In this document: piece after piece, positions 1-64,000 of the stretch
Numbering within the stretch: the stretch's first letter is position 1
How the letters are laid out: each line of letters begins with the position of its first letter
Source: Terriglobia bacterium
Lineage (GTDB): Bacteria > Acidobacteriota > Terriglobia > JAJPHL01
Direction of reading: 5' to 3'
Length of the DNA stretch: 64,000 nucleotides
Assembly (NCBI GenBank): GCA_021325275.1
Contig: JAJPHL010000050.1
Location: forward strand, 1 to 64,000
Position numbers and translations under genes: made by a program
Notes under the pieces: generated by a model
Told to the model about the DNA's origin: nothing
What the model saw: the letters and a program-made list of their open reading frames with translations, nothing else
Database searches by the model: none

Positions 1-306
1 CGCGCCCGGGCGCGTCACGTGAAAATCATTTTCGGCACCGACGCCGTGGCGGGATCGCACGGCCGCAACGCGGAAGAATTTATCTATCGCGTGAAGGAAG
101 GGCACGAAAAACCGATGGACGCGATGATCAGCGCGACGTCGCTCTCCGCCGAATCGTTGGGATTGGGTACGACGATCGGCACGATCGCCGCCGGCTACGA
201 AGCGGATCTTGTGGCGACGGAGGGAAATCCGCTCGACGACATCGCCAACGTGCGCAAAGTTCGCTTCGTCATGCGCGGCGGCAAAGTTTATCGTTACGGT
301 GAATGA
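1..306 (+). CDS. Amidohydrolase family protein, C-terminal part (runs off the left edge)
   Basis: The reading frame is open from base 1 to the stop at 304-306, so only the last 100 or so residues of a longer protein are present. The segment FGTDAVAGSHGRNAEE carries the Asp of the amidohydrolase metal site, and the tail (GTIAAGYEADLVATEGNPL, then VRFVMRGGKVY) is the usual C-terminal beta-sandwich of imidazolonepropionase-like and prolidase-like amidohydrolases. The GTG at 19 falls just before the metal-binding strand and is not a likely start. Substrate cannot be told. The gene converges on the M20 peptidase gene with 9 bases between the stops. Confidence 0.8.
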   Translation, partial: RARARHVKIIFGTDAVAGSHGRNAEEFIYRVKEGHEKPMDAMISATSLSAESLGLGTTIGTIAAGYEADLVATEGNPLDDIANVRKVRFVMRGGKVYRYGE

Positions 307-315
307 ACGCGCGCA

Positions 316-1479
316 CTAGATCTCGGCGATGAGCCGGGCCAGAACCGCCGTGCGCTCTACGAGCGGCGCGAGCAGAATGCTTTCATTCGGCGCGTGCGCG
401 CCTTCACCGACGCCGCCCAGTCCATCGAGTGTGGGAACGCCGAGCGCCGCGGTGAAATTTCCATCCGATCCGCCGCCGGTCATTGATTCTTCCAACTCCA
501 CGCCGAAATCGCGGCCGATCGCTTGCGCCTTTTTGAAGAGCGCCACGATGCCGGGCTTGCGTTCCATAGGCGGACGATTCAGCCCGCCGCTCACTTCAAT
601 GCGCGTGCGCTTGTCGATGGGCCGCAGCGAGTGAAATTGACGATCCAGCCACGTTTCGTCGCGGAGCCGCGCGATACGGATGTCGACCTTGGCCCACGCC
701 TCCGCCGCGACCACGTTGGTGCGCGTTCCTCCGCCGATCACGCCGGGATTCACCGTGATCCCCTGGGCGATCCGCGTGAAACCGGCGATGCGCTCGATTT
801 GGCGCGCCAGTTCCAGCACCGCGCTCGCGCCTTTCTCAAAGTCGACGCCGGCGTGCGACGCGCGGCCATGCACGCGCACTTCGTAATCGCCCACGCCTTT
901 GCGTGCGGTCTTCAGTTTTCCCGTGAGTCCCGTACCGGGCTCGAGCACGAGCACGGCTTTCGCCGATCGCGCGAGCCTTTCGGTCACCGGCCGCGACGTC
1001 TCGCTGCCAACTTCTTCGTCGGAGTTGAGCAACATCGTCACCGGCCGGCGAATCTCGCCCAGTGCGCGCAACGCAAACAGCATCATCGTGACTCCGCACT
1101 TCATGTCCAGCACGCCGGGACCCCACACGCGTCCCTCGGCGATGCGATACGGCATGCGGGCCAGCGTGCCCATTTCCCACACGGTGTCGAGATGCCCTAG
1201 CAGCAACACGCGACTTCCGGAAGCGGGTCCAAAATCGATTTGCAGGTGATCGCCGTAATCCGCGGATTTGTGACGCTTCACGCGGCCGCCCTGTGCTTCC
1301 GCGAGCGCCGCCGTGTAGCCGGCGCAACGATTCACGGCGTCGCGATCGAAACTCGGCGATTCGATCTCGACCATGCCCTTCAGCACGCCGAGCATCGCCT
1401 CGCGATGTTCGTTCAAGAAATCGAGCAAGGGAGACGCGGGTTGACGCTTACGGTGAGCGGATGGGCTGGGAGTCATCAT
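316..1479 (-). CDS. M20 family metallopeptidase (carboxypeptidase G2-like)
   Basis: A 387-residue protein of the M20 zinc exopeptidase family. The first metal motif is seen as LLLGHLDTVW, followed by the bridging Asp in GPGVLDMKCG and the catalytic/ligand Glu pair in NSDEEVGS. The lid-domain dimerisation histidine is in GRASHAGVDFEKG, and the C-terminal ligand histidine in GEGAHAPNES. This order matches the glutamate carboxypeptidase (CPG2) branch, which removes C-terminal Glu from peptides or folate-like compounds. No signal peptide is clear, only a basic, Pro-rich N-terminus. It is divergent from fabZ, with about 45 bases between the starts. Confidence 0.9.
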   Translation of the reverse strand: MMTPSPSAHRKRQPASPLLDFLNEHREAMLGVLKGMVEIESPSFDRDAVNRCAGYTAALAEAQGGRVKRHKSADYGDHLQIDFGPASGSRVLLLGHLDTVWEMGTLARMPYRIAEGRVWGPGVLDMKCGVTMMLFALRALGEIRRPVTMLLNSDEEVGSETSRPVTERLARSAKAVLVLEPGTGLTGKLKTARKGVGDYEVRVHGRASHAGVDFEKGASAVLELARQIERIAGFTRIAQGITVNPGVIGGGTRTNVVAAEAWAKVDIRIARLRDETWLDRQFHSLRPIDKRTRIEVSGGLNRPPMERKPGIVALFKKAQAIGRDFGVELEESMTGGGSDGNFTAALGVPTLDGLGGVGEGAHAPNESILLAPLVERTAVLARLIAEI

Positions 1480-1486
1480 CCACTGT

Positions 1487-1492
1487 TATAAT
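1487..1492 (+). promoter_or_regulatory. Probable -10 box upstream of fabZ
   Basis: A consensus TATAAT lies 33 bases before the fabZ start, inside the 10-mer GTTATAATTG. The same 10-mer recurs at 5796-5805 ahead of a small membrane ORF and miaA. No good -35 box is seen at 16-18 bases upstream, so this is a sequence-only suggestion. Confidence 0.4.
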
Positions 1493-1524
1493 TGGTTTCC
1501 GGCGTCAAAATCAAACGCACCTAA

Positions 1525-1986
1525 ATGGAACTTCCTCTCGACAGCGTTGCCATCCAAAAAATTCTGCCGCATCGCCATCCCTTTTTGCTGGTCGATTCCA
1601 TCGTGGAATACGAAGCGGGCAAGCGCATCGTGGGCATCAAAAACGTTACGTCCACCGAATTTTGGGTGCCGGGTCATTTTCCGGGACGCCCGCTGATGCC
1701 CGGCGTCCTGATCATCGAGGCCTTGGCGCAAACCGGCGGCGTGCTTGTGCTGCTCTCAACGGGCTCGCCGGAAACCAAGCTGTTGCTTTTCGCGAGCGTC
1801 GACGAAGGACGGTTCCGCCGCCCGGTGACACCCGGCGATCAGTTGCGTTTGGTGTGCGAAGTTCTGCAGGCGCGCTCTTCCGTGTGCAAGATGATCGGCC
1901 GCGCGTATGTCGGCGAGCATTTGGTAGCCGAGGGCACGGTGTTGTGCAAAGTGGTCGACCGGCCGGCGGAAGCCGCGCAGTCATGA
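1525..1986 (+). CDS. fabZ: 3-hydroxyacyl-[ACP] dehydratase FabZ
   Basis: A 153-residue hotdog-fold protein of normal FabZ length. It dehydrates 3-hydroxyacyl-ACP in fatty acid elongation in the cytoplasm. The LPHRHPFLLVD segment opens the fold; the catalytic pair is His51 in GHFPGRPLMPG and Glu65 in GVLIIEALAQTGG. Its stop overlaps the lpxA start (ATGA), so the two are probably translationally coupled. FabZ and LpxA compete for the same 3-hydroxyacyl-ACP, and their pairing with lpxI is classic lipid A clustering. Confidence 0.97.
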   Translation: MELPLDSVAIQKILPHRHPFLLVDSIVEYEAGKRIVGIKNVTSTEFWVPGHFPGRPLMPGVLIIEALAQTGGVLVLLSTGSPETKLLLFASVDEGRFRRPVTPGDQLRLVCEVLQARSSVCKMIGRAYVGEHLVAEGTVLCKVVDRPAEAAQS

Positions 1987-2774
1987 TCCACCCTACCGCC
2001 ATCGTCGCATCCGGTGCGCGCATTGCCGCATCCGCGACCATCGGGCCGTATTGCGTGATCGGCGGCGGCGCCGATTCGGGTTGCGATGAAATCGAAATTG
2101 GAGATGCGTGCGTCTTCGACGCGCACGTCTGCGTGCAAGGTCCCATCGAGATCGGCGCGCGGAATCGGTTTTTTCCCTTCTCGACGGTCGGCGTCGTTCC
2201 GCAAGACCTGAAATTCAAGAACGAAGTTTCCGAAACGATCGTCGGCGACGAAAACACGATTCGCGAGTTCGTCACGATCCATCGCGGGACTACGGGCGGC
2301 GGACTCGTCACGCGCATCGGCTCGCATTGTTTGCTGATGGCCTACACGCATATCGCGCACGATTGCCAGGTGGGCGATCACACGATCATGGGCAACGGCG
2401 CGACGCTGGCCGGTCACGTGGTGATCGGCGATCACTGCAACATCGGCGCGTTTTCCGGCGTGCATCAGTTTTGCCGTGTGGGGCGTCACGCGATTGTCGG
2501 CGGATACAGCGTGATCACACGCGACGTGATGCCGTATTCGAACACCGTCACCGAGCGCACGGCACGGGCGTTCGGCGTCAACAAAATCGGCCTCGAGCGG
2601 CGTGGATATTCCGCCGACGCGATCAACGCGCTGCATCGGGCGTTTCGCTTGCTCACGGCCGGCGGACTCAATACCACGCAAGCCATGGAAGAGATTCGCA
2701 CCGAAGCGGTGACGCCGGAAGTAGAGGAACTACTCGCGTTCATTGCATCGTCCGAGCGAGGCGTAGTCAAGTGA
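1983..2774 (+). CDS. lpxA: UDP-N-acetylglucosamine acyltransferase LpxA
   Basis: A 263-residue left-handed beta-helix acyltransferase that carries out the first step of lipid A synthesis, 3-O- (or 3-N-) acylation of the UDP-sugar from 3-hydroxyacyl-ACP. Hexapeptide repeats run from IHPTAIVASGARIAASATIG onward. The catalytic His126 is in YTHIAHDCQVG, and the C-terminal helical domain with GLERRGYSADAINAL is typical of LpxA. The ATG at 1983 overlaps the fabZ stop; in-frame codons further upstream are not LpxA sequence. The stop overlaps the GTG start of lpxI (GTGA). Confidence 0.97.
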   Translation: MIHPTAIVASGARIAASATIGPYCVIGGGADSGCDEIEIGDACVFDAHVCVQGPIEIGARNRFFPFSTVGVVPQDLKFKNEVSETIVGDENTIREFVTIHRGTTGGGLVTRIGSHCLLMAYTHIAHDCQVGDHTIMGNGATLAGHVVIGDHCNIGAFSGVHQFCRVGRHAIVGGYSVITRDVMPYSNTVTERTARAFGVNKIGLERRGYSADAINALHRAFRLLTAGGLNTTQAMEEIRTEAVTPEVEELLAFIASSERGVVK

Positions 2775-3583
2775 AGTATGCATTGATCGCCGGCAACGGC
2801 CGCTTTCCGTTTCTGGTGCTGGAAGCCGCGCGCGGCCAAGGCATCACCATGACCGTGGCGGCCATCCGCGAAGAAGCTGACGCTGAATTGCAATCGCAGG
2901 CGGAATCGTTCCACTGGATTGGCCTCGGCGAATTGTCGAAACTCATCGATATTTTGAAAAGCGAGAACGTCACGCACGCCGTGATGGCGGGACAAGTGAA
3001 GCACGCGCAGATTTTTTCGTCGTTGCGCCCCGATTGGCGGCTGGCCAAGCTTTTGCTGATGCTACCGCGCAAGAATACCGACTCGCTGATCGGCGCGGTG
3101 GCCAAAGTTCTCGCCGACGAGGGCATTACGCTCATCGATTCCACCGCCTTTCTCAAGAACTTCATGGCAGCGCCCGGGTTATTGACGCGCAGATCGCCGA
3201 ACGAAGCCGAGCGCGGCGATCTGGATTACGGCCGCGGCATCGCTCGCCAAATCGCGCGGATGGATGTGGGCCAAAGCGTAGTGATCTGCGAACGCGCCTG
3301 CGTGGCGGTGGAAGCGATGGAAGGTACCGACGCCGCGATTGCACGCGCGGCGAGTTTTGCGAATGGGCGACCGCTGACGGTCGTCAAAGTGGCCAAGCCG
3401 AAACAAGACATGCGCTTCGATGTTCCCGTGATCGGGCCGGCGACGATCCGCGCCATGCGCGCGGCGGGCGCCACCGCGCTCGGCATCGATGCCGGACGCA
3501 CGCTGCTGATCGATCGCGAACAACTGGTGCGGGAGGCCGACGACGCAGGAATCGCGATTGAAGCGGCGGAGAGTGAAGCTTAA
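2771..3583 (+). CDS. lpxI: UDP-2,3-diacylglucosamine pyrophosphatase LpxI
   Basis: A 270-residue protein of the LpxI (DUF1009) family, the LpxH replacement that hydrolyses UDP-2,3-diacylglucosamine to lipid X. The N-terminus YALIAGNGRFPFLVLEAA is the family signature. GQVKHAQIFSSLRPDWR and the C-terminal domain with KVAKPKQDMRFDVPVIG also fit. The GTG at 2771 overlaps the lpxA stop and matches the usual family start. No lpxB or lpxD is seen in the window, so those genes lie elsewhere. Confidence 0.95.
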   Translation: MKYALIAGNGRFPFLVLEAARGQGITMTVAAIREEADAELQSQAESFHWIGLGELSKLIDILKSENVTHAVMAGQVKHAQIFSSLRPDWRLAKLLLMLPRKNTDSLIGAVAKVLADEGITLIDSTAFLKNFMAAPGLLTRRSPNEAERGDLDYGRGIARQIARMDVGQSVVICERACVAVEAMEGTDAAIARAASFANGRPLTVVKVAKPKQDMRFDVPVIGPATIRAMRAAGATALGIDAGRTLLIDREQLVREADDAGIAIEAAESEA

Positions 3584-3591
3584 TGGCTTTC

Positions 3592-3677
3592 TTTACCGCA
3601 GAGACGCAGAGACGCAGAGAAAACCTGGGAATTGTGTCAACTAGGTTTTCTCTGCGTCTCTGCGTCTCTGCGGTAAA
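3592..3677. repeat. Perfect 35-bp inverted repeat (dispersed palindromic element)
   Basis: The left arm 3592-3626 and right arm 3643-3677 are perfect reverse complements of 35 bases, separated by a 16-base loop. Each arm is built from the repeated hexamer-like unit CGCAGAGA and starts with ACCGCAGAG. It fills most of the gap between lpxI and the dehydrogenase gene and could fold into a long RNA hairpin. Similar CGCAGAGACGCAGAG palindromes are scattered in many environmental genomes. No ORF is inside, so it is a non-autonomous repeat or hairpin. Confidence 0.9.
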
Positions 3678-3707
3678 AAAACCGCCTGTCGTTTCTGGTG
3701 GCTCCGT

Positions 3708-4667
3708 ATGACGCGAATCGCCGTAGTCGGTTGTGGTGCTTTCGGCGTAAATCATACGCGTGTGCTTGCGGACCTTGGAGTACTCGCGGGCGTGTTTGAC
3801 GCGGACATCGCACGCGCCCAGGAAATCGCAACGAAACACAATTGCCAAGCTTTCGCCTCATTGGACAAGGTTGAAGCCGACGCCGCGGTCGTCGCCGTAC
3901 CCACGCGACATCATGCCGAGGTCGGCTGCGCACTGCTGGCGCGCGGTCTCGACGTGCTGGTGGAAAAGCCCATCGCCGCCACGCTCGCCGACGCCGACGC
4001 GCTGATCGCCACGGCCGCGCGACAGAACCGCATTTTGCAAGTGGGCCATCTCGAGCGCTTCAACCCCGCGGTGCAGGCCGCGCAAGCGATAGTCACGCGT
4101 CCCCTGTTTTTTGAAGTGCATCGCATGAGCGTGTTCAGTCCACGAAGCCTCGACGTGGACGTTGTGCTCGACCTGATGATCCACGATCTCGACATCGTGC
4201 TGGCGCTGGCTCAAGCGGAAATCGAAGAAATCCGCGCCGTGGGACTTGCGGTATTGAGCAAACACGTGGACATCGCGAATGTGCGCCTGGTGCTAGCGAA
4301 CGGATGCGTGGCAAACTTCACGGCGAGTCGGGTGAGCACGGAGAAGATCCGTAAGCTGCGCTTCTTCCAGGCCGGCCAATATGTATCGGTCGACTACGCG
4401 CGGCAGGACGCGATGATATTCTCAGTGGAAGCGGGCGAGCAGGAGCCTGGAATGCCGAATATCGGATTTCGGCGCCTGGAAACTTCCGCGGTTCCCGGCA
4501 GCCCGGACGCGGAACCGTTGCGCGCGGAATTGCGTCATTTCCTTGAGAGCGTCCGGACGCGCTCGGCTCCCTTGGTCGATGGACTCGCGGCCCGGCGCGC
4601 GCTCGATGCGGCGTTGCGAATCATCGGCGAGATCGCCGCGCATTCGAAGCGATTGGGTTTGAGCTAG
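3708..4667 (+). CDS. Gfo/Idh/MocA family oxidoreductase (possible GnnA-type UDP-sugar dehydrogenase)
   Basis: A 319-residue NAD(P)-dependent dehydrogenase. The Rossmann motif is VVGCGAFGVNH at the N-terminus, the family hallmark EKP is in VLVEKPIAATL near residue 90, and GHLERFNPAV follows. The C-terminal alpha/beta domain is complete. Family members oxidise sugars or UDP-sugars. Its place directly after lpxA-lpxI recalls gnnA of Acidithiobacillus and Leptospira, which oxidises UDP-GlcNAc for amide-linked lipid A. That role is inferred from position only, and the partner transaminase gnnB is not here. Confidence 0.85.
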   Translation: MTRIAVVGCGAFGVNHTRVLADLGVLAGVFDADIARAQEIATKHNCQAFASLDKVEADAAVVAVPTRHHAEVGCALLARGLDVLVEKPIAATLADADALIATAARQNRILQVGHLERFNPAVQAAQAIVTRPLFFEVHRMSVFSPRSLDVDVVLDLMIHDLDIVLALAQAEIEEIRAVGLAVLSKHVDIANVRLVLANGCVANFTASRVSTEKIRKLRFFQAGQYVSVDYARQDAMIFSVEAGEQEPGMPNIGFRRLETSAVPGSPDAEPLRAELRHFLESVRTRSAPLVDGLAARRALDAALRIIGEIAAHSKRLGLS

Positions 4668-4710
4668 ACACGTTGATTAGTCGAAAGCCGCCTTGGTGGG
4701 TTTGCCCCGT

Positions 4711-5787
4711 ATGGAAGACTACGGATTCCATCTCCAAACAGAGGAAGACCTCAAGCCTCGGAAACCCGTGCGTCTGATTGTCGATCCGAACGAACAAATT
4801 ATTCTGCTTCCGGATCTCGAAGACGATCCCCAGGGCGTGCGGCGCGGTGAATCGGGCGTGTTGTCGCTTGTGGTGCACGGCGTCATCGTGGGGATTCTTT
4901 TGTTGTGGGGAAAAATCTTCACGTCCACCATCGACCTGAACAAACAAGCGCCGGCCTCCGCGCACGTAATGCTCTATCTCAACGAACCGGCCATCGAGCC
5001 GCGTCCACCCGTGAAGGCCCCGCAGCTTTCGAAAAAAGATTTGGATGAAATGCGCGCGATGACCAAGCGTCCCAATTTGCCGGCGCCGCCGCCCACGCCT
5101 CCCGCGCCGCCGCCGGAAACGCCCGCTCCTACACCCGCGCCCGTCACGCCAAAACCGCTGCCGCAAGCTCCAACCGTGCCGCAGGTGCAGCAGCCGCAAG
5201 GACTCCCCACGTCCACCGCGCCTCCTCCCACGACTCCGCCGCCCGCGAACGCGCAACCGAGCGAAATCCGCTTGGGCGACGTGAAACCCGCCGAGCCGCC
5301 GAAGATGCCCGTGACACCCGGTGTCGGCGCGGGACAATCGCTCGACGATACGGTGCGCGGAATCGCCAAGGAACGCGCCGCGGGCGGCGGCGGTCAAACG
5401 GTTTTTCTCCCCGGCGTGGGACAAGGCATTTCGGCGCGTGGTCCTGGACAAATCGGCAGCGCGAAAGTTCTCACCGACACGCAAGGCGTGGATTTTGATC
5501 CGTACTTGCGGCGCATTCTTTTCGACATTCAACGCAACTGGCAGGCGGTGATGCCGGAAGCGGCGCGCATGGGGCGAAAAGGCTTGGTGATTGTGGAATT
5601 CGAAGTCATGCGCGACGGCTCGATCAACAAAGTGTATTTGACCGGATCGTCGGGTTTCGAGCCGTTCGATCGCGCCGCGTTCGCCGGACTGATGGCCGCC
5701 GCGCCGTTTCCGCCGTTGCCAAATCAATTCAAAGGACCGATGGTGCGCCTGCGCCTGGGTTTCTACTACAACACGCCCATGCAGTAA
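4711..5787 (+). CDS. TonB/TolA-like energy transducer
   Basis: The protein has about 358 residues. An N-terminal cytoplasmic stretch is followed by one transmembrane helix (VLSLVVHGVIVGILLLWG, residues about 50-70). A long Pro-rich periplasmic spacer follows (many PPPTPPAPPPE-like runs, residues about 120-200). The C-terminal TonB-type domain contains FDIQRNWQAVMPEAARMGRKG, VIVEFEVMRDGSI and an amphipathic end. Such proteins pass proton-motive energy from an ExbBD-type motor to outer membrane receptors. exbB and exbD are not adjacent. ATG at 4711 is preferred; a TTG at 4693 is an in-frame alternative. Confidence 0.85.
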   Translation: MEDYGFHLQTEEDLKPRKPVRLIVDPNEQIILLPDLEDDPQGVRRGESGVLSLVVHGVIVGILLLWGKIFTSTIDLNKQAPASAHVMLYLNEPAIEPRPPVKAPQLSKKDLDEMRAMTKRPNLPAPPPTPPAPPPETPAPTPAPVTPKPLPQAPTVPQVQQPQGLPTSTAPPPTTPPPANAQPSEIRLGDVKPAEPPKMPVTPGVGAGQSLDDTVRGIAKERAAGGGGQTVFLPGVGQGISARGPGQIGSAKVLTDTQGVDFDPYLRRILFDIQRNWQAVMPEAARMGRKGLVIVEFEVMRDGSINKVYLTGSSGFEPFDRAAFAGLMAAAPFPPLPNQFKGPMVRLRLGFYYNTPMQ

Positions 5788-5823
5788 TCGCGCCGTTATA
5801 ATTGTTCTCGGATCGCTTGCCAC

Positions 5824-5928
5824 ATGAAACCAACTCGCTCACAAGCAGTGGGAATCGTGCTCCTGTTGGCGATCCTTCTCGCGATCGCATGGAGCCGCTA
5901 TCTGTGGCCGGAATTCTTCTCGCGGTAG
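5824..5928 (+). CDS. Putative 34-residue single-pass membrane protein overlapping miaA
   Basis: An ATG-started frame of 34 codons: a short basic N-terminus (MKPTRSQAVG), one clear hydrophobic helix (IVLLLAILLAIAW) and a short aromatic/basic tail ending in FSR. A TATAAT sits 22 bases upstream. Its last 40 bases overlap the start of miaA in another frame. The layout (basic flank, helix, WSRYLWPEF) resembles real small membrane proteins, but no homologue is recognised. A chance ORF cannot be excluded. Confidence 0.4.
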   Translation: MKPTRSQAVGIVLLLAILLAIAWSRYLWPEFFSR

Positions 5929-6824
5929 TGGGACCGACGGCAAGCGGGAAATCCGATCTCGCGCTGTTTCTCGCCGAACGACTCGGCGGCGAAATCGTCA
6001 ACTGCGATTCCTTGCAGGTGTATCGCGGATTCGATATTGGAACCGCCAAGGTCATCGATGAGAAAGTCCCGCACCATTTGTTCGATATTCTGTCACCCAG
6101 CGATCTCTTCACCGCGGGCGAGTACGCGCGGCGCGCGGCGGCGGTGATCGCGGAAATTGCCTCACGCGGAAAAACGCCGGTGCTGGCCGGCGGCACGGGA
6201 TTCTACTTGCGCGCGCTGCTCGAGGGTCTAGCGCCCGCGCCGGAACGCAACGAGCGCTTGCGCGAAAAACTCGAGGCGCGATATCCGCGACGCCTGCATC
6301 GCTTGCTCAAACGCCTCGATCCCGCGGCGGCCGCGCGCATCCATCCTCACGACAAACCCAAACTGATTCGCGCCATCGAAGTGTGCGTCGCCACACGCCG
6401 GCGCGTGACCGATGTCCTGGCCGAAGGACGCCGTGGACTGACTGGATTTACCGTGACCAAATTCGCGCTGAATCCGCCGCGCGCCGCGCTCTACAATCGC
6501 ATCGACCGGCGGACCAAGAGTATGTTCGAGCGGGGACTGGTCTCCGAAGTGCACGCGCTACTTGACCAAGGCGTTCGGCCGGAGGCAAAACCGTTCGAAG
6601 CGCCGGGATATACCGAGGCTCTGGCAGTGGTTCGCGGAAGCACCACCGAAGCCGCCGCGATCGAATCGGCCGCGCGGCGCACGCGACAATACGCCAAGCG
6701 GCAAATGACGTGGTTTCGCAAGGAGCAAGGCGTCACCTGGCTCGCGGGGTTCGGCGACGATCCACAGATACAGGCACAAGCTAAACAAATCTCGGAAAAT
6801 GCAACCGCAGATAAACGCCGATGA
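5889..6824 (+). CDS. miaA: tRNA dimethylallyltransferase MiaA
   Basis: A 311-residue enzyme that transfers a dimethylallyl group to N6 of A37 in tRNAs reading UNN codons. The P-loop GPTASGKS lies at residues 15-22, then the DSLQVYRGFDIGTAK motif, LAGGTGFYLRALL, and the C-terminal TRQYAKRQMTWFRKE motif. The ATG at 5889 puts the P-loop at the normal distance; the frame is open further upstream but that part is not MiaA-like. The last residues (TADKRR) are encoded by the palindromic repeat at 6804-6875, which also supplies the stop codon. Confidence 0.95.
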   Translation: MEPLSVAGILLAVVGPTASGKSDLALFLAERLGGEIVNCDSLQVYRGFDIGTAKVIDEKVPHHLFDILSPSDLFTAGEYARRAAAVIAEIASRGKTPVLAGGTGFYLRALLEGLAPAPERNERLREKLEARYPRRLHRLLKRLDPAAAARIHPHDKPKLIRAIEVCVATRRRVTDVLAEGRRGLTGFTVTKFALNPPRAALYNRIDRRTKSMFERGLVSEVHALLDQGVRPEAKPFEAPGYTEALAVVRGSTTEAAAIESAARRTRQYAKRQMTWFRKEQGVTWLAGFGDDPQIQAQAKQISENATADKRR

Positions 6825-6875
6825 ACGCAGATCGTGCTTTGCTCTTATCTGTGTTCATCTTCGTTTATCTGCGGT
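6804..6875. repeat. 29-bp imperfect inverted repeat supplying the 3' ends of two convergent genes
   Basis: The arms 6804-6832 and 6847-6875 are 29 bases each and match with three mismatches around a 14-base loop. The outer sequence is ACCGCAGATAAACG. The stop codons of miaA (6822-6824) and of the convergent TPR gene (6855-6857) both lie in the arms, and both proteins end in the same peptide TADKRR. It shares the ACCGCAGA end with the palindrome at 3592-3677. It may double as a bidirectional terminator hairpin: a run of seven T follows at about 6879-6886. Confidence 0.88.
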
Positions 6876-7847
6876 AGGCTTTTTTTCGCCTTTGGCTTCC
6901 CGCTCCGACGCGTCCGTGGCCAATCTGGCGAGCTGCGCTTCTATCGCCGGCAGTAATTGCGGCTGCGATTGATCTTTCGCCATCTGCTGGGCCTTTTGCG
7001 CGGATTCAAGCGCCGCATCGCTGTCGCCGGCCTGGCTGTAGGCGATGGAAATGGTCAGCAAATATCCCGGCGTCTGGCGATCCTCGGGAACGAGCGTTTG
7101 TTTCAATTCCGCGATGGCCTCGGGATATTTTTTCTTCGCCAGCCAGTCGCGCCCCTTTTCGAAGTGCGCTTGGCGGGCCGCGGTGTCGACCGGCTTCGCT
7201 TCGAGCGGCTTGGTCATTTCGTTCAGCGCCGCAATCCAAGGATCTTGCAAGTACGGCAGATCCACCACCGGCGCCTCGGCCAGTTTCTTTTCATCTTCCA
7301 CCTTGTCGGTCTGTCCCAACTTTTCGTACACGCCGGCCAGCGTGCGGTGTACGGGCGGCGCATTCGGATGATCCATCAAGATCGTCGTGCAGGCTTTTTG
7401 CGCTTCGTCGACGCGGCCCGCGGCCAGCATCGCGTCGGCGATGCGGATTTCGAGGGGAACGAAGTTCGATTTCTTGGCCAGCGCGCGTTTCAACGTTTCG
7501 AGCGCTTCGGCCGCGTGGCCCGCCTGCTGTTGCGCGACGCCCCCATAGTAAAGCCACGCGAAATTCTCCGGTTCCAGCCGCGATGCTTGCGCGAACGGCG
7601 CGACGGCCGCTTCCGGTTGCCGCACCGACAGCAGCATCATGCCGAAGCGCGCCACAGTCGCGCTGTCGGTGGAGTTTTTTTGCGCGGCGTCCCACGCTTG
7701 TCGCAACGCTTGGTGCGTGGCGTCGTCGAGATTTGCATAGGAAGGCTCAGGAAACGAGAGCGGCCGGACAAGCGCGGGCCCATTGCGCGGAGCGCATCCA
7801 GCGATTCCAAGGAGGGTCGCGATCAGGCCGGCCCAAAGCACGCGCAT
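6855..7847 (-). CDS. TPR-repeat lipoprotein
   Basis: A 330-residue protein with a lipoprotein signal peptide: hydrophobic MRVLWAGLIATLLGIAGC, with the lipobox IAGC placing the lipidated Cys at residue 18. The body has tetratricopeptide-like helical repeats (for example FAWLYYGGVAQQQAGHAAEA and APPVHRTLAGVYEKLGQ, then YPEAIAELKQTL and SIAYSQAGDSDAALE). These proteins act as protein-protein scaffolds at the envelope. The C-terminal Lys-rich tail ends in TADKRR, taken from the palindromic repeat. The partner is unknown. Confidence 0.85.
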   Translation of the reverse strand: MRVLWAGLIATLLGIAGCAPRNGPALVRPLSFPEPSYANLDDATHQALRQAWDAAQKNSTDSATVARFGMMLLSVRQPEAAVAPFAQASRLEPENFAWLYYGGVAQQQAGHAAEALETLKRALAKKSNFVPLEIRIADAMLAAGRVDEAQKACTTILMDHPNAPPVHRTLAGVYEKLGQTDKVEDEKKLAEAPVVDLPYLQDPWIAALNEMTKPLEAKPVDTAARQAHFEKGRDWLAKKKYPEAIAELKQTLVPEDRQTPGYLLTISIAYSQAGDSDAALESAQKAQQMAKDQSQPQLLPAIEAQLARLATDASEREAKGEKKPTADKRR

Positions 7848-7904
7848 GAGGAAAGTTTACGATATTTTTCCGGAACCGCCCGGTAGGCTCGCCGTAATCT
7901 AGGC

Positions 7905-8774
7905 ATGATGCATCTCCTCCTGCTCTTGCTACAGGCCGCGGCCCAGCCCCCAGCGCTGACCGTCGACGAGATCATGGCTCGAGTCGCCGAAAACCAGGAT
8001 CGCGCCAGGGAAGCGCGCACCGAATGGGTTTTCCATCAGGACGTGTTGGCGCGCCTCCATCGAGGCAACGGCAAGCTCGCTCGCGAGGAATCGTGGGAAT
8101 ACGTTGTCACGCCCCAGCCCAAGGGAGTCAAAAAGGACCTGCTGCATTTCGCCGGTCAATACGAACAGAAGGGCAAGATGATTTCGTACGACCATCCGCA
8201 CTACGAATACAAAGGTATCGATATCGACGGCGACGTTATCAGCAGCATGGGCGAGGACTTCGCCAAGGATGCCGGCGACGAAGACGAAGACAAAAAGGGA
8301 ACGGATCTTTTCCCTCTGACGCGCCAGCATCAGAAACGCTACCAGTTCACGCTGGAAGCACACGAGGACTACCGCGGTATCGATAGCTATCGCGTAACGT
8401 TTCGTCCGAAGCCTCGCCAGCCCGGTAGCGGCAAACGCGATAGCACGATCGATTCCGATGCCGAAGACGGCGATTGGAAAGGCGAAGTGGTGATCGACGC
8501 GAAAGAGTTTCAGCCGATCGTTGTGACCACCGGACTCGCATGGGGCATTCCCATGGCCGTCCGCGCGCTGCTGGGAACGGACGTGAAGCACGTGGGATTC
8601 AAAATCACCTACAAGAAAGTCGCCGACGGCGTGTGGTTTCCGGAATCGTACGGAGGCGAATTCTTCGTGAAGGCGCTCTTCATGTACAAGCGCACGATTT
8701 CCGTGGGGGTGAAAAACAGCGAATTCCACAAGACGGACGTTCAGTCCAAGGTCGCATTTGAGACGCCGCAATAA
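7905..8774 (+). CDS. Secreted protein of LolA-like type, function unknown
   Basis: A 289-residue protein with a short hydrophobic N-terminus (MMHLLLLLLQAAAQ) that looks like a signal peptide. The body alternates beta-strand segments with an acidic insert (GDEDEDKKG near residue 130). The second half (YRVTFRPK, GEVVIDAKEFQPIV, FKITYKKVADGVWFPESYGGEF) resembles LolA/LolB-like outer membrane lipoprotein-sorting folds. No catalytic motif is seen. It is divergent from the TPR lipoprotein and its stop is 3 bases from the convergent gamma-glutamyltransferase stop. Confidence 0.65.
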   Translation: MMHLLLLLLQAAAQPPALTVDEIMARVAENQDRAREARTEWVFHQDVLARLHRGNGKLAREESWEYVVTPQPKGVKKDLLHFAGQYEQKGKMISYDHPHYEYKGIDIDGDVISSMGEDFAKDAGDEDEDKKGTDLFPLTRQHQKRYQFTLEAHEDYRGIDSYRVTFRPKPRQPGSGKRDSTIDSDAEDGDWKGEVVIDAKEFQPIVVTTGLAWGIPMAVRALLGTDVKHVGFKITYKKVADGVWFPESYGGEFFVKALFMYKRTISVGVKNSEFHKTDVQSKVAFETPQ

Positions 8775-8777
8775 AAC

Positions 8778-10493
8778 TCAGGGCTTGTACGGCTCGGGAA
8801 TCGCCTCGCCGTCTTTGCGCGGATCGGATGCGCCGTAGTTCACGCCGTTTTTGAAATCGCGCATCACCGCTTGGCCGCCGCCCATTTGTTCCGAGTAGGG
8901 ACCGCGCACGTCGAACTTGTGGCCCATCTTCTTCAGTTCCTCGCGCACCTTTTCCGGCACGCGCTCTTCGATCATCAACTCGCAGCCGTTGAATTCCGGC
9001 ATGGTGAAGCGCGCGGCTTCCATCGCTTGCTGCAAATTCATGTCGTGATCGATCAGGTTCGACACGAACTGCGCGTGGGCCTGCGATTGATTCCATCCGC
9101 CCATGATTCCGAACGCCACGCGAATGTCGCCGCGGCTCATAAACGCCGGAATGATCGTGTGCAGTGGACGCTTGCGTCCGGCCAGGGCGTTGGGCGATTG
9201 CGGATCGACGCTGAAGAGCGCGCCGCGATTGTGCAGCGCGAAACCAGTGCCCGGCGCGACGAGTCCCGAGCCGAAGATTTCGTAATTGCTTTGAATCAGC
9301 GACACCATGTTGCCGTCGCGATCCACCACGCTCAGGTAAATCGTGTCGCCGCCCGTTCCCGGCGGAGTTCCCGCCGCCACGTCGCAGTTCGCGTGACCGG
9401 GAACGATGTGCGTGGCCCGCTCGCGTCCGTAATCTTTCGCGATCATGCCGCGCACCGGCACGTCCGCCGAGCGCGGATCGCCCGTGAACTTGAGGAGATC
9501 GGCGTAAGCGAGTTTTTTCGCTTCGATCATCACGTGCAGGGCGTTTACCGAGTTGTGTCCGAACTGGTTCAGTGGAAACACTTCCATGATGTTGAGCATT
9601 TCCAGAGCCGCCAGCCCCTGGCTGTTCGGCGGCAACTCCGAGACGGTCCATCCGCGATAGGTCGTGGAAATCGGATCGACCCATTCGCTCGAATACTCGG
9701 CGAAATCGGCCGCCGTCATCTTGCCACCGGTTTCTTCCTCCACGGTAAGGATGCTCGCGGTGATGCTGCCCTTGTAAAATGCGTCGCGGCCTTCGTTCGC
9801 CAGCAGCTTGTAGCTGCGCGCGAGGTCGGAATTCCGGAAAACCTCACCGTATTTCGGCGGCTTACCCGTCGGATAGTACAAGATCAAACCGGGGCCATTC
9901 TTTTTCATCAGTGACGCGCCGGCGTTCCAGCGTCCTGCGACCATTTCGGTAATCGGGAAGCCCTCCTCGGCGTAATGGATCGCCGGGGCGAGCAGGTCGG
10001 CCATCGGTTTGCTGCCAAAACGTTTTTGCAGCGCGAACCATCCGTCGACGGCGCCGGGAACGGTGACGGTGTGAATGCCCTTCTTCGGCATGATCGGCTT
10101 GCCGTCTTTGTCTTTCTCGATCAGGTTTTTCGATTTGAGAAAATCGATCGTCAGATCCTTGGGCGTCCATCCGCTGGCGTTCAAGCCATAGAGGCGGCCG
10201 GTGCGCGCCTCATAAACGATGGCGAACAGATCGCCGCCAATGCCGTTGCTCATCGGCGCGACCAAGCCCATTACCGCGTTCGCGGCGATCGCGGCGTCCA
10301 CGGCGTTGCCGCCGTGCGCTAGAATCATCGCACCGGCTTGCGAGGCCAGGGGATGCTCGGTAGCCACGACGCCCTGCTTCGACATGACTTGCGAGCGCGC
10401 CGACCAACGGTCCATGGAACGGTCGAGGGCGTCTTGCGCGGAGAGAGTCCCCGCAATGAAAACGGTGGCGAATAGAATAAAGATGCGCAACAT
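8778..10493 (-). CDS. ggt: Gamma-glutamyltransferase family protein (Ntn hydrolase)
   Basis: A 571-residue precursor with signal peptide MLRIFILFATVFIAGTLSAQ. The large-subunit signature GGNAVDAAIAANAVMGLV lies near residue 60, and GIGGDLFAIV follows. The small subunit should begin at the nucleophile Thr in GGDTIYLSVVDRDGN, followed by GSGLVAPGTGFALHNRG. The nucleophile context (GGDT rather than the usual TTH) fits the YwrD-like branch. The family removes or transfers gamma-glutamyl groups from glutathione-like compounds in the periplasm. A second, more classical member lies at 47432-49123. Confidence 0.9.
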   Translation of the reverse strand: MLRIFILFATVFIAGTLSAQDALDRSMDRWSARSQVMSKQGVVATEHPLASQAGAMILAHGGNAVDAAIAANAVMGLVAPMSNGIGGDLFAIVYEARTGRLYGLNASGWTPKDLTIDFLKSKNLIEKDKDGKPIMPKKGIHTVTVPGAVDGWFALQKRFGSKPMADLLAPAIHYAEEGFPITEMVAGRWNAGASLMKKNGPGLILYYPTGKPPKYGEVFRNSDLARSYKLLANEGRDAFYKGSITASILTVEEETGGKMTAADFAEYSSEWVDPISTTYRGWTVSELPPNSQGLAALEMLNIMEVFPLNQFGHNSVNALHVMIEAKKLAYADLLKFTGDPRSADVPVRGMIAKDYGRERATHIVPGHANCDVAAGTPPGTGGDTIYLSVVDRDGNMVSLIQSNYEIFGSGLVAPGTGFALHNRGALFSVDPQSPNALAGRKRPLHTIIPAFMSRGDIRVAFGIMGGWNQSQAHAQFVSNLIDHDMNLQQAMEAARFTMPEFNGCELMIEERVPEKVREELKKMGHKFDVRGPYSEQMGGGQAVMRDFKNGVNYGASDPRKDGEAIPEPYKP

Positions 10494-10522
10494 GATTTCG
10501 ACTATGCCATGAAACCCAGCTC

Positions 10523-12133
10523 ATGAAACCGCGAACTTTTCCCCGCAAGCCCCGCAACTTCAAAGAACGCATCGAGCACGCCCGCGATCGCTTTCGCGCG
10601 CGGATGGAAGCGGCGGGTGCGCGCGACGTGTGGGCGCGCTTCGGGGGACGGATCGGCGTTGTGCTGGCGGGCGGCGGTGCACGCGGCGCCTACGAAGCAG
10701 GCGCGCTGCTGGCGTTTCAGGACGCCGGCATGCCCACGCACGTGATTTCCGGCGCGTCGATCGGCGGAATCAACGCGGCCAGCTTCGCCGCGCACTCGCG
10801 CGGACTCGTCGGCAACGCCGAGCACTTGATTCGCACGTGGATGAAGCTGACGTCCGAGGGCGTGGGCATCGATTGGTCGCGCTACATTTGGAAACTCGTG
10901 GGACTGGTGGCGTTTTGGGCGGGCGTGGGAAATTTATCGCTGGTGATGCTGGAATCCCGCGGCGTGCATTTGAACTTGCCGCACCCGATACTCACGTGGA
11001 CGCTGCTGGCTGTCGCGGGCGTCTCGGTAATGTTGTTCTACGACACGATTCCCTATTTCGGCTACTTGCTGAAAAACATGGTGAGTCGCACGGCGCTGCG
11101 CCGCGCGGGGTTTTCACCGCATCGCGGGCGCGCGCTGGCGAGTCTCGGCGCGAATCTTCTGGTGTGGGGATCGTTCATAGCCCTGCTGCTCTCGGTGGGC
11201 GTATTGAACTTTCTCGCGGAATTATTGCATCCCGCCATTGCCGCCGCGGCGGTAGTGGCGGTCGGTGCGAGCGTGGGATTGCGCCTGTTTGCGCCGCGTC
11301 TGTTGCAAACCGCGTTGCACAAATTACTGCGCCTGCCGTTTCGCCGGGGACTATTCAACAATTTCAATCGCACGCGCTTGCTGCGCCGCTCGATCTCCGA
11401 GCGAAAACTGCGCGAGTCGCCGATTCGCGTGGTCTTTCCCGCCGCCGACGTCAACGAAGGACCGCCCATCTACTTCAGCAACGCGACAGCCGAGGCGCTG
11501 GCCGGCGATCCCGGCGCGAAACGCGCGTTCGCCGAGGGCGTTTCCAGTCCCCACGATTTAGTGTTGGCGCTCGCCGCGACATCCGCGGTGCCGCTGGCGT
11601 TCGAACCGATCCGCTATCGCGGCCGCCTGCTGGCCGATGGCGGGCTCGTGGCAAACCAGCCGATTCGTCCCGCGGTGCATCTCGGCGCGGACGTAGTTTT
11701 TCTGGTGTTGATGGAACCTATGGAATCGCGGCGCGAACCCGTCCGCACGTTTTTGGACATGGGTCTGCGCGCGCTGAATATTTTGCTGCTGCAAACTTTC
11801 CTCACCGATCGAAAGACGCTCGAGGGCATCAATGAAATGTGCGCGACCGCCGCGGAGTCGCTGGGATTGCGGCCGGAAGAAGTGGAAGTGGACGTGGGCA
11901 CACGCACCTATCGCTATGTGAAGGCATTCACGATCAGCCCGAAGCGTGCGCTCGACGCCGGACGCTTGGATTTCGGCGGCGCGGCGACATCGCGCGCGAT
12001 CATGCAGGGTTATCGCGACGCGCGGCGCGCGGTGACGGCGTTTCTGGAGTACGCACGCGAGTCGCACTATGGCGGCGAGCGTCGTGGATTGCGTCTACAA
12101 GCCGTGCCGCAACCGGATAGCGTCGGGCATTAG
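10523..12133 (+). CDS. Patatin-like phospholipase with internal membrane segments
   Basis: A 536-residue protein. The oxyanion motif GGGARGAYEAG starts near residue 50, and the nucleophile Ser79 is in SGASIGGINA (GxSxG). Hydrophobic helices interrupt the fold between residues 110 and 250 (LVGLVAFWAGVGNLS, LLAVAGVSVMLF, LLVWGSFIALLLS). The catalytic Asp is in LLADGGLVANQPI near residue 372 (DGG). Patatins hydrolyse acyl esters of phospholipids; the inserted helices suggest a membrane-bound lid. It is divergent from the gamma-glutamyltransferase gene by 29 bases, and its stop overlaps the convergent GH140 frame by 4 bases. Confidence 0.88.
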   Translation: MKPRTFPRKPRNFKERIEHARDRFRARMEAAGARDVWARFGGRIGVVLAGGGARGAYEAGALLAFQDAGMPTHVISGASIGGINAASFAAHSRGLVGNAEHLIRTWMKLTSEGVGIDWSRYIWKLVGLVAFWAGVGNLSLVMLESRGVHLNLPHPILTWTLLAVAGVSVMLFYDTIPYFGYLLKNMVSRTALRRAGFSPHRGRALASLGANLLVWGSFIALLLSVGVLNFLAELLHPAIAAAAVVAVGASVGLRLFAPRLLQTALHKLLRLPFRRGLFNNFNRTRLLRRSISERKLRESPIRVVFPAADVNEGPPIYFSNATAEALAGDPGAKRAFAEGVSSPHDLVLALAATSAVPLAFEPIRYRGRLLADGGLVANQPIRPAVHLGADVVFLVLMEPMESRREPVRTFLDMGLRALNILLLQTFLTDRKTLEGINEMCATAAESLGLRPEEVEVDVGTRTYRYVKAFTISPKRALDAGRLDFGGAATSRAIMQGYRDARRAVTAFLEYARESHYGGERRGLRLQAVPQPDSVGH

Positions 12134-13221
12134 TTGCCATCCAGCACCAAGACCCAATCGTTGCCCTTCTCCGGTGGTGTGAATGTCACAATGCCTTCGT
12201 TCTTCATCGATCCCGCGGGTTGCGCTTCACCCGTGCGCGGATCGAACCATGATGCGCTAACCTTCGTGCCGCCGATCGAGCCCATACGAACCTTGAACGC
12301 GCGTCCGGTGTAGGTGTACGCGAACAAATAGCTCTTGCCGCGCATCGCGACCACGCGGTCGTAGCGTTCGCCTTGGTCGACAATCACGCTGTCGTCCGGC
12401 ACGCGCTCGAAGTACGGACGCGAGAGCATCAGTTTTTTCAAATATTGCATCTGTCCCGCGCCGGGATCGTCGAGCGCTTCGGTCCAAAAGTTCTTCACGC
12501 CATATGCGCCCGCCCCGAGTCCGGGTGCGTGAAATTGCATGATGGCGTTGTCGCCGTAAGTGTGTCCGGCCGCGCCGGCGAACACGGACCAGTAGGCGTA
12601 ACGCCGGACATCGGACGCCTGCCAATACGGTTCCTTAGGGTCATGCAAGCCTTGCGGAATATTTTCGTACGACGGCTCGCCGTCGATCACCGGCTTTACG
12701 GGGACGCGCGCGTAGTCGTCGCGAACAAATCGCCAATTGTCTTCGCCGTACTTGTGTGGAGAATCGGCATCCTGCGCGTAATTGCGATGGCCCGACTGAA
12801 ACATGTTGAAGTCGAGCCAGGGATCGTTGTGAAACCAAGTTGAGGAGTCTGTGCGCCCGAAAGGATGAAACGTGATGAGGTGATCGGGATCGACGCCTTT
12901 CAGCGTTTCTCCCAGCGCGTTCCATACTTCTTTGTGGGTGTCGCCGGGAATGTCGCCGCCGACAATCCACACGATGTTCGGTTTGCTGCGGTACCGCTCG
13001 CCGAGAAACTTGGCGTACGCGTCGACGTTGCGGGCGTTCAATTGACCTGACTTCACAAGCGATCCCCACGCCGGAACGAGCGCCAGAACCATTCCGCGCC
13101 TCGCAGCAGCTTCGATGACCCAGTCGAGATTCGTCCAGTAACTCGAATTGCGATCAAACAATGCGTCGGTGCCGGACGCGGGCAATTCGTCTTTCGAGTG
13201 CAGCACCATCACTTGTGTCAC
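12130..13221 (-). CDS. GH140/DUF4038-type glycoside hydrolase domain, cut off from GH95 by an in-frame TGA
   Basis: The translation matches the DUF4038/GH140 TIM-barrel and its C-terminal sandwich: VWIVGGDIPGD, ITFHPFGRTDSSTW, KPVIDGEPSYENI and YWSVFAGAAGHTYGDNAIM are typical, and the end has the beta domain with DPRTGEAQ. The first in-frame start (GTG at 13219-13221) falls inside the barrel, so it cannot give a whole fold. Coding potential continues to 13311 (LADTAWLLLSRLDRTQTEKY). The missing strand (GGHFFQSETGQPFF) is the tail of the upstream GH95 frame, before the TGA at 13312-13314 that sits where the family has Trp. It is either a dead domain or made by readthrough. Confidence 0.75.
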   Translation of the reverse strand: MTQVMVLHSKDELPASGTDALFDRNSSYWTNLDWVIEAAARRGMVLALVPAWGSLVKSGQLNARNVDAYAKFLGERYRSKPNIVWIVGGDIPGDTHKEVWNALGETLKGVDPDHLITFHPFGRTDSSTWFHNDPWLDFNMFQSGHRNYAQDADSPHKYGEDNWRFVRDDYARVPVKPVIDGEPSYENIPQGLHDPKEPYWQASDVRRYAYWSVFAGAAGHTYGDNAIMQFHAPGLGAGAYGVKNFWTEALDDPGAGQMQYLKKLMLSRPYFERVPDDSVIVDQGERYDRVVAMRGKSYLFAYTYTGRAFKVRMGSIGGTKVSASWFDPRTGEAQPAGSMKNEGIVTFTPPEKGNDWVLVLDGN

Positions 13222-13311
13222 GTTGAAGCCTTTGCGCTGGCGATCGTCGAGATATTTTTCCGTTTGCGTCCGATCGAGTCGGCTGAGGAGGAGCCAAGCT
13301 GTATCAGCCAG

Positions 13312-15711
13312 TCAAAAAAACGGCTGGCCCGTTTCGCTTTGGAAGAAATGCCCCCCGGGAGAGCGTTCCACGCGCGGACCTGTGGCGACGGGTTTCCCCC
13401 CGTGGCCTTGAAGCACCATCCACCGCTGTTCTCCAGCCTTCAGTCGCACACGTGTCGTCGACGCGCCTACGCGTACGACAAACTCGCCGCCAACTCTGGC
13501 ATGGAGGGCCGCCGTGAGCGGCTTTCCGTCCGCCCAGCTGATATCGACGTCTACGCCGCCGCGCGCCCGCAGTCCTTTCACCGATCCGCTCGACCACTCG
13601 CGCGGCAACGCCGGCAATAGATTGATTTCTCCCGCGTGACTTTGCAGCAGCATCTCGGCGATTGCAGCGGTCGCTCCGAAATTACCGTCAATCTGAAACG
13701 GCGGATGCGTGTCGAGCATGTTGGGAAGCGTCGACTTCGAGAAAAGCGCGAGCAAATTCTGGTGCGCCAGTTCGCCTTCTTCGAGTCGCGCCCAAATGTT
13801 GATGATCCACGCCCTGCTCCATCCCGTGTGACCGCTGCCCGCCGCGAGACGCCGCTCCAGCGCCGTCCGCGCCGCCGCCGCAAGTTCCGGTGTGCCGCGC
13901 AACGTAATCTGGCTTCCCGGATGCAGCGCCCACAAATGCGAAATGTGGCGATGGCCGGGATCGGGCTCGTCGTAGTCTTCGAGCCACTCTTGCAAGTTCT
14001 TGTGCTTCCCGATTTTCAGCGGCGGCAGCTTGGCGCGCGCTTTTTCGAGCTGAGCGCGAAACGCGGCGTCGCGATTCAGCAGCTTGCTCGCTTCGATCAC
14101 GTCGCCGAATAGCGCCCAGGTGACTTCCGTGTCCATGTACGGCGCCATCACGAGCGATCCCGTTTCGCCGTTAGGGAGGCGATAGCGATTCTCAGGCGAA
14201 ATCGACGGGCCCGTCAGTAACAACTCACGGCCGTCGGGCGATTTCCACGGCGTCATGTAGCCGAGCAGAAATTGCGCGGCTTCTTTCATCACCGGATACG
14301 CGCGCTTGTCGAGAAACGCGCGATCCTGCGTGAACAAGTAGTGCTCCCAGTAATGCAGACTGAGCCACGCGCCCCCCATCGGCCAGATTCCCGAATGCAC
14401 ACCGTCGATCGGCACCGCGTCGCCCCAAGCGTCGGTGTTGTGGTGCAGGACGAATCCCGGCGCGTTGTACAAACCTTTCGCGACGTGGCGTCCGTCGGGA
14501 ATCGCGTTTTCCACAAGATCGAAGAGCGGCGCGGTGAGGTCGGAGAGGTTCGTGGTCTCGGCCGGCCAATAGTTCATCTCCGTGTTGATGTTGATCGTGT
14601 ATTTTGAATCCCAACTCGGCGCCAGCGAGTCGTTCCACAGTCCTTGAAGATTCGCGGCCATGCCGCCGGGACGCGAACAGGAAATCAAAAGATAGCGGCC
14701 GAATTGAAAATACAATTCCGCAAGTTTCGGATCGGGGATGCCCGCGGCGACGCGCTTCAATCGCTCGTCGGTGGGAATGTTGGGAACGATCCCCGGCAAA
14801 TTCAACTCGACGCGCCGCATGAACGGCTGATAGTCGGCCAAATGTGCAGCGCGCAGCGCGGAGTACGGCTTGTTCGCCCCTTTCAAGTACGCATCGGCCT
14901 TGGCTATAGGATCGTCTTTGCGAAAATCCGTCGCGGCCGCGATCAGCAACGTGACGGCGTTCGCATTTTCCACGGACAAGGTCGCGTTTTCCGCGTGAGT
15001 GCGGCCGCCTTCGGCGATTGCTTGCACAACGGCGCGGAAACGCACGCCGGTGGGACGCTCGTCGGAATGATTTTTGTCGTGCGCGATCGCTTGGCCATCC
15101 ATCACCAAACGGTCCGGCGACTCGCTGTGCGTCGTCGCGTCGGCTTCGCGGCGCATTTCTGCCACGAGACTCACGCGGCCCGGCTTGTCGCACGTGATTC
15201 GCACGACGATCACTTGATCGGCGGCGGTTGCGAAGATTTCGCGCGTGAAAACGGCATCGCGCGAGCGATACTCCACGCGCGCGACGGCGGTGTCGAGATC
15301 GAGCGAACGGCGATAATCGCTGACGCCCGCGGAATCTGGGAGACGGAGGTACAGATCCCCAAGCGTCTGATACATCGGCATGCGCCGGGGGATCGCGATC
15401 ATCGCCTTATCAGCGAGGTCCTCCGCTTCTTTGATGCGCCCCGCGAAGAGCAAGCGCCGGACCTCGGGCACCGCCGCCGCACCCGCGGGATTCAAGCGAT
15501 CGCGTTTTTCGCCGGCCCAAATGGTGTCTTCGTTCAGTTGCAAATGCTCTTCGCCGGCGCCGCCGAAGATCATCGCGCCCATCCGGCCGTTGCCGATGGG
15601 CAGCGCTTCATTCCATTTTGTCGCGGGCTGCGTGTACCAAAGAAGTTTGCTTTGCGCGCCAAGCGCCTGGGACGCCGGAAGCAACAGCAGAAGGTAGAGC
15701 GCGAATCGCAT
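13312..15711 (-). CDS. GH95 family alpha-L-fucosidase/galactosidase, stop codon inside a fused GH140 domain
   Basis: A 799-residue secreted enzyme (signal peptide MRFALYLLLLLPASQALGAQ). The GH95 N-terminal domain is seen in WNEALPIGNGRMGAMIFGG and LQLNEDTIWAGEK. The (alpha/alpha)6 barrel has LQGLWNDSLAPSWDSKYT and ININTEMNYWPAE, with the Asn residues used by AfcA-type enzymes to activate water. HTGWSRAWIINIWAR and QIDGNFGATAAIAEMLLQSH also fit. GH95 enzymes remove alpha-1,2-L-fucose or L-galactose from glycans. The GH95 fold ends near residue 770; the last residues are the first strand of the GH140 domain, and the frame continues in register beyond the TGA. Confidence 0.9.
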   Translation of the reverse strand: MRFALYLLLLLPASQALGAQSKLLWYTQPATKWNEALPIGNGRMGAMIFGGAGEEHLQLNEDTIWAGEKRDRLNPAGAAAVPEVRRLLFAGRIKEAEDLADKAMIAIPRRMPMYQTLGDLYLRLPDSAGVSDYRRSLDLDTAVARVEYRSRDAVFTREIFATAADQVIVVRITCDKPGRVSLVAEMRREADATTHSESPDRLVMDGQAIAHDKNHSDERPTGVRFRAVVQAIAEGGRTHAENATLSVENANAVTLLIAAATDFRKDDPIAKADAYLKGANKPYSALRAAHLADYQPFMRRVELNLPGIVPNIPTDERLKRVAAGIPDPKLAELYFQFGRYLLISCSRPGGMAANLQGLWNDSLAPSWDSKYTININTEMNYWPAETTNLSDLTAPLFDLVENAIPDGRHVAKGLYNAPGFVLHHNTDAWGDAVPIDGVHSGIWPMGGAWLSLHYWEHYLFTQDRAFLDKRAYPVMKEAAQFLLGYMTPWKSPDGRELLLTGPSISPENRYRLPNGETGSLVMAPYMDTEVTWALFGDVIEASKLLNRDAAFRAQLEKARAKLPPLKIGKHKNLQEWLEDYDEPDPGHRHISHLWALHPGSQITLRGTPELAAAARTALERRLAAGSGHTGWSRAWIINIWARLEEGELAHQNLLALFSKSTLPNMLDTHPPFQIDGNFGATAAIAEMLLQSHAGEINLLPALPREWSSGSVKGLRARGGVDVDISWADGKPLTAALHARVGGEFVVRVGASTTRVRLKAGEQRWMVLQGHGGKPVATGPRVERSPGGHFFQSETGQPFF

Positions 15712-15717
15712 GATGCA

Positions 15718-16632
15718 TTATCCGCGAAAAGCGTTTTTCACGAGAAAGAACAAATTCGCGGGACGCTCGGCGAGGCGCCGCGTGAGATACGGAAACCAGT
15801 GCGATCCAAAAGGAATGTACACGCGCACGCTCCATCCTTGCGCGCGCAACTGCCGTTGCAAGTCGCGGCGGATTCCGTAGAGCATCTGGAATTCGAACGC
15901 GCTCGGCGGCACGCGGTTGCGATTGGCATGATCGATTACCGCGCGAATCATCCGCATGTCGTGCGTGGCGATCCCGTGGTACACACCGCTGGTCAGCAAC
16001 TCCTGCGACAACCGAATGTAGTTTCGATCCACGTCGGCCTTTAGCGGATACGCAACGTCGGGAGGTTCCTGATAGGCGCCTTTACACAAGCGAATGCGGA
16101 TGCGTTCCGCGAGGAGCGCGTGAACGTCCGAGTCGCTGCGGCGCAGATACGCCTGGATCACCGCGCCGATGTTCTCGTGACGCACGTGCATTTCGCGCAC
16201 CATCGCCAGCGTGCGCTCGGTGTACCCGGAACCTTCCATGTCCACGCGCACGAAATTGCCAAGCGACGCCGCGCGCGTTACTACGGCTTCCAGGTTTTCG
16301 CGGCAGAGGTCCGGTGAAACGTCCAAACCGAGTGCCGTGAGCTTCAGCGACACGTTGCAATCGAGCCCGCGTTCCGTGATGGTCTGGAGCATGTCCAAGT
16401 AGACTTGCGCCGCCGTGCGCGCCTCCGCCTCCGACGCGGTGTTCTCGCCCAGGTGGTCGAGCGTGCCCGAAATCCCCGCGGCGTTCAATTCCTTCACGGC
16501 TCCCAACGCTTCGTCGAGTGTCTCGCCGGGCACCCAACGCTTGGAAAGACGCCGCGCCGCCTTCGAATCGGAGACGACGCCGCGAACCGCGGAATTCTGC
16601 GCGATGGAGAGAACTGTCGATCGCAATGACAT
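15718..16632 (-). CDS. Proline dehydrogenase (monofunctional, PutA PRODH domain)
   Basis: A 304-residue FAD enzyme that oxidises proline to pyrroline-5-carboxylate. The beta/alpha barrel motifs are visible: LDHLGENTASEAEA, NVSLKLTALGLD, FVRVDMEGSGYTERTL, IRIRLCKGAYQEP and GIATHDMRMI. The C-terminal FEFQMLYGIRRDLQ and VYIPFGSHWFPYLTRRLAERP are the substrate-binding helix region with its conserved Arg residues. The length fits the stand-alone enzyme found in bacteria that keep the P5C dehydrogenase on a separate gene. It starts 11 bases after the trxB stop in the same strand context. Confidence 0.93.
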   Translation of the reverse strand: MSLRSTVLSIAQNSAVRGVVSDSKAARRLSKRWVPGETLDEALGAVKELNAAGISGTLDHLGENTASEAEARTAAQVYLDMLQTITERGLDCNVSLKLTALGLDVSPDLCRENLEAVVTRAASLGNFVRVDMEGSGYTERTLAMVREMHVRHENIGAVIQAYLRRSDSDVHALLAERIRIRLCKGAYQEPPDVAYPLKADVDRNYIRLSQELLTSGVYHGIATHDMRMIRAVIDHANRNRVPPSAFEFQMLYGIRRDLQRQLRAQGWSVRVYIPFGSHWFPYLTRRLAERPANLFFLVKNAFRG

Positions 16633-16643
16633 GCGAGGTTACT

Positions 16644-17561
16644 TTATTTGGTCTCGAGCCAACGCTCCGCTTCAATCGCCGCCATGCAACCCGACCCCGC
16701 CGCCGTGATCGCCTGGCGATAGTGGCGATCCTGCACGTCGCCGCATGCGTACACGCCGGCGATGCTCGTGCGGGGGCCGTGATTCGTGATCAAGTAGCCG
16801 TCGCCGTCGGTTTCGAGTTGTCCTTTGAGAAACGCGGTGTTCGGCACGTGGCCGATGGCCACAAAAACGCCGTCGACTTCCGTGGTCGTGACGGCCCCCG
16901 TTTTTACATTGCGAAGTTTGACCGCTTCCACATTCTGCTTGCCGGGGTCCAGGACTTCATCGATGACGGTGTCGGTGATGAAATGAATCTTCTCGTTCTT
17001 GCGGGCGCGATCCAACATGATCTTCGAAGCGCGGAATTCGTCGCGGCGATGCACGATGGTCACCGAACTCGCCATCTTGGCGAGGTGCAACGATTCTTCC
17101 ATGGCGGTGTCTCCGCCGCCCACCACGATCACCTTTTTTCCTCGATAGAAAAAGCCGTCGCACGTGGCGCAGGTCGAAACACCGTGGCCGCGCAGCGGTT
17201 TTTCACTGGGAATGTCCAGCCAGCGCGCGGATGCGCCGGTGGCGATGATGAGCGTTTCGGCTTCCAACGTTTCGTCGTCGACGGTCAGGTGGAAGGGATG
17301 CTTGGACAAGTCCGCCGCCGTCACGACGCCGATGCGGATCTGCGCTCCGAAACGTTCGGCTTGTTCCTTCATCAAGCGAATCAGTTCGGGCCCTTGCACG
17401 CCTTGCGGGAATCCCGGAAAATTTTCCACTTCCGTGGTGATGGTAAGTTGTCCACCGGCTTCGGGACCTTCAATCACTAGCGGCTGCAGACCCGCGCGCG
17501 CCGAATAAATCGCAGCAGTCAGGCCGGCGCAGCCCGTTCCCATGATCACGACTTTTGGCAT
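16644..17561 (-). CDS. trxB: Thioredoxin reductase TrxB
   Basis: A 305-residue flavoprotein that reduces thioredoxin with NADPH. The FAD motif is VIMGTGCAGLTAAIYSARAG at the N-terminus, and the redox pair is Cys131-Cys134 in STCATCDGFFYRGK. The NADPH motif GGGDTAMEESLHLAKMA and the C-terminal FAD motif SIAGVYACGDVQD are all in place. The length matches low-molecular-weight bacterial TrxB. It lies 27 bases after the acyltransferase gene and before the proline dehydrogenase gene, so the three may be one transcript. Confidence 0.95.
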   Translation of the reverse strand: MPKVVIMGTGCAGLTAAIYSARAGLQPLVIEGPEAGGQLTITTEVENFPGFPQGVQGPELIRLMKEQAERFGAQIRIGVVTAADLSKHPFHLTVDDETLEAETLIIATGASARWLDIPSEKPLRGHGVSTCATCDGFFYRGKKVIVVGGGDTAMEESLHLAKMASSVTIVHRRDEFRASKIMLDRARKNEKIHFITDTVIDEVLDPGKQNVEAVKLRNVKTGAVTTTEVDGVFVAIGHVPNTAFLKGQLETDGDGYLITNHGPRTSIAGVYACGDVQDRHYRQAITAAGSGCMAAIEAERWLETK

Positions 17562-17588
17562 AGAGGATTATTGTATCGCGAGCCCGAA

Positions 17589-18305
17589 TCAAAAGCCGGA
17601 TGGCGGCTCGTTCAGCGACGCCGCGATGACCGCGCGCGTGCGCTCGGCGAGTTCGCCGCGATCGGACTCGGCAAGACCATCGGTGGAAATCGCGGGGTGC
17701 ACGATGAACCGCACGGGACCCGGCGTGATGCCGAACGTTCCGCGCGGCATCATCTCGCGCAACCCGATCGTGGTGATCGGGACGATCACGGCGTTGGCGC
17801 GAATCGCCATGAGAAACACGCCATGGCGAAATTCCTGCAACTGGCCGTCGCGGCTGCGCGTGCCTTCGGGAAACGCGAGCATGTTGAATCCTTCTTTCAG
17901 CCGCTCCGTCCCGATCGTCACCGATTGCGCGGCGCGCTCGGTTCCGCGATAAACGGGGATAAAACGGGCCATGAGAAAGGCACGCCCAGCGATGGGAATT
18001 TTGAACGCTTGATGCTTGGCCATGATCACGACGCGCGGCAGAATCGTCGCGATGACCGGAGGATCGAGATTGCTCGCGTGATTGGAAATAAAAACGGCGG
18101 GGCGGCCGGGCCGCAGATTCTCGGGATGTTCCACCGTGATCTTCGCGCCGCTTAACCACGTCGCAAATTTCGCGACGCGGATGCCCGCCCAATATACAAG
18201 GTTGGTGTCCTTCGTGAGCATCGTCAGCGGCATGAAGATCAGTCCTTCGATGACCATGTACAGCGACGAAAACACCAACACCGCAACCGTTCTTAGCTCC
18301 GCCAC
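17589..18305 (-). CDS. 1-acyl-sn-glycerol-3-phosphate acyltransferase (PlsC family)
   Basis: A 238-residue membrane-associated acyltransferase. An N-terminal hydrophobic helix (VAVLVFSSLYMVIEGLIFM) is followed by the HX4D catalytic motif in SNHASNLDPPV and the acceptor-binding motif AFPEGTRSRDG. These enzymes place the second acyl chain on lysophosphatidate in phospholipid synthesis. It is the first gene of a possible plsC-trxB-prodh run and is divergent from the amidase with about 34 bases between starts. A second, shorter PlsC-like protein is in the lipid operon at 21168-21797. Confidence 0.9.
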   Translation of the reverse strand: MAELRTVAVLVFSSLYMVIEGLIFMPLTMLTKDTNLVYWAGIRVAKFATWLSGAKITVEHPENLRPGRPAVFISNHASNLDPPVIATILPRVVIMAKHQAFKIPIAGRAFLMARFIPVYRGTERAAQSVTIGTERLKEGFNMLAFPEGTRSRDGQLQEFRHGVFLMAIRANAVIVPITTIGLREMMPRGTFGITPGPVRFIVHPAISTDGLAESDRGELAERTRAVIAASLNEPPSGF

Positions 18306-18339
18306 ATTGGTACTTTACATGAGGTATCATGCCTGCGAG

Positions 18340-19770
18340 ATGGCAAACTCCACGGAAATTGTGTACGCCAGCGCGACGAAACTCGCGGCGATGATTCGCG
18401 ACAAGCAAGTTTCGCCGACCGAAGTGCTCGACGCGCACATCGCCCGCATCGAGGAAGTGAATCCGCGACTGAATGCGCTCGTAACCTTGACGCTCGATCG
18501 CGCACGCGCCGCGGCGGCGGAGTCGGAAGCGCGAATCGCACGCGGTGAAACGCTCGGAGCGCTCGAAGGCGTGCCCGTGTCGATCAAGGACACCATTGAA
18601 ACCGCGGGAGTCCGCACCGTGTCGGGCACGCGCCTGCGCGAGAATCACGTGCCGCAGGTGGACGCGCCGGTGGTCGCGCGATTGAAGCGCGCGGGCGCGG
18701 TGGTGCTGGGAAAAACCAACGTGCCCGAGTGCGCGATGGATCTGCGCTCGGAAAACGCGGTCTTTGGACGCACCAGCAATCCATTTAATTTGACGCGCGT
18801 TCCCGGCGGATCTTCTGGAGGAGAAGCTGCCAGTATCGCCGCTGGATGCTCGGCGGCCGGCGTGGGATCCGACATGGGCGGATCGATCCGCATTCCCGCG
18901 CATTTTTGCGGAATCGCGGGACTGAAACCAACGCCGGGGCGCGTGCCCGGCTCGGGACATTTTCCCGGCGCGGCGTTTGGTCCGCTGGCGCTGGGAACGT
19001 CGCTGGGGCCGATGGCGCGTCGCGTGGAGGATTTGGCGCTGCTCTACGGTGTGCTCGCGGGATTCGATCCCGCCGACCCGATGTCGGTGCCGTTCGCGAC
19101 GCGCGACTACTCGCAACTGAGTCTCGAGAAAATGCGCGTGATGTTTTACACAAACGACGGCATCGCGCCGGTGACCGCCGCAACCGACGCCGCCGTGCGC
19201 CGCGCAGCTCGCGCGTTGGCTGATGCTGGAGCGGAAGTAGTGGAGCAGCGTCCCAAGGGCATCGAGCGATCGCATGAATTGTGGGGGCGATTCCTCAGCG
19301 AGCCGGCGATGCCGGGCCTGTTCAGTCTCTATCGCGGCCGCGAGGACATGATGGGTCCGCTCATGCGCGCGATGTCGAAAATGCCGGCTTCGGTTCCTCC
19401 CGAAGAAGCAATGGAAAGATACCTGCGCGCGTGGGCCGGCCGCGACAAATTGCGCGCATCGGTGGTCGGGGAAATGATGGAGTTTCCGATCTTGCTCGCG
19501 CCGGTGGCGTCGATCCCGGCGTTTGCGCACGGTCATCGCGGACAATTCGACGTCGACGGCGAGCTCGTCGACTATCTAAAGGTATTCAGCTATTCGCAAG
19601 CGTTCAACGCGCTCGGGCTTCCCGTGACGGTCGTTCGCTGCGGGACATCGCCCGAGGATTTGCCGATCGGCGTACAAGTGGTCGGGCGTCCGTGGGATGA
19701 GGAGTTGACGCTGAAGGCCGCCGCGGCGATCGAGTCGGCGGTCGGCGAGTATCAGCGGCCGATTTTGTGA
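18340..19770 (+). CDS. Amidase (amidase-signature family)
   Basis: A 476-residue amidase-signature hydrolase. The catalytic Lys is in GVPVSIKDTIET, the cis-Ser in the Gly/Ser-rich signature GGSSGGEAASIAAGC, and the nucleophile Ser in GSDMGGSIRIPAHFCG. The C-terminal half has LGLPVTVVRCG and PIGVQVVGRPWDEE, as in non-GatA amidases such as 6-aminohexanoate or acylamide hydrolases. The substrate is unknown. ATG at 18340 gives a normal N-terminus; an ATG at 18319 is possible. Its stop overlaps the GTG of the next gene. Confidence 0.92.
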   Translation: MANSTEIVYASATKLAAMIRDKQVSPTEVLDAHIARIEEVNPRLNALVTLTLDRARAAAAESEARIARGETLGALEGVPVSIKDTIETAGVRTVSGTRLRENHVPQVDAPVVARLKRAGAVVLGKTNVPECAMDLRSENAVFGRTSNPFNLTRVPGGSSGGEAASIAAGCSAAGVGSDMGGSIRIPAHFCGIAGLKPTPGRVPGSGHFPGAAFGPLALGTSLGPMARRVEDLALLYGVLAGFDPADPMSVPFATRDYSQLSLEKMRVMFYTNDGIAPVTAATDAAVRRAARALADAGAEVVEQRPKGIERSHELWGRFLSEPAMPGLFSLYRGREDMMGPLMRAMSKMPASVPPEEAMERYLRAWAGRDKLRASVVGEMMEFPILLAPVASIPAFAHGHRGQFDVDGELVDYLKVFSYSQAFNALGLPVTVVRCGTSPEDLPIGVQVVGRPWDEELTLKAAAAIESAVGEYQRPIL

Positions 19771-20192
19771 GCAAGGTACGAAAGGGCTGTGGGTGTTCGC
19801 TCGTGGCGGCGATCGTTGGTGTGGTCCTTACGTTACCAATTTGGAAAGAGAATCTTCACATTTGGCAAGCAGGCGCCCTGGCCGCGACGGAAGCTCTGTA
19901 CGCCATGGAGTGGAACTATCAAAAGGCTCATGGAAGGTACGCGACGAAATGGGATGACCTCGGATGTTTGTTGGGGGCGTCCTGCGGGCCAAAGGGAATG
20001 TTCTACGAACGCTATCATTTCACGCTGACCGGATCACCGGACGGCACATCGTTTCGCATTGTTGCGCGGCCACAGGAATGGGGCTGGCTCAGTTGGCGGA
20101 GTTATCTCCTTGATGAGAGCAGGCAGATTCGTTCCACGATGCGCGACAGAGAGCCGACCGATCGCGACGATGTTTACAGCACCTACCGCTAA
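19767..20192 (+). CDS. Membrane-anchored pilin-like protein, function unknown
   Basis: A 141-residue protein with one N-terminal hydrophobic helix (CSLVAAIVGVVLTLPIW). It is followed by a stretch like the start of minor pilins or pseudopilins (ALAATEALYAMEWNYQKAHGRYATKWDDL) and a beta-rich tail. The GTG start overlaps the amidase stop (GTGA), suggesting coupling. Base composition looks less GC-rich than in neighbouring genes. No exact family is recognised. It converges on the lipid operon, with 5 bases between stops. Confidence 0.6.
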   Translation: MSKVRKGCGCSLVAAIVGVVLTLPIWKENLHIWQAGALAATEALYAMEWNYQKAHGRYATKWDDLGCLLGASCGPKGMFYERYHFTLTGSPDGTSFRIVARPQEWGWLSWRSYLLDESRQIRSTMRDREPTDRDDVYSTYR

Positions 20193-20197
20193 GGGAC

Positions 20198-21160
20198 CTA
20201 CGGCGTGAAAAAATATCGCGTGATGTGAAAGAAGATCGGCGCGGAGAAGCAAATCGAGTCCAGGCGATCGAGCATTCCGCCGTGGCCTGAGATGGAGTGG
20301 CCCCAATCCTTCACGCCGAGGTCGCGCTTGATCGCCGACATCACGAGGCCGCCGAGAAAACCCATCAACACGATCACCGCGCTCATCGCGGCGGCTTGAT
20401 TGCGCGTAAATGGCGTGATCGGCGCGAGGACCACGCCAAGCACAATCGCGCTGGCCGCGCCGCCGACGAATCCTTCCACGGTTTTCGACGGTGAAAGATC
20501 CGGCGCGATCTTGTGGCGGCCGAGAAGTTTGCCCCAGATGTATTGCAAAACGTCGGAGGCCTGAACGACCGTCACCAAGTACACGACAAGAAGTCCGGCG
20601 CGGCGCGGGTCAACGTCGCTGAATCCCGAAATCCGCAGCATCAGCAGGGCGGGCACGTGCGACACGCAGTAGATGCAGATCATGACGCCCCATTGGGTCT
20701 CGGCGGCGCGTGCCAGAAAGTTTTGCGAGTCGGCACGCAGCGCGGAAAGAATCGGCAGGATCAAGAATCCGTAGACCGGCAGCAGCACGCAGAACAATCC
20801 ATACCAACCCGTGGCGACCAAATAATACTGCGCGGGCAACGCGATGAAGAAACTCGCCAGCAGCGCGTCGTGATCGGCGATGCGTCCGGGCAAGAGCGAA
20901 ACAAATTCGCGCAATGCGAAGAACGAAACGGCGGCGTACGCAATCACCATTGCGGGACGGCCGGCGATAGTCACTACGGCAAAGACGGCGATCATCACCC
21001 ACCAGGCGCGAATTCGCGCGTTCAAGTTGGCGATGACGGCCGCGGTAGAACCTTCGCGATAGCGCGTGTGCAACGCGAAGCCGACGCCGCTGGCGGTGGT
21101 CAATGTCGCGCCGAGTCCAGTGAGGAGCGGACGAACTTCGGGATCCAGGTAAACATTCAT
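20198..21160 (-). CDS. CDP-diglyceride synthetase-like cytidylyltransferase (YnbB/CdsA family)
   Basis: A 320-residue polytopic membrane protein with about eight hydrophobic helices. The full CdsA signature is present near the C-terminus: SAIKRDLGVKDWGHSISGHG followed by GMLDRLDS. CdsA enzymes make CDP-diacylglycerol from phosphatidate and CTP. The ATG at 21160 is preferred over longer in-frame starts because it follows the preceding stop by 7 bases and fits the family. It is the last gene of a six-gene operon whose content matches E. coli ynbABCD, where ynbB is the CdsA homologue. It probably supplies the activated lipid for the YnbA-like transferase at 25322-25978. Confidence 0.92.
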   Translation of the reverse strand: MNVYLDPEVRPLLTGLGATLTTASGVGFALHTRYREGSTAAVIANLNARIRAWWVMIAVFAVVTIAGRPAMVIAYAAVSFFALREFVSLLPGRIADHDALLASFFIALPAQYYLVATGWYGLFCVLLPVYGFLILPILSALRADSQNFLARAAETQWGVMICIYCVSHVPALLMLRISGFSDVDPRRAGLLVVYLVTVVQASDVLQYIWGKLLGRHKIAPDLSPSKTVEGFVGGAASAIVLGVVLAPITPFTRNQAAAMSAVIVLMGFLGGLVMSAIKRDLGVKDWGHSISGHGGMLDRLDSICFSAPIFFHITRYFFTP

Positions 21161-21167
21161 GCGGACC

Positions 21168-21797
21168 TCATTTTTCCGCACGAGGTGCGACTCGTGCGAG
21201 GTCGAGCACGGCGTCCTGCAGCCGCGCGAGAAATTGTTGCTTCGATTCGTTCGCGGCGATCCCAACCGGCTCGCCGAAATTCGCCGAGCAGATCATTGGC
21301 GCGATGAGGAAAGCGCCCTTGGGCATCGCACGATGAAGATTGTTCAACCACACGGGAATCACTTCGGCTTCGGGACGCGCGGCAGCCAAATGGAAGACGC
21401 CGGACTTGAACGCCAGCAACTGGCCGCCGTCGCCGCGCGTTCCTTCGGGAAAGAGAATCAAGGAATCGCCGTGTTGCAGTGCTTCCAGCATGGGATCGGG
21501 CTCGCGCGGATCGCGCGTGCCGCCCCGGCGTACGAGAATCGCGCGGAAGACGCGGCGCGCGAGATAGCGCCGCACCACGCCGCGGTCCCAGTAGTCGGCG
21601 GCGGCCACAGGACGCGTGCGGCGACGCACTTCCGCCGGCAGCATGGCCCACAGCAGCACAAAATCCAAGTGGCTGGTGTGGTTCGCCACAAAAATCCGCT
21701 GACGATTTTCAGGGCGGCAGCCTTTCCAGTGCGCAGTCCCGCCGGTGAAGAGCTTGGTGCTTCGCGCGATTACACGAGCGGCGGTGGTTTCGAGCAT
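21168..21797 (-). CDS. PlsC-family acyltransferase in lipid operon
   Basis: A 209-residue acyltransferase. The HX4D motif is in VANHTSHLDFVLL and the glycerol-phosphate motif in LILFPEGTRGDGG. It is shorter than the PlsC at 17589-18305 and lacks a clear N-terminal membrane helix. It lies between the small membrane protein gene (12 bases) and the CdsA-like gene (7 bases), so it is almost certainly cotranscribed. E. coli ynbABCD has no such gene; here it could provide the phosphatidate for the dedicated lipid pathway or acylate its product. Confidence 0.9.
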   Translation of the reverse strand: MLETTAARVIARSTKLFTGGTAHWKGCRPENRQRIFVANHTSHLDFVLLWAMLPAEVRRRTRPVAAADYWDRGVVRRYLARRVFRAILVRRGGTRDPREPDPMLEALQHGDSLILFPEGTRGDGGQLLAFKSGVFHLAAARPEAEVIPVWLNNLHRAMPKGAFLIAPMICSANFGEPVGIAANESKQQFLARLQDAVLDLARVAPRAEK

Positions 21798-21809
21798 CTT
21801 GGCCTCCTC

Positions 21810-22289
21810 TTAATAAGTGTGAATGGCGGCAATCGCGAGAATCAGCGATCCCAGCTCGGCAGTTATGAAGATCGCCTGCCAGCGCAGCATGGCGATAGAA
21901 CGGGCACGGCGTTGCGCGAAATTGCGTTGTTTCGAGTTGGCGAGTTTCCACGACCGCAACAGCGCGTCGAGATCATCGCCAGAATTCCCGCTGTGAGCGA
22001 GCGCGCGGAACAACCCGGCGTCGGCACGGACACGACTGGCGAGCCACAACGCCAAGACCCAATGCGCTAAGGCGGCCGCAGCAAGAAAGAATGATTCCTG
22101 CAGCGACGAGGATGCCGCGAGCACGCACAAGAGAAGCGCGGCGAAACCAACAACGTTGCCGGCAGCAGCGAGCGGTTGGCCGGCGTCGAGAACGGCGGCT
22201 GTCGCGAGACATTCAAACGACGTCGCGTTTGTTTTCTTCGAGGCGACCTCTTCCAAGTAGCCTTTGACGGTTGCTTCCACGTTGTTCAT
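21810..22289 (-). CDS. Small four-helix membrane protein in lipid operon, unknown
   Basis: A 159-residue protein. A soluble N-terminal 45 residues is followed by hydrophobic segments (VVGFAALLLCVLAASS, SFFLAAAALAHWVLALWLA) and, after a basic loop, a final one (AIFITAELGSLILAIAAIH). The ATG at 22289 is chosen because GGAGGA stands about 5 bases ahead of it and its ATGA overlaps the stop of the upstream phosphatase gene. No family is recognised. Its fixed place between the YnbD-like and PlsC-like genes suggests a role in the same lipid pathway. Confidence 0.7.
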   Translation of the reverse strand: MNNVEATVKGYLEEVASKKTNATSFECLATAAVLDAGQPLAAAGNVVGFAALLLCVLAASSSLQESFFLAAAALAHWVLALWLASRVRADAGLFRALAHSGNSGDDLDALLRSWKLANSKQRNFAQRRARSIAMLRWQAIFITAELGSLILAIAAIHTY

Positions 22290-23611
22290 TGGTTCCTCCA
22301 TTCTTCGAGACGCCTGCGATGCGCGGACGACAATGCGACTTGCGGACGCCGTGCGCGAATCGCGGCGACCGCATCCTCCACCGACTTAGCGTGACCCTGG
22401 GCCAACATCCACGCGCCCACGGCTGTCGCGCCGCGCGAGTATCCGAGCGCGCAGAACACTAAGGTCGGCCGCCGCTCACGCTCCGCTTCGATCGCGGCGA
22501 CCATCGCGTCGAGTTGCGCCGCCGAAGGCACCACGAGGTCGAGGCATGGGACGCACTGGTACGATGCTCCTTTCGTTTTGACAGGGAGCTCGGCGCTCAC
22601 ATCAACCAGCGAAGCGATTCCGAGTGCGTCGCGTTCGCGGCGCGCGGGGGATCGCCCGAGCCACACGCCCGAGTGAATCTCGCGCGGCGGTGCGTGGCGA
22701 GTCCACACGCGTGCGTTGATCCACGCGACGGCCAAGTACGGAGCCAACAGAAACGCCATCGGCCCGCTGATCGCTCCGGCGTTTTTCTGAAACAATCCAC
22801 CGCGACGGCGTGCGTAAATCACGGAAACAATCGCCAGCGATCCGGCGGGCCAAAGCAGCAACCACGCCGCTCCCTGCAACGTAGTTGCGCCCGCCACTAG
22901 CGCAGCGGCGCCGGCAGCATAAACGCCGGCAATTTTCCACGCCGGACCGCTGCGAAGCTGCGGATCGTCAACGGTCCGCATCGGAAACAACGCGAGACAG
23001 AACATTCCGGCCCACAATCCAGTGGCCACGTCGATGAAATGATGTTGATAAGTGGTCAGCGTCGAAAGCGCCATGAGGACGAACCACGCCTGTACGGTCC
23101 GGCGGGACCATCCTTTCAGATGCGCCGAGAAAATCGGCCACAGGACTACGGTTATGCCGACGTGCAATGAAGGCGCTTGATTGAACGGCGAATCGAATGC
23201 CGCGAGTTTCGCGAAGAGCCACCCGAAGATTCCCGAGGCAACGGGCCGGTCAAAAGAAAACCGCAGCGGAAGCACCATGAAACAGACGACCGAGAGAACC
23301 TGGATGGTTACGAGACGCTTGACGTGCGTTGCCAACTCCTGGCGCGTGCCGCACAAAAACAAGGACGCGGCATAGAACAGGTCCGTCGACCAGTACGGGA
23401 TGATCGTCCACGGCAGGAAAGGAATCGCGCGTTCCCATCCGAAAACGATGCTGCCGACGTTGTGGTGCAACTCCGCGACCCGCGCGGCGAATCCGTAGGT
23501 GACAAAGAAAAACGGCGCGAGCAGCAGAAAGACGAACGAGGCCGCAGCGGGACCGTGGTCGTCGATCACATCGACGTGCGGCAACGTTCCTTGCCTGGTT
23601 ACCGTGACCAT
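22286..23611 (-). CDS. PAP2 - dual-specificity phosphatase fusion (YnbD-like)
   Basis: A 441-residue membrane protein. Residues 1-300 form a PAP2-superfamily membrane domain with motifs SPFNQAPSLHVGITVVLWP and TYQHHFIDVATGLWAGM. Residues 330-441 form a cysteine phosphatase domain with the CX5R loop CALGYSR (Cys387, Arg393) and the WPD-like stretch before it (VPCLDLVVPS). The same PAP2 plus dual-specificity phosphatase layout defines E. coli YnbD. The ATG at 23611 has GGAG upstream and sits 2 bases after the YnbC-like stop. Both halves are phosphatases that could act on phospholipid head-group phosphates. Confidence 0.88.
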   Translation of the reverse strand: MVTVTRQGTLPHVDVIDDHGPAAASFVFLLLAPFFFVTYGFAARVAELHHNVGSIVFGWERAIPFLPWTIIPYWSTDLFYAASLFLCGTRQELATHVKRLVTIQVLSVVCFMVLPLRFSFDRPVASGIFGWLFAKLAAFDSPFNQAPSLHVGITVVLWPIFSAHLKGWSRRTVQAWFVLMALSTLTTYQHHFIDVATGLWAGMFCLALFPMRTVDDPQLRSGPAWKIAGVYAAGAAALVAGATTLQGAAWLLLWPAGSLAIVSVIYARRRGGLFQKNAGAISGPMAFLLAPYLAVAWINARVWTRHAPPREIHSGVWLGRSPARRERDALGIASLVDVSAELPVKTKGASYQCVPCLDLVVPSAAQLDAMVAAIEAERERRPTLVFCALGYSRGATAVGAWMLAQGHAKSVEDAVAAIRARRPQVALSSAHRRRLEEWRNQ

Positions 23612-23613
23612 GT

Positions 23614-25356
23614 TTATCTCCTCTGCGCGATCGACACGGTGAAGATACCCGCGTCGTCGGCTAGTTGATCGACTTTTTCGAAGCCCGCCGCTTCCACCAG
23701 TTGATCGAGTTCGCCTTGCGTGCGGCGGCGCATCACCCACGGCTGCATTCCGCGATGGCTCGGCAACGTGCGCGCGATCATCTCGAGTTGCGGATGCCAC
23801 GGCTGTCCCGTGTAGACGAGATATCCGCCCGGCTCGATGGCCGCCGCGAGTCCCGCCAGCGATTGGCGCGGCCCCGCATTTTCCGGAAACAACTCGTACA
23901 AGCCTGAAACCACCGCGAGCGTCGGGCGCGGCTTCGTTTCCGCGAGCTGCTTCTCGTCGAAGGCGTCGCCTTGCTCGAAGCGTGCGACATCTTCCAGTCC
24001 TTTTTCACGAATCAACGCGCGGCCGCGCCGAACGTTTTCCTGACTGTAGTCGCGCAGCAGGATTTGTTCGACCTCCGCGTCTTGCAGCGCCGAGAGGACG
24101 TAACGCCCGTAACCCGCGGCCACGTCGAGCACGCGCACGGGCCGGCCGGCGTTGCGCAATCGCGCGGCTCCCTCGCGCAGCAGCCGGCCCACGTTGTGTC
24201 CGCGCACGCGAATGCCGCGCCATCCGGCTGAGTTCAGATAGAACCAATCGATCGAGCGGCCGAGCGGCGTGACGCCCGACGGCTGATTGCGATACACGTA
24301 GTCGAGCGTGCTGCCGGAATCGAAACCCGTCGCGAACCCCAAGCGCAAGCCGCCAGAGAGCCGCGAGATGCGCCGCAAGCCACGGCGAAAAGCGCGATAC
24401 ATCAAACCGCGACGCGAAGTCCACGGCAGCGGTTGGCGCAGCGCGTCGTACTCACGCTTGGTGTAACCCGATCGATCCGCTTCGATCAGCGATTCCTGTG
24501 CGGGCGGCGCTTCAAACATGCGCAGCAGAAACGCGCGCAGTTGGCTGATCGGCAGATGACGATCTTTTTCTCCCAGCAAATCGTGAAGGAATCCGTGGAA
24601 TTCGTGAATCTCCTTCACCGGCGACCCGAGCCGCGCGAAGAAATCGAGTTGCGGACGGCGGCGCACCACCCAATCGTCGCCGGCCACGAGCATTTGCGTA
24701 GGCACGCGGATCGCTTGGGCGTCGGCGATCACGCGATCGGCCGTGGAGTAGAGCGCCAGCAGCACTTTCACGGAGATCGGGCGGCGGATCAGCGGGTCGA
24801 TGCGATACGAGGCGATTCTTTCGGGATCGTGCGTCAGCGCGCTCGGCCTGACGTAGGAATTCACCTGGAATTCGCCGAACATTTTGCTTGCGGCGCTCAG
24901 CGCCGGTCGCGCCAGCGGCACGTAGAGCTTCACTTCAAACGCCGGCGCGGCCAGCGACATGCAACGGATCTTGGGCGCGTAGTCGTGCGCCCACGCGGCG
25001 AGAAGAACGGCGCCGACGCTTTGTCCGGCCACGGCAATTTGTTCCATGGCGATTCCGTATTCACTCGAAATGTGGCGGATGAAGCAATCGACGTCTTTCG
25101 TGAACGTGCCGAGCGTGGGTTCCGAGCGATCTTGCTCGTTGAACGAAAGGCCATGACCGCGCGCGTCCCAGGCGAAGATCGCGAAATTCGGCAAGTCGAG
25201 TTCGTCCGCCAAATGTTGCAGGCGGCCGGAATGCTCGTGACCGCGATGGAAAAGCACGATCGCGCCCCCGGGCTTTCCGGTTTGAGGGGGCCAGTAGCGA
25301 TAGAAAAGTTCGGTTCCGTCGCTAGACGGAAAGTATCGACATTCGGTTTTGCGCAT
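23614..25356 (-). CDS. Alpha/beta hydrolase - SAM methyltransferase fusion (YnbC-like)
   Basis: A 580-residue two-domain protein, the same size and layout as E. coli YnbC. The N-terminal alpha/beta hydrolase has FHRGHEHSGRLQHLA and the nucleophile elbow GQSVG near residue 115. The acid and His are in the AGDDWVV and HGFLHDLLGE regions. The C-terminal half has SAM motif I in VLDVAAGYGRYVL near residue 420, a YELFPEN motif and a Rossmann methyltransferase end. Its start overlaps the CDP-alcohol transferase gene by 35 bases. It probably deacylates and methylates a lipid intermediate; the substrate is unknown. Confidence 0.88.
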   Translation of the reverse strand: MRKTECRYFPSSDGTELFYRYWPPQTGKPGGAIVLFHRGHEHSGRLQHLADELDLPNFAIFAWDARGHGLSFNEQDRSEPTLGTFTKDVDCFIRHISSEYGIAMEQIAVAGQSVGAVLLAAWAHDYAPKIRCMSLAAPAFEVKLYVPLARPALSAASKMFGEFQVNSYVRPSALTHDPERIASYRIDPLIRRPISVKVLLALYSTADRVIADAQAIRVPTQMLVAGDDWVVRRRPQLDFFARLGSPVKEIHEFHGFLHDLLGEKDRHLPISQLRAFLLRMFEAPPAQESLIEADRSGYTKREYDALRQPLPWTSRRGLMYRAFRRGLRRISRLSGGLRLGFATGFDSGSTLDYVYRNQPSGVTPLGRSIDWFYLNSAGWRGIRVRGHNVGRLLREGAARLRNAGRPVRVLDVAAGYGRYVLSALQDAEVEQILLRDYSQENVRRGRALIREKGLEDVARFEQGDAFDEKQLAETKPRPTLAVVSGLYELFPENAGPRQSLAGLAAAIEPGGYLVYTGQPWHPQLEMIARTLPSHRGMQPWVMRRRTQGELDQLVEAAGFEKVDQLADDAGIFTVSIAQRR

Positions 25357-25978
25357 ATTCTTCCAATCCTTTCTTCACTCGATTGACGATGGTGAACAAC
25401 AACAGCACGGCCATTGCGGGTGGAAACCAATCCGCCACGAGCACGGGCAGTCCTTGGCCCCGACCGATCCACACGGCGAGCGCGCCAAAGACAAGCGCAC
25501 GATCGCTCTTGCCCATCGGCCCGTCGTAGCGGCGACTCGCTCCGGCCAACACGCCGGCGATCCCCGCAAATTCGGAAATCACACTCAGCACGATCAGTGC
25601 ACCGATGCGCCACGCGCCGAACACTCCGACAAACGCGAACGGGAGATACATGAAAATGTCGGAGACCACGTCGGTGAGTTCGTTCAGGTACGCGCCGAGT
25701 GCGGAACGCTGTCCGAATTCGCGCGCCATCATTCCGTCGATGGCATTGAGCGCCATCCGCAGAAAGAACACCGGCGGCAAGATCCAAAGGATCGCGCGCG
25801 CCTGCGCTTCCACATCGAACGCCAGGCCGATCGACACAAAGAGTCCCGCGGCGCAGGAAATCAGGCAGGCCGTCATCGTGACTTCGTTGGCGGTGACGCC
25901 GCCGGTAACCAGCCAGCGCGCCACCGGCCGCATCATGCGTTGAAACGCGGGCTTCAGCGAGTACAGTGTGAGTTTCAT
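25322..25978 (-). CDS. CDP-alcohol phosphatidyltransferase (YnbA-like)
   Basis: A 218-residue membrane enzyme with about six helices. The CDP-alcohol phosphatidyltransferase signature is readable as NAIDGMMAR, eight residues, G, AYL, N, ELT, D, VVS, D. Two positions that are Asp in the canonical motif (the first, and the one three residues after the second Gly) are Asn here. Family members swap CMP of CDP-diacylglycerol for an alcohol such as glycerol phosphate, inositol or serine. It is the first gene of the operon; with the YnbC-, YnbD- and YnbB-like genes it forms a complete ynb-type set. Confidence 0.9.
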   Translation of the reverse strand: MKLTLYSLKPAFQRMMRPVARWLVTGGVTANEVTMTACLISCAAGLFVSIGLAFDVEAQARAILWILPPVFFLRMALNAIDGMMAREFGQRSALGAYLNELTDVVSDIFMYLPFAFVGVFGAWRIGALIVLSVISEFAGIAGVLAGASRRYDGPMGKSDRALVFGALAVWIGRGQGLPVLVADWFPPAMAVLLLFTIVNRVKKGLEEYAQNRMSILSV

Positions 25979-26001
25979 GCGGTCGAGATTGCGCCTGCGA
26001 G

Positions 26002-26030
26002 CGATAACAAGTCCATACCCTGGGTGTCAA
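26002..26030 (-). promoter_or_regulatory. Candidate promoter of the ynb-like lipid operon
   Basis: Read on the minus strand, a consensus TTGACA (26025-26030) is followed after exactly 17 bases by TTATCG (26002-26007), a weak -10. Transcription would start about 15-20 bases before the CDP-alcohol transferase ATG at 25978. TGTCA occurs twice within 16 bases around the -35 box and could be a regulator site, possibly for the divergent CadC-like protein. This rests on sequence only. Confidence 0.4.
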
Positions 26031-26126
26031 ACGTGTGTCACTTGATAACCTGCGCATTTTCAAGGCGCTGGCGGGAGAGATAACGCGCGCCAACGCCCGG
26101 ATCGCGCGTGTTACACTGCTTTTTCT

Positions 26127-28016
26127 ATGGCCTCGCCGCGCGGTTACCGCTTCGCCGCCTATGAGTTGGACTTGGGCGCGCGCGAACTGCGGAAGAACGG
26201 CCTGAAGATCAAACTGCAGGACCAGCCGCTCACGGTGCTTGAACTGTTGCTGGAGCGCGGCGGCGGGCTCGTGACGCGCGAGGAGATCCGCAACAAACTG
26301 TGGTCCGCCGACACGTTTGTGGATTTCGACCGCGGTCTGAACACCACGATCAATCGCTTGCGAGACGCGCTGGGCGACGAAGCGGAGAATCCGCGATACG
26401 TGGAAACTTTGCCGCGTCGCGGGTATCGATTCATTTTTCCTGTGGAGGTAATTCGCGACGAACCCGCCACGCCGGAGCCTGTGCCCGCACCAGCCCTCGC
26501 GCCAACGTCGGCGGAAGAGCCCGCGCCCGCAACACGCCTGAGCGATTGGCGATTGTGGTCATGGCGCGTCGGCGGATTGCTGGTCGTTGCGGCCGCGCTG
26601 ATCCTGTATTTTTCGGGATGGCGCATGCACCGCGCGCCGGCGGGACGCATCGTCGTGGCGGTGTTGCCGTTCGCGAACCTGAGCGGCGACGCGTCGCAGG
26701 ATTATTTCAGCGCCGGGCAAACCGAAGAGCTGATCGCGCGACTCGGCCGCTTGAATCCCGCGCAACTCGGCGTGATCGGCTACACGTCGATGTCCGCGTA
26801 CAAACGCGACGGCAAGAATCTCACGCGGATCGGCGCGGACTTGGGCGCGCAATATGTTGTGGAAGGCAGCGTGACGCGGTCGGGAGATCGCGTGCGCGTG
26901 AACGCGCGCTTGATCCAAGCGTCCGACGGCCTGCCGGTGCTTTCCAACACGTACGAGCGCGCCGTGGGCGACATCTTGGAAGTGCAAAGCGACGTGGCGC
27001 AGGACATCGCCGAACAAGTGCGCATTCAACTGGCGCCGCGGCCCAAGGCGTCGCCGGTGAATCGCGAGGCGTATGAAGCATTGCTGCTCGGACGTTACTT
27101 CATGAATCGCCGCGCTGACGAAGACCTGCGAAAAGGTTTGGAGCAATTGCAATCGGCGGTGGCGAAGGATCCTAACTTCGCGCTGGCGCACGCCTCGCTC
27201 GCCGACGCCTACAATTTGCTGGGATTCTACAGCGTGATTCCGCCGAACGAGGCTTATCCGAAGGCCAAGGCCGAAGCCTTAAAAGCGCTGGAACTCGATC
27301 CCCGGCTCGCCGAGGCGCATGCGGCGCTGGCCGACCTTACTTACATCTACGAATGGAATTGGACCGAAGCGGAACACCAGTTTCAACTGGCGCTGAACCT
27401 GAATCCCAACTACGCGCCCGCGTACCAATGGTACGGAATGTTCCTGGCGCTCCAAGGACGCTCCGATGAAGCGATCGCCGAGCTGCGCAAGGCGCTGGCG
27501 ATCGATCCGCTGTCGCTTGTCATCAACGCCGACTACGGCCTGTGCTTTTACTACGCGCGGCAATACGATCGCGCGATCCAGCAGTACGAAGCCACGCTGG
27601 CGCTCGACAATTCCTTTTCGCTCACGCACAACTGGATGGGCATGGCGCTGCTGCAAGTGAAACGCTACGACGAAGCGATCGCGCACTTCGAGCAAGCTGT
27701 GAAACTTTCGGGCGGCAGCCAGGGATCGTACGCGCTGCTGGCGTACGCATACGGCCGCGCGGGACGCCCGCGCGAAGCGCAAGACACGCTGCATACGCTC
27801 GAGTCGATGAGCAAAAGGCAATACGTGTCGCCGGCCTATATTTCCGCGGCGTGGGCGGGCGTCAATGATCGCGAGAAAGTTTTTTCCTGGGCCCAGAAGG
27901 CCGTGGAACAGCACGCCGCGTTGCTCGTTCGCCTGAAAGTGGAACCGGTGCTCGATCCGGTGCGCGACGATCCGCGCTACAAATCGCTGATGGAACGCGT
28001 GGGATTGAAACCGTAG
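26127..28016 (+). CDS. CadC-like winged-helix regulator with membrane helix and TPR domain
   Basis: A 629-residue protein. Residues 1-105 are an OmpR-type winged helix (YELDLGARELRKNG, VTREEIRNKLW, VDFDRGLNTTINRLRDALGD, and the wing ETLPRRGYRF). After a Pro/Ala linker comes one transmembrane helix (VGGLLVVAAALILYF, around residue 155). Next is the FlgO/TolB-like domain (VVAVLPFANLSGD, GAQYVVEGSVTRSGDRV) and then TPR repeats to the end. This is the one-component design of CadC, with the sensor outside and DNA binding inside. It is divergent from the lipid operon by 148 bases, so that operon is a candidate target. Confidence 0.9.
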   Translation: MASPRGYRFAAYELDLGARELRKNGLKIKLQDQPLTVLELLLERGGGLVTREEIRNKLWSADTFVDFDRGLNTTINRLRDALGDEAENPRYVETLPRRGYRFIFPVEVIRDEPATPEPVPAPALAPTSAEEPAPATRLSDWRLWSWRVGGLLVVAAALILYFSGWRMHRAPAGRIVVAVLPFANLSGDASQDYFSAGQTEELIARLGRLNPAQLGVIGYTSMSAYKRDGKNLTRIGADLGAQYVVEGSVTRSGDRVRVNARLIQASDGLPVLSNTYERAVGDILEVQSDVAQDIAEQVRIQLAPRPKASPVNREAYEALLLGRYFMNRRADEDLRKGLEQLQSAVAKDPNFALAHASLADAYNLLGFYSVIPPNEAYPKAKAEALKALELDPRLAEAHAALADLTYIYEWNWTEAEHQFQLALNLNPNYAPAYQWYGMFLALQGRSDEAIAELRKALAIDPLSLVINADYGLCFYYARQYDRAIQQYEATLALDNSFSLTHNWMGMALLQVKRYDEAIAHFEQAVKLSGGSQGSYALLAYAYGRAGRPREAQDTLHTLESMSKRQYVSPAYISAAWAGVNDREKVFSWAQKAVEQHAALLVRLKVEPVLDPVRDDPRYKSLMERVGLKP

Positions 28017-28166
28017 TTTTTCGCGAAGCTCGGGGCCTAGCGGTTTCGTCGCGGGTCGCGGTAGTGATGCAGTTGACTTGCACACGACCCCGCCGGGAAG
28101 CAATCCTGTGGTATGCTGAATGTGGAGGCTTTGCGGCGTTCGCGCTGCATTGCCTTTTTCTTTTGC

Positions 28167-29072
28167 CTATTGCGACTGAGTGGCTGTCGGCCCTTCGAGC
28201 GGTTCGTCTTCGCGTTCCTCACGAGAGCGCAAATCCCTAATGTAGGCCAAGCTCCAAATGGCAAAGCTTGGGTTGTCGTTGACTTCCCGCACACTACGGT
28301 GACGTAGCTGCAGAAGGCGCTCGGCCAGAGGCCTCAATTCCTGCCGAGCGTCAAGGTCCATGCCCTGAAGCCGGACTCCCCACGAGACTATATAGGCGAT
28401 GAGATCCGCGATTTGAATACCGGTTGTCAGATCACTGTGCACAAATAGTGGTTGCGGAAGAATCTGTCCGGAACGAAGGCGTCCTCGCACGGTCCGCTTG
28501 AAGTATCGATCCATTTGGCCTACCAGCAAATGGCTCTGCACCTTGTCAAGTTCGTCAAAGACGACGATGCCATAGGCGGATGGGCCGAGATCCTCGAGGT
28601 AGTAGAAGAATCGCTCAAAAAGGTAAGCATAATCCTTTCGTAAGTGGTCGCCTGACGGCGCTGGCGAGGCCTTGTTAACGATAATCGCGAACGCTTTGCA
28701 GCGAAACCGTGAACAAATATCAATCAACTCGGCTACGTAGGCAATCTTCGCCTGAGCGAGCGCTGTAATCTGGGCCCGCCCAGCTCGTTCGCCGTACTCG
28801 AGGCATTCTCGCGCCAAGGTCCTCCGCTCGGCCTGATCAAATAACGCCATTTGGTTGGCAAGCCGGAATACTTTGCGAGGAAGCAACTTCTTGGCCTTTA
28901 GTTCCCTCCCATCCATCGCATACTTCATGCCAAAATGCTCCAGCTCGGCCGTCTGAATTTGTCTGACGATGTTCCAAAGTTCACGATCCTCCACGGCAGC
29001 GCCACCAAGAACGCCGTATGGCGACTGTCCTGGATCGTAGCCGCTCTCGTCTACAAAAAGGAAATGAGACAT
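28167..29072 (-). CDS. DUF3800 domain protein
   Basis: A 301-residue protein. The N-terminal FLFVDESGYDPG is the DUF3800 signature (an RNase H-like first strand with Asp and Glu). GIVVFDELDK in the middle and the C-terminal IQIADLIAYIVSWG supply the other conserved acidic residues. DUF3800 proteins are uncharacterised, often found near mobile elements and defence genes, and have a predicted nuclease fold. Codon use is visibly less GC-rich than in the flanking genes. It is isolated, with about 150 gene-free bases on the CadC side, which suggests acquisition by transfer. Confidence 0.8.
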   Translation of the reverse strand: MSHFLFVDESGYDPGQSPYGVLGGAAVEDRELWNIVRQIQTAELEHFGMKYAMDGRELKAKKLLPRKVFRLANQMALFDQAERRTLARECLEYGERAGRAQITALAQAKIAYVAELIDICSRFRCKAFAIIVNKASPAPSGDHLRKDYAYLFERFFYYLEDLGPSAYGIVVFDELDKVQSHLLVGQMDRYFKRTVRGRLRSGQILPQPLFVHSDLTTGIQIADLIAYIVSWGVRLQGMDLDARQELRPLAERLLQLRHRSVREVNDNPSFAIWSLAYIRDLRSREEREDEPLEGPTATQSQ

Positions 29073-29122
29073 ACGATACTTCCGGGTGAAGGATGTACAA
29101 GGAAGGGACGCCTATGTGGTGT

Positions 29123-29575
29123 CTACTTCGGCGGATCGTCCTTTGGCGGCAATACCGGCTCGACGTTTTTCCAAACGTACTTCGCTGACTCGGTGTGTTG
29201 CGCCTTCAACTGTGCGGCAATCTCGCCAAGCGACGGACCGTTTTGCGGGCGCATATACGACGGTATATACACGACGCTCGAACCTTCGTTTGACGACGGC
29301 GCCACGATCACCATTGGACCGCCGTTGGCGCTTTCCGGATACGGCGTCGTTGAGTACGCGGCGGGTACCACAAAATTGCTTGGATAAAATGCGCCGACAA
29401 CCGGCGCGAAGTACGAACGCGCCGCAGCATGCGGGACAAAGCGGGATGAAGCTGAGCCGTGGAAACCGCCGGGCGAGAAACGCGGAGCCGTTCCCGCGTG
29501 AATCGCGCGCTGGGCACTGAGCGGCACGGCCGCGAGGGCCAGCAACAAGGTAATCCCGAGAGCGTTCGTCTTCAT
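29123..29575 (-). CDS. Secreted Acidobacteria-type protein, unknown
   Basis: A 150-residue protein with a clear signal peptide (MKTNALGITLLLALAAVPLSAQ) and a low-complexity mature region rich in Ser, Ala, Pro and Tyr. It ends in a basic, amphipathic stretch (SLGEIAAQLKAQHTESAKYVWKN) and PPKDDPPK. No family is recognised. ATG at 29575 is used because GGAG lies 6 bases ahead and it overlaps the stop of the upstream radical SAM gene (ATGA). Confidence 0.6.
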   Translation of the reverse strand: MKTNALGITLLLALAAVPLSAQRAIHAGTAPRFSPGGFHGSASSRFVPHAAARSYFAPVVGAFYPSNFVVPAAYSTTPYPESANGGPMVIVAPSSNEGSSVVYIPSYMRPQNGPSLGEIAAQLKAQHTESAKYVWKNVEPVLPPKDDPPK

Positions 29576-30627
29576 GCGCGTCTCCATAGGCCCGGAATGT
29601 TCCGTCCGCAGTCCGGGCAACTTCCGTCTCTCGTCAGATGATACCCCAAAATGCGATAGCCGCGGCGCTCCACCAAAAGGCGACCGCAGCCTGGACACAC
29701 CGTGTTCTCGAATTCGCCCACGCGACCCGGCAAGTTTCCCGCATAGACGTAGCGCAATCCCGCGGCGCGACCAATCCGCGCGGCGCGCAGCAAATCGTCC
29801 GCGGTCGTATCGCTCGGCGAGGTCATTTTGTAATCCTGATGAAACGCCGTGACGTGCCACGGAATGTCCGGGGAAATGCCGCACAAGAACTCGGCGATTT
29901 CGGTCAGCTCGGCGTTGGAATCGTTGAATCCCGGAATCACCAGCGTGACAATCTCCAGCCAAAATCCCATTTCGTAGATCGCGCGAATGCTTTCGAGCAC
30001 CGGCCCCAGGCGCCCGCCCAATTCGCGATAGTGCGGATCGCGGAACGATTTCAAATCCACTTTGTAGAGATCCACCCACGGGCGGATATATTCGAGAACT
30101 TGCGGCGTGGCATTGCCGTTCGAGACATAGCCGGTCATCAAGCCACGCTTACGAGCTTCGCGAAACACCGCGACCGCCCATTCGCTGGTGATCAGCGGCT
30201 CGTTGTAGGTGCTCACGACAATTTCGCCGCCCATGCGCACCGCTTGGTCCGCCACTTGCTCCGGCGTGACCGCGTGCGGCGACGACACCGCGCGCGGATC
30301 GCGCAGCGCTTGCGAGGTCACCCAGTTTTGACAATATCCGCAGTGCAAATCGCAGCCCAGCATGCCGAAACTGAACGCCATCGCGCCGGGACGCGCGTGA
30401 AAGAACGGCTTTTTCTCCACTGGATCGCACTGGATTCCCGCGGCGTATCCCCACGGCACGTACAACACACCGCCGCGATTGAAGCGCACTTTGCAGACGC
30501 CGGGCAATCCATCGCCGATGGGACAGCAGTGTCCGCAGGCGTAGCAGCGCACGCGATTCCCGTCCAATTTTTCGTAGAGGACTCCTTCCCGCGTCTTTTC
30601 GGATAGAATTTCTACAAGGGTGGTCAC
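29572..30627 (-). CDS. amrS: AmmeMemoRadiSam system radical SAM enzyme (AmrS)
   Basis: A 351-residue radical SAM protein. An N-terminal Cys-rich segment (RCYACGHCCPIGDG) precedes the 4Fe-4S motif CX3CX2C in GCDLHCGYCQNW near residue 75. ENTVCPGCGRLLVERRGY and CPDCGRNIPGLW near the end form a zinc-ribbon tail. In other genomes this enzyme is linked to AMMECR1 and MEMO proteins in an undefined modification system; neither partner is in this window. GTG at 30627 is chosen because AGGAAG stands about 8 bases upstream and it matches the normal N-terminus (TTLVEILSEKTREG). Confidence 0.92.
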   Translation of the reverse strand: MTTLVEILSEKTREGVLYEKLDGNRVRCYACGHCCPIGDGLPGVCKVRFNRGGVLYVPWGYAAGIQCDPVEKKPFFHARPGAMAFSFGMLGCDLHCGYCQNWVTSQALRDPRAVSSPHAVTPEQVADQAVRMGGEIVVSTYNEPLITSEWAVAVFREARKRGLMTGYVSNGNATPQVLEYIRPWVDLYKVDLKSFRDPHYRELGGRLGPVLESIRAIYEMGFWLEIVTLVIPGFNDSNAELTEIAEFLCGISPDIPWHVTAFHQDYKMTSPSDTTADDLLRAARIGRAAGLRYVYAGNLPGRVGEFENTVCPGCGRLLVERRGYRILGYHLTRDGSCPDCGRNIPGLWRRA

Positions 30628-30667
30628 AAAGACTTCCTGATTCAATTGTAGTCCCGGGAGGAACGTC

Positions 30668-30997
30668 ATGCCGGATCTCGCGTCTAAGGATTGTGTTCCC
30701 TGCAAGGGCGGAGTTCCGCCGTTGAAGGGCGACGCGCTTGCCGCGTTCGCGAAGCAAACGCCCGGATGGAAAGTTGTCAACGAGCATCATCTCGAAAAAA
30801 GTTACGAGTTCCCCGATTTCGCGCAAGCGCTGGCGTATGTGAACAAGGTCGGCGCGATGGCGGAACAGCAAGGCCATCATCCTGATTTGCTGCTGCGATG
30901 GGGTAAGGTTGTGGTGACCACTTGGACGCACAAGATCGACGGACTGACCGAAAGCGATTTTGTGCTGGCCGCCAAGTGCGATCGTTTGTATTCATGA
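30668..30997 (+). CDS. phhB: Pterin-4a-carbinolamine dehydratase
   Basis: A 109-residue protein of normal family size that regenerates tetrahydrobiopterin-type cofactor by dehydrating the 4a-hydroxy adduct. The active-site motif is seen as EQQGHHPDLLLRWGKVVV with the His-His-Pro-Asp core, and the end THKIDGLTESDFVLAAKCD is diagnostic. GGGAGGA lies about 7 bases before the ATG. It is divergent from amrS by 40 bases, and its TGA overlaps the next ATG. No phenylalanine hydroxylase is nearby. Confidence 0.93.
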   Translation: MPDLASKDCVPCKGGVPPLKGDALAAFAKQTPGWKVVNEHHLEKSYEFPDFAQALAYVNKVGAMAEQQGHHPDLLLRWGKVVVTTWTHKIDGLTESDFVLAAKCDRLYS

Positions 30998-32946
30998 AAG
31001 TGTTCCGCGCCGCGCTTTTCATCTTTGCTGCACTCGCCTGCCCGTTGTGTGCGCGCGCCGAAGGCGCCAACAACGCCGGGTGGCCGCTGCCGCTCTTTAG
31101 CGCCGATCCGCGGGAGGTCTATCAAGCCGCTCGACAAATCCCCGTTCCGCGCGACCTCCCGGCTTTCATCATCAATCTCGAAATGACGATTCGCGTGGAG
31201 GAATCGGGCAAAGCGCATTGGATGCAGCGTAGCGTGATCCGCGTGGTGGACGATCGCGGCGTACGCTTGTTCGGAACCACGGTGGTTCCGTGGGTCGCCT
31301 GGCGCCAGGAGCGTCCGCGCATTCGCGCGCGCGTGATCACCCACGACGGCCGCGCGCATGAACTCGACGCTTCCACCGTTGCGGAAGGCGGAATCGCGCA
31401 CGGCAACGGCCAGCTTCTCACCGATACGCGCGCGATTTCCGCGGCGCTTCCCGGCATGCAAAACGACTCCGTGCTGGAACTGGAATTGGAAACGGACGAC
31501 AAGATCACGCTCTTCCCCGGCGGACAATTGTTGCGCTATCCACTGACGCAGAGCGTTCCCATCCTGCATTACCACGTAGAGGTCGAAGGACCGCCGAACA
31601 GTCCTTTTGAAGCGCTGTCGAGCGGACTCGATCCCGCGGGACGCCACGAGGAAAAAACGCTCGACGTGCATCGCGTGATTTTCGAAGGACGCAACGTTCC
31701 GCCGCCACACCAAATCCCGCTGCTGTCGTCGGATCGTCAGATGTATCCGCTCGTCGCGGTTTCGAGTGGTGTGACGTGGCGCAGTCTCGCGACGTGGTAC
31801 AGCTACATCGTGGACGAGCGCGCGGGCAAGCTGGAAGGCGATCGCGCCATCGCGCCCGACGACGCCGCGGCGCGCATCGCTCCGGTGCTGGCCGACATTC
31901 AAGCCAACGTACGCTACACGGGACTCGAATTGGGCGCGGCGGCGTACATGCCGCGGCCACCCGAAGAAACCATGCGCCGCGGTTTCGGCGATTGCAAAGA
32001 TAAATCGGTGCTGCTGGTGAGCCGATTGCGCAAGATGGGCATTCCCGCCTACGTTGCGCTGCTCACGCCGCATCCATTGCCGGACGTGAATCCCGATTTG
32101 CCGGGCATCGAGGGATTTTCGCACGCCGTCGTTTACGTGCCGGGCACGCCCGCGTTGTGGATCGATCCGACGTCGGAATTTACGCCCGACTCGCGGCTGC
32201 CGTATCAGGATCAAGGACGCTGGGCGCTGGTGGCGCGCAATGGCACAACGCAGTTGGTGCGCACGCCAAAAAGTTCGGCGGAAGAAAACGTGATGCGTTT
32301 CGCCGTCACCTTGAAACTCGCCGCCGAGGGTGAGGGCGCGATGGAAACGAAGGAAGAAGAAACGGGCGCGTTCGAGGAAATCAGCCGGCCGGCCGTGGCG
32401 CTGAATCCCGAGCACGTGCGCGAACAAAAGATCGCCGGACTGCGCCGCAAAGTGCGCGTCGATCTGGCTGAACCGCGCGATCTGGCGTCGCCGTACAAGA
32501 TGTCGGTGTCCGGCGAAGGCTACGACGCCACGCGCACCGAGGGCGATCGCGCGTGGGCCGACGTGTCGCCGCTCGGCGTGGACATGGGATTCCTCGCGCC
32601 GATCGCGCAGGATGGAAGCTTGCTGCTCGACGCGACCGAAGCGGCGCCGCGTTCCCAGGATTATTGCTTGCCCGTGCTCTTCATCGAGGAAATGGAGAAG
32701 CGCATCATTCCTCCGCCGGGCTATCGCCTGAATTGGCCGCCGGCGCTGCCATGGCGCGAGATTGGTCCACTGACGCTCGAACGGTCGGTGCGCGTGCTCG
32801 ACGATGGGTCGGTGAAATTAAATTTTCGTTTGGTCAGCACCAAGTATTGCTACACGCCGCAGGAAGCGCGCACGATCGCGCAGGAAGTTCACACGCTGAG
32901 TACGTCGCGCGACGCGACGGTGCGAGTGGAGTTCTTGAAGAAGTAG
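30994..32946 (+). CDS. DUF3857/transglutaminase-like secreted protein
   Basis: A 650-residue protein with a signal peptide (MKVFRAALFIFAALACPLCARA). An N-terminal DUF3857 beta domain (residues about 60-230) is followed by a transglutaminase-like fold. The catalytic triad is Cys in GFGDCKDKSVLL (near residue 335), His in GFSHAVVYVPG and Asp in WIDPTSEF. A C-terminal beta domain ends the protein. The family is found in secreted or periplasmic proteins of Bacteroidota and Acidobacteriota with unknown substrate. Its ATG overlaps the pterin dehydratase stop. A larger relative lies at 51006-54230. Confidence 0.85.
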   Translation: MKVFRAALFIFAALACPLCARAEGANNAGWPLPLFSADPREVYQAARQIPVPRDLPAFIINLEMTIRVEESGKAHWMQRSVIRVVDDRGVRLFGTTVVPWVAWRQERPRIRARVITHDGRAHELDASTVAEGGIAHGNGQLLTDTRAISAALPGMQNDSVLELELETDDKITLFPGGQLLRYPLTQSVPILHYHVEVEGPPNSPFEALSSGLDPAGRHEEKTLDVHRVIFEGRNVPPPHQIPLLSSDRQMYPLVAVSSGVTWRSLATWYSYIVDERAGKLEGDRAIAPDDAAARIAPVLADIQANVRYTGLELGAAAYMPRPPEETMRRGFGDCKDKSVLLVSRLRKMGIPAYVALLTPHPLPDVNPDLPGIEGFSHAVVYVPGTPALWIDPTSEFTPDSRLPYQDQGRWALVARNGTTQLVRTPKSSAEENVMRFAVTLKLAAEGEGAMETKEEETGAFEEISRPAVALNPEHVREQKIAGLRRKVRVDLAEPRDLASPYKMSVSGEGYDATRTEGDRAWADVSPLGVDMGFLAPIAQDGSLLLDATEAAPRSQDYCLPVLFIEEMEKRIIPPPGYRLNWPPALPWREIGPLTLERSVRVLDDGSVKLNFRLVSTKYCYTPQEARTIAQEVHTLSTSRDATVRVEFLKK

Positions 32947-32947
32947 T

Positions 32948-35059
32948 TTACTTGCAGGAAAACACCCGCGTGAATTCGGTGGAATACACCGGCTGAACGT
33001 GGTGAATCCAGCTATCGTGCATCAACCAGACCGGATCGTTGTCTGCGATCACCACATAATCGAGCGGGAAATCGCGGCACGCTTCGGGAAACGCCGACAG
33101 CCTAGCCTCGCCCGAGAACAGGGGACGCACCACGAGCTTCGTGTTGTAACAATCGTAGGCGTGATTGCTGTAACCGTCGCACTCGCCGCCGATCGCCAGC
33201 GCCGGACGTTCCGCATACAAACCATAGAAGTACGCCACCGTGTCGGGATTCGCCTCCACCACGGCGTTCACCGGCGTATGCGCGCGAATCCACGCGTAGG
33301 TGTCGGCGCGCGCGGCGAATCGCTCGCCCATGCGCCGTTGGATCGGCGGCATGGAACCAAGGTCGTTGAACCATTGCGAGTCGATGAACATGTTGTAGCC
33401 GCGCAAGAGCGCCAGGTCGAAAGCCGTGCTGGACGCGCCGATCACCAGAAGCAACACCAGCGCGGCGCGCTGTCCACGGTGCAGCGCCGCGCTTTCGCTC
33501 AAGAGTCCCGCGGCCCACAAAAGCAAGATGAATTGCGCCGCCATGAAACCGCGCCAGCCGAGATCGTTGCCGGATGCCGCCACGTCGCTCGCTAGAAATG
33601 TGCAGATCAAAACGCTGACCACGAGCATCGTCACCGCGGCGACGTCGCGATTCGAGATCGGCCGCGCTTTCCACAGCCGTTTCAAGCAAATTACTGCGAC
33701 GTAGAAGTAAACGCCCAGTTCCAGGAAATAATTCAGCGGCAAGAAAAGCAAACGATTCACCGTGGTCTTCAAATTCTGGTCGCGCGAGATTAATCCGAGC
33801 GGGCCGAGATACTCGGGCAACAGGGCAAAGCGCCGCACTTGGAAAATCAGCGGCGACTTTGTCGGCGACGTGGCCGAACCGGCCGTGGAGCGAAGTTCCA
33901 GCAAGAACGGCAGCGCCAGCACCATCGAGAGCGCGCCTGCGGCGGCCACGGCGAGGGCGGCTTTGGGGTGTTTGCGCAGCAGCATCACCGCGGCCCACGC
34001 CACCAAGACGCAAGCGAACACAAACGTCACGTAGACCGACATTCCGGCCGCCGACGCGAGAGCCAGCGCGGCCAACACAATCGCCGCGGGCCGCGGCAAC
34101 TTCGCGGCCTCCTCGGAATCGCACCACAAAACGAGAAACGCCATGAGACATGCGACCAGCGCGGTCATGTGATGCGGCACCCACAGCATCGCGTCGAGCC
34201 ATCCCGTGATTTGTTCGTTCCACCATTCGGTGGTCGGCAGAATCATCGACGGCGTTTCATAATGCTGAAGATCGATGAGCGCGACGGGCAAGATGTCGAG
34301 GCCCGTGACGCCGAGCAGCGCGATTCCGAAAATGTACGGCCGGCGGCGCGATGCATCAACGCCCTGAAAAACGCGCAGATACACGGCGATCAAACAGATC
34401 AGCGCGATGCCGGCCCACAGCGCGCCGGCGATTGTGGCGTCGCGCGCAGTGTACGCGCCGCGCCCGGCCATGGTTACCAATCCGCCGATCATCGGCCAAA
34501 AGTAGTGGTAACGGAGAGGAACGGGTTCGCGCATCGTGAGAAACGGCGAGACCGCCGGCAATTGTTCTTGATGCGAAATCGAATTGGCGATCGGAACGCG
34601 CGACAAGTAGTCGAACGTGGTGTAGGAAAGATAAAGCTTGTTGCCGAAACGCAAATCGAGCAACGATCCCAGGCCGATCGCGAGCCACAAAACGATCGCG
34701 ACCGCGCCGACAGCCCAGGCTCTCCGGCGGTCACAACGAAACGCGCCCGGTGTTCGCGCGGCGGCGAGCAATCCTTTCGCGACAATCGACAGGAACGCGA
34801 CGCCGATCGCCGCTGCGATCAGCCACGCCGTGCGTACGGTGAAAAATCGCCAAGGCAAATAAACGACGATCGGCAACACGGCAATCGAGAGCGGAACGGT
34901 GAGCGCGGCGCGCCGCAAGAGCGACCCGTTGCGGAATCCGCAGGCATCCGACAGCCATCCCGCCACGAATCCCGGCGCCACCATGAAAAACGTGAAGACT
35001 GCAAAGGCCTTCAGCGTGGTCGAGAAATCGGCGAAGATCCAGAACACGGAAGGATTCAT
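32948..35059 (-). CDS. Large multi-helix membrane protein, downstream copy of a tandem pair
   Basis: A 703-residue polytopic protein with some 13 hydrophobic helices and a C-terminal soluble domain of about 170 residues. Landmarks are YLPWRFF, FDYLSRVPIANSI, RYHYFWPMIGG, WNEQITGWLDAMLWVPHH, FYGLYAERPALAIGGEC and the end EFTRVFSCK. All recur in the neighbour at 35072-37180, so the two are duplicates that have diverged. The overall shape (membrane core, C-terminal periplasmic domain) is like GT-C glycosyltransferases, but no catalytic motif could be assigned. The start is 12 bases after the neighbour's stop. Confidence 0.75.
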   Translation of the reverse strand: MNPSVFWIFADFSTTLKAFAVFTFFMVAPGFVAGWLSDACGFRNGSLLRRAALTVPLSIAVLPIVVYLPWRFFTVRTAWLIAAAIGVAFLSIVAKGLLAAARTPGAFRCDRRRAWAVGAVAIVLWLAIGLGSLLDLRFGNKLYLSYTTFDYLSRVPIANSISHQEQLPAVSPFLTMREPVPLRYHYFWPMIGGLVTMAGRGAYTARDATIAGALWAGIALICLIAVYLRVFQGVDASRRRPYIFGIALLGVTGLDILPVALIDLQHYETPSMILPTTEWWNEQITGWLDAMLWVPHHMTALVACLMAFLVLWCDSEEAAKLPRPAAIVLAALALASAAGMSVYVTFVFACVLVAWAAVMLLRKHPKAALAVAAAGALSMVLALPFLLELRSTAGSATSPTKSPLIFQVRRFALLPEYLGPLGLISRDQNLKTTVNRLLFLPLNYFLELGVYFYVAVICLKRLWKARPISNRDVAAVTMLVVSVLICTFLASDVAASGNDLGWRGFMAAQFILLLWAAGLLSESAALHRGQRAALVLLLVIGASSTAFDLALLRGYNMFIDSQWFNDLGSMPPIQRRMGERFAARADTYAWIRAHTPVNAVVEANPDTVAYFYGLYAERPALAIGGECDGYSNHAYDCYNTKLVVRPLFSGEARLSAFPEACRDFPLDYVVIADNDPVWLMHDSWIHHVQPVYSTEFTRVFSCK

Positions 35060-35071
35060 GCGGCTTCCGTA

Positions 35072-37180
35072 TTATAGCCGCTTGGGTTGGCAAGAAAAAA
35101 CGCGGGTAAATTCGTTTGAGAAGACAGGCGTGTAGTAGTTCATCCAATTGTCTTTCATCGTCCACACGGGATCGCTGTCGGTAACCACGAGCACGTCGAG
35201 CGGATACGCTTCGCAAACATCGCTCAGGGTGTGCGCATTCGCGCCTCCGGAAAACAACGGCCGCACAGCCGCTTGGATCTGCCCGCATTCTTTGTCGCGC
35301 CCCGAAAATGCCGCGCATTCTCCACTGATCGCGAGACCCGCGCGCTCCGCGTAAAGACCATAGAAATACGGCCGTTGGTCGGGATTCGGTTCCACCACGG
35401 CGTTCGCCGCGGTATGTGTGCGAATCCATTCGTAGGAATCGGCGCGCGCGGCGTTGCGCCGGCCCAAACGGTGATCCACCTGAGGCAGATCGCCCAACGT
35501 GTTGAACAGGGGCGTGTCGATGAAGCGGTCGAAGAGGCGCAAGAGCGTCAGGTCGGCGACCGCGCTCGACGCACCGATCGTCAGCAGCACATAGAGCACG
35601 GCGCGTTGGCTCTTACGCAGCACGGCGGAGTCGCTGAGGAAATCCGCGGTCCACAGCAAGAGGATGAATTGCGCAGGCATGAAGCTGCGCCATCCGAAAT
35701 CGTTCGCGCCGTCGGCGAGATTCGACGCCACGAATGTCCCGAGGATCGCGCTGACCGCGAGCATGACGGCGGCGGCGACGTCGCGATTCGAAATGTTCCG
35801 TGTTCGCCACAGGCGCGAGACTCCCAGAATGCCGGCGTAGAAGTAAACGCCCAGTTCCAGCAGGTAGTTCAGCGGAAGAAAGACCAGACGAAAGAACGAA
35901 CTGGTGAGAGTTTGCGTGTCACCCGTCAGGCCAAGCGGCGCGATCGCGTCGTAGTAGGAAAATAGATAGAAGCGGCGCACTTGAAAGTGCATTAGGTTCG
36001 CCGATTCGTGCGCTGGCGTCGGCGAACGCACTTCTAGAAAAAACGGCGCGGCCAGCATCAGCGAGATCGCGCCCACGGCGACGACGCTCGCGAGCGCTTT
36101 CGGTTGACGCCGCACGAGCATCACCAGAGCCCAAACAATCAGGATGCACGCGAATGTGAACGTCACAAACACCGACATTCCCGCCGACGATGCAAGCGCC
36201 AGTGCGGCCAGCGCGAGCGCGCCCGCGCCGGGCCACCGCTCCGCGCGTTCCGAATCGCACCACAATGCGAGAAACGCCATCACGCAGGCGACCAGCGCGG
36301 CGATATGATGCGGCACCCACAACATCGCGCCCGACCACGCGGTGATTTGCTCGTTCCAGTTCTCGATCGACGGCGAAAGCTTGGCCGGCTCGTGGAGATA
36401 GTGGATGTCCCACAGCGTCACGGGCAGAATGTCGAGCCCGGTGACGCCCAACAACGCGAGCCCGATCACATACGGCCGCGTTCGCGACGGATCGAGCGCC
36501 AGAAAGATGCGTTGATACAGGACGATCGCACAAATCAACGCGATGCCGCACCACAGCGTCCCGCCGATTGCGGCATCGCGCGCATTGAACGCGTCTTCCC
36601 CACTCGACAGCACGAGGCCGCAGACCATCGGCCAGAAATAGTGATAGTGAAGCGGGACGGTCTCGCCGCGTAACTTGAGAAACGGCGTGAGCGCCGGCAG
36701 TTTTTCCTGCTGCGCAATCGACTTCACGATCGGCACGCGCGAAAGGTAGTCGTAAACCGTCACGGATCGATACAAGCGATCGCCCATGCGCAAGTCGAGC
36801 AGCGACGCGAACGCGACGACGAGCCAAATCGCGATGGCCGTGAGTCCCACCAACGCCGCTTTTCTGGCGTACGTTCCCTCAAGCCTGCGAAGCGATTCCT
36901 TTTCCATCGCCTTCATCACGCCAACGGCGATGACCATCACGCCGAACTCGATCCACACAGCGTGCAGCGAAAAAAAGCGCCAGGGGAGATAAACCAGAAT
37001 CGGAAAGACTGAAACGGAAAGGGGAACCACCAGCGCGAATCGGCTAATCGCGGTGGTACGGCGGAAATCGAAAACGTTGGTAACCCATCCGGCAAAAAAT
37101 CCGGGGATGATCATCACCAGCGAGAACGCCAGAAACGCTTTCAGCGCGCCCCAGAACCCGGAGAAGATCCAGAGATTCAT
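35072..37180 (-). CDS. Large multi-helix membrane protein, upstream copy of a tandem pair
   Basis: A 702-residue protein with the same plan as its neighbour: about 13 membrane helices, then a soluble tail. Shared blocks include YLPWRFFSLHAVW, YDYLSRVPIVKSI, HYHYFWPMVCG, WNEQITAWSGAMLWVPHH, FYGLYAERAGLAISGEC and NEFTRVFSC. Conserved Cys residues in the tail may form a disulfide in the periplasm. It begins 16 bases after the OprB-like porin stop, so porin and both membrane proteins may form one operon. No named family could be assigned from reading alone; a GT-C type sugar transferase is one possibility. Confidence 0.75.
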   Translation of the reverse strand: MNLWIFSGFWGALKAFLAFSLVMIIPGFFAGWVTNVFDFRRTTAISRFALVVPLSVSVFPILVYLPWRFFSLHAVWIEFGVMVIAVGVMKAMEKESLRRLEGTYARKAALVGLTAIAIWLVVAFASLLDLRMGDRLYRSVTVYDYLSRVPIVKSIAQQEKLPALTPFLKLRGETVPLHYHYFWPMVCGLVLSSGEDAFNARDAAIGGTLWCGIALICAIVLYQRIFLALDPSRTRPYVIGLALLGVTGLDILPVTLWDIHYLHEPAKLSPSIENWNEQITAWSGAMLWVPHHIAALVACVMAFLALWCDSERAERWPGAGALALAALALASSAGMSVFVTFTFACILIVWALVMLVRRQPKALASVVAVGAISLMLAAPFFLEVRSPTPAHESANLMHFQVRRFYLFSYYDAIAPLGLTGDTQTLTSSFFRLVFLPLNYLLELGVYFYAGILGVSRLWRTRNISNRDVAAAVMLAVSAILGTFVASNLADGANDFGWRSFMPAQFILLLWTADFLSDSAVLRKSQRAVLYVLLTIGASSAVADLTLLRLFDRFIDTPLFNTLGDLPQVDHRLGRRNAARADSYEWIRTHTAANAVVEPNPDQRPYFYGLYAERAGLAISGECAAFSGRDKECGQIQAAVRPLFSGGANAHTLSDVCEAYPLDVLVVTDSDPVWTMKDNWMNYYTPVFSNEFTRVFSCQPKRL

Positions 37181-37196
37181 CCGGTCCGATTCTATT

Positions 37197-38585
37197 TCAA
37201 GGCTTCGCTTTATGCAGGAACGTATCCTTGCTCATCTCCAGGTGCAGGCGCAACGCGAAAATATTCACCGGTCCGCGATCGCGGTTGTAGGCCGGATTCA
37301 CCGCGTGCTGATAGTCCACCGACGTGGTGAATCCTGGGAATACGCGCGCGCTGTAATAACTTTCCCAAACGGTTTCGGGACCATAGCGCAGCGCGCCGTC
37401 GCCAATGAGGAAATCAAGGCCGCCGGCGGCAAGATACTGCGCGTGTACTTGCGACAATCCGCTAACGGTAACCTCGCTCGCCACCGTATCGTGCGGACGC
37501 TTCCAGCGCGATCCGTTCACCGAAACGCCGATGGTCGCCAGGTGATCGACGGCGGTGAAGGCAAAACTTTCCGTCTTGCCGTTGTTCCAACCGAGGCGAC
37601 CGAAAACACCGACATCCTTGGCGATTTCCTGGTCGGCGCTCACGCCGAAACCGTATTTCGTGGTGCCGGGCTGACGCGTGGCGACGACGCTGGGCGTCGT
37701 GTGAGTGCCGGCGGCCAGCGCCAGCGCGCGCGCGTAATCACCGGAATCGCTGTGCTGCTGCGACGCGAGCAGGCGCACGGCGCCCGCATGTTTGTTCGCC
37801 TCCCAGCGATATTCGCCCTCGAACATGTCGCCGCGATCGCGCAACACGCGGCGATCGAACTGCGATCCATTCGCCACTTTCGCTTCCATGGCGCTCGCGT
37901 AGCGCAGCGACCAATTCTTGCGGTGCAATTCGTGGACCCAACCCCAGGTGTATCCGCGCACGTCGGCGGGATAATCCCACGCGCCGTTGTACATCACGGC
38001 CCAGCCCATGAATTGCTCGCGCGGATCGTGTGAGTAGCGATTGTTATCGAAATAATCCGTTACCGTGAACCGCCCGATCGTCACCGTGTAGCGATTTTCC
38101 GGGCGTGTGCCGGCCAGTTGATTGGCATCGCTCTCCACATTTTCCACAGCGTCGCCGAACCCGAAGTCGTGGGTGACGAATAATCGCGCGATGTAGGGCT
38201 TGGGCGTGGCCGTGGCGACGCGCGGCAACTCGCCGTTGGAGGCGTTGGCCATGCCATCGACCATGCTAAATCCACGTCCGCCGGCGATTTCCGGGTTGAA
38301 GTAGAACTGCGTGTTTGCTCCCAGATTTAGTCCGAAGAACAGCGTGGTGGTCAACGAAACGTCGCGCTCGGGATAGTCCCGCAAGCTCAAAGGACCGCTG
38401 TAGGGCGACGTGAATGTGCCGTGATACATCCCGATGGAAGTCGCTTGGTAATAGAGGTTCCATCGTTCCGCTTTCGGCGGATCGGGCACGGAGGCGGCGT
38501 CCTTCGCGCTCTGATCCTGCGCGCAGGCCAGCGGCGCCAGACAAACCAGCATCGTCAAAATCGCGCGTTGATCCCGAAACGTCAT
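37197..38585 (-). CDS. OprB-like carbohydrate-selective porin
   Basis: A 462-residue outer membrane beta-barrel protein with a signal peptide (ILTMLVCLAPLACAQ). Alternating strands with aromatic ends run through the sequence. GRFTVTDYFDNNRYSHDPREQFMGWA and VRGYTWGWVHELHRKNWSLRY are typical of OprB. Also typical is a late ALRYGPETVWESYYSARVF stretch before a final strand with aromatic residues. OprB porins pass sugars across the outer membrane. The stop lies 16 bases before the first of the tandem membrane protein genes. Confidence 0.82.
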   Translation of the reverse strand: MTFRDQRAILTMLVCLAPLACAQDQSAKDAASVPDPPKAERWNLYYQATSIGMYHGTFTSPYSGPLSLRDYPERDVSLTTTLFFGLNLGANTQFYFNPEIAGGRGFSMVDGMANASNGELPRVATATPKPYIARLFVTHDFGFGDAVENVESDANQLAGTRPENRYTVTIGRFTVTDYFDNNRYSHDPREQFMGWAVMYNGAWDYPADVRGYTWGWVHELHRKNWSLRYASAMEAKVANGSQFDRRVLRDRGDMFEGEYRWEANKHAGAVRLLASQQHSDSGDYARALALAAGTHTTPSVVATRQPGTTKYGFGVSADQEIAKDVGVFGRLGWNNGKTESFAFTAVDHLATIGVSVNGSRWKRPHDTVASEVTVSGLSQVHAQYLAAGGLDFLIGDGALRYGPETVWESYYSARVFPGFTTSVDYQHAVNPAYNRDRGPVNIFALRLHLEMSKDTFLHKAKP

Positions 38586-38667
38586 GCTTGCTCTTTCTAA
38601 GCCCCGTGTGGTTCTAAGTCCGGCGTTTCCATCTTATGGACCCGGCCTCGCGGCACAGTGTTAAAGC

Positions 38668-38698
38668 TTGATAAACGATCCCGCGGCTCTGCTACAAT
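38668..38698 (+). promoter_or_regulatory. Candidate promoter of the metal-sensor gene
   Basis: TTGATA (38668-38673) and TACAAT (38693-38698) stand 19 bases apart, ahead of two operator-like palindromes at 38712-38750. A start point near 38705 would put both palindromes in the early transcribed region, where a bound repressor could block clearance. The 19-base spacer is long. Confidence 0.4.
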
Positions 38699-38711
38699 GA
38701 GAGGGAACCGT

Positions 38712-38750
38712 ATACCGCCACCGGTATGTAGGCTATACCTACCGGGGTAT
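38712..38750. promoter_or_regulatory. Two ATACC-N6-GGTAT palindromes, probable CsoR/RcnR-family operators
   Basis: The palindromes are at 38712-38727 and 38735-38750, each with perfect 5-base arms ATACC/GGTAT and a G/C-rich 6-base centre. Their centres are 23 bases apart, about two helical turns. CsoR/RcnR-family repressors bind G/C-tract sequences flanked by TA-rich inverted repeats, and the family gene starts at 38797. The assignment to this protein is inference. Confidence 0.6.
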
Positions 38751-38796
38751 ATGTGTCAACGATAAATAGGCGGCAAAAGCGGCGGATTTCTCCCCC

Positions 38797-39075
38797 ATGG
38801 CTCACACTATCGACGAAAAAAAGAGATTGTTGAACCGCACGCGGCGGATCCGCGGACAAGTGGAAGCGGTGGAGCGCTCGCTCGAGGAAGAAGCGGAGTG
38901 CTCGGTGGTGCTGCACAACATCGCGGCCTGCCGCGGAGCCATGGACGCGCTGATGGCCGAGGTCATCGACGGCCACTTGCGGTATCACGTGCTCGACCCG
39001 AAGCGGCGGTCCACCGACGAGCAGCAGCGGGCGGCCGACGATTTGAGCGCCGCTCTGCGCGCCTACTTGAAGTAG
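38797..39075 (+). CDS. Metal-sensing repressor of CsoR/RcnR family (nickel/cobalt ligand set)
   Basis: A 92-residue all-helical repressor of normal family length. All four residues that bind Ni or Co in E. coli RcnR are present at the same numbers: His3, Cys35, His60 and His64 (MAHT, EECxxVL, DGHLRYH). The CsoR copper set would need Cys at the position of His60 and another downstream Cys, so nickel/cobalt (RcnR/DmeR-like) is more likely than copper or formaldehyde (FrmR) sensing. No efflux gene is adjacent. Two palindromes upstream suggest self-regulation. Confidence 0.88.
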   Translation: MAHTIDEKKRLLNRTRRIRGQVEAVERSLEEEAECSVVLHNIAACRGAMDALMAEVIDGHLRYHVLDPKRRSTDEQQRAADDLSAALRAYLK

Positions 39076-39084
39076 ACAGCACGA

Positions 39085-39150
39085 CAGTGCTGAGTGCTTA
39101 GTGCTGAGTGCTGAGTCCTGAGTGCTGAGGAAAACTTAGCACTCAGGACT
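39085..39150. terminator. AGTGCTGAG repeat cluster ending in a 13-bp stem-loop, probable bidirectional terminator
   Basis: From 39085 to 39128 the unit AGTGCTGAG occurs about four or five times, with variants. The last copies form a stem: 39114-39126 pairs perfectly with 39138-39150 (13 bases) around an 11-base loop, followed by TTTGCTTTT. It lies between the convergent metal-sensor and Oar receptor genes. The repeated unit is probably a dispersed repeat that has been put to use as a terminator. Confidence 0.6.
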
Positions 39151-39168
39151 TTGCTTTTAGTCTGGTGG

Positions 39169-42100
39169 TTAAAACACGAAGCGTAAGCCGAATTGAATGT
39201 GACGCGGCAAGTTCGCCGTCGCGGTGATCGTGCCGAATGCGCTGTTGGTCGCCGTGGTGTTCGGCGCCGCGAAGATCGGGTGATTCACCACGTTGTAGAA
39301 CTCCGAGCGAAATTGCAAGTAGCGCGTCTCCCCGAAGTGGAAGCTCTTCGAGACCGACGGATCGAGTTCGTTGATGCCATCCTGGCGCAAGTTCGGGAAT
39401 GTCGTGGAGAACGTGCGGATGTGATCGCCCAGCGCGCAGTTCGCCAGCGTGGGCGTCTTGTTGCACGTCGTGCCGACCACCGCCGCGTTCGAGTAGGCGG
39501 CCGCGGGCAGGAACAACGAGGTGTCGAACGACGCGAGCGCCGCGCCCGCTGCCGTCTTGTTGGCTTGGCGATTGTCCAGGTTCAAGTCGCCGCCCAGGTA
39601 AACATAGTCGCCGGGACTGGTGGTGGATCCGTTCGTCCAGGTGATCGGCGCGCCCTTTTGCCACTGATAAACCGTATTGAAGGTCCATCCACCGAAGAAC
39701 GCATCCGCCACTTTACTGTTGACGGTGAACTTGCGGCCCTTGCCCACCGGGAGGTCGTAAACCACCGCGAACGCGATGCGCTCGGGGTGATCGTACGGCG
39801 AAATACGGCGCTCGGCCTGCAAGTCGACGTCGTTCAAGTACGTCACTTGCTCGATCAGCTTCGAGAACACATAGTTCCCGATGATGCTCAGGCCGTTGCC
39901 GTAGCGCTTCTCCAAGCGCACGTTCAAGCTGTTGAAGAATGAATCGCCGGTCGAGGCGTTCTGCTCGATCACGCCGGTGGAGAAGCTGTTCACCGAGTTC
40001 GGGAATTGCGGATACTTCGCCAGCAATTGCGTGATCGCCACCGTCGAACTGGTGCCGAGACTTTGGCCCGGGATCAATCCGTTGAAAGGATTCGGCGTCG
40101 TCGCCGTCAGGCTGGTGATCGTGGTGTTGTCGCGAATCGGCAGCGTCGAGTAATACTGGCGCGGAATGGTGTTGAGCTGCGTCACGTAAATCGGCAAATG
40201 CACGCCGTGATTGCCGACGTACGCCACTTCCAACACCAACGACGGCGTAATGGAGTGTTGGATGCCGAAGTTCCAGCGCACCGAGTACGGATCCTTGATC
40301 TCCGGATCGATGAAGTTGATCGACGCGCCCAAGTTCGTGGCGAGGCCCAGCGCGTTCCTGGTCGGCGCGGTGAGGCCGGTGGGAAACGGATTCGACAACG
40401 TGTTGGCGATGCTCAAAAAGCTGTTATTGGTCACCGTCATGTTGGTGGTTTGGCTGTATCCGTACTGATTGAGGATCGGATTCGTCGAGTAGGCGCCGGT
40501 GATCGTCAACTGGCTGATCGCCACCGGCTGGACAAACATCGCGAAGCCGGCGCGAATCACGGTCTTGCCCTTCAACAAATCGGGCGTCCAGGCAACGCCG
40601 ACGCGCGGGCTGAACAGATTCGACGTCTGGTTGTAATAGTGTCCGTCGGTGGGATACGTCACGCCGCCGTTCACCGCAAATTGGCTGGCGGGCAACTGGG
40701 CAAGCGGATTCTTCGCGTAGGCGAGTTGCGCCGCGCCCGCAATCGGGCTGGTCGCGGTCGGGTCGAATCCATCGATCACTTGGCTGTGCTTTTCGTAATA
40801 CGGGAAATCCTTGTCGTAGCGGAGACCCAGGTTCACGGTCAAATTGCGGCGGATGCGCCAATCGTCTTGGAAGAAATAACCCATGTAGTGTTCGTAGAAC
40901 GACGACTGCACGTTCAAGTCGTACGTGCCGGACGTGGGCAATCCCAAGAGCATTTCGGCGGCGTCCTGGCCCAATGCCACCGTGGAACTGGCGTTGGCGG
41001 AAGGTCCTTTCACCCAGCTATTCGCGCTAAACGAAAAGTTTCCGTCCGAGTTTCCGAAACTGGTGAAGTTGGCGTTGTACTGCCGGAAATCCAAGCCGAA
41101 ATGCATGTTGTGATTTCCGTGGATTGTGGACCACGTGGCGAACAATTGCAGCGACTGCGAGGGCAGCAGATTCGCGCCCGTCGAACCGATCGCATAGCCC
41201 GTGTTGCTGGTGGTGGACGCGAAACTCAAGCTCGGCAATTGCTGGAACGGCGAGAGCGCCGCCAAATACGAGGGGAATCCCAGGCTCGTCGCATTGAATC
41301 CCGCCGTGGGCGACGGATGCGCCTCGTTCATGCGCGTGAAATTCAAGCGGACGTCGAGCACGTTGGTTGGATTCACCGTAAACACGTTGTCGAGCGTGCC
41401 GCCGATGTTGTTGCGCGTCAACTTCGACGCGGTGAGGCCGTTGCCGAAGTAGTCGTTTTTCGCTTGCAGGTATTGGGTGTCGCGAAGGTCGAAGAATATC
41501 CGATCGCGATCGCTGGGCGCGTAGTCCATGCGGCCCAGGAAATTCTTGTAGTCGTCGGTGGTCGGCGTGACCGCGGCGAAATTCGTGGTGCTGTAGGCGC
41601 TTCCGTTATTCGGCAGGGGGATCATCTTCAAATACGCCTGCGCGATCGGGTTCAGGTCGGCGCTTGGGATGATGTTGTTCGGGAATTGCTGGCGCGTGTA
41701 GACCAGTCCGCTGCCGGAGTTGGCGGCGGCGGTCAGCGGATTGTAGATCGGCGTGGAGATCGCCGAGAAGTTGCCGGTGCGCATATCAGCGGTCGGAACG
41801 CTGATGTAGGTGGGATACGGCGAAATGGGCTGGCTATCCTTGATGACTTCCCAACTGAAAAGCCAGAACAGCTTATTCCTGCCGTCAATTACTTTGGGAA
41901 TCCACACAGGACCACCCACCTGCAATCCATATTGGTTGTAGTGCAGCGCGGGATTCGGCAAGTTGTCGCGATTGGCGAAGAAATTATTCGCCACCAAATT
42001 GTTGGGCTGGTTGAATTCCCACAGCGAGCCTTTGACCATGTTCGTGCCACTCTTCAGAATCTGGTTGACCGTGCCGCCGCCGGTATGACCGAAAGCCGCG

Positions 42101-42774
42101 TCGGTGTCAAACGCCTTCACCGCCACTTCCTGCACCGCGTCCATCGGCGGGCTGTAGGCGAGGCGGCCGTCCCAGGTGGAATCCGGCGATCCATCAATGA
42201 GAATTTCGTTCACCTGCGCGGGCGTGCCGCCGATGCTCAGCGCGGACGCACCGCCGAGATCGAACGGGTGGATCAATCCAGGCTGCGTGGTGGCGATCAC
42301 GCCCATCGACAGCGTCGCCAAAACCGCCGGCGTGCGCCCGTTGAGCGGAAGGTCTTCCACTTCCTTCGAGGTGATGGTCTGTCCAATCGTCGCGCTGGTG
42401 CTGTTCACGCCGGATACTTCACCCGTCACCACCACCGTTTGCTGCGCTTGACCCACTTCCAGGCGAATGTCGATCCGGATGTTGTCGCCGGAGCCGACGT
42501 GAACGCCGGAGCGGATGAATTCCTTGAAGTTGGGAGACTTCGCTGAAATGTCGTAGTCGCCCGGCAACAGAAACGGCACGTTGTACTCGCCCGAGTTGTC
42601 TGAAACCGTGGGCGTCACAACCGACGTGTGCGTTTCCCGCACTGAAATCTTCGCGCCCACAATCACCGCGCCCGTTTGGTCGGTGACAACGCCGTTAATC
42701 GTTCCGCGGAACGTCTGGGATGAAAGGGAAAAAGACAGGAAAACGAGGCTAGCCAAACCCACTCGCAACTTCAT
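39169..42774 (-). CDS. Oar-type TonB-dependent receptor with carboxypeptidase-regulatory domain
   Basis: A 1,201-residue outer membrane protein. A signal peptide (MKLRVGLASLVFLSFSLSSQ) is followed by a carboxypeptidase-regulatory-like domain (GTINGVVTDQTGAVIVGAKI, residues about 25-110). Next is a plug with the stretch VEDLPLNGRTPAVLATLS, then a 22-strand barrel ending in HIQFGLRFVF with the terminal Phe that Bam recognises. Acidobacteria carry many such Oar-like proteins, used to take up large sugars or peptides. ATG at 42774 is preferred over an upstream in-frame start because GAGGTG lies about 7 bases ahead and it gives a clean signal peptide. It is divergent from the membrane regulator at 43034. 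Confidence 0.9.
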   Translation of the reverse strand: MKLRVGLASLVFLSFSLSSQTFRGTINGVVTDQTGAVIVGAKISVRETHTSVVTPTVSDNSGEYNVPFLLPGDYDISAKSPNFKEFIRSGVHVGSGDNIRIDIRLEVGQAQQTVVVTGEVSGVNSTSATIGQTITSKEVEDLPLNGRTPAVLATLSMGVIATTQPGLIHPFDLGGASALSIGGTPAQVNEILIDGSPDSTWDGRLAYSPPMDAVQEVAVKAFDTDAAFGHTGGGTVNQILKSGTNMVKGSLWEFNQPNNLVANNFFANRDNLPNPALHYNQYGLQVGGPVWIPKVIDGRNKLFWLFSWEVIKDSQPISPYPTYISVPTADMRTGNFSAISTPIYNPLTAAANSGSGLVYTRQQFPNNIIPSADLNPIAQAYLKMIPLPNNGSAYSTTNFAAVTPTTDDYKNFLGRMDYAPSDRDRIFFDLRDTQYLQAKNDYFGNGLTASKLTRNNIGGTLDNVFTVNPTNVLDVRLNFTRMNEAHPSPTAGFNATSLGFPSYLAALSPFQQLPSLSFASTTSNTGYAIGSTGANLLPSQSLQLFATWSTIHGNHNMHFGLDFRQYNANFTSFGNSDGNFSFSANSWVKGPSANASSTVALGQDAAEMLLGLPTSGTYDLNVQSSFYEHYMGYFFQDDWRIRRNLTVNLGLRYDKDFPYYEKHSQVIDGFDPTATSPIAGAAQLAYAKNPLAQLPASQFAVNGGVTYPTDGHYYNQTSNLFSPRVGVAWTPDLLKGKTVIRAGFAMFVQPVAISQLTITGAYSTNPILNQYGYSQTTNMTVTNNSFLSIANTLSNPFPTGLTAPTRNALGLATNLGASINFIDPEIKDPYSVRWNFGIQHSITPSLVLEVAYVGNHGVHLPIYVTQLNTIPRQYYSTLPIRDNTTITSLTATTPNPFNGLIPGQSLGTSSTVAITQLLAKYPQFPNSVNSFSTGVIEQNASTGDSFFNSLNVRLEKRYGNGLSIIGNYVFSKLIEQVTYLNDVDLQAERRISPYDHPERIAFAVVYDLPVGKGRKFTVNSKVADAFFGGWTFNTVYQWQKGAPITWTNGSTTSPGDYVYLGGDLNLDNRQANKTAAGAALASFDTSLFLPAAAYSNAAVVGTTCNKTPTLANCALGDHIRTFSTTFPNLRQDGINELDPSVSKSFHFGETRYLQFRSEFYNVVNHPIFAAPNTTATNSAFGTITATANLPRHIQFGLRFVF

Positions 42775-43033
42775 GAGAGACACCTCACCAATGGGATAGA
42801 GCGCACTCACCAAAATGCTGAGTGTTATTGTCGCCGAATCCCCAGGTGCCTTGTCTAGGCTGGCAACCGTATAGAACCCCTCGACGCCGCCTGTAACACC
42901 TTGGTGAACAAGAACCTTGACCACAATAGGAAAGCGTTACCATAAACACCGTTCTCTACGGCTGCCTGTGTTAATATTCGAAGAAACGTGAGCGGTCGGT
43001 GGGGAGTTTTCGGTGGGAGTTAAAGGGGAAGCG

Positions 43034-44326
43034 ATGGCGTCGCAAGCAGGACAAGTCCCAGAGATTCACGGCACAGCCACCCACGCGCCGATCGATGCCG
43101 CCCTGATCCAGCTACAGTTGGAGCGCCTGCTGGCCAGCCCGCATTTGCGCCATTCCAAGCGCTGCCAGGCGTTGCTGAATTACGTGGTAGACGCCTACAT
43201 CGATGGGTCGCTCGACAAGGTCAAGGAACGCACCATCGGCTTTGAGGTTTTCCACCGCGACCCCGATTACGATACGAACGAAGACTCCGTGGTGCGGACC
43301 ACGGCGCTCGATATTCGCAAACGTCTGGCGCAATATTACGCCGAGGAAGGCCACGAGACCGAGCTGCGAATCCTGCTGCCGCCGGGGTCGTACGTTCCGG
43401 AGTTTCGCGTACCGGCGCCGCCCGCGACAATCGCGGCGACGGTAGCGGCGGAGCCAACCGAGCCTACGCCTGGAGCCGCGCCCCAAAAATCGCCGCGATG
43501 GATGCTGTGGGCCGGCGGCGTGGCGGCGTTGGCGGTGGTGGCGGCCGCGGTGGTGATCAGCGCGCGTTTTCGCGCCACCGAGCTCGATCTTTTCTGGAGG
43601 CCGCTCGTCGACGACGGCAACGCCGCGATCATTTGCATCGAACAGCCGCAACGTATCTACCGTTTCGAAGGACCGCGCTTCGATCGGTTGAACGAAATCA
43701 TGGTGGGCACGCCGGCCGCGCCCGCGCCGCCTGACGAAGTCCGGCAATCCACGTCGATCCAGCTCTCGGAATTGCGATCGGCGGGCGATCGCTACTTCAG
43801 CAACGGCGATCTCCTGGCGGCGATCCGGGTGGGCACGCTGCTTTCGCGCAAAGGAAAAAACTTTGAGGTGCTCGGTGACCGCGCTACGTCGTATCACGAA
43901 TTGCGCGGGCGTCCCGCGGTGCTGCTCGGACAGTTCAATCACAAGTGGATGACCGATCTGGGCGGCAGCTTGCGTTATCGGCTCGACAAAGATCCCGCGC
44001 GGCGCCTCTACTACGTGCGCGACCACTCGAACGGCGGGAAAATCATCGCGGAATCGACGGCGGAAGAGAATCGTCCCGACGAATATGTGATCGTCAGCCG
44101 CCTTTTTGACGCGGCCACGGAAAAAATGGTGATCGCGGTGGCGGGCATGACGTTCCGCGGAACCGCCGCGGGCGGCGATTTCTTGACCAACGCCTCCTAC
44201 ATCCACGACGCGCTGGCCGGCGCGCCCGCCGATTGGCCGCACAAGAATTTGCAAGTGGTGATCCGCACGGCGCTGGTGAGTGGCACGGCGGGTCCACCGA
44301 AAGTGGTCGCGACGTATTTTTGGTAG
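43034..44326 (+). CDS. Membrane-anchored putative regulator divergent from the Oar receptor
   Basis: A 430-residue protein. Residues 20-130 are a helical domain (QLERLLASPHLRHSKRCQAL, VKERTIGFEVFHRDPDYDT, SVVRTTALDIRKRLAQYY). It ends in LLPPGSYVPEF, which looks like the wing of a CadC-type regulator. One membrane helix (ALAVVAAAVVISARF) sits near residue 175, followed by a periplasmic domain of about 230 residues with no known motif. This is a common Acidobacteria gene type, likely a one-component sensor. ATG at 43034 follows AAGGGGA; a GTG at 43013 is possible. Position suggests it controls the receptor gene, 259 bases away. Confidence 0.65.
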   Translation: MASQAGQVPEIHGTATHAPIDAALIQLQLERLLASPHLRHSKRCQALLNYVVDAYIDGSLDKVKERTIGFEVFHRDPDYDTNEDSVVRTTALDIRKRLAQYYAEEGHETELRILLPPGSYVPEFRVPAPPATIAATVAAEPTEPTPGAAPQKSPRWMLWAGGVAALAVVAAAVVISARFRATELDLFWRPLVDDGNAAIICIEQPQRIYRFEGPRFDRLNEIMVGTPAAPAPPDEVRQSTSIQLSELRSAGDRYFSNGDLLAAIRVGTLLSRKGKNFEVLGDRATSYHELRGRPAVLLGQFNHKWMTDLGGSLRYRLDKDPARRLYYVRDHSNGGKIIAESTAEENRPDEYVIVSRLFDAATEKMVIAVAGMTFRGTAAGGDFLTNASYIHDALAGAPADWPHKNLQVVIRTALVSGTAGPPKVVATYFW

Positions 44327-44332
44327 ACTGCG

Positions 44333-44358
44333 AAGCGCCCGTTGGCCTACGGGCGCTT
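44333..44358. terminator. 10-bp perfect hairpin after the membrane regulator gene
   Basis: AAGCGCCCGT (44333-44342) pairs perfectly with 44349-44358 around a 6-base loop. It starts 6 bases after the stop of the regulator gene and is the obvious structure in the gap before the PPC-domain gene. There is no T tract, so a rho-independent role is uncertain; it may be an mRNA stabiliser. Confidence 0.45.
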
Positions 44359-44423
44359 GCGGACAGCCGCCAAACCGGCCGGCCCATTCTAAGGGCCGTC
44401 GCCACTGAACACCGGAGGCATCA

Positions 44424-44978
44424 ATGAAAAAAGCAATCGTTCTTCTAGCATTCGCCGCGGCGCTGGTCCCCTCGCTGATCGCGCAAGAAACGCGCCGAGA
44501 GGTTGTGAATCCCGCGCCGAATCCTGGCGACGATGCCAAGCCAAACAGCGACAAAGTGCCAGATGTTTACGCCATCACCGGACGTTTTGAGCGCGTGGTG
44601 GTGTTGCGTTTCAAGAACGATACCGACCTGCTGGCCGGACTTGAAAAGATGGTGCGGGAACAGAAGATTCGCAATGCCGTGATCCTTTCGGCATTTGGAT
44701 CGGTGACGTCCTACCACGTGCATCAGGTCAGCAATCGAACGTTCCCTTCGAAGAACACCTACGTCAAGAACCCAACAGGCGCAGCCGACGTGCTTGGCAT
44801 GAGCGGGTTCGTCATGGGCGGCCAGATTCATCCCCACATCACACTGGCAACGCCCGGCAAGGCCTTCGGCGGGCATCTCGAGCCGGGCACAAAGGTCTTC
44901 ACATTTGCTGTTGTGACGTTAGGCGTGTTGAACGACGACCTTGATTTTTCGCGCCTCGACGACAAAACGTTCCGCTGA
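44424..44978 (+). CDS. Secreted PPC (DUF296) domain protein
   Basis: A 184-residue protein with a signal peptide (MKKAIVLLAFAAALVPSLIA). Residues about 55-175 are a PPC/DUF296 domain: VVVLRFKNDTDLLAGLEKMV, NAVILSAFGSVTSYHVHQV, GGQIHPHITLATPGKAFGGH and GTKVFTFAVVTLGVL. The His cluster (YHVH, IHPH, GGH) is the usual metal-binding set of bacterial PPC proteins. Most PPC proteins are cytosolic or joined to AT-hook DNA-binding segments, so export is unusual. CGGAGG lies about 7 bases before the ATG. It converges on the DUF5060/DUF4038 gene by 7 bases. Confidence 0.82.
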   Translation: MKKAIVLLAFAAALVPSLIAQETRREVVNPAPNPGDDAKPNSDKVPDVYAITGRFERVVVLRFKNDTDLLAGLEKMVREQKIRNAVILSAFGSVTSYHVHQVSNRTFPSKNTYVKNPTGAADVLGMSGFVMGGQIHPHITLATPGKAFGGHLEPGTKVFTFAVVTLGVLNDDLDFSRLDDKTFR

Positions 44979-44985
44979 TAAACCG

Positions 44986-46812
44986 TCAATGCGCTTGGCT
45001 CTCGGAAACCAAGCGCAACCCCCAATCGTTGTCGCCCGGAAAGTCCGGCAGCGTGATGATGCCGATGACGCTGGATCTCAGCGATCCGGCCGGCACCCAG
45101 GTTCCCGCGCGAGGATCAAACCACTCGGCCCGATAAACGCTGTTGAGGCGCGCTCCACGAATCTGGCTGCGCGGGCAACCTTTTTCAAAGTAAACAAGAA
45201 ATATGTTCTTGTCGGGCGTACGCGCCGCGTAGGCCCAGCCTTCGTAGCCGCGCAAGACGGAAGTCTTGTTCGGAGAAACCAAGTCGGCGTCGGGCTGCAA
45301 ATCCCGGTAGCGCGTTCCGATGGCGAATGCGAAGTCGCGCAGGTAGCGCATCTCGCTGCCCGAGCGCCATTGGAACGCGTCCCACATCTTCACGGGCGCC
45401 GCATCCTCGATGTCCGCGCCCCAGATCCCTTCCGCTCCGTAGACGTGCCCGGCGAATCCGCCCGACAGAAAACTGCCGTACATGGCGGAGCGCACGAACT
45501 GATCGTCCTTTTCGGTTCCCCCGGGCGCGCCGTACTGATAGCCTCTCCCGTCGCCGAGCGAACGAGCGTCGGTGTAGCCGGAATAATAGGGTTCTCCATT
45601 AAGCGCGGGACGAGGCGCCGCGGCTCGAAATATCTCGGTGAGATACCAATAGTTGTTGTGCTCGCGCATGTTGCCGATCTGATGCAGCGTGACCCAGGAG
45701 TTGTCGCCCCAGTTCTCCAGCGTGGAAGGATTGGCGTTGGCGGAGAGCAGCGTGCCGAAAGGCGGCAAGCCGAATTTCTCTTTCACCTGTTCGATGGCCT
45801 TGGAATACTCCGCCGGACTGATCGTCTCGCTGATGATATCCAGATGAATCGGGCTGAGCACGGTGCTGTTGGCCTGATATCGCGACCAGATGTATTGGAT
45901 GAAACGCGCGTAGGAATCCGGCCATTGGTAATACTTTTTCCAGCACAGGCTGGCATCCCGCCTGGACACCTCGATGAACGGCACGAAACCTTGCTCGTTC
46001 AGGTAATCGATCTTGCGGTCCAAGTAGCGGAAGTACTCCGGATTGATGCGGTCGACGTCCGGGAACATTTGCTCGTACCCCGGGACTTTGCCTGGAAATA
46101 GAAAAGGCCGGCCGCCCTCGTTATCCATGTTCTTGGCGCTGTTAGCGCCGAATTCCAGCCAAGCGGAGCGCACCGTGGTCTTCTCGGGATCGTTCATCAC
46201 CACGCGCCAAGGCGATCCATCGGTCATCCAATTGGGAAACGCGGCGATCAGGTTGATCCAGTTGTAGCCCTGCGCCTTGCGATAGCGAACATAATCCTTG
46301 AATCCCGCGGACGGACCGATGGGGCGCTCGCGATCGTCGTCGTACCAACGGAAACGGTTCGTGCCGGCGGCCCACCAGGTGTCGCCCAGCGCGAAGAACG
46401 GCGTGCCGTCGGCGAATTGCAGGGCGTGTTGCTGGGGCGTGGCGCGAAGAAAACCGCGGCGCAGAGGATTCTGCCGCTTCTCTTCGTCGCTCCATCGTAA
46501 AGCCGTAAAGGATCCCGTCTTCGACGGCGCCGCGTCCGCCGGCGTGGAGCCGCTCTTCCATCTCCACACGCCTGGCTCGGTAGCCAACAAGCGGACGCGA
46601 AAGGTCCGGCCGCCGTCCCAGAACCCATAGATACGCTTGTAGAAGTTGGGTCCGCGGAGATCGACCCAAACGGTGACATCCTTGTAAGGATTTGCGAACG
46701 GACGAGCCAAGTCAAACGCGAGTTCCTGCTTTTCCCAAACATGTATCGCGGCCTGTGCCGGAATCGTGGCAGCAGCACAGAAAACCAGCGCGAGCCAGGC
46801 AGGTTTCCGCAT
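44986..46812 (-). CDS. Secreted DUF5060/DUF4038 glycoside hydrolase
   Basis: A 608-residue protein with a signal peptide (MRKPAWLALVFCAAATIPAQA). Residues 25-110 are a DUF5060 beta-sandwich (VWVDLRGPNFYKRIYGFWDGG, EPGVWRWKSGS). A DUF4038/GH140-like TIM barrel follows (FADGTPFFALGDTWWAA, GYNWINLIAAFPNWM, PIHLDIISETISP). It ends in a C-terminal sandwich (AEWFDPRAGTWVPAG). The start at 46812 gives a proper signal sequence; an ATG at 46842 is in frame. It is a relative of the interrupted GH140 domain at 12130, and here the motif after PFF is intact in phase. Substrate is probably a plant or microbial polysaccharide side chain. Confidence 0.88.
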   Translation of the reverse strand: MRKPAWLALVFCAAATIPAQAAIHVWEKQELAFDLARPFANPYKDVTVWVDLRGPNFYKRIYGFWDGGRTFRVRLLATEPGVWRWKSGSTPADAAPSKTGSFTALRWSDEEKRQNPLRRGFLRATPQQHALQFADGTPFFALGDTWWAAGTNRFRWYDDDRERPIGPSAGFKDYVRYRKAQGYNWINLIAAFPNWMTDGSPWRVVMNDPEKTTVRSAWLEFGANSAKNMDNEGGRPFLFPGKVPGYEQMFPDVDRINPEYFRYLDRKIDYLNEQGFVPFIEVSRRDASLCWKKYYQWPDSYARFIQYIWSRYQANSTVLSPIHLDIISETISPAEYSKAIEQVKEKFGLPPFGTLLSANANPSTLENWGDNSWVTLHQIGNMREHNNYWYLTEIFRAAAPRPALNGEPYYSGYTDARSLGDGRGYQYGAPGGTEKDDQFVRSAMYGSFLSGGFAGHVYGAEGIWGADIEDAAPVKMWDAFQWRSGSEMRYLRDFAFAIGTRYRDLQPDADLVSPNKTSVLRGYEGWAYAARTPDKNIFLVYFEKGCPRSQIRGARLNSVYRAEWFDPRAGTWVPAGSLRSSVIGIITLPDFPGDNDWGLRLVSESQAH

Positions 46813-46913
46813 CAAGCGAATCCTGGAAAGTCCGATTGGCATTTGGAGCTATTGTACGCCGGGAAAATGTACGCCGAGAAAACGGTGATCGCCGCGACGG
46901 GCAATCGCCGGCG

Positions 46914-47372
46914 TTATTGTTTTTGTTGTTTGGCTTGGGCTTTTTCCTGCGGACCGAACGTCTTCTCAGCTCCAACGATCAACGCCTGCTTCTCGGCATC
47001 GCTCAGTTTTGCCAAAGGATGCAGTGGAACGTAGAACCACAGCGGCATCTCTCCTTCTTCCACTTGCTCTGCAACATGCTTGGCATGACGCTGGGGCTTA
47101 TCCCATTCAGAAAAGTTCAAATGGCTGCGACCGCCGTGCACATCCCGCAGGACGAGCCAGGAAACGGGCGCGACGTTGGAGTACCACGGCCACGTGGTTT
47201 CGTTGCTGTGGCAGTCGTAACAAGCGCGGTGAAAAAGGTCACGTGTTTGCGGCGATTCCCACGCGGGTTCCTTGCTTACCGGCGGGTTCTGGTGGGAGTG
47301 GCCGAGGGGAATAAGTTGAATCAGAACCAAAGCCACCAACGCCCATTTGATGATCGTCTTGAAAACCTTCAT
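46914..47372 (-). CDS. Haem-binding domain protein with one CxxCH motif
   Basis: A 152-residue protein with an N-terminal signal or anchor helix (IKWALVALVLIQLIPLG). A single c-type haem site follows in RACYDCHSNETTWPWYSN (Cys-X2-Cys-His), with a conserved His-rich segment after it (EWDKPQRHAKHVAEQVEEGEMPLWFYVP). This is the haem-binding domain family often paired with cytochromes in Bacteroidota and Acidobacteriota. It is probably a periplasmic electron carrier. A basic Gln/Lys tail ends the protein. ATG at 47372 is used; a start 18 bases upstream is possible. Confidence 0.85.
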   Translation of the reverse strand: MKVFKTIIKWALVALVLIQLIPLGHSHQNPPVSKEPAWESPQTRDLFHRACYDCHSNETTWPWYSNVAPVSWLVLRDVHGGRSHLNFSEWDKPQRHAKHVAEQVEEGEMPLWFYVPLHPLAKLSDAEKQALIVGAEKTFGPQEKAQAKQQKQ

Positions 47373-47431
47373 CGTCACCCACGATACCACGTTGACGGCA
47401 AATCGTACTCAATACGCGTCACGAAGCGCAC

Positions 47432-49123
47432 TCAATAACCCTGGGCACGACCGCCACGCCGTCCGTCGGACCACCCTAGGCGCCAGCCGCTGCCTTCTTC
47501 CACTATCACGGCGTGCACATCGCCCTGCGAGCGCAGCCGCGGGTTCAACGTGTGCCCAAACGACTCCAGCTTTCGCGCGACGTCGAGCACCAGCGCGGCA
47601 GGTTCGGCGTCCACGCGATCGGGCAAGTATTGGTGATGGATGCGCGGATACTCGACGGCATCGCGCAACGACATCTTGGAGTCGATGATGTTGACGATCA
47701 CCTGAAAGACGGTGTTGGGAATGGTCGCCGAACCGGGCGATCCAAGCGCGAACCAGGGCGAGCCGTCGGCGTGCAGCACAATGGTCGGCGACATCGAAGA
47801 AACCGGCCGCTTCCCTTCTTTGATTTCGTTCTTCCCGCCGGCCTGGTTGCTAAAGCCGCTCATGATGTCGTTGAGCAACACGCCCGTGCCGTGAGCCATC
47901 ACCTGGGATCCGTAAAAACTGTTCAGCGTGTAAGTGTTGCTGACGATATTGCCCGCTTCGTCGATCACGGAAAAGTGAGTGGTGTCCTCGGATTCGTAGC
48001 CACTGGGTTGCGCCGGGCCGCTGGCGCTGGAAGGAGTCGCATGATCGGGCTGAATTGTCTTCGCCAGGTCGGCGGCGTGTTCCTTGCTGGTGAGCATCGC
48101 CACGGGAATGGTGATGAATCCCGGATCGCCGGAGAATTCCGCGCGGTCGCGATAAGCGCGGCGCATCGATTCGATCATGTAATGGCGCTGCTCCGACGAT
48201 CCTTCGTAGCCCAACCGCGCCGGATGCGTTTCGAAAATGTTGAGCATTTCGATCAGCGTCACGCCGCCCGACGACGACGGCGGCATCGAAAGAATCTTGT
48301 TGCCGCGAAACGTGCCGGCCACCGGATCCCGCTCGATGGCCTTGTACCCACGCAAGTCGCCGTAGCGAATTGTCCCGTTGTGCGCGGCCATGTCGGCGTC
48401 GATCAGGTGGGCGGTTTGGCCCTCGTAAAACTCGCGCCAACCTTTCTTCTGGATGCGCGCGATGGTCGCTGCCAATTCCGGCTGGCGCACCCATTCTCCC
48501 TGCTTGAGTGGACGATCCGCGCCGTGCAGGAAGATTCTCGCGCTATCGGGGAATTGCTTCATCGCGGGAACTTGTAACGCCAGGATCAACTCCATGCGCT
48601 GCGACGCCGGAAAACCGTCGCGGGCGAGTTTGCGGGCGGGTTCGAGATCGGTCTTCCAAGAAAGTTTGGCGAAACGCGCGTGAGCCATGCCCATCCCCGC
48701 GACGGTTCCGGGAACGGCCGACGCTTTATAGCCCACGGAATTCTCCCGCGGGTTGACGAACATTCCCGGGTGCGCCAAGGCCGGCGCCGTTTCTTTGTAG
48801 TCGATGGCGCGCGCCGTGCCATCGGCCATGCGCACCAGCATGTATCCGCCGCCGCCCAAGTTCCCGGCCTCGGGATGCACCACCGCCAACGCGAATCCCA
48901 CAGCGATAGCGGCGTCAACCGCATTGCCGCCCTTACGAAGAACGTCGAGACCCACGCGCGAAGCGATCTCGTTGGCGCTGGCGATCATGGCCTTCGGCGC
49001 CCGCTCCGGCTGGCTGACCATGGGACGCGCGGCCTTCAGTTCCAATCCACTCTGCGAAACTTCTTGAGCGGGAAGGAGGCCGGCAAAAAGTGCGACGACG
49101 ATGGCGACGAGGAGTCGCGGCAT
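47432..49123 (-). CDS. ggt: Gamma-glutamyltransferase (classical type)
   Basis: A 563-residue precursor with signal peptide (MPRLLVAIVVALFAGLLPAQ). The large subunit has GGNAVDAAIAVGFALAVVHP and NLGGGGYMLVRM. The autoprocessing nucleophile is the second Thr in EDTTHFSVIDEAGN near residue 375. The small subunit has NDIMSGFSNQ, KRPVSSMSPTIV and the oxyanion Gly pair in GSPGSATI. It hydrolyses gamma-glutamyl bonds such as glutathione in the periplasm. The first 30 or so bases of this gene plus upstream sequence are copied at 54460-54497. Confidence 0.93.
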   Translation of the reverse strand: MPRLLVAIVVALFAGLLPAQEVSQSGLELKAARPMVSQPERAPKAMIASANEIASRVGLDVLRKGGNAVDAAIAVGFALAVVHPEAGNLGGGGYMLVRMADGTARAIDYKETAPALAHPGMFVNPRENSVGYKASAVPGTVAGMGMAHARFAKLSWKTDLEPARKLARDGFPASQRMELILALQVPAMKQFPDSARIFLHGADRPLKQGEWVRQPELAATIARIQKKGWREFYEGQTAHLIDADMAAHNGTIRYGDLRGYKAIERDPVAGTFRGNKILSMPPSSSGGVTLIEMLNIFETHPARLGYEGSSEQRHYMIESMRRAYRDRAEFSGDPGFITIPVAMLTSKEHAADLAKTIQPDHATPSSASGPAQPSGYESEDTTHFSVIDEAGNIVSNTYTLNSFYGSQVMAHGTGVLLNDIMSGFSNQAGGKNEIKEGKRPVSSMSPTIVLHADGSPWFALGSPGSATIPNTVFQVIVNIIDSKMSLRDAVEYPRIHHQYLPDRVDAEPAALVLDVARKLESFGHTLNPRLRSQGDVHAVIVEEGSGWRLGWSDGRRGGRAQGY

Positions 49124-49166
49124 GAGCGGAATCATACCTTGTAGCGGAGGCCTTCAGGCCTGCTTC

Positions 49167-49195
49167 TTGACGTATGTACAATATGTACGTACAAT
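49167..49195 (+). promoter_or_regulatory. Strong promoter of the brnTA remnant, with overlapping repeats
   Basis: TTGACG (49167-49172), 17 bases, then TACAAT (49190-49195): the best sigma-70-like promoter seen in the window. The repeat GTACAATAT occurs twice across the spacer and -10, and GTAC-AATAT-GTAC forms a palindrome there, a probable site for BrnA autorepression. The expected start point (about 49202) coincides with the GTG of the toxin remnant at 49203, so the original toxin message may have been leaderless. Confidence 0.65.
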
Positions 49196-49202
49196 ATAGA
49201 TT

Positions 49203-49298
49203 GTGGCATTTGAATGGGACGAAGCCGGCAAGGCCGGTCTCAACTTTCGCAAGCATGGAGTGCGACTGCCCGATGAAAGACCGCTACGATTTCAGTAA
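49203..49298 (+). pseudogene. brnT: brnT toxin remnant (first 25 or so codons only)
   Basis: From GTG at 49203 the frame reads VAFEWDEAGKAGLNFRKHGV and then RLPDER before running out at a TAA (49296-49298). FEWDEAK..N..KHGV is the start of BrnT, a RelE-fold ribonuclease toxin of about 90 residues. The rest of the toxin is missing: the sequence passes straight into the ATG of brnA at 49273. So an internal deletion has removed the catalytic two-thirds of the toxin and left the promoter and the antitoxin. Confidence 0.8.
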
Positions 49299-49542
49299 GG
49301 GCAAGCGAGGCAGGGTGCTTCCGCCAGAACCTGAGCCAGAGGGCAAGACGCGGATAACGATTCGCTTGGATCAGGATATCGTGGATCGCTTTTTCGAAAT
49401 GGCCGAGCAATCGGGTGGCGCATCCGGCTACCAAACGTTGATCAACGCAGCGCTTCGAGAATACCTCGACGGAAAAGCGCCAAGGTTCGAGGCGACGTTG
49501 CGACGCATCATCCGGGAAGAGCTAAAGTCCAGCGCGGCCTAA
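49273..49542 (+). CDS. brnA: BrnA antitoxin (orphan)
   Basis: An 89-residue protein: an N-terminal toxin-wrapping segment (MKDRYDFSKGKRGRVLPPEP) and a ribbon-helix-helix DNA-binding domain (TRITIRLDQDIVDRFFEMAE, GGASGYQTLINAALREYL), as in the BrnA family. BrnA neutralises BrnT and represses the operon. The ATG at 49273 is the family start. With brnT cut to a fragment, this is an antitoxin without its own toxin; it could still act as a repressor or protect against a related toxin. The two frames overlap by 26 bases. Confidence 0.87.
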   Translation: MKDRYDFSKGKRGRVLPPEPEPEGKTRITIRLDQDIVDRFFEMAEQSGGASGYQTLINAALREYLDGKAPRFEATLRRIIREELKSSAA

Positions 49543-49642
49543 GCGCACCAGGGTTCGCTCGCATAGGCGCGCGTCTGAAGGTGCAGAAAACAACACCTAG
49601 ATTACCTAGGAGTGGGCCGCCAAGTAAGTTACGCGGCTAGGG

Positions 49643-50911
49643 CTACTCGAACAACGACAGTGGGATTGCGTTCGCCTGCAGCTCGTAACCCGCATTGTTC
49701 GGATGCACGTGATCCCCGCTGTCGAGGCTGGGAAGCAGTCGTGTGGGGCGGCTGGGATCGCGCACCATCTTGTCGAAGTCCACAACTCCGTCAAACTCGT
49801 GGGTCTTTAGCATCCATTCGTTCACCGCGACGCGCACGCGCTCCTTCTCCGGAGTAAAAAACGTCACCGTGCCGGAAGGAAGCTTGAGAAACGCGTCTTC
49901 GAATCCCGCGTTGGTTGTGCCAATCACGCGAATCCCCTTCTTGTGGGCGCGCGCGATCAATTGACGATAGCCGGCGATGAGTTGCTCCGCGGTGACCGCC
50001 GCCGACGGCGGGGTCAGCGAGCCGGGAAAACAAATGTCATTGATCCCCAGACCGATCACAACGTACTTCACACCCGGCTGCGACAGCACGTCGCGTTCGA
50101 AGCGCGCCAATCCCGCTTCTCCCAGCGATGCGCCGAACGGCGTCGCGTCCGCGGGACTATCGGCCAACAGGCGATTGCCGATGATGCCTTCGTTCAACAC
50201 GCCTAACTCCGCCAAACGTCCGCCGGCTTTTTGCAATCGCGCGGCGAGTATGTCAGTCCAGCGGTGATTGGTGTCCACCGTGGTGCCATCGCCGTCGGTC
50301 AACGACGATCCGATCGCAACAATGGATGCGCCATGCGCCGAGGCTTCGACATCAACGCCGGTGAGGAATGGCCACGAGCGAATCTTTTTCGCCACTGGGA
50401 AATTCGCTTCGCCGGTCGCGTCGCCGGTTTCGGTGGAGACGTAGTTCGTCTGCTTGGCGGCCAAATGGAAAGTGGTCGCCGCCGTGGCGTCCGGAAGAAA
50501 GATGCTGATCGCGAGATCCGAAAGCGCCGGCACGTCGAGATCCACCGGATCGCTCGTTACGAGCGAATGCGCCGCCACTTTGGTTGATTTTTCTCCGTGG
50601 AATTGCAAAACGCGATCGGAAGCCGGATCAATCGCGGCGTCAGTAGCGCGCCGCGCGATGTGCGCCGCGCCGATGACCAACGGTTGGTCGCCGTATGTGT
50701 TCGAGAGTTTCACGCGCACGCGCTTGCCGCCGGTGCTGGTGTGGACAATCAAACGCAGCGTTTGATTCTGATATTTTTCCGGCGTCGGCTGACTCGGCTG
50801 TGCGGCGGTAGCCCATGTGCCGATCCAGTGGCGCTCTTGCGCGGCTGCGGTCAACGAACACGCGACAATCGCAATTAGAATCGCTACACGATTCGAATTC
50901 CCAAGTGTCAT
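49643..50911 (-). CDS. Secreted SGNH/GDSL-family hydrolase
   Basis: A 422-residue protein with a signal peptide (VAILIAIVACSLTAAAQ). An N-terminal beta domain (WIGTWATAAQPSQP, LRLIVHTSTGGKRVRVKLSN) precedes an SGNH hydrolase domain. Block I is VAIGSSLTDGDGT, with the nucleophile Ser (GSS in place of GDS). Block II is a Gly in GIIGNRLL, block III is GLGINDI with the Asn, and block V is DHVHPN with the catalytic Asp and His. Relatives act on acetylated polysaccharides or arylesters. GGAGG stands 4 bases before the ATG at 50911. Confidence 0.9.
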   Translation of the reverse strand: MTLGNSNRVAILIAIVACSLTAAAQERHWIGTWATAAQPSQPTPEKYQNQTLRLIVHTSTGGKRVRVKLSNTYGDQPLVIGAAHIARRATDAAIDPASDRVLQFHGEKSTKVAAHSLVTSDPVDLDVPALSDLAISIFLPDATAATTFHLAAKQTNYVSTETGDATGEANFPVAKKIRSWPFLTGVDVEASAHGASIVAIGSSLTDGDGTTVDTNHRWTDILAARLQKAGGRLAELGVLNEGIIGNRLLADSPADATPFGASLGEAGLARFERDVLSQPGVKYVVIGLGINDICFPGSLTPPSAAVTAEQLIAGYRQLIARAHKKGIRVIGTTNAGFEDAFLKLPSGTVTFFTPEKERVRVAVNEWMLKTHEFDGVVDFDKMVRDPSRPTRLLPSLDSGDHVHPNNAGYELQANAIPLSLFE

Positions 50912-51005
50912 GAGGCCTCCAGTCGATTCGCCCGCCCGTCTCAAGATGCGGAGTGCGACTAGAGTAGCGAATTGTCATTGGCCTTGGCGTGTTCGTGACA
51001 ACGTT

Positions 51006-54000
51006 TTACTTCCGAGTATTCGCCGGGAGGTACAGAACCAACTGGCAATGCGGCGTGGTGTAGGCCGAGCAGGACAGCACGCCGCGGCGTGCAATTTTCT
51101 CCGGCCCCTGATCGGGAAACGGCGTGTTGTAGTGCGCGTGGCGCAGAGCATCGGCGGCATCCCGGATCGCGTCGTCGCCGCTGATGAACTGCACATCGTC
51201 CACACCGGCGGACGAAAACAAAATGAAGAACTCGCCTTGCTGAAACTGTGTGCTCTGTCGTTTCACCTCGGGGATCGGAATGGTGCGCAAGACGACGAGT
51301 TCCTCCTCAGGACGAACCGCGGTCGTTCGCATCGAGGGTTTGGAGGCGGCCGGCGGCGCAGGCGCCGGCTTCAATGCCGCGAGACGCTCGCGTACATCTT
51401 TGGAATCCTTCACCGCCAGGGATAGCTTGTAGGCGTGCGCTGCTTCCGCGGTCTTCTTCTGCGCTTCGTAGATGCGTCCCAAATGCTCCGCTTCCACGGC
51501 CTGTTGATCCATGAGCCATGCGGCTTTCACGTATTTCTCTGCCTTCACCAAATCGCCAGAACGGTACGCGGCCCAGCCGACGGTGTCCCAGGTAGCTCCC
51601 AGCACCTGGATGACCTGCAATTGTTGATTCGTCAAAGTGGACAGCGTGACGTCTTTGAAATCGTTCTCGATTTTCGCGGCCGCGCGCTCACTCAACTCGA
51701 CGGCCATGGCCGATTCGGTATCGGAATCCGCCAAAGCCCACGCGACGTCGTTTAACGTGTAGCCATCGAGATCCTGGCTGCGCAATTGGTTCACAATCGC
51801 GAGTCCATCGGACTTTTCGCCCGTGCGCAGCAAAACCTGCGCCAATTTGACTTTCAGATCGACGTTGTCGGGATTCGCCGTCATCGCTTCGCGCAACGGA
51901 GCGACAACCTCGCGGTCGCGTTTATCGGCCATCATTTCCGAGGCAAACCGCATGACGCCATCGGCATCTTGCGGAGCCAGCTTCACCAACTCGCCGAGCG
52001 TCTTCACGCCATCGGCGCGGTGCCCCGAGTGAAGTTGGATTTCCGCCAACATCCGATAGTTCGACTCCGCGCCAGGATGGAACTCAATCTCCTTCTTAAG
52101 GGCGGAGATGGCGTTCTCGTTCTGATTTTGCATTCCGTAGACGGTCGCTTTCATCGCCCACAAGCCGAATTGCGCGGAATTGATTCTTTCCGCTTCGGCC
52201 AACTGGCGATTGGCTGTCGCGAAATCCCTCGACTGAAGCGCGGCCGCCGCGCGCGCCACTAATTCGGCGGCCGCCGCAACGTCTCGCACGCCGGCGGCGT
52301 TGTCCGGCGAGTCCGACTTCGCGGTGACGCGCACCAGTTGCGTGACCTGCGTTTGATCGTCGAGAATCGCTTTGCTGAATTTGCGATACTCCGCCCATTG
52401 CGGGCCGCTGAGCTTGGGAGCCTTGATGGTGAGCACGCGCTCCGCCGAAAAAACGCCGTTCTTCACTTCGTATTTGGCTTCGTACTCTCCGAAATCGTTC
52501 TGCAAATGCACGTTGGCGGGAACCTCGGCCGTGTATCCGCTCGGCAATTCGACTTTGGCGCGATAGGTGGTCTTCGCCGGCCCGCCGATCGATCGCGGTT
52601 CTTTGGGCTCTTCCATGTCCTCTTTCAGCAGCGGAAGGCCGAGCGGTGGAAGCGGTGGCGTGATTCGCTTATTCTCCCAATCGGAATACGTTTTCCTCTC
52701 GTAGTCGTAAGAATAATGAAAGGGCGCCTGCAAATCGGCGGGATCGGCGGCATCGACGCCGGTGACCGTTCCACCGAAGCCCAGACGCCCCGAAATGTTT
52801 TGCACCAGCGTGGTCCACTGCGCGGGAGAAACGCTATGAAAAATGCTTCGCAAAACAACTTCATCGTCTCCGCGCGACGTGAGATTGAAATGCCCTTGCA
52901 GCGTCCCCTGCGCGCTGAGCTTGGACTCCACGGTGAACGTCTCCTCCGACGATTCCAACGGAATTTTCGGCGTGCTCACCAATCTGGCGATCGCCGTCGA
53001 CGCCGTGGCACGACCGATGACCAGCGCGTGCCGGTCACGAAGCGGCTCGAGCAACAATCCGTACGGCGCGACTTGCGGCGTGGAATCGAGCCACACATTG
53101 TCTTCCGGCAAGTACGTGATGAGATGATCGAAATGCGCCGGTGAGGGAACATCGGGATCGACATCGGCTTCCGTACCGATCAGCACCGGCCAGGCTTGAA
53201 TTCCCGCGGCCTGTAACAGCGCGGCGAGCAACGTGTGCTTGTCTTTGCAATCGCCGTACTCGTTGGCTAAAACTTCGCCGGCCGAATGCGGTTGATAACG
53301 TCCTTCGCCGAACGAGATCGAGACGTAACGAAACTTGGTCGATACGTAATGATAAATCGCTCGCTGCTTTTCCTCTCTCTTGGTCAATCCCTTGGTCAAC
53401 TCCTCGGACTTCTCGCGGATCGCCGGCGTGATCTCGACTTTCGGATTCTCGAGCGACGCGTACCATTGCCCCACTTCTTCCCAACTCTTGAATGTGGTCA
53501 GTTGAACGTCGGGCAATTGGGGCAACGGTGGAAAGAGAGCTTTTTCGTCGGGCTTTTTTGGTTTCGGGCAGGATGTTTTCCATCGATAAATCTTGTGGCC
53601 GCCTTCCTCGCGAACTTCGGGCGCGAGCGAAGGACTCTTCACGTTGACGAACTTCGCCGAGGGGACGCTGATCTCCAGTTGTTCCTCGTCCGTCACGACA
53701 CTGCACTCGAAGTTGTACGCATACCAGAACTGATTCGAGATATATGGCTTGAAGCGCGTAATCCTGGAGACGTACTCTAGCGTGTCGCCGACGCTGAGTC
53801 CTTTCACCGGCACTTGCTTTTCGTGCGCATTGCTGTACATCGGCGCCTGGCGCATCACGTCGGAGGGCAAATCCTGCGCGCTCGACGCCGGCGTCTCGAT
53901 CACCGTGCCGTTGGGTTTTGTCACGCGGATCTGCAGCGACTCGACGCGTTCAATATCGTCGCGATAGGGAAAGCGCAGGACGCCCAACTGCTGTAAGACA

Positions 54001-54230
54001 GCCGTCGATTCGATGCGAAACCGCGCGTCGGTCTCAACGGTCCCTGTTCCGTCTTCGGAAAACGCAACCTTGCTCGCATACTTCAAGATGGTCATGCCCT
54101 CTTGGGCCTGCGAAGGAGTTTCTTTTTTCTGATCGGCCTTTTGTTCAACGCTCTGTGATCGAAGGGAAAAGGAGACCAACAATAAGACGATAGATGCGCC
54201 AAGCCACCGGCTGGATTGCGAAAACCTCAT
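51006..54230 (-). CDS. Large DUF3857 - transglutaminase - TPR protein
   Basis: A 1,074-residue secreted protein (signal peptide around WLGASIVLLLVSFSLRSQS). The DUF3857 domain covers residues about 60-230. The transglutaminase-like domain has Cys in EYGDCKDKHTLLAALL (near residue 335), His in HFDHLITYLP and Asp in NVWLDSTPQ. A second beta domain follows. From about residue 660 there are TPR-like repeats (LWAMKATVYGMQNQNENA, SNYRMLAEIQLHSGHRADG, VGWAAYRSGDLVKAEKYV). The C-terminal end has a TonB-like or GYF-like beta patch. Substrate and partners are unknown. It is related to the smaller protein at 30994-32946. Confidence 0.88.
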   Translation of the reverse strand: MRFSQSSRWLGASIVLLLVSFSLRSQSVEQKADQKKETPSQAQEGMTILKYASKVAFSEDGTGTVETDARFRIESTAVLQQLGVLRFPYRDDIERVESLQIRVTKPNGTVIETPASSAQDLPSDVMRQAPMYSNAHEKQVPVKGLSVGDTLEYVSRITRFKPYISNQFWYAYNFECSVVTDEEQLEISVPSAKFVNVKSPSLAPEVREEGGHKIYRWKTSCPKPKKPDEKALFPPLPQLPDVQLTTFKSWEEVGQWYASLENPKVEITPAIREKSEELTKGLTKREEKQRAIYHYVSTKFRYVSISFGEGRYQPHSAGEVLANEYGDCKDKHTLLAALLQAAGIQAWPVLIGTEADVDPDVPSPAHFDHLITYLPEDNVWLDSTPQVAPYGLLLEPLRDRHALVIGRATASTAIARLVSTPKIPLESSEETFTVESKLSAQGTLQGHFNLTSRGDDEVVLRSIFHSVSPAQWTTLVQNISGRLGFGGTVTGVDAADPADLQAPFHYSYDYERKTYSDWENKRITPPLPPLGLPLLKEDMEEPKEPRSIGGPAKTTYRAKVELPSGYTAEVPANVHLQNDFGEYEAKYEVKNGVFSAERVLTIKAPKLSGPQWAEYRKFSKAILDDQTQVTQLVRVTAKSDSPDNAAGVRDVAAAAELVARAAAALQSRDFATANRQLAEAERINSAQFGLWAMKATVYGMQNQNENAISALKKEIEFHPGAESNYRMLAEIQLHSGHRADGVKTLGELVKLAPQDADGVMRFASEMMADKRDREVVAPLREAMTANPDNVDLKVKLAQVLLRTGEKSDGLAIVNQLRSQDLDGYTLNDVAWALADSDTESAMAVELSERAAAKIENDFKDVTLSTLTNQQLQVIQVLGATWDTVGWAAYRSGDLVKAEKYVKAAWLMDQQAVEAEHLGRIYEAQKKTAEAAHAYKLSLAVKDSKDVRERLAALKPAPAPPAASKPSMRTTAVRPEEELVVLRTIPIPEVKRQSTQFQQGEFFILFSSAGVDDVQFISGDDAIRDAADALRHAHYNTPFPDQGPEKIARRGVLSCSAYTTPHCQLVLYLPANTRK

Positions 54231-54536
54231 GACGAAAGACTAGCATTTCTCGAAGGGATTCTCGGGGAGCATCTTTCGGAAGGCCCGATTCCTGCTATTC
54301 CACCAGCACGATTTTATCCACCACGATCACGAATCGTGCCAATCGAAACGTTCTCCCGATCTGGTGAATCAGCAGGAAACGGGCCCGCGCTTCGACGAGC
54401 TTGTCAGTTCGCCGCCACAAGCGCCCTTCCCGCAAGGAGCAGCAACACGCAGTCGTAAAATGGCGAACAGGAGTCGCGGCATGAGCGGAATCACACCGTA
54501 TTTGGCTTGTCCACTTGATGTGTTAGCCTCTTCGAG
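54231..54536. other. Gene-free stretch made of copied gene fragments
   Basis: No intact gene is present. Bases 54405-54460 match 55959-56014 inside the ICMT-like methyltransferase gene at 54 of 56 positions. Directly joined, 54460-54497 match 49101-49138 (start of the second gamma-glutamyltransferase gene plus upstream bases) at 35 of 38 positions. On the minus strand 54295-54330 reads VIVVDKIVLVE then stop, close to the ends of the BMC-P proteins (VVDKITL, VDKV), with 15 identical bases to 56432-56446; this third match is weak. The rest shows nothing recognisable. Confidence 0.7.
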
Positions 54537-55865
54537 ATGACCGTTGTTGAATACCCAAAACGCCGGCGAATCGAGAGGCAAACTTCGCCTGGATGGCGCC
54601 GGCTAGCCGTCGCCTGGGTGTTCCTCGGGTTCTGCGCTCTCTGGTACGTGCGGAAGAATGTAGTGTCCGTCCTGCCGATGCTCGATAATCCAGCGGACTT
54701 CAGAATGTATCATGAAGCTTCGCAAGACATTCTGCACGGTCACAGCCCATTCAACACAACCGGGTATCTCTACCCGCCGTTCTTCGCGTTTCTCCTGACT
54801 CCACTGGGAATGCTCGATCTTGGCACGGCGCGATTCATCTGGTTCATCTTGTCGCAAGGATTTCTTGTAACGGCCGCGTGGATCCTTTGGCGGGCGCTGG
54901 GCCGCGATTGGCTGGCCGCGTGCGTCATCGGTTTTGTTTGGGCATTTGGCACCGCAGCGTTCGAGACCCTGTTCATGGGCCAGGTCGGGTGTTTCCTCAC
55001 GTTACTGTTGACACTGGCCTACACTCGAAGCGCCCCGTTAGACGGCACGTTACGCGGTGCGTCATTGGGCATTGGCGCGGCGATCAAGATTTTTCCGGCT
55101 GTCGTCGCTGCCCCGCTTTTGATGGCGCGGCAATGGCGCGCGCTGGCCGCGGCGGCCATCAGTAGCGTCTTGCTGATCGTGGTTCCGTGGACCGCCGTCA
55201 TCGCGAGGTTTCCGGGTCCGATAAAACCGCAAAGTGCGAGTTTTACGACGGGCACGCCGGCGATGCTGGTTTGGTCCGTTCCCGCGACCGTCTTGCGAAT
55301 CCTCGATCCGGCGAAGGCCGGTAAGAACATTCCGGACAGTTGGGAAAACGGATGGGATTTGCCTCGCTTGCATTTGCCCACACGGAACCGCGTACTCGCC
55401 GTGGCTGCGTCGGGCGCGACTTTTCTGATTGGCATGGCGGTGTTCGCCGTTGTTCTGGGCGGCCGGCTTGAGTCCGATGATCTGCCGCTGGCGATGGCCG
55501 GATTCACCGCGCTCACGCTTGCCGCGACGCCCTTGGCATGGACGCACTACCAGGTGATGCAATATCCGGGTGTGGCGATGCTATTGTGCGGCGCGATCCG
55601 CATGCGTCGCTGGTTCATGGTGGTCGCAACACTCCTGTGCGGCGCGATGCTGAATCCGCTGCCGGTGGCGTTGCTGACGCGCTACTACAATCAACGCGGT
55701 GGTAGCTGGTCTCCGGCGGATCCGTTCATGCTGTACTTCTGGACCTCGACCGCCCCGGCGGCATCGCTGGTTCTGTTTGGGTTGTGCATCTACTCCATCC
55801 GAACTTTGCTTGCGACCGACAACCGCGGCAAGAATCGATCTGTGCCCGCCATGTACTCGCGATAG
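54537..55865 (+). CDS. GT87-like (DUF2029) membrane glycosyltransferase
   Basis: A 442-residue protein with about ten membrane helices. Typical GT87/PimE features: the loop Asp in NPADFRMYHEAS, SPFNTTGYLYPPFFAFLLTPL, ETLFMGQVGCFLTLLL and AAIKIFPAVVAAPLL. The family transfers mannose or similar sugars from polyprenyl-phosphate donors on the outer face of the membrane. The last 76 bases overlap the 3' end of the convergent ICMT-like gene (55790-55865), so both C-termini are coded by the same DNA on opposite strands. Confidence 0.85.
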   Translation: MTVVEYPKRRRIERQTSPGWRRLAVAWVFLGFCALWYVRKNVVSVLPMLDNPADFRMYHEASQDILHGHSPFNTTGYLYPPFFAFLLTPLGMLDLGTARFIWFILSQGFLVTAAWILWRALGRDWLAACVIGFVWAFGTAAFETLFMGQVGCFLTLLLTLAYTRSAPLDGTLRGASLGIGAAIKIFPAVVAAPLLMARQWRALAAAAISSVLLIVVPWTAVIARFPGPIKPQSASFTTGTPAMLVWSVPATVLRILDPAKAGKNIPDSWENGWDLPRLHLPTRNRVLAVAASGATFLIGMAVFAVVLGGRLESDDLPLAMAGFTALTLAATPLAWTHYQVMQYPGVAMLLCGAIRMRRWFMVVATLLCGAMLNPLPVALLTRYYNQRGGSWSPADPFMLYFWTSTAPAASLVLFGLCIYSIRTLLATDNRGKNRSVPAMYSR

Positions 55866-56410
55866 TCGTTTCCAAACGTCGCGATCAGTTTTGCTTCTTC
55901 GATCCGGCACCGAATCGTCATCATCATAAAGAGCACCGCGCCGGCGGCGGCCGTAAACCAGTTCGCCGCCACAAGCGCGCTTCCCGCAATGAGCAGCAAC
56001 ACGCAGTCGTAAAAAGGATGGCGCACCCAACGGTACGGACCGCTTGTCACCAGCGTATGCTCCTTCCGCGTGACTACCGTATCGGTCAGGTTCTTTCCCA
56101 GGTTGGTCAAAGTCCACGCCAGCAAGCCGCCTCCTGTGACCAACACGCCCAAGCCGGTCCAGCGCAGCGCGGCCGGCAGCGGCAGCGACGACCAAGCCAT
56201 CGCGCTTGGGCGAACCAAATAAGCGATCAGACTTACCAGCGTGGTCAGGCCCGCCAGACGCAAGCCGATCAGAATGGGCCAACCTTCCTGCCGCCGGTCC
56301 AGGCTCTCGCCCGTCGATTGCGAACGGATCCGGAAGTAAACGGGAACGGGAAGCAATGCCAACCAAGCGAAGAGAAGCGCCAGGCGGAATGTCTGTTCGC
56401 CGGGCATCAC
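55790..56410 (-). CDS. Isoprenylcysteine carboxyl methyltransferase (ICMT) family membrane protein
   Basis: A 206-residue protein with four or five membrane helices. The ICMT/PEMT SAM-binding motif is seen as LVTSGPYRWVRHPFYDC, and the Glu-Glu pair near the end in RCRIEEAKLIATFGNDYREYM. Bacterial members methylate small or lipid substrates of unknown kind. It starts one base from the stop of the BMC-P gene at 56411, so it may be the last gene of the BMC transcript. Its 3' end overlaps the GT87-like gene, and a 56-base piece of it is copied at 54405-54460. Confidence 0.85.
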   Translation of the reverse strand: MMPGEQTFRLALLFAWLALLPVPVYFRIRSQSTGESLDRRQEGWPILIGLRLAGLTTLVSLIAYLVRPSAMAWSSLPLPAALRWTGLGVLVTGGGLLAWTLTNLGKNLTDTVVTRKEHTLVTSGPYRWVRHPFYDCVLLLIAGSALVAANWFTAAAGAVLFMMMTIRCRIEEAKLIATFGNDYREYMAGTDRFLPRLSVASKVRME

Positions 56411-56689
56411 CTACGCGGATTTCGCCAGCGTAATTTTATCCACCACGCCGATGATCGCCATGTCGATGGGCGTTTGCGGACGGCCCACCGCCGTCATCGC
56501 CGACCAGCCTTCTTGGACCACCAGCACGCGGTCGCCCGACCCGGCGTCGACCGAATCGAGCGCCAGCACCGCGTCGCCGCGATCGCTGCCGTCGAGATCG
56601 AGCGGCTGCACCAAGAGAATCTTGCGCCCTTCATGCGCGGGATCCTTTTGCGTCGCGACCACGTTGCCGATGACGCGAGCGATAATCAT
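56411..56689 (-). CDS. BMC-P pentameric vertex protein (EutN/CcmL family), third copy
   Basis: A 92-residue EutN/CcmL-type shell protein that caps the vertices of an icosahedral bacterial microcompartment. The start MIIARVIGNVVATQKDP, the KILLVQPLD segment and the end TPIDMAIIGVVDKITL are typical. The DNA before its ATG (56690-56737) is an AT-rich run of ATCAAAA repeats, and no ribosome-binding site is seen. It is the last of three BMC-P genes in a row, a triplet known from the BMCs of Planctomycetes and Verrucomicrobia. Confidence 0.92.
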   Translation of the reverse strand: MIIARVIGNVVATQKDPAHEGRKILLVQPLDLDGSDRGDAVLALDSVDAGSGDRVLVVQEGWSAMTAVGRPQTPIDMAIIGVVDKITLAKSA

Positions 56690-56737
56690 AAGGAAATCAA
56701 AAATCAAAAATCAAAAGGCAAAAATCAAAAGTGAATC
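56690..56737. repeat. AT-rich ATCAAAA repeat between two BMC-P genes
   Basis: A 48-base spacer with five short repeats of ATCAAAA/AATCAAAA and a GGCAAAA variant, in an otherwise GC-rich locus. On the coding (minus) strand it is a T-rich leader without a ribosome-binding site for the third BMC-P gene. It looks like a short dispersed repeat; it could alter expression of the last shell protein. Confidence 0.6.
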
Positions 56738-57001
56738 TCATAAGTCCACACGATCCACTATGCCGACGATCGTCGAGTCAACGGGAGTCTCCGCGGGAAG
56801 CCAAGGGAACGACGCTTCTTTGCCGCGGCAGTAGTAAACGATTTCGCCGGTGCCCGCGCCCACCGAGTCGAGCGCGATAATCGGCTTGCCGCGCGGCTTC
56901 AATTGCGGATCGAGCGGCTGCACCACGAGCATCTTCTTGCCGTCCAAGCTGTCGTTCTTGGCGGTGCACCAAACACGTCCTTGAACTTGTGCCAGAAACA
57001 T
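56738..57001 (-). CDS. BMC-P pentameric vertex protein (EutN/CcmL family), second copy
   Basis: An 87-residue pentamer-type shell protein (FLAQVQGRVWCTAKNDSLDG, KKMLVVQPLD, IALDSVGAGTGEIVYYCRGK, TPVDSTIVGIVDRVDL). It differs clearly from its two neighbours, so the copies are old paralogues rather than a recent duplication. Different BMC-P copies probably occupy different vertices or enzyme contacts. It starts 12 bases after the stop of the first copy. Confidence 0.93.
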   Translation of the reverse strand: MFLAQVQGRVWCTAKNDSLDGKKMLVVQPLDPQLKPRGKPIIALDSVGAGTGEIVYYCRGKEASFPWLPAETPVDSTIVGIVDRVDL

Positions 57002-57013
57002 GCGGGTTGGCGA

Positions 57014-57280
57014 TCAATCCATCGACACTTTATCGACAATGCCCACGATCGCGTTGTCCACGGGCGTGTCTTTGCATCCGTTCGCCATGCGCGCGGAACT
57101 GCCCGACACCGTGATCACCGTTTCGCGGAAACCCGCGCCCACGGTGTCCACCGACACCACGTAGCCCGCTTCGTCCTTGCCGTCGGGAGAAATCGGCCGC
57201 ACGATCAGCAGCTTCTTCCCTTCCAGGCGCGGATCTTTTCTTGTGGCGACAACCGTGCCGACAACGCGACCTAAAACCAT
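57014..57280 (-). CDS. BMC-P pentameric vertex protein (EutN/CcmL family), first copy
   Basis: An 88-residue shell pentamer protein ([70 protein letters not shown]). It starts 6 bases after the BMC-H stop, so hexamer and pentamer genes are probably translated together. The Gly-Ala-Gly loop near residue 50 lines the central pore of the pentamer in known structures. Confidence 0.94.
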
Positions 57281-57286
57281 TTGAAG

Positions 57287-57571
57287 TTATTTGCCCGCTT
57301 TGCCGATCGGCAACACGTCTTCCAGGCTCTGATGCGGACGCGGGATCACGTGCACCGAGACGAGTTCGCCCACGCGGCGCGCCGCGGCGGCTCCGGCGTC
57401 GGTAGCGGCCTTCACCGCCGCCACATCGCCGCGCACCATCGCGGTGACGTATCCGGATCCGATTTTTTCCCAGCCCACGAGCGTGACTTTGGCGGCCTTC
57501 ACCATGGCGTCCGACGCCTCGATCATCGCCACCAAGCCCTTGGTCTCCACCATTCCTAATGCTTCACCCAT
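57287..57571 (-). CDS. BMC-H hexameric shell protein
   Basis: A 94-residue single BMC-domain protein, the main facet tile of a microcompartment. It has [20 protein letters not shown] and the edge Lys in [21 protein letters not shown], with the pore loop around KIGSG. The second half ([20 protein letters not shown]) and the end [17 protein letters not shown] are standard. Only one BMC-H gene and no BMC-T gene are in the locus. It starts 8 bases after the aldolase stop. Confidence 0.96.
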
Positions 57572-57579
57572 TCTTCCTC

Positions 57580-58371
57580 CTATGAACGCTTGTCGATCAC
57601 CTCACCGAGGGCTTCTGCGACTCGGCGCTTCAATTCTTCGCGTGTCACACCGATTTTTCTTCCATCTGTTTCCGGCGCGGCAGGCACGGGACACGCGGCC
57701 ACACGCGGCGGCGCGGAATCCAAACCGAAATAACGGCGGCGCGCTTCCATTAGCTTGTCCACATCGGTCTCGGAAAGCAAGCTTTGTTGTCCGAGCATCT
57801 CGGTGACCAGCGAAATCCGCGCGAAGTGCTCCACCGTTTCCATCTTGAAATACGCTTCCAACAACGTCGCGCCACAACAAACCACGCCGTGATTGGCCAT
57901 CAGGATCGCGTCGTAGTGCGGCACCAAACCTTTCAGCGTTTCGGAAAGCTCGGGCGTCCCCGGCGTACCGTAACGCGCCAGCGGAACGCATCCCAGCGCC
58001 AGCACCACTTCCGAGAGCAGCGCTTTGTTCAGCGGCAATCCCGCGGAGGCGTATCCGGTGGCCGTGGGCGGATGCGCATGCACCACGCTCTGCGCGTCGG
58101 GCCGGCGGTCGTAGATCAGCAGATGCATGGCGATCTCCGACGACACGTTGCGCGCGCCTTCCAGTTTCTTGCCGGCCATGTCCGTGATCACAAGATCCTC
58201 GGGACGCATCATGCCCTTGCTCATCAGCGTGGGCGTGGACAACACGCGCCCGCCCGGCAGGCGCACGGAGATATTTCCGTCGCTGGCGGCGACAAAACCT
58301 TTCTGATGCAGCCACCGCCCGGCCTCGCAAATCTCGAGCCGGTGTTCGTTTTCGCTCTTGTGATCCGGCAT
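57580..58371 (-). CDS. Class II aldolase (fuculose/rhamnulose-phosphate type) with C-terminal encapsulation tail
   Basis: A 263-residue zinc aldolase. The phosphate-binding [12 protein letters not shown], the catalytic Glu in NVSSEIAMH, the zinc His pair in [12 protein letters not shown] and the third ligand His in [10 protein letters not shown] are visible. After the catalytic domain (about residue 215) comes a Pro/Ala linker and a last amphipathic helix ([18 protein letters not shown]). That is the shape of the encapsulation peptides that target enzymes into BMCs. In PVM-type BMCs this aldolase splits L-fuculose-1-P and L-rhamnulose-1-P to lactaldehyde and DHAP. The start at 58371 fits the family; the frame is open further upstream. 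Confidence 0.92.
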
Positions 58372-58405
58372 GTCGCCGCGTTTAGCCCCGAAACCAGTTA
58401 TGGTA

Positions 58406-58766
58406 TCAGACTTCACCGGCCTGAAGGGATTTGTCCGGGCGCCACTCAAACGCCGGAGTCTGGCCGGATGGCGCGGGCGCGGCGGTGAAGCGATCCTTCA
58501 ATTTCAGCAATTGCGATTCGAAAAGATAGTGGACGCTCGACGCTATCGAGCAAGATTCCGGTGATCAGAAATCCACTGATCACGAAAAACAGGTCGACAC
58601 CGATCCAACCGAGGTGCGCGATTCCGGAAAACGGCGCGAGCACGCCTTCTTCCGGCCAGAAGTGGTGCAGGATGACGAACAGAATCGCCAGGCCGCGCAG
58701 TCCGTCGAGTTCGGTGATGGCGCCCCGAACCAAACTCGCTCCGCGCTTCGGTTCCTGCGTGTTCAT
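58406..58766 (-). pseudogene. Acyltransferase family 3 remnant with internal deletion
   Basis: From ATG at 58766 the frame encodes the first 70-75 residues of an acyltransferase-3 (OafA-like) membrane protein: [20 protein letters not shown] with the catalytic His-His, then [20 protein letters not shown]. The family has 350 or more residues. After LLDSVE the homology jumps to another frame that reads [17 protein letters not shown], like the family's last helix, then stops at 58406-58408. So about 250 codons have been lost and the ends rejoined out of phase. It lies inside the BMC operon between aldolase and dehydrogenase. Confidence 0.78.
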
Positions 58767-58813
58767 AGCGTGTCCGCACGGAAATACTAACTCGAAACGG
58801 CGTGCGGCCGGTT

Positions 58814-59788
58814 CTATGCCATGCGCACCGCGCCGAGGGAATTCACCGCCCAGCGCGGTTCGCCGCCGTCGAGAACGGCGATCACGTCTTCCGCCACCAG
58901 ACTCATGCGCTCCAGCGCCTCTTCGGTAGAAGAAGAACTGTGCGGCGTAGCGACGAAGTTCTCGAGTTGCAACAACGGATGGTCGGAGGGCGCCGGTTCG
59001 TTCTCAAAAACGTCGGTGGCCGCGCCGGCAATGCGATTTTCCTTCAGCGCCTCATAGACCGCGCCCTCTTCCCATACCGGACCGCGGCACAAGTTGATGA
59101 GATACGCCGTGCGTTTCATCATGTTCAGCTCGCGCGCGCCGATCATGTGACGCGTCTCGACCACCAGCGGCACGTTCAACGACACAATGTCGGATTCCTG
59201 GAGCAATTGCTCGAGCGGGACTCTTCTCGCCGCCAGTGTCGCCGCGCGCTCGCCGCCGTCGACCGTGTCGCTGTAGAGAATCGGGCAGCCGAAGCCGAGG
59301 CAGCAAATTTCCGCGATCCGGCGGCCGATGCGTCCAAAACCCACGATGCCGACGGTGCGCCCGCGCAGCTCTTGCCCCGGACGATTCATGCGCAGCGACC
59401 AGTCGCCGGTCTTGAGCACATGCTTGGTAAATTCAAAATGCTTTTGCAGCATCAGCGCGAGCATCAGAAAGTGCTCAGCCACGGGTTCCGTGGGAGCATC
59501 GGGCGTGTTGACCACCCAAATTCCCAAATCCGTGGCCGCTTCCACGTCGATGTTATCGACGCCGATGCCGTGGCGTCCCACCACGCGCAGATGCGGCGCG
59601 GCTTCCATCAGTTTTCGCGTAACGCGGGCCAGCGCGCGCGTGACGATGGCGTCGGCGTCGCGCACCAGCGGCAAAAGCGTCGCTTCGTCGAGCGCTTTCG
59701 GAAAAATCACATTGCCGCGCGCTTCCAACAGGCTTTGACCGCGCGGGTGGATGCGCTCCATGACCACGATGTTCGGGCGTTTGTTCAT
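58814..59788 (-). CDS. D-isomer 2-hydroxyacid dehydrogenase
   Basis: A 324-residue NAD-dependent dehydrogenase. The substrate-side N-terminal part has [19 protein letters not shown]. The NAD motif is [18 protein letters not shown], and the catalytic residues are Arg in [11 protein letters not shown], Glu in DVFENEPAP and His in [13 protein letters not shown]. Members reduce 2-ketoacids (pyruvate, hydroxypyruvate, phosphohydroxypyruvate-like). It is the first gene on the strand of the BMC locus, and a role in handling products or recycling NADH for it is inferred from position. ATG at 59788 is preferred to an earlier ATG at 59803. Confidence 0.88.
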
Positions 59789-59906
59789 CGATCCCACAAC
59801 CACGGATTATAACTCCGAACGATTGTCTATAACGTTTACTTATGCAATCCATCACAGAAGGGACTCTCGCCACCGGTGTTATGATGGCCTCACGGCAGCG
59901 CATCAA

Positions 59907-60518
59907 ATGGTTCTGATCCCCTCGAAGGACGCCCGTGCGACCGTGATTCGCCTGCCCGAGACTTCCCGCCGCGATCCCGACTGGTTTTTCGATTTTTGCC
60001 AGGTTAACGAACATCTTCAAGTGGAACGCAACGCGCAAGGGGAGATTCAGATCATGGCCCCGCCGGCCAGCGAGATCGGTTATCGCGAAGGAGAGGCGTT
60101 CCACGAATTGCGTCTGTGGGCCGGCCAAGATGGCACGGGCATCGCGTTCAACTCAAACACCGGTTTCGTCCTGCCCAACGGTGCGAACCGTTCGCCTGAT
60201 GCCGCCTGGGTGAAGAGATCGCGTCTGGCGAGATTGTCTGCCGAACAAAAGAAGAAATTCCTTCCGCTCTGTCCCGATTTCGTGATCGAAGTGCGATCGC
60301 CCTCCGACCGCCTGGCGCGACTTCAGGAGAAGATGGAAGAGTATCGCGAAAATGGAGCGTGTCTCGGTTGGCTGATCGATCCGCAGCAACGCAAAGTTCA
60401 TATCTATCGTCCGGGCCTACCCGTGGAGAAGCTGAATCATCCGAAGCGCGTGAAGGGCGATCCCGAACTTCCAGGATTCGTCATGGAACTATCGCAAATC
60501 TGGAAACCCGATTTCTAG
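59907..60518 (+). CDS. Uma2 family (DUF820) PD-(D/E)XK protein
   Basis: A 203-residue protein of the Uma2/DUF820 family with a restriction-endonuclease-like fold. The motif pattern is NSNTGFVLPNGANRSPDAAWV (Asp), then LCPDFVIEVRSPSD (the E-X-R/K version of the nuclease core), then a conserved CLGWLIDPQQRKVHIYRPG. Function is unknown; many bacterial genomes carry several copies. ATG at 59907 gives the normal start. Confidence 0.88.
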   Translation: MVLIPSKDARATVIRLPETSRRDPDWFFDFCQVNEHLQVERNAQGEIQIMAPPASEIGYREGEAFHELRLWAGQDGTGIAFNSNTGFVLPNGANRSPDAAWVKRSRLARLSAEQKKKFLPLCPDFVIEVRSPSDRLARLQEKMEEYRENGACLGWLIDPQQRKVHIYRPGLPVEKLNHPKRVKGDPELPGFVMELSQIWKPDF

Positions 60519-60520
60519 AT

Positions 60521-60710
60521 GGCGCTGGTTGTTTGCGGTTGTCAGAACCATTCGCGGTAGCGAATGGGATCGCTAGCCTTCCGCCAAGCACCAACGGTTC
60601 TCGTCAAAGCAAATTCCTACCATACCGCGTTCGACGGGAGTCGGCGGCGGTGGCCGGCGCCAGCGAACCCATTCGCTACCGCGAATGGTTCTGACAACAC
60701 CGCCAGCGCC
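60521..60710. repeat. 190-bp inverted-repeat element with two facing palindromes (MITE/BIME-like)
   Basis: A perfect 31-base inverted repeat (60538-60568 and 60668-60698), and outside it GGCGCTGG (60521-60528) matching CCAGCGCC (60703-60710). Each arm holds its own hairpin: CCATTCGC-GGTA-GCGAATGG. The 99 bases between the arms carry no gene. The layout, two REP-like palindromes facing each other, is that of a bacterial interspersed mosaic element or a small non-autonomous transposon. It lies between the Uma2 and peptidase gene 3' ends and could act as a bidirectional terminator. Confidence 0.8.
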
Positions 60711-60738
60711 TGCATATTAGGGCACGACCCGCTGATAG

Positions 60739-62763
60739 CTATCGCCGCAGCCGCGGCGACGGCAGTCCCAAATGGATGTGCGCACCCGTCGCCTTGCCCG
60801 GCACCGCGCCGCGGAAAACTAAAAACGGAACGTCGTGCAACGTCAACTGCTCGACGAGCCACGCGCCCTCCGGACTATCGGGAGACAACGCCACGTCGAC
60901 GCGTCCGGTGTGATCGAAATTCATCACTTCATGCGTGTGCGTCATGCCCAGCGCGCTCACCGGCAACGCGTGTCCCCATTGTTTTTCGAACGCCGTGCCG
61001 ATTTGCTCGAAGACGCTGTCGTCGAATTTGCCGCCGCGCTCTTCCCACTCCTTCACTTTTTGCAGAAGCTCCCACTCGTGCGCCAATTCCTCCTGACGCG
61101 TGCGCGCCAGCGCCAAATATTCTTCCGATTGCTTCGCGGCCTCGCGCGCTTGTTCCAAGTCTCGGCGCGCCACGACGCCGGTGGAATTCATTTCCTCCAG
61201 GTAGTGCGCCTTGGCCTTCGCCTCGATCGAACGCGCCTCCGCTTTCTTCACTTCTTCGGCGGCGATGGCCGGCGTGAGCTTGCCGCTGTTTTCGCGCAGG
61301 CGATCGTAGCGTTCACGGGCGTCGTCGAGATCCTTTTGCGCGGCGTCGAGCATGTTCTTGGCGATCGCGCCCGCGTCGTACGCCTCCTTCAACTGGGCGA
61401 GCCGTTTTTCCGCGTAGTCGATTTCTCCGCGGGCCGGCTCTTCCTTCGGAGGCGGCAGCGGCGCGAGCTTCGGCGGCGGCGCGTCCATCGCCGCGAGACG
61501 CAGCGCGGTGTGCCCGAATGTCTCGGCGGCAGCGCGCGTCTTGCGGAATCCGGGATCGAACTTGGTCATGTAGGAATTCGTGTCGTAGATGGAATGGCGC
61601 GCGCCGAAATCCAACTCTGGCGACGGCGCGGGAGGAAACGGCTCTTCCACCGCAGCTGCGCCCTGGGGCGTGAGATCGCAATTCACATAAGCGATGATTT
61701 TTTGCGCGAGATCGGGCGCGAACTCAAGCGCGTGTTGCGACGCACCGGCGTTGCCGTACTCGCCGGCATCCCAAAACGCCAACTGAATCGTATGCCGCGG
61801 CTTCCATCCCGACTTCGTCATCGCGGTGAAGACACGCGCCAGTTCCAGCAGCGCCGTCACCGGCTCGCCGGGATCGACCGCGCCGGTGGTCCAGGCGTCG
61901 TGATGCGCGCCGAGCATGATCGCGCGGCCGGAATCCTCGGAGCCCTCGATGGTCGCAATGATGTTGAAGATCGGACGCGGGCTGTCGTTCATGTGCGTCT
62001 CGATTTCGAGTTCCTGTTGCGTGGCTACCCGCAATTTGGGCCGTGGTAAAAGTTGTTCGGCCACTTGCCACGACACCACGATCAGCGGAATGCGCGGCGG
62101 CGCGGGATCGCGCGTGCTGGCGCCGCGTTCCACGAACCACGAGGCGCGTGCCGTGCCGATCGGCCACGCGACCGCGGGCACTTTGGTACGCGCGGTGGCG
62201 GGCGCATCAAAGAAAACCACGCCTGCCGCGCCGCGAATCTCCGCTTCGCGTGCTTTTTCCGCGATCAGCGCGCCGCCAAGCCGGACCAGCGCGATTTTGT
62301 CCTTTACGTTGATCCCCGCATCGTAATCGGCAGGCCGCCCCATGCCCGCATCGATCACTGCCGCGCGAACGCGCGCCGTCGCCGAGTACGCAATGAAGCC
62401 GGGCAGCAAATCGATCGCCGCGGTATCGGGATCGCGCTGGTCGGCGCGCTCGTTCAACGCGAGATTCACGCCCTGCGCCGCGGCGTGATTCGGGAACAGG
62501 CGCAACGTCATGCGCCGCGGATAGGAAAGCATGGCCCAGTAGGAATGCGTTTCCACTTTCACTCCCGTGCCGCGCAGAATTTGCGCGATCAAGTCGGCTT
62601 GCGCGCGGCCACCCACAGTTCCGGCCACGTGCGGATGCGCGGAAATCTGGCGATGGACGGCGGCGATTTTCTCGGTGGAAAGAAGATGCGTGATCGCGCT
62701 GTCGTCAGGTGATGGCGCGGCAAAGAGAAGCAAGGCGGTCAACGCTTCGGTCAGCAACAACAT
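60739..62763 (-). CDS. M28-like peptidase with coiled-coil insert and C-terminal LAS-like domain; catalytic Glu missing
   Basis: A 674-residue secreted protein (signal peptide LTALLLFAAPS). Residues 30-400 resemble glutamate carboxypeptidase II: PA-domain (VRAAVIDAGMGRPADYD), ligands in MLGAHHDAWTTGAVDPG, and YVNCDL. In the motif normally read as D-A-E-E-F/Y-G the sequence is FWDAGEYGNAG, so the general-base Glu is Gly. Residues 420-560 are a charged coiled coil (EIDYAEKRLAQLKEAYD to EEYLALARTRQEELAHEWEL). Residues 590-670 have FDHTGRVDVAL and ATGAHIHLGLPS, like the H..D and HxH ligands of LAS-type (M15) peptidases. The domain mix is unusual. Confidence 0.75.
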   Translation of the reverse strand: MLLLTEALTALLLFAAPSPDDSAITHLLSTEKIAAVHRQISAHPHVAGTVGGRAQADLIAQILRGTGVKVETHSYWAMLSYPRRMTLRLFPNHAAAQGVNLALNERADQRDPDTAAIDLLPGFIAYSATARVRAAVIDAGMGRPADYDAGINVKDKIALVRLGGALIAEKAREAEIRGAAGVVFFDAPATARTKVPAVAWPIGTARASWFVERGASTRDPAPPRIPLIVVSWQVAEQLLPRPKLRVATQQELEIETHMNDSPRPIFNIIATIEGSEDSGRAIMLGAHHDAWTTGAVDPGEPVTALLELARVFTAMTKSGWKPRHTIQLAFWDAGEYGNAGASQHALEFAPDLAQKIIAYVNCDLTPQGAAAVEEPFPPAPSPELDFGARHSIYDTNSYMTKFDPGFRKTRAAAETFGHTALRLAAMDAPPPKLAPLPPPKEEPARGEIDYAEKRLAQLKEAYDAGAIAKNMLDAAQKDLDDARERYDRLRENSGKLTPAIAAEEVKKAEARSIEAKAKAHYLEEMNSTGVVARRDLEQAREAAKQSEEYLALARTRQEELAHEWELLQKVKEWEERGGKFDDSVFEQIGTAFEKQWGHALPVSALGMTHTHEVMNFDHTGRVDVALSPDSPEGAWLVEQLTLHDVPFLVFRGAVPGKATGAHIHLGLPSPRLRR

Positions 62764-62786
62764 CTATGCTATCAAAGTACGTTACT

Positions 62787-63575
62787 ATGAGCCTCGTGGC
62801 CCTCGACATTCAGGCGATTCAGAACGCGCGCATCATCGATCTCGCGCAGCCGTGGCGCGTGGGTATGCCACACTGGCCATCACACCCGCCTTTCCTCTAT
62901 GGACTCACCAAAGCGCACGGCGACATGATTGTCGGCGACGGCGTCAGTTCATCGGCGGATTCGCTGGCGCTGGGCGGTCACGTGGGAACGCACCTCGACG
63001 CCTTGTGCCATTTTTCCTGCGGCGGCAAATTGCACGGCGGCGTGGAGGCGGAAGCGGTGCAGTCGGATCGCGGATTTCGCGAGTTGGGAATTGAGACGGT
63101 ACGCCCTATCGTCCGTCGCGGCGTGCTCTTCGATATTGCCGGCGATCGCGGCCCGCTGCCGAATTTTCGCCTGATTCTCCCCGAAGATCTCGAGCGTGCC
63201 TCGCATGGAGTGAGCCTTTCGCCAGGAAGCGTCGCGCTGATCCGCACGGGATGGGCGCAATACTGGAACGATCATCGCACCATGTCCGGCGCACAGACGC
63301 CGGGTCCTGGAATCGAAGCGGCGCGCTGGTTGAGCGCGCACGGAATTTTCGCCGCGGGATCGGACACGCTGGCCTTCGAAGCCACACCGACCTTGTTCAC
63401 CGTCCACGCGCATCTACTGGTGGAAAAAGGCATTCACATTATCGAAGCGCTGAATCTCGAAGAACTGGCCGCGGAATTCCGCAAAAGCGGCGCGCGCGAA
63501 TTTCTCTTCATCGGATCGCCGCTGAAGATTGAAGGCGGTACCGGATCGCCGATGCGTCCTTTCGCGATGCTATGA
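62787..63575 (+). CDS. Cyclase family protein (kynurenine formamidase-like)
   Basis: A 262-residue metal-dependent hydrolase of the cyclase family. The signature HXGTHXDXXXH is seen as HVGTHLDALCHF near residue 70. GVLFDIAGDRG, GPGIEAARWLSAHGI and TVHAHLLVEKGIHIIEALNLE further on match the family. Relatives hydrolyse N-formylkynurenine, isatin or related cyclic amides. ATG at 62787 is chosen; in-frame codons before it are not family-like. It is divergent from the M28-like peptidase by 23 bases, and its TGA overlaps the next ATG. Confidence 0.88.
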   Translation: MSLVALDIQAIQNARIIDLAQPWRVGMPHWPSHPPFLYGLTKAHGDMIVGDGVSSSADSLALGGHVGTHLDALCHFSCGGKLHGGVEAEAVQSDRGFRELGIETVRPIVRRGVLFDIAGDRGPLPNFRLILPEDLERASHGVSLSPGSVALIRTGWAQYWNDHRTMSGAQTPGPGIEAARWLSAHGIFAAGSDTLAFEATPTLFTVHAHLLVEKGIHIIEALNLEELAAEFRKSGAREFLFIGSPLKIEGGTGSPMRPFAML

Positions 63576-64000
63576 AGACCTTTCTCACGTTGCTGTTGTG
63601 CGCCTGCGCCTGCGCATCGCAAGCGAAATTGGAAATTCAGGGAGCTACCGCGGAAATTCGCGGAGCCGACGCGAACGGAGAGCACTGGACGCTGCGCTAT
63701 CGCACGTGGGGCACCACGCATTTCGCGGCCGTCGGAACGGATCGCGCGTTTTTCTCAAACGGCCGCAGTCTCCGCTGGATCGACACGCGTCAAGGCCTCG
63801 TGTTGGCGCGCTGGCTATTGCCGATGCGGATCGAGGGACTCTCCCCGGCGGGTCCAGATCGGCCACAAACTGTGCGAATCAGTATTTGGACGGGGTACAA
63901 CCAAGAGGAGCAGCAATGGACGCTCGACCCTGAGCATCCGAACTTGCCGCGGCTCCCGCCATACATGTGGTCGATGGAGCAAGCGTTCGCGGGAGAACCG
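63572..64000 (+). CDS. Secreted protein, start only (runs off the right edge), unknown
   Basis: An open frame of 143 codons from ATG at 63572, overlapping the cyclase stop (ATGA), to the end of the window. The N-terminus (MKTFLTLLLCACACASQAK) is a signal peptide. The mature part is beta-rich (LEIQGATAEIRGADANGEHW, LRYRTWGTTHFAAVG, SLRWIDTRQGLVLARWLLP), with a Pro-rich stretch at the edge. No family is recognised from this part. It is probably cotranscribed with the cyclase gene. Confidence 0.7.
   Translation, partial: MKTFLTLLLCACACASQAKLEIQGATAEIRGADANGEHWTLRYRTWGTTHFAAVGTDRAFFSNGRSLRWIDTRQGLVLARWLLPMRIEGLSPAGPDRPQTVRISIWTGYNQEEQQWTLDPEHPNLPRLPPYMWSMEQAFAGEP

Follow-up and report, generated by a model that had tools for sequence, protein, structure and literature searches.

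A minus-strand frame that joins a GH95 domain to a GH140 domain occupies positions 15711 to 12130 of the window, the stretch of 64,000 nucleotides analysed here (JAJPHL010000050.1:1-64000), which belongs to the draft assembly of a Terriglobia bacterium (GCA_021325275.1, 75 contigs). The frame comprises 1,193 codons and a TAA stop (1,194 codons including the stop), and direct reading and translation both bear out the initial annotation, according to which it is continuous apart from a single TGA. This TGA is codon 800 (13312-13314) and stands in place of the TGG Trp codon of the motif PFFW-L-x-DTAW; translation of the minus-strand frame around it gives ...GHFFQSETGQPFF*LADTAWLLLSRLD.... Its first base is the final T of a run of seven T on the same strand (13314-13320), and the reading frame continues in phase through the run.

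The part that is translated normally (13315-15711, minus strand) has 799 amino acids and consists of a signal peptide, a complete GH95 enzyme and a tail of about 30 residues, GH95 homologues ending at the strand that matches residues 760-768 or so. A linker of about ten residues, GHGGKPVATG (13378-13407, minus strand), leads from the last GH95 strand to the first GH140 residues. The mature N-terminus of the GH140 domain, PRVERSPGGHFFQSETGQPFF (13315-13377, minus strand), lies before the TGA; position by position, it aligns with PRLKVSENRRFLVTDDGRPFF in the free-standing relatives. After the TGA, the remainder of the GH140 domain (12130-13311, minus strand) continues for 393 codons without any further stop or frame shift, and its catalytic-type Asp (GGD) and Glu (GEP) are present.

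The immediate neighbours encode a gamma-glutamyltranspeptidase, a patatin, a proline dehydrogenase, a thioredoxin-reductase-like protein, an acyltransferase and an amidase, and the immediate neighbourhood is not a polysaccharide locus. The fusion gene begins a few bases past the proline dehydrogenase gene, which ends at 15718; a promoter scan found no credible promoter between the two, and the fusion may share a transcript with the proline dehydrogenase gene. The window also contains two gamma-glutamyltranspeptidase-like genes (8778-10493 and 47432-49135), the second of which was judged by sequence only.

The GH95 part

The Pfam N-terminal, catalytic and C-terminal domains of GH95 span residues 24-756 of the fusion, with scores of 250 bits for PF14498, 567 bits for PF22124 and 77 bits for PF21307; together with the signal peptide they form a single protein that is predicted to be exported. 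Acidobacterial GH95 proteins share 60-65 percent identity with this part, and two of its 89 near-invariant columns are altered, which places it in the middle of the ranking among 116 sequences. It is the sole GH95 match in the genome. Where GH95 relatives terminate with a strand such as GKEYRLRFR followed by a stop, the fusion has GEQRWMVLQ, then GHGGKPVATG and then PRVERSPGGHFFQSETGQPFF. Elsewhere among the relatives, GH95 matches with one or two in-frame stops were seen at G782:C388, G555:C2, G862:C83, G837:C103 and G624:C361, some of which may be alignments that overrun a normal stop.

The GH140 part and its state after the stop

Pfam places the Apiosidase domain PF13204 at residues 785-1102 and the C-terminal domain PF12904 at residues 1104-1191. 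With the TGA read as Trp, the match to PF13204 is complete, including the first strand, and extends over model positions 2-320 with 379 bits; a frame begun after the TGA covers positions 18-320. Since position 2 of the model is reached only with residues that precede the TGA, the stop lies inside the GH140 domain and not between the domains. It falls at about position 17 of the model, and the domain is consequently not encoded by an uninterrupted translated gene. The part after the stop alone scores 355 bits, which excludes a chance match. The GGD and GEP residues align with 3KZS, and we take them to correspond to D187 and E284 in the numbering of BT1012.

No sign of decay was found after the stop. 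None of the 37 near-invariant columns of the GH140 part (those conserved in at least 95 percent of relatives) is altered, the hexamer coding score is 0.58 after the stop versus 0.50 for the GH95 part, and GC3 is 0.71 after the stop versus 0.74 before it. The terminal branch of the GH140 part (0.42) falls between the shortest and the longest of its sisters' branches, all taken from one node. The intact columns, the ordinary branch length and the normal coding signal together indicate that the lesion is recent, or that it is an error, or that the domain is still expressed.

Only two PF13204 genes are present in the genome: the fusion and a DUF5060-DUF4038 gene at 44986-46842, which reads GTPFFALGDTWW at the corresponding site. 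This second Apiosidase-family gene, with its N-terminal DUF5060, is a distant relative of the fused GH140 domain.

The residue at codon 800

Among 32 homologues, the residue aligned with the TGA is Tyr in 17, Trp in 13, Leu in one and Ile in one. All nine other members of the GH140 clade that contains the fusion have Trp, which supports the proposal in the initial annotation that the TGA replaces a TGG Trp codon; its description of this Trp as conserved applies throughout the clade and does not extend to the family, where more than half of the homologues have Tyr. An ancestral Trp is the simplest assumption because TGG and TGA are one transition apart, while Tyr codons are two changes away, and from the aligned sequences TGG>TGA is the simplest history of the codon. 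Furthermore, 113 nonsense transitions are possible in the fusion gene, of which 70 fall at Trp codons (35 being TGG>TGA), so that the occurrence of a stop at a Trp codon is unremarkable.

Origin of the fusion

The read-through protein was searched for in 61 close relatives, 396 genomes of the phylum and 237 genomes of the family richest in such genes, and the GH140 part was searched for in 399 genomes of the class; all searches together covered about 880 distinct genomes, and a scan of genome contigs and plasmids was added. GH95 and GH140 were found in one frame nowhere else in this material, matches to both domains in one frame coming from the window alone. In the fetched flanks of a few kilobases, no GH95 gene lay near the closest GH140 genes and no GH140 gene near the closest GH95 genes. 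One GH140-like gene is directly followed by a GH95 fragment (G027:C97:13502-15069; L021, L029), in the reverse order to that in the window. A literature search, which reached a minority of the subscription papers, turned up no account of a GH95-GH140 fusion.

In the GH140 tree the fusion falls within a ten-member clade with 100/100 support, the other nine members of which are free-standing genes, and the closest GH140 genes have their own start and a signal-like leader. An ancestral fusion shared by relatives is not borne out: no orthologous fusion was found, and the nearest GH140 genes show the separate arrangement, with starts and leaders of their own, that the initial annotation had named as evidence against its view. 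On these comparisons, the fusion is derived, and within the genomes sampled it is confined to this lineage. The junction retains the whole of GH95 and the whole of mature GH140, and only the stop, the spacer and the leader are gone; a junction as clean as this points to a fused protein that was once functional.

In plant cell walls, L-galactose or L-fucose is the target of some GH95 enzymes. BT1012, a GH140 enzyme, is a beta-apiosidase that removes apiose from the galacturonic acid backbone of rhamnogalacturonan-II (PMC7939467). Given these roles, the joining of the two enzymes makes sense.

Interpretation of the stop

Codon 800 is probably a recent and real nonsense allele in a young fusion, from which an exported GH95 precursor of 799 residues is made and GH140 arises only through background misreading of UGA. 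In this account, a GH95 gene and a GH140 gene would have been joined in frame in this lineage, the GH95 stop being lost together with the start and signal peptide of GH140, such that a single leader exported both enzymes. Later, a single G>A change would have converted Trp codon 800 from TGG to TGA, an order of events that agrees with the earlier proposal that the fusion preceded the stop. Ribosomes would now stop at the TGA, GH95 would be released whole and exported with its short tail, and GH140 would go unmade save for a small full-length background, should near-cognate tRNA-Trp misread UGA. The unaltered near-invariant columns, together with a branch of the length found in the sister genes, argue that the lesion is recent. 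The exact preservation of the remainder of the frame is equally expected under a consensus error or under selection acting through read-through. The initial annotation had offered a nonsense allele, a leaky stop and a sequencing error, and this proved to be the right set of candidates.

A consensus error or strain mixture would mean that the organism has TGG and a functional fusion, the A being an artefact of base calling, assembly or binning. A single substitution in an otherwise perfect frame, with no second lesion and no relaxed constraint, fits this explanation, as does the draft state of the 75-contig assembly. However, the run of seven T, which had been taken as a hint of a homopolymer error, does not account for the stop: an error in its length would put the two sides out of phase, and they share one frame. 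A sample of 788 kb of the genome was scanned for in-frame stops with coding sequence on both sides and no nearby restart. A scan with strict thresholds overlooked codon 800; a second scan returned two candidates, of which the TGA at codon 800 is the sole credible one, the other (a TAA, L191) being noise in a short contig. The scan thus shows no surplus of interrupted frames, so that the assembly is not generally error-rich, and a consensus error, though unlikely, is the likeliest of the alternatives to a nonsense allele. With a single credible in-frame stop in 788 kb, a general reassignment of UGA to Trp of the code 4 type can also be rejected.

A functional leaky stop would let enough ribosomes past UGA-C to be useful, mostly by insertion of Trp, and would yield mainly GH95 with a smaller amount of GH95-GH140. 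The TGA is followed by CTG, giving the context UGAC, which in E. coli counts as a weak terminator; near-cognate insertion of Trp would restore the residue of the clade, and GH140 is free of decay. However, the same fusion or stop was present in no relative searched, all of them of other species, and hence shows no evolutionary conservation among them, the local fold after the TGA is no more stable than that of shuffled sequences (z = -0.46), and no comparable site was found in the 788 kb. Functional leakiness is accordingly judged improbable. The more specific proposal, that in a lineage-specific fusion the proportion of exported GH95 to the two-enzyme protein GH95-GH140 is governed by a leaky UGA-C in place of a Trp codon, with Trp supplied by near-cognate tRNA-Trp, is quite doubtful. 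Slippage at the run of seven T was considered as well and rejected, since GH140 shares the frame of GH95 and a shifted frame would leave it; a programmed frameshift would enter the downstream domain by a shift, and here no shift is needed.

Translation of GH140 alone from an internal start, which would make the locus two separate genes, is very improbable. Start-like codons do occur in frame near the domain border (ATG at 13417-13419, GTG at 13414-13416 and GTG at 13369-13371), and GH140 is encoded separately in relatives. The statement in the initial annotation that neither a signal peptide nor a start lies between the domains therefore holds for the signal peptide and fails for the start. 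However, these codons are all upstream of the TGA and have no signal peptide behind them; moreover, the two domains are not separated by a stop, so that ribosomes translating GH95 would continue into GH140. The first start-like codon in frame past the TGA is a GTG at codon 831 (13219-13221, minus strand), and a product begun there would omit about 30 residues of the barrel, including its first strand and helix, so that a restart there would not rescue GH140.

Insertion of selenocysteine (Sec) at codon 800, which was absent from the earlier candidates, needs mention since the genome has the machinery for it: a tRNA-Sec with anticodon TCA (G000:C63:19870-19965; L229), SelB above the cut-off (G000:C2:69366-71240; L267) and a Sec-type formate dehydrogenase (G000:C27:120285-121637; L303), whose FdhA has a TGA in frame at the established Sec site (ENQARV-U-HGPTVSSLGPTFGRG), point to a working Sec system. 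Numerical limits on spacing form part of the SECIS rule. The rule used is permissive, 876 of 1,114 codon positions of the same gene passing it by chance; even so, no hairpin at SECIS distance with a G at the start of its apical loop was found after codon 800, the predicted loop being CCUCCUC, which lacks G. Discovery criteria for bacterial selenoproteins include Cys homologues and a G in the apical loop (PMC1088965), and Cys occurs at the aligned position in none of the 32 homologues, where the residue is Trp, Tyr, Leu or Ile. With the machinery present and the features of the site absent, Sec at codon 800 can for practical purposes be set aside. The site is a caution for automated selenoprotein prediction, as the Sec system is real and yet the site is unlike a Sec site.

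Read as a nonsense allele, codon 800 offers a snapshot of early gene decay, in which the second half of a young fusion of plant-polysaccharide enzymes is lost and the first half is kept whole. The architecture itself is one that neither the related genomes nor the wider genome scan contained.

Comparison with known systems

The upstream part resembles the GH95 alpha-L-fucosidase/galactosidase family (PDB entries 7KMQ and 4UFC) in having the complete three-domain GH95 and a signal peptide; GH95 relatives stop at the last strand, whereas the fusion frame continues into GH140. The downstream part resembles the GH140 apiosidase clade of the BT1012 type (PDB entries 3KZS, 5MSY and 8T9W), with a full-length match to 3KZS over residues 783-1190 (E of about 1e-132), the catalytic-type motifs GGD and GEP, and PFFWL at the N-terminus. 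However, the nine nearest relatives in this clade are free-standing and have leaders, whereas the fused domain lies behind GH95, has no leader and is cut by the TGA. Alignment with the solved structures is enough to establish that the domains are complete.

A comparable arrangement in another organism is that of a Prevotella metagenome-assembled contig (JAEEJK010000086.1, 6001-9690; L035), on which GH95 and GH140 follow each other in the same order, on one strand and a few codons apart, as in the fusion. There, unlike in the fusion, GH95 is closed by a stop and GH140 opens with an ATG and a signal peptide of its own; the two are separate tandem genes that share a frame by chance, and a second fusion was thus rejected. 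With nonsense-interrupted bacterial pseudogenes the locus shares a frame that would be intact but for a single premature stop. Unlike in those pseudogenes, the upstream enzyme is left complete and only the second half of the fusion is lost.

What the first reader, a model, noticed from the sequence alone, without database searches (positions are those of the whole stretch)
20198..25978. Expanded ynbABCD-type lipid operon with two extra genes
Six genes in strict order with overlaps or gaps of 2-12 bases encode a CDP-alcohol phosphatidyltransferase (YnbA-like), an alpha/beta hydrolase-methyltransferase fusion (YnbC-like), a PAP2-dual-specificity phosphatase fusion (YnbD-like), an unknown small membrane protein, a PlsC-like acyltransferase and a CdsA-like synthetase (YnbB-like). 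This is every part needed to make phosphatidate, activate it, attach a head group, dephosphorylate and methylate it, so it looks like a self-contained pathway for an uncharacterised phospholipid. The E. coli operon has no known product; the acyltransferase and small membrane protein are additions.
Basis: partly seen in the sequence, partly recalled or inferred. Interest (0 to 1): 0.78.

Follow-up and report, generated by a model that had tools for sequence, protein, structure and literature searches.

The report
Widespread operon for an unknown phospholipid
Six neighbouring genes of a bacterium belong to a widely shared gene set that probably builds and tailors a membrane lipid nobody has identified, using a transferase in which two catalytic residues thought to be universal are replaced.

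Summary
The six genes are real, tightly packed, and carry intact catalytic motifs. The claim that the acyltransferase (P) and small membrane protein (m) are additions to ynbABCD is wrong. In 30 neighbourhoods from random draws of two phyla, 24 hold all six genes. E. coli's four-gene operon sits inside a clade whose relatives carry P, so E. coli most likely lost P and m.

The cassette is modular. A CDP-alcohol-transferase homologue (A), PlsC-like P and CdsA-like B form a three-gene core that also occurs alone. The hydrolase-methyltransferase (C) and the phosphatase plus membrane protein (D-m) are optional modules. P and B evolve together (r 0.94) and have been swapped as a pair.

The main new finding is in A. 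The two metal-binding aspartates D1 and D3 of the CDP-alcohol phosphotransferase signature, described as absolutely conserved, are asparagine in nearly every homologue examined. The catalytic base D4 and the phosphate-binding Arg155/Arg195 equivalents are kept.

Best reading: P and B supply CDP-diacylglycerol; A attaches phosphatidyl to a phosphorylated alcohol; D's phosphatase domain removes the phosphate; C methylates or deacylates. Headgroup and product are unknown. Inositol is unlikely as a rule: 22 of 28 host genomes lack inositol-phosphate synthase.

The parts
25322..25978 (-). A: YnbA-type CDP-alcohol phosphotransferase homologue, 218 aa, with the N-x2-D-G-x2-A-R-x8-G-x3-N-x3-D-x3-D variant of the signature
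   Evidence: PF01066 26.8 bits against cut-off 22; signature NAIDGMMAREFGQRSALGAYLNELTD; profile match to PIP synthase structures, 6h53 E 3.4e-12
23614..25356 (-). C: YnbC-type alpha/beta hydrolase (Hydrolase_4) fused to Methyltransf_20 methyltransferase, 580 aa
   Evidence: PF12146 200 bits, PF12147 451 bits; methyltransferase model pLDDT 94
22286..23611 (-). D: YnbD-type PAP2 membrane domain fused to a dual-specificity phosphatase domain, 441 aa
   Evidence: PF00782 47.9 bits; PAP2 sub-threshold in the window; model pLDDT 90, DSP domain matches PTPMT1 3rgq at Z 18.1, tied with many other DSPs
21810..22289 (-). m: small membrane protein, 159 aa, invariant R86, D90, D108, R122, R127 in 29 aligned sequences; follows D in nearly all loci
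21168..21797 (-). P: PlsC-like lysophospholipid acyltransferase, 209 aa
   Evidence: PF01553 73 bits; HX4D and PEGTR motifs
20198..21160 (-). B: YnbB-type CdsA paralogue (CDP-diacylglycerol synthase), 320 aa
   Evidence: PF01148 220 bits; KR..KD..HGG..DR.D signature

Best explanation
This is a member of a widespread modular phospholipid cassette. Core: P acylates lysophosphatidate to phosphatidate, B converts it to CDP-diacylglycerol, and A, a variant ('N-type') CDP-alcohol phosphotransferase homologue, transfers the phosphatidyl group to a small phosphorylated alcohol. Tailoring: the cytoplasmic DSP domain of D removes the head-group phosphate; D's PAP2 domain, with m as likely partner, acts on the lipid at the outer face; C methylates the lipid and can deacylate it. 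Shown here: conservation, modularity, co-evolution, intact motifs, the Asn substitutions and the kept phosphate-pocket residues. Inferred: every reaction, the order of steps, D's topology and m's role. The alcohol and the final lipid are not identified.
For: Conserved unit: 24 of 30 randomly drawn neighbourhoods hold all six genes, in several orders; no flanking gene family is shared by more than 4 of the loci compared. Core: in the 398-genome Pseudomonadota draw, 8 of 10 further strong A loci without a C gene are A+P+B alone, and 10 of 11 more distant A loci have P and B nearby. Three genomes lacking B at the C locus carry a YnbB-type B elsewhere, 53-58% identical, beside P in two of them. 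P and B: distance correlation 0.94, and replaced together in 9 of 36 compared loci while A, C and D stay alike. D and m: 95 of 98 D genes with room downstream have an m in the locus; of 6 loci without D, 5 have no m. Phosphorylated acceptor: R160 and R200 are invariant apart from gaps and align with R155 and R195, the phosphate-binding arginines of PIP synthase; K157 aligns with R152. A phosphatase of the DSP type in the operon fits a phosphatidyl-X-phosphate intermediate. YnbB makes CDP-DAG in vitro (review passage).
Against: No activity is shown. D1 and D3 normally bind the metal, so A may be inactive or do other chemistry. YnbD did not replace PGP or undecaprenyl-pyrophosphate phosphatases in E. 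coli (PMC7413402 passages). E. coli YnbB could not replace CdsA for bulk lipids. No gene for a head group is linked. The core occurs without D, so the phosphatase is not required everywhere. The closest structure to the methyltransferase has no known function, so its substrate is unconstrained. One locus (L008) has m beside P rather than D, and one (L015) has m without D.
Confidence: 0.55

Rival explanations
1. The cassette serves the glycolipid MPIase or a similar phosphoglycolipid: B and A join CDP-DAG to a sugar phosphate and the other genes trim the product.
For: YnbB overproduction raises MPIase in E. coli (PMC6362211 passages). A's phosphate-pocket residues are kept.
Against: ynbB deletion leaves MPIase almost unchanged. 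The cassette is patchy: Methyltransf_20 cassettes in 26 of 397 Pseudomonadota and 4 of 296 other genomes of the window's phylum. No flanking gene, so no glycosyltransferase, recurs at the loci compared.
Confidence: 0.1
2. A is not a synthase; the set remodels existing phospholipids by deacylation with C, reacylation with P, methylation with C and dephosphorylation with D.
For: Hydrolase and acyltransferase sit in one operon. Two metal-ligand aspartates of A are asparagine in nearly all homologues.
Against: The stripped-down form found most often keeps A, P and B and drops C and D. That is the synthesis part, not the remodelling part. D2, D4 and the phosphate pocket of A are invariant apart from gaps.
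Confidence: 0.12
3. A makes phosphatidylglycerophosphate and D's DSP domain is its phosphatase, as PTPMT1 is in mitochondria: a second PG route feeding a methylated PG.
For: The DSP domain matches PTPMT1 among other DSPs. Glycerol 3-phosphate is available in every host (general knowledge).
Against: E. coli YnbD did not complement a PGP phosphatase mutant. A is closer to archaetidylinositol phosphate synthase (66.8 bits) than to PgsA (20.2 bits), both below the cut-offs.
Confidence: 0.12
4. The product is an inositol phospholipid.
For: A's closest relatives with structures are PIP synthases. The window's own genome has an inositol-1-phosphate synthase.
Against: 22 of 28 cassette genomes lack that synthase. 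S132, K135 and R137 of the inositol pocket have no counterpart in A.
Confidence: 0.07
5. The genes are neighbours by chance.
For: None found.
Against: Recurrence across phyla in several gene orders, and congruent distances with 0 of 999 permutations reaching the observed value for each of 10 pairs.
Confidence: 0.01

Closest known systems
E. coli ynbABCD operon (uncharacterised; chromosome-like copy read as L086)
   Same: Homologues of A, B, C and D (C 53%, D 41%, A 40%, B 35% identical), same domain fusions in C and D, same Asn-for-Asp change in A
   Different: E. coli copy lacks P and m and has order A-B-C-D; the window and most relatives have A-C-D-m-P-B
Plasmid cassettes of Citrobacter and E. 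coli (L087, L143) and Pseudomonas/Burkholderiales chromosomal cassettes
   Same: A, B, P, C and D present (D cut short in L143); m in most chromosomal cassettes
   Different: Gene order; on plasmids m is weak (L087, 10.5 bits, E 0.23) or not seen
Three-gene P-B-A clusters of Rhizobium, Paracoccus, Gemmobacter and Nitratireductor plasmids
   Same: B up to 59.5% identical, P, and a CDP-alcohol transferase homologue with both Asn substitutions
   Different: No C, D or m; A only distantly related and without the Arg of the A-R pair
Mycobacterial phosphatidylinositol phosphate synthase (PgsA1, 6h53; PIPS)
   Same: Fold family, D2, D4, G1, G2, and the phosphate-binding arginines R155 and R195
   Different: D1 and D3 are Asn; inositol-contacting S132, K135 and R137 not kept; R152 is Lys
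PTPMT1-type dual-specificity lipid phosphatase
   Same: DSP fold with C-x5-R
   Different: Fused to a PAP2 membrane domain; many protein-type DSPs match equally well

Membership tests
Class I CDP-alcohol phosphotransferases | Pfam CDP-OH_P_transf above gathering score | tested here: met
   26.8 bits against 22
Class I CDP-alcohol phosphotransferases | D1 and D3 of D1xxD2G1xxAR...G2xxxD3xxxD4 (called absolutely conserved, PMC4634129 passage) | tested here: not met
   Asn at both in the window; N78 in 113 of 114 core sequences (1 gap), N99 in 114 of 114, both in 4 of 4 plasmid P-B-A clusters; N78 in 20 and N99 in 21 of 21 further loci; the 4 other homologues of the window's genome have Asp
Class I CDP-alcohol phosphotransferases | D2, G1, A-R, G2 and the catalytic base D4 | tested here: met
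   D81, G82, A85-R86, G95, D103; the Arg is lost in the distant plasmid clusters
Phosphatidylinositol phosphate synthase | Phosphate pocket R155 and R195 | tested here: met
   R160 and R200 in 113 of 114 core sequences, 1 gap
Phosphatidylinositol phosphate synthase | Inositol-side residues S132 and K135 | tested here: not met
   Glycine at the aligned positions (G139)
Phosphatidylinositol phosphate synthase | Host makes inositol phosphate (PF01658) | tested here: not met
   Only 6 of 28 cassette genomes have it; the window's own is one of the 6, so it is met for this host and not met as a rule
ynbABCD-type operon | Linked A, B, C, D homologues with the C and D domain fusions | tested here: met
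CdsA family | CTP_transf_1 and KR..KD..HGG..DR.D signature | tested here: met
   220 bits; signature in 109 of 110 B proteins
CdsA family | Supports bulk phospholipid synthesis | not testable with these tools
   E. coli YnbB could not replace CdsA (passage)
PlsC-type acyltransferase | HX4D and PEGTR motifs | tested here: met
   each in 106 of 107 P proteins, and in the window
PTPMT1-type PGP phosphatase | DSP fold with C-x5-R | tested here: met
   motif in 104 of 108 D proteins; L067, L046, L052 and L079 lack it, all with a contig end within 500 bases of D; fold
PTPMT1-type PGP phosphatase | PGP phosphatase activity | not testable with these tools
   E. coli YnbD failed to complement (passage)
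Methyltransf_20 with known substrate | A characterised structural neighbour | tested here: inconclusive
   Best match 3ocj, Z 22.5, rmsd 2.9, 247 aligned, function unknown

The most novel reading that the evidence does not exclude
N-type transferases form a separate enzymatic class that works with its own acyltransferase and CDP-lipid synthase, probably by channelling. They make a so far undescribed phosphatidyl lipid in roughly a tenth of Pseudomonadota species (strong YnbA-type matches in 36 of 397 randomly drawn genomes, one a remnant and one degenerate), and the methylated form is the product of ynbABCD in E. coli. This would also explain why YnbB makes CDP-DAG in vitro yet cannot replace CdsA.
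Probability: 0.3. Interest if true: 0.8.

Novelty: new variant of a known kind. Interest (0 to 1): 0.52.

Why it matters
If A is active it shows that a signature described as invariant is not, with a changed metal site and perhaps a changed acceptor. It would give the orphan ynb genes of E. coli a framework: a three-gene core plus two optional modules, of which E. coli keeps a reduced copy. It also turns a vague 'unknown lipid' into defined experiments: express A+P+B first, then add C, then D+m.

Tried and rejected
Rejected: (1) P and m as additions of this genome. (2) Inositol head group as the general case. (3) Chance neighbourhood. (4) Phage origin: no phage match to the 5,781 bases with blastn.

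Led nowhere: the structure of the methyltransferase domain gives no substrate; its best neighbour has no known function. Fold searches with D list only its DSP half, so the PAP2 half was not compared; AUR1- or sphingomyelin-synthase-like chemistry for it is a recalled idea, untested. Family searches with m gave single weak hits only. Flanking genes show no recurring partner. A VTT-domain gene beside P-B-A in one genome scores below its gathering score (29 against 33.9 bits), and the similar-looking neighbour in L227 gave no family.

Rows dropped before counts: 8 of 13 matching genomes had weak matches (19-34 bits) that I took for general methyltransferases. In one search, two weak second matches. 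In one search, matches below 50 bits were not read. The 80 named loci are the best 80 of 537 relatives, hence biased toward the window; prevalence and six-gene counts use only the random draws, while the D-m, motif and distance counts use both sets. In one search one row (L052) was left out by the program; L088, L147 and L148 have long branches. In one search my recalled CdsA pattern was too strict (17 of 110), and I relaxed it (109 of 110). The methyltransferase motif pattern fits 110 of 118 C proteins, and the hydrolase G-x-S pattern 112 of 118, or 116 of 118 after relaxing. Papers: only passages found by term were read, plus listings.

Not-in-print statements rest, in an open-access library only. 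I found no paper naming a product of the whole ynbABCD set, or the Asn-type signature, there; most listed papers were not opened.
Full report
Observation. The window is part of a 6.86 Mb genome in 75 contigs. The nearest relative of C is a Bryobacterales (Acidobacteriota) genome at 66%, so the host is probably an acidobacterium; I did not classify it otherwise.

Are P and m additions? No. I sampled genomes without regard to gene content. PF12147 (C's methyltransferase) has a strong match in 4 of 296 other genomes of the window's phylum and in 26 of 397 Pseudomonadota other than the chosen centre. I fetched all 30 neighbourhoods and scored them with profiles of the six families built from the named relatives. 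All six genes are present in 24 of 30. The exceptions are L147 (C alone), L148 (A, B, P, C), L167 and L168 (A, C, D, m), L173 (A, C) and L174 (A, C, P, B). In L167, L168 and L173 the genome carries a YnbB-type B elsewhere at 53-58% identity; beside it lies P in two of the three, and in one also a second N-type A. Among the 80 named loci, the best hits to the window's C and therefore biased, 53 have order A-C-D-m-P-B and 6 have A-B-P-C-D-m.

E. coli. The ynbABCD copy read (L086) has no P between B and C and no recognisable m after D. In the tree of C it joins the plasmid cassettes L087 and L143, which carry P (support 100/100), and then a group with two Budviciaceae that have all six genes and L173 (A, C). 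Loss in the E. coli lineage is the simplest reading; the tree was midpoint-rooted for drawing.

Core and modules. A profile of A searched over 398 Pseudomonadota genomes found 37 strong matches, the centre included. Ten of these genomes have no Methyltransf_20 match. Their loci (L222-L231) are A+P+B without C, D or m in eight; one is a truncated A/B remnant (L230) and one a lone, degenerate A (L231). Eleven further genomes have distant A homologues; P and B are nearby in ten (L234 is the exception). Plasmid clusters of Rhizobium, Paracoccus, Gemmobacter and Nitratireductor have the same three genes. A Pseudanabaena plasmid has A, B, P and only the methyltransferase half of C, and a Fusobacterium record has C, A, B. 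So A, P and B form the core, C is one optional module and D-m another.

D with m. Of 110 loci (80 named, 30 random), 95 have D with m; 3 have D without m (L006, L021, L053); 6 have a contig end within 500 bases of D; 5 have neither; 1 has m without D (L015). In one of the 95 (L008) m lies 4 kb away beside P. In orders where D and P are separated, m stays with D (L146, L172 and the A-B-P-C-D-m loci).

P with B. Over 36 dereplicated cassettes, pairwise distances correlate 0.94 for P-B; 0.65-0.72 among A, C and D; and 0.38-0.49 between the two blocks. For all 10 pairs, 0 of 999 permutations reach the observed value. Nine of the 36 carry a divergent P-B pair while their A, C and D are no more distant than usual; with these left out, all pairs correlate at 0.72 or more. 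So P-B has been exchanged as a unit, which fits two enzymes acting in succession.

The altered transferase. [quoted passage not shown] PMC6506517 passages). In the profile alignment to M. tuberculosis PgsA1, YnbA N78 falls on D68 (D1), D81 on D71 (D2), N99 on D89 (D3) and D103 on D93 (D4); I counted the positions on the printed alignment. N78 is found in 113 of 114 core sequences (one gap) and N99 in 114 of 114; both are present in the 4 plasmid three-gene clusters. In 21 more loci N78 is found in 20 and N99 in 21. The four other homologues in the window's own genome have Asp at both. The phosphate-binding R155 and R195 correspond to R160 and R200, and R152 to K157, all invariant apart from gaps; S132, K135 and R137 on the inositol side are not kept. 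I read this as a conserved, working site for a phosphorylated acceptor other than inositol phosphate. Activity has not been shown here, and a D4-to-N change nearly abolishes the classical enzyme, so changes at D1 and D3 could matter equally.

Phosphatase. The DSP domain of D is well modelled and matches many DSPs about equally, PTPMT1 among them (Z 18.1). The PAP2 residues H150, H190 and D194 are invariant in 39 aligned sequences. With a usual N-in topology, inferred from helix order in the model and not computed, the PAP2 site faces outward and the DSP inward.

What is known. YnbB makes CDP-DAG in vitro, cannot replace CdsA for bulk lipid, and raises MPIase when overproduced, while its deletion has little effect (passages). 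YnbD did not complement PGP or undecaprenyl-pyrophosphate phosphatase mutants (passages). ynbB was one of five hits in a transposon screen touching phosphoglyceride-linked ECA but was not needed for it (passages). In the open-access library searched I found no paper on a ynbABCD product or on the Asn variant.

Verdict. The operon is not an unusual expansion but the ordinary, full form of a widespread orphan cassette. What is new is the modular layout and the consistent double Asp-to-Asn change in its transferase. The product remains unknown.

Noticed in passing
window 17589-18305 (-): A second, ordinary PlsC-type acyltransferase (104.6 bits) lies a few genes away and is not part of the cassette.
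   Followed up: no
window 26127-28016 (+): A divergent gene starting 148 bases from the start of A, apparently a winged-helix plus TPR regulator-like protein by reading; no flanking gene recurs widely at the other loci compared.
   Followed up: partly
L226 861-1397 (-): A VTT-domain (DedA/scramblase-type, recalled) protein directly beside a P-B-A core, below the gathering score; a similar-looking neighbour beside P in L227 gave no family match.
   Followed up: partly
L139 8882-9268 and L142 5606-5983: A 125-128 aa protein of no known family sits between B and A in Nitratireductor and Paracoccus clusters; it is not a match to m.
   Followed up: partly
L230 9262-9935: A cassette remnant with truncated A and B, apparently a recent loss.
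   Followed up: no
L171 9208-11361: A roughly 717-aa unknown protein lies between C and D in an otherwise complete cassette.
   Followed up: no
L089 (Moraxella osloensis plasmid): A cassette broken up among transposase genes, with a patatin-like phospholipase and an SDR dehydrogenase beside the methyltransferase half of C.
   Followed up: no
L086, L088 and hits H24, H25, H103 (PLSDB): Records of 2-5 Mb that look like whole chromosomes are filed as plasmids.
   Followed up: no
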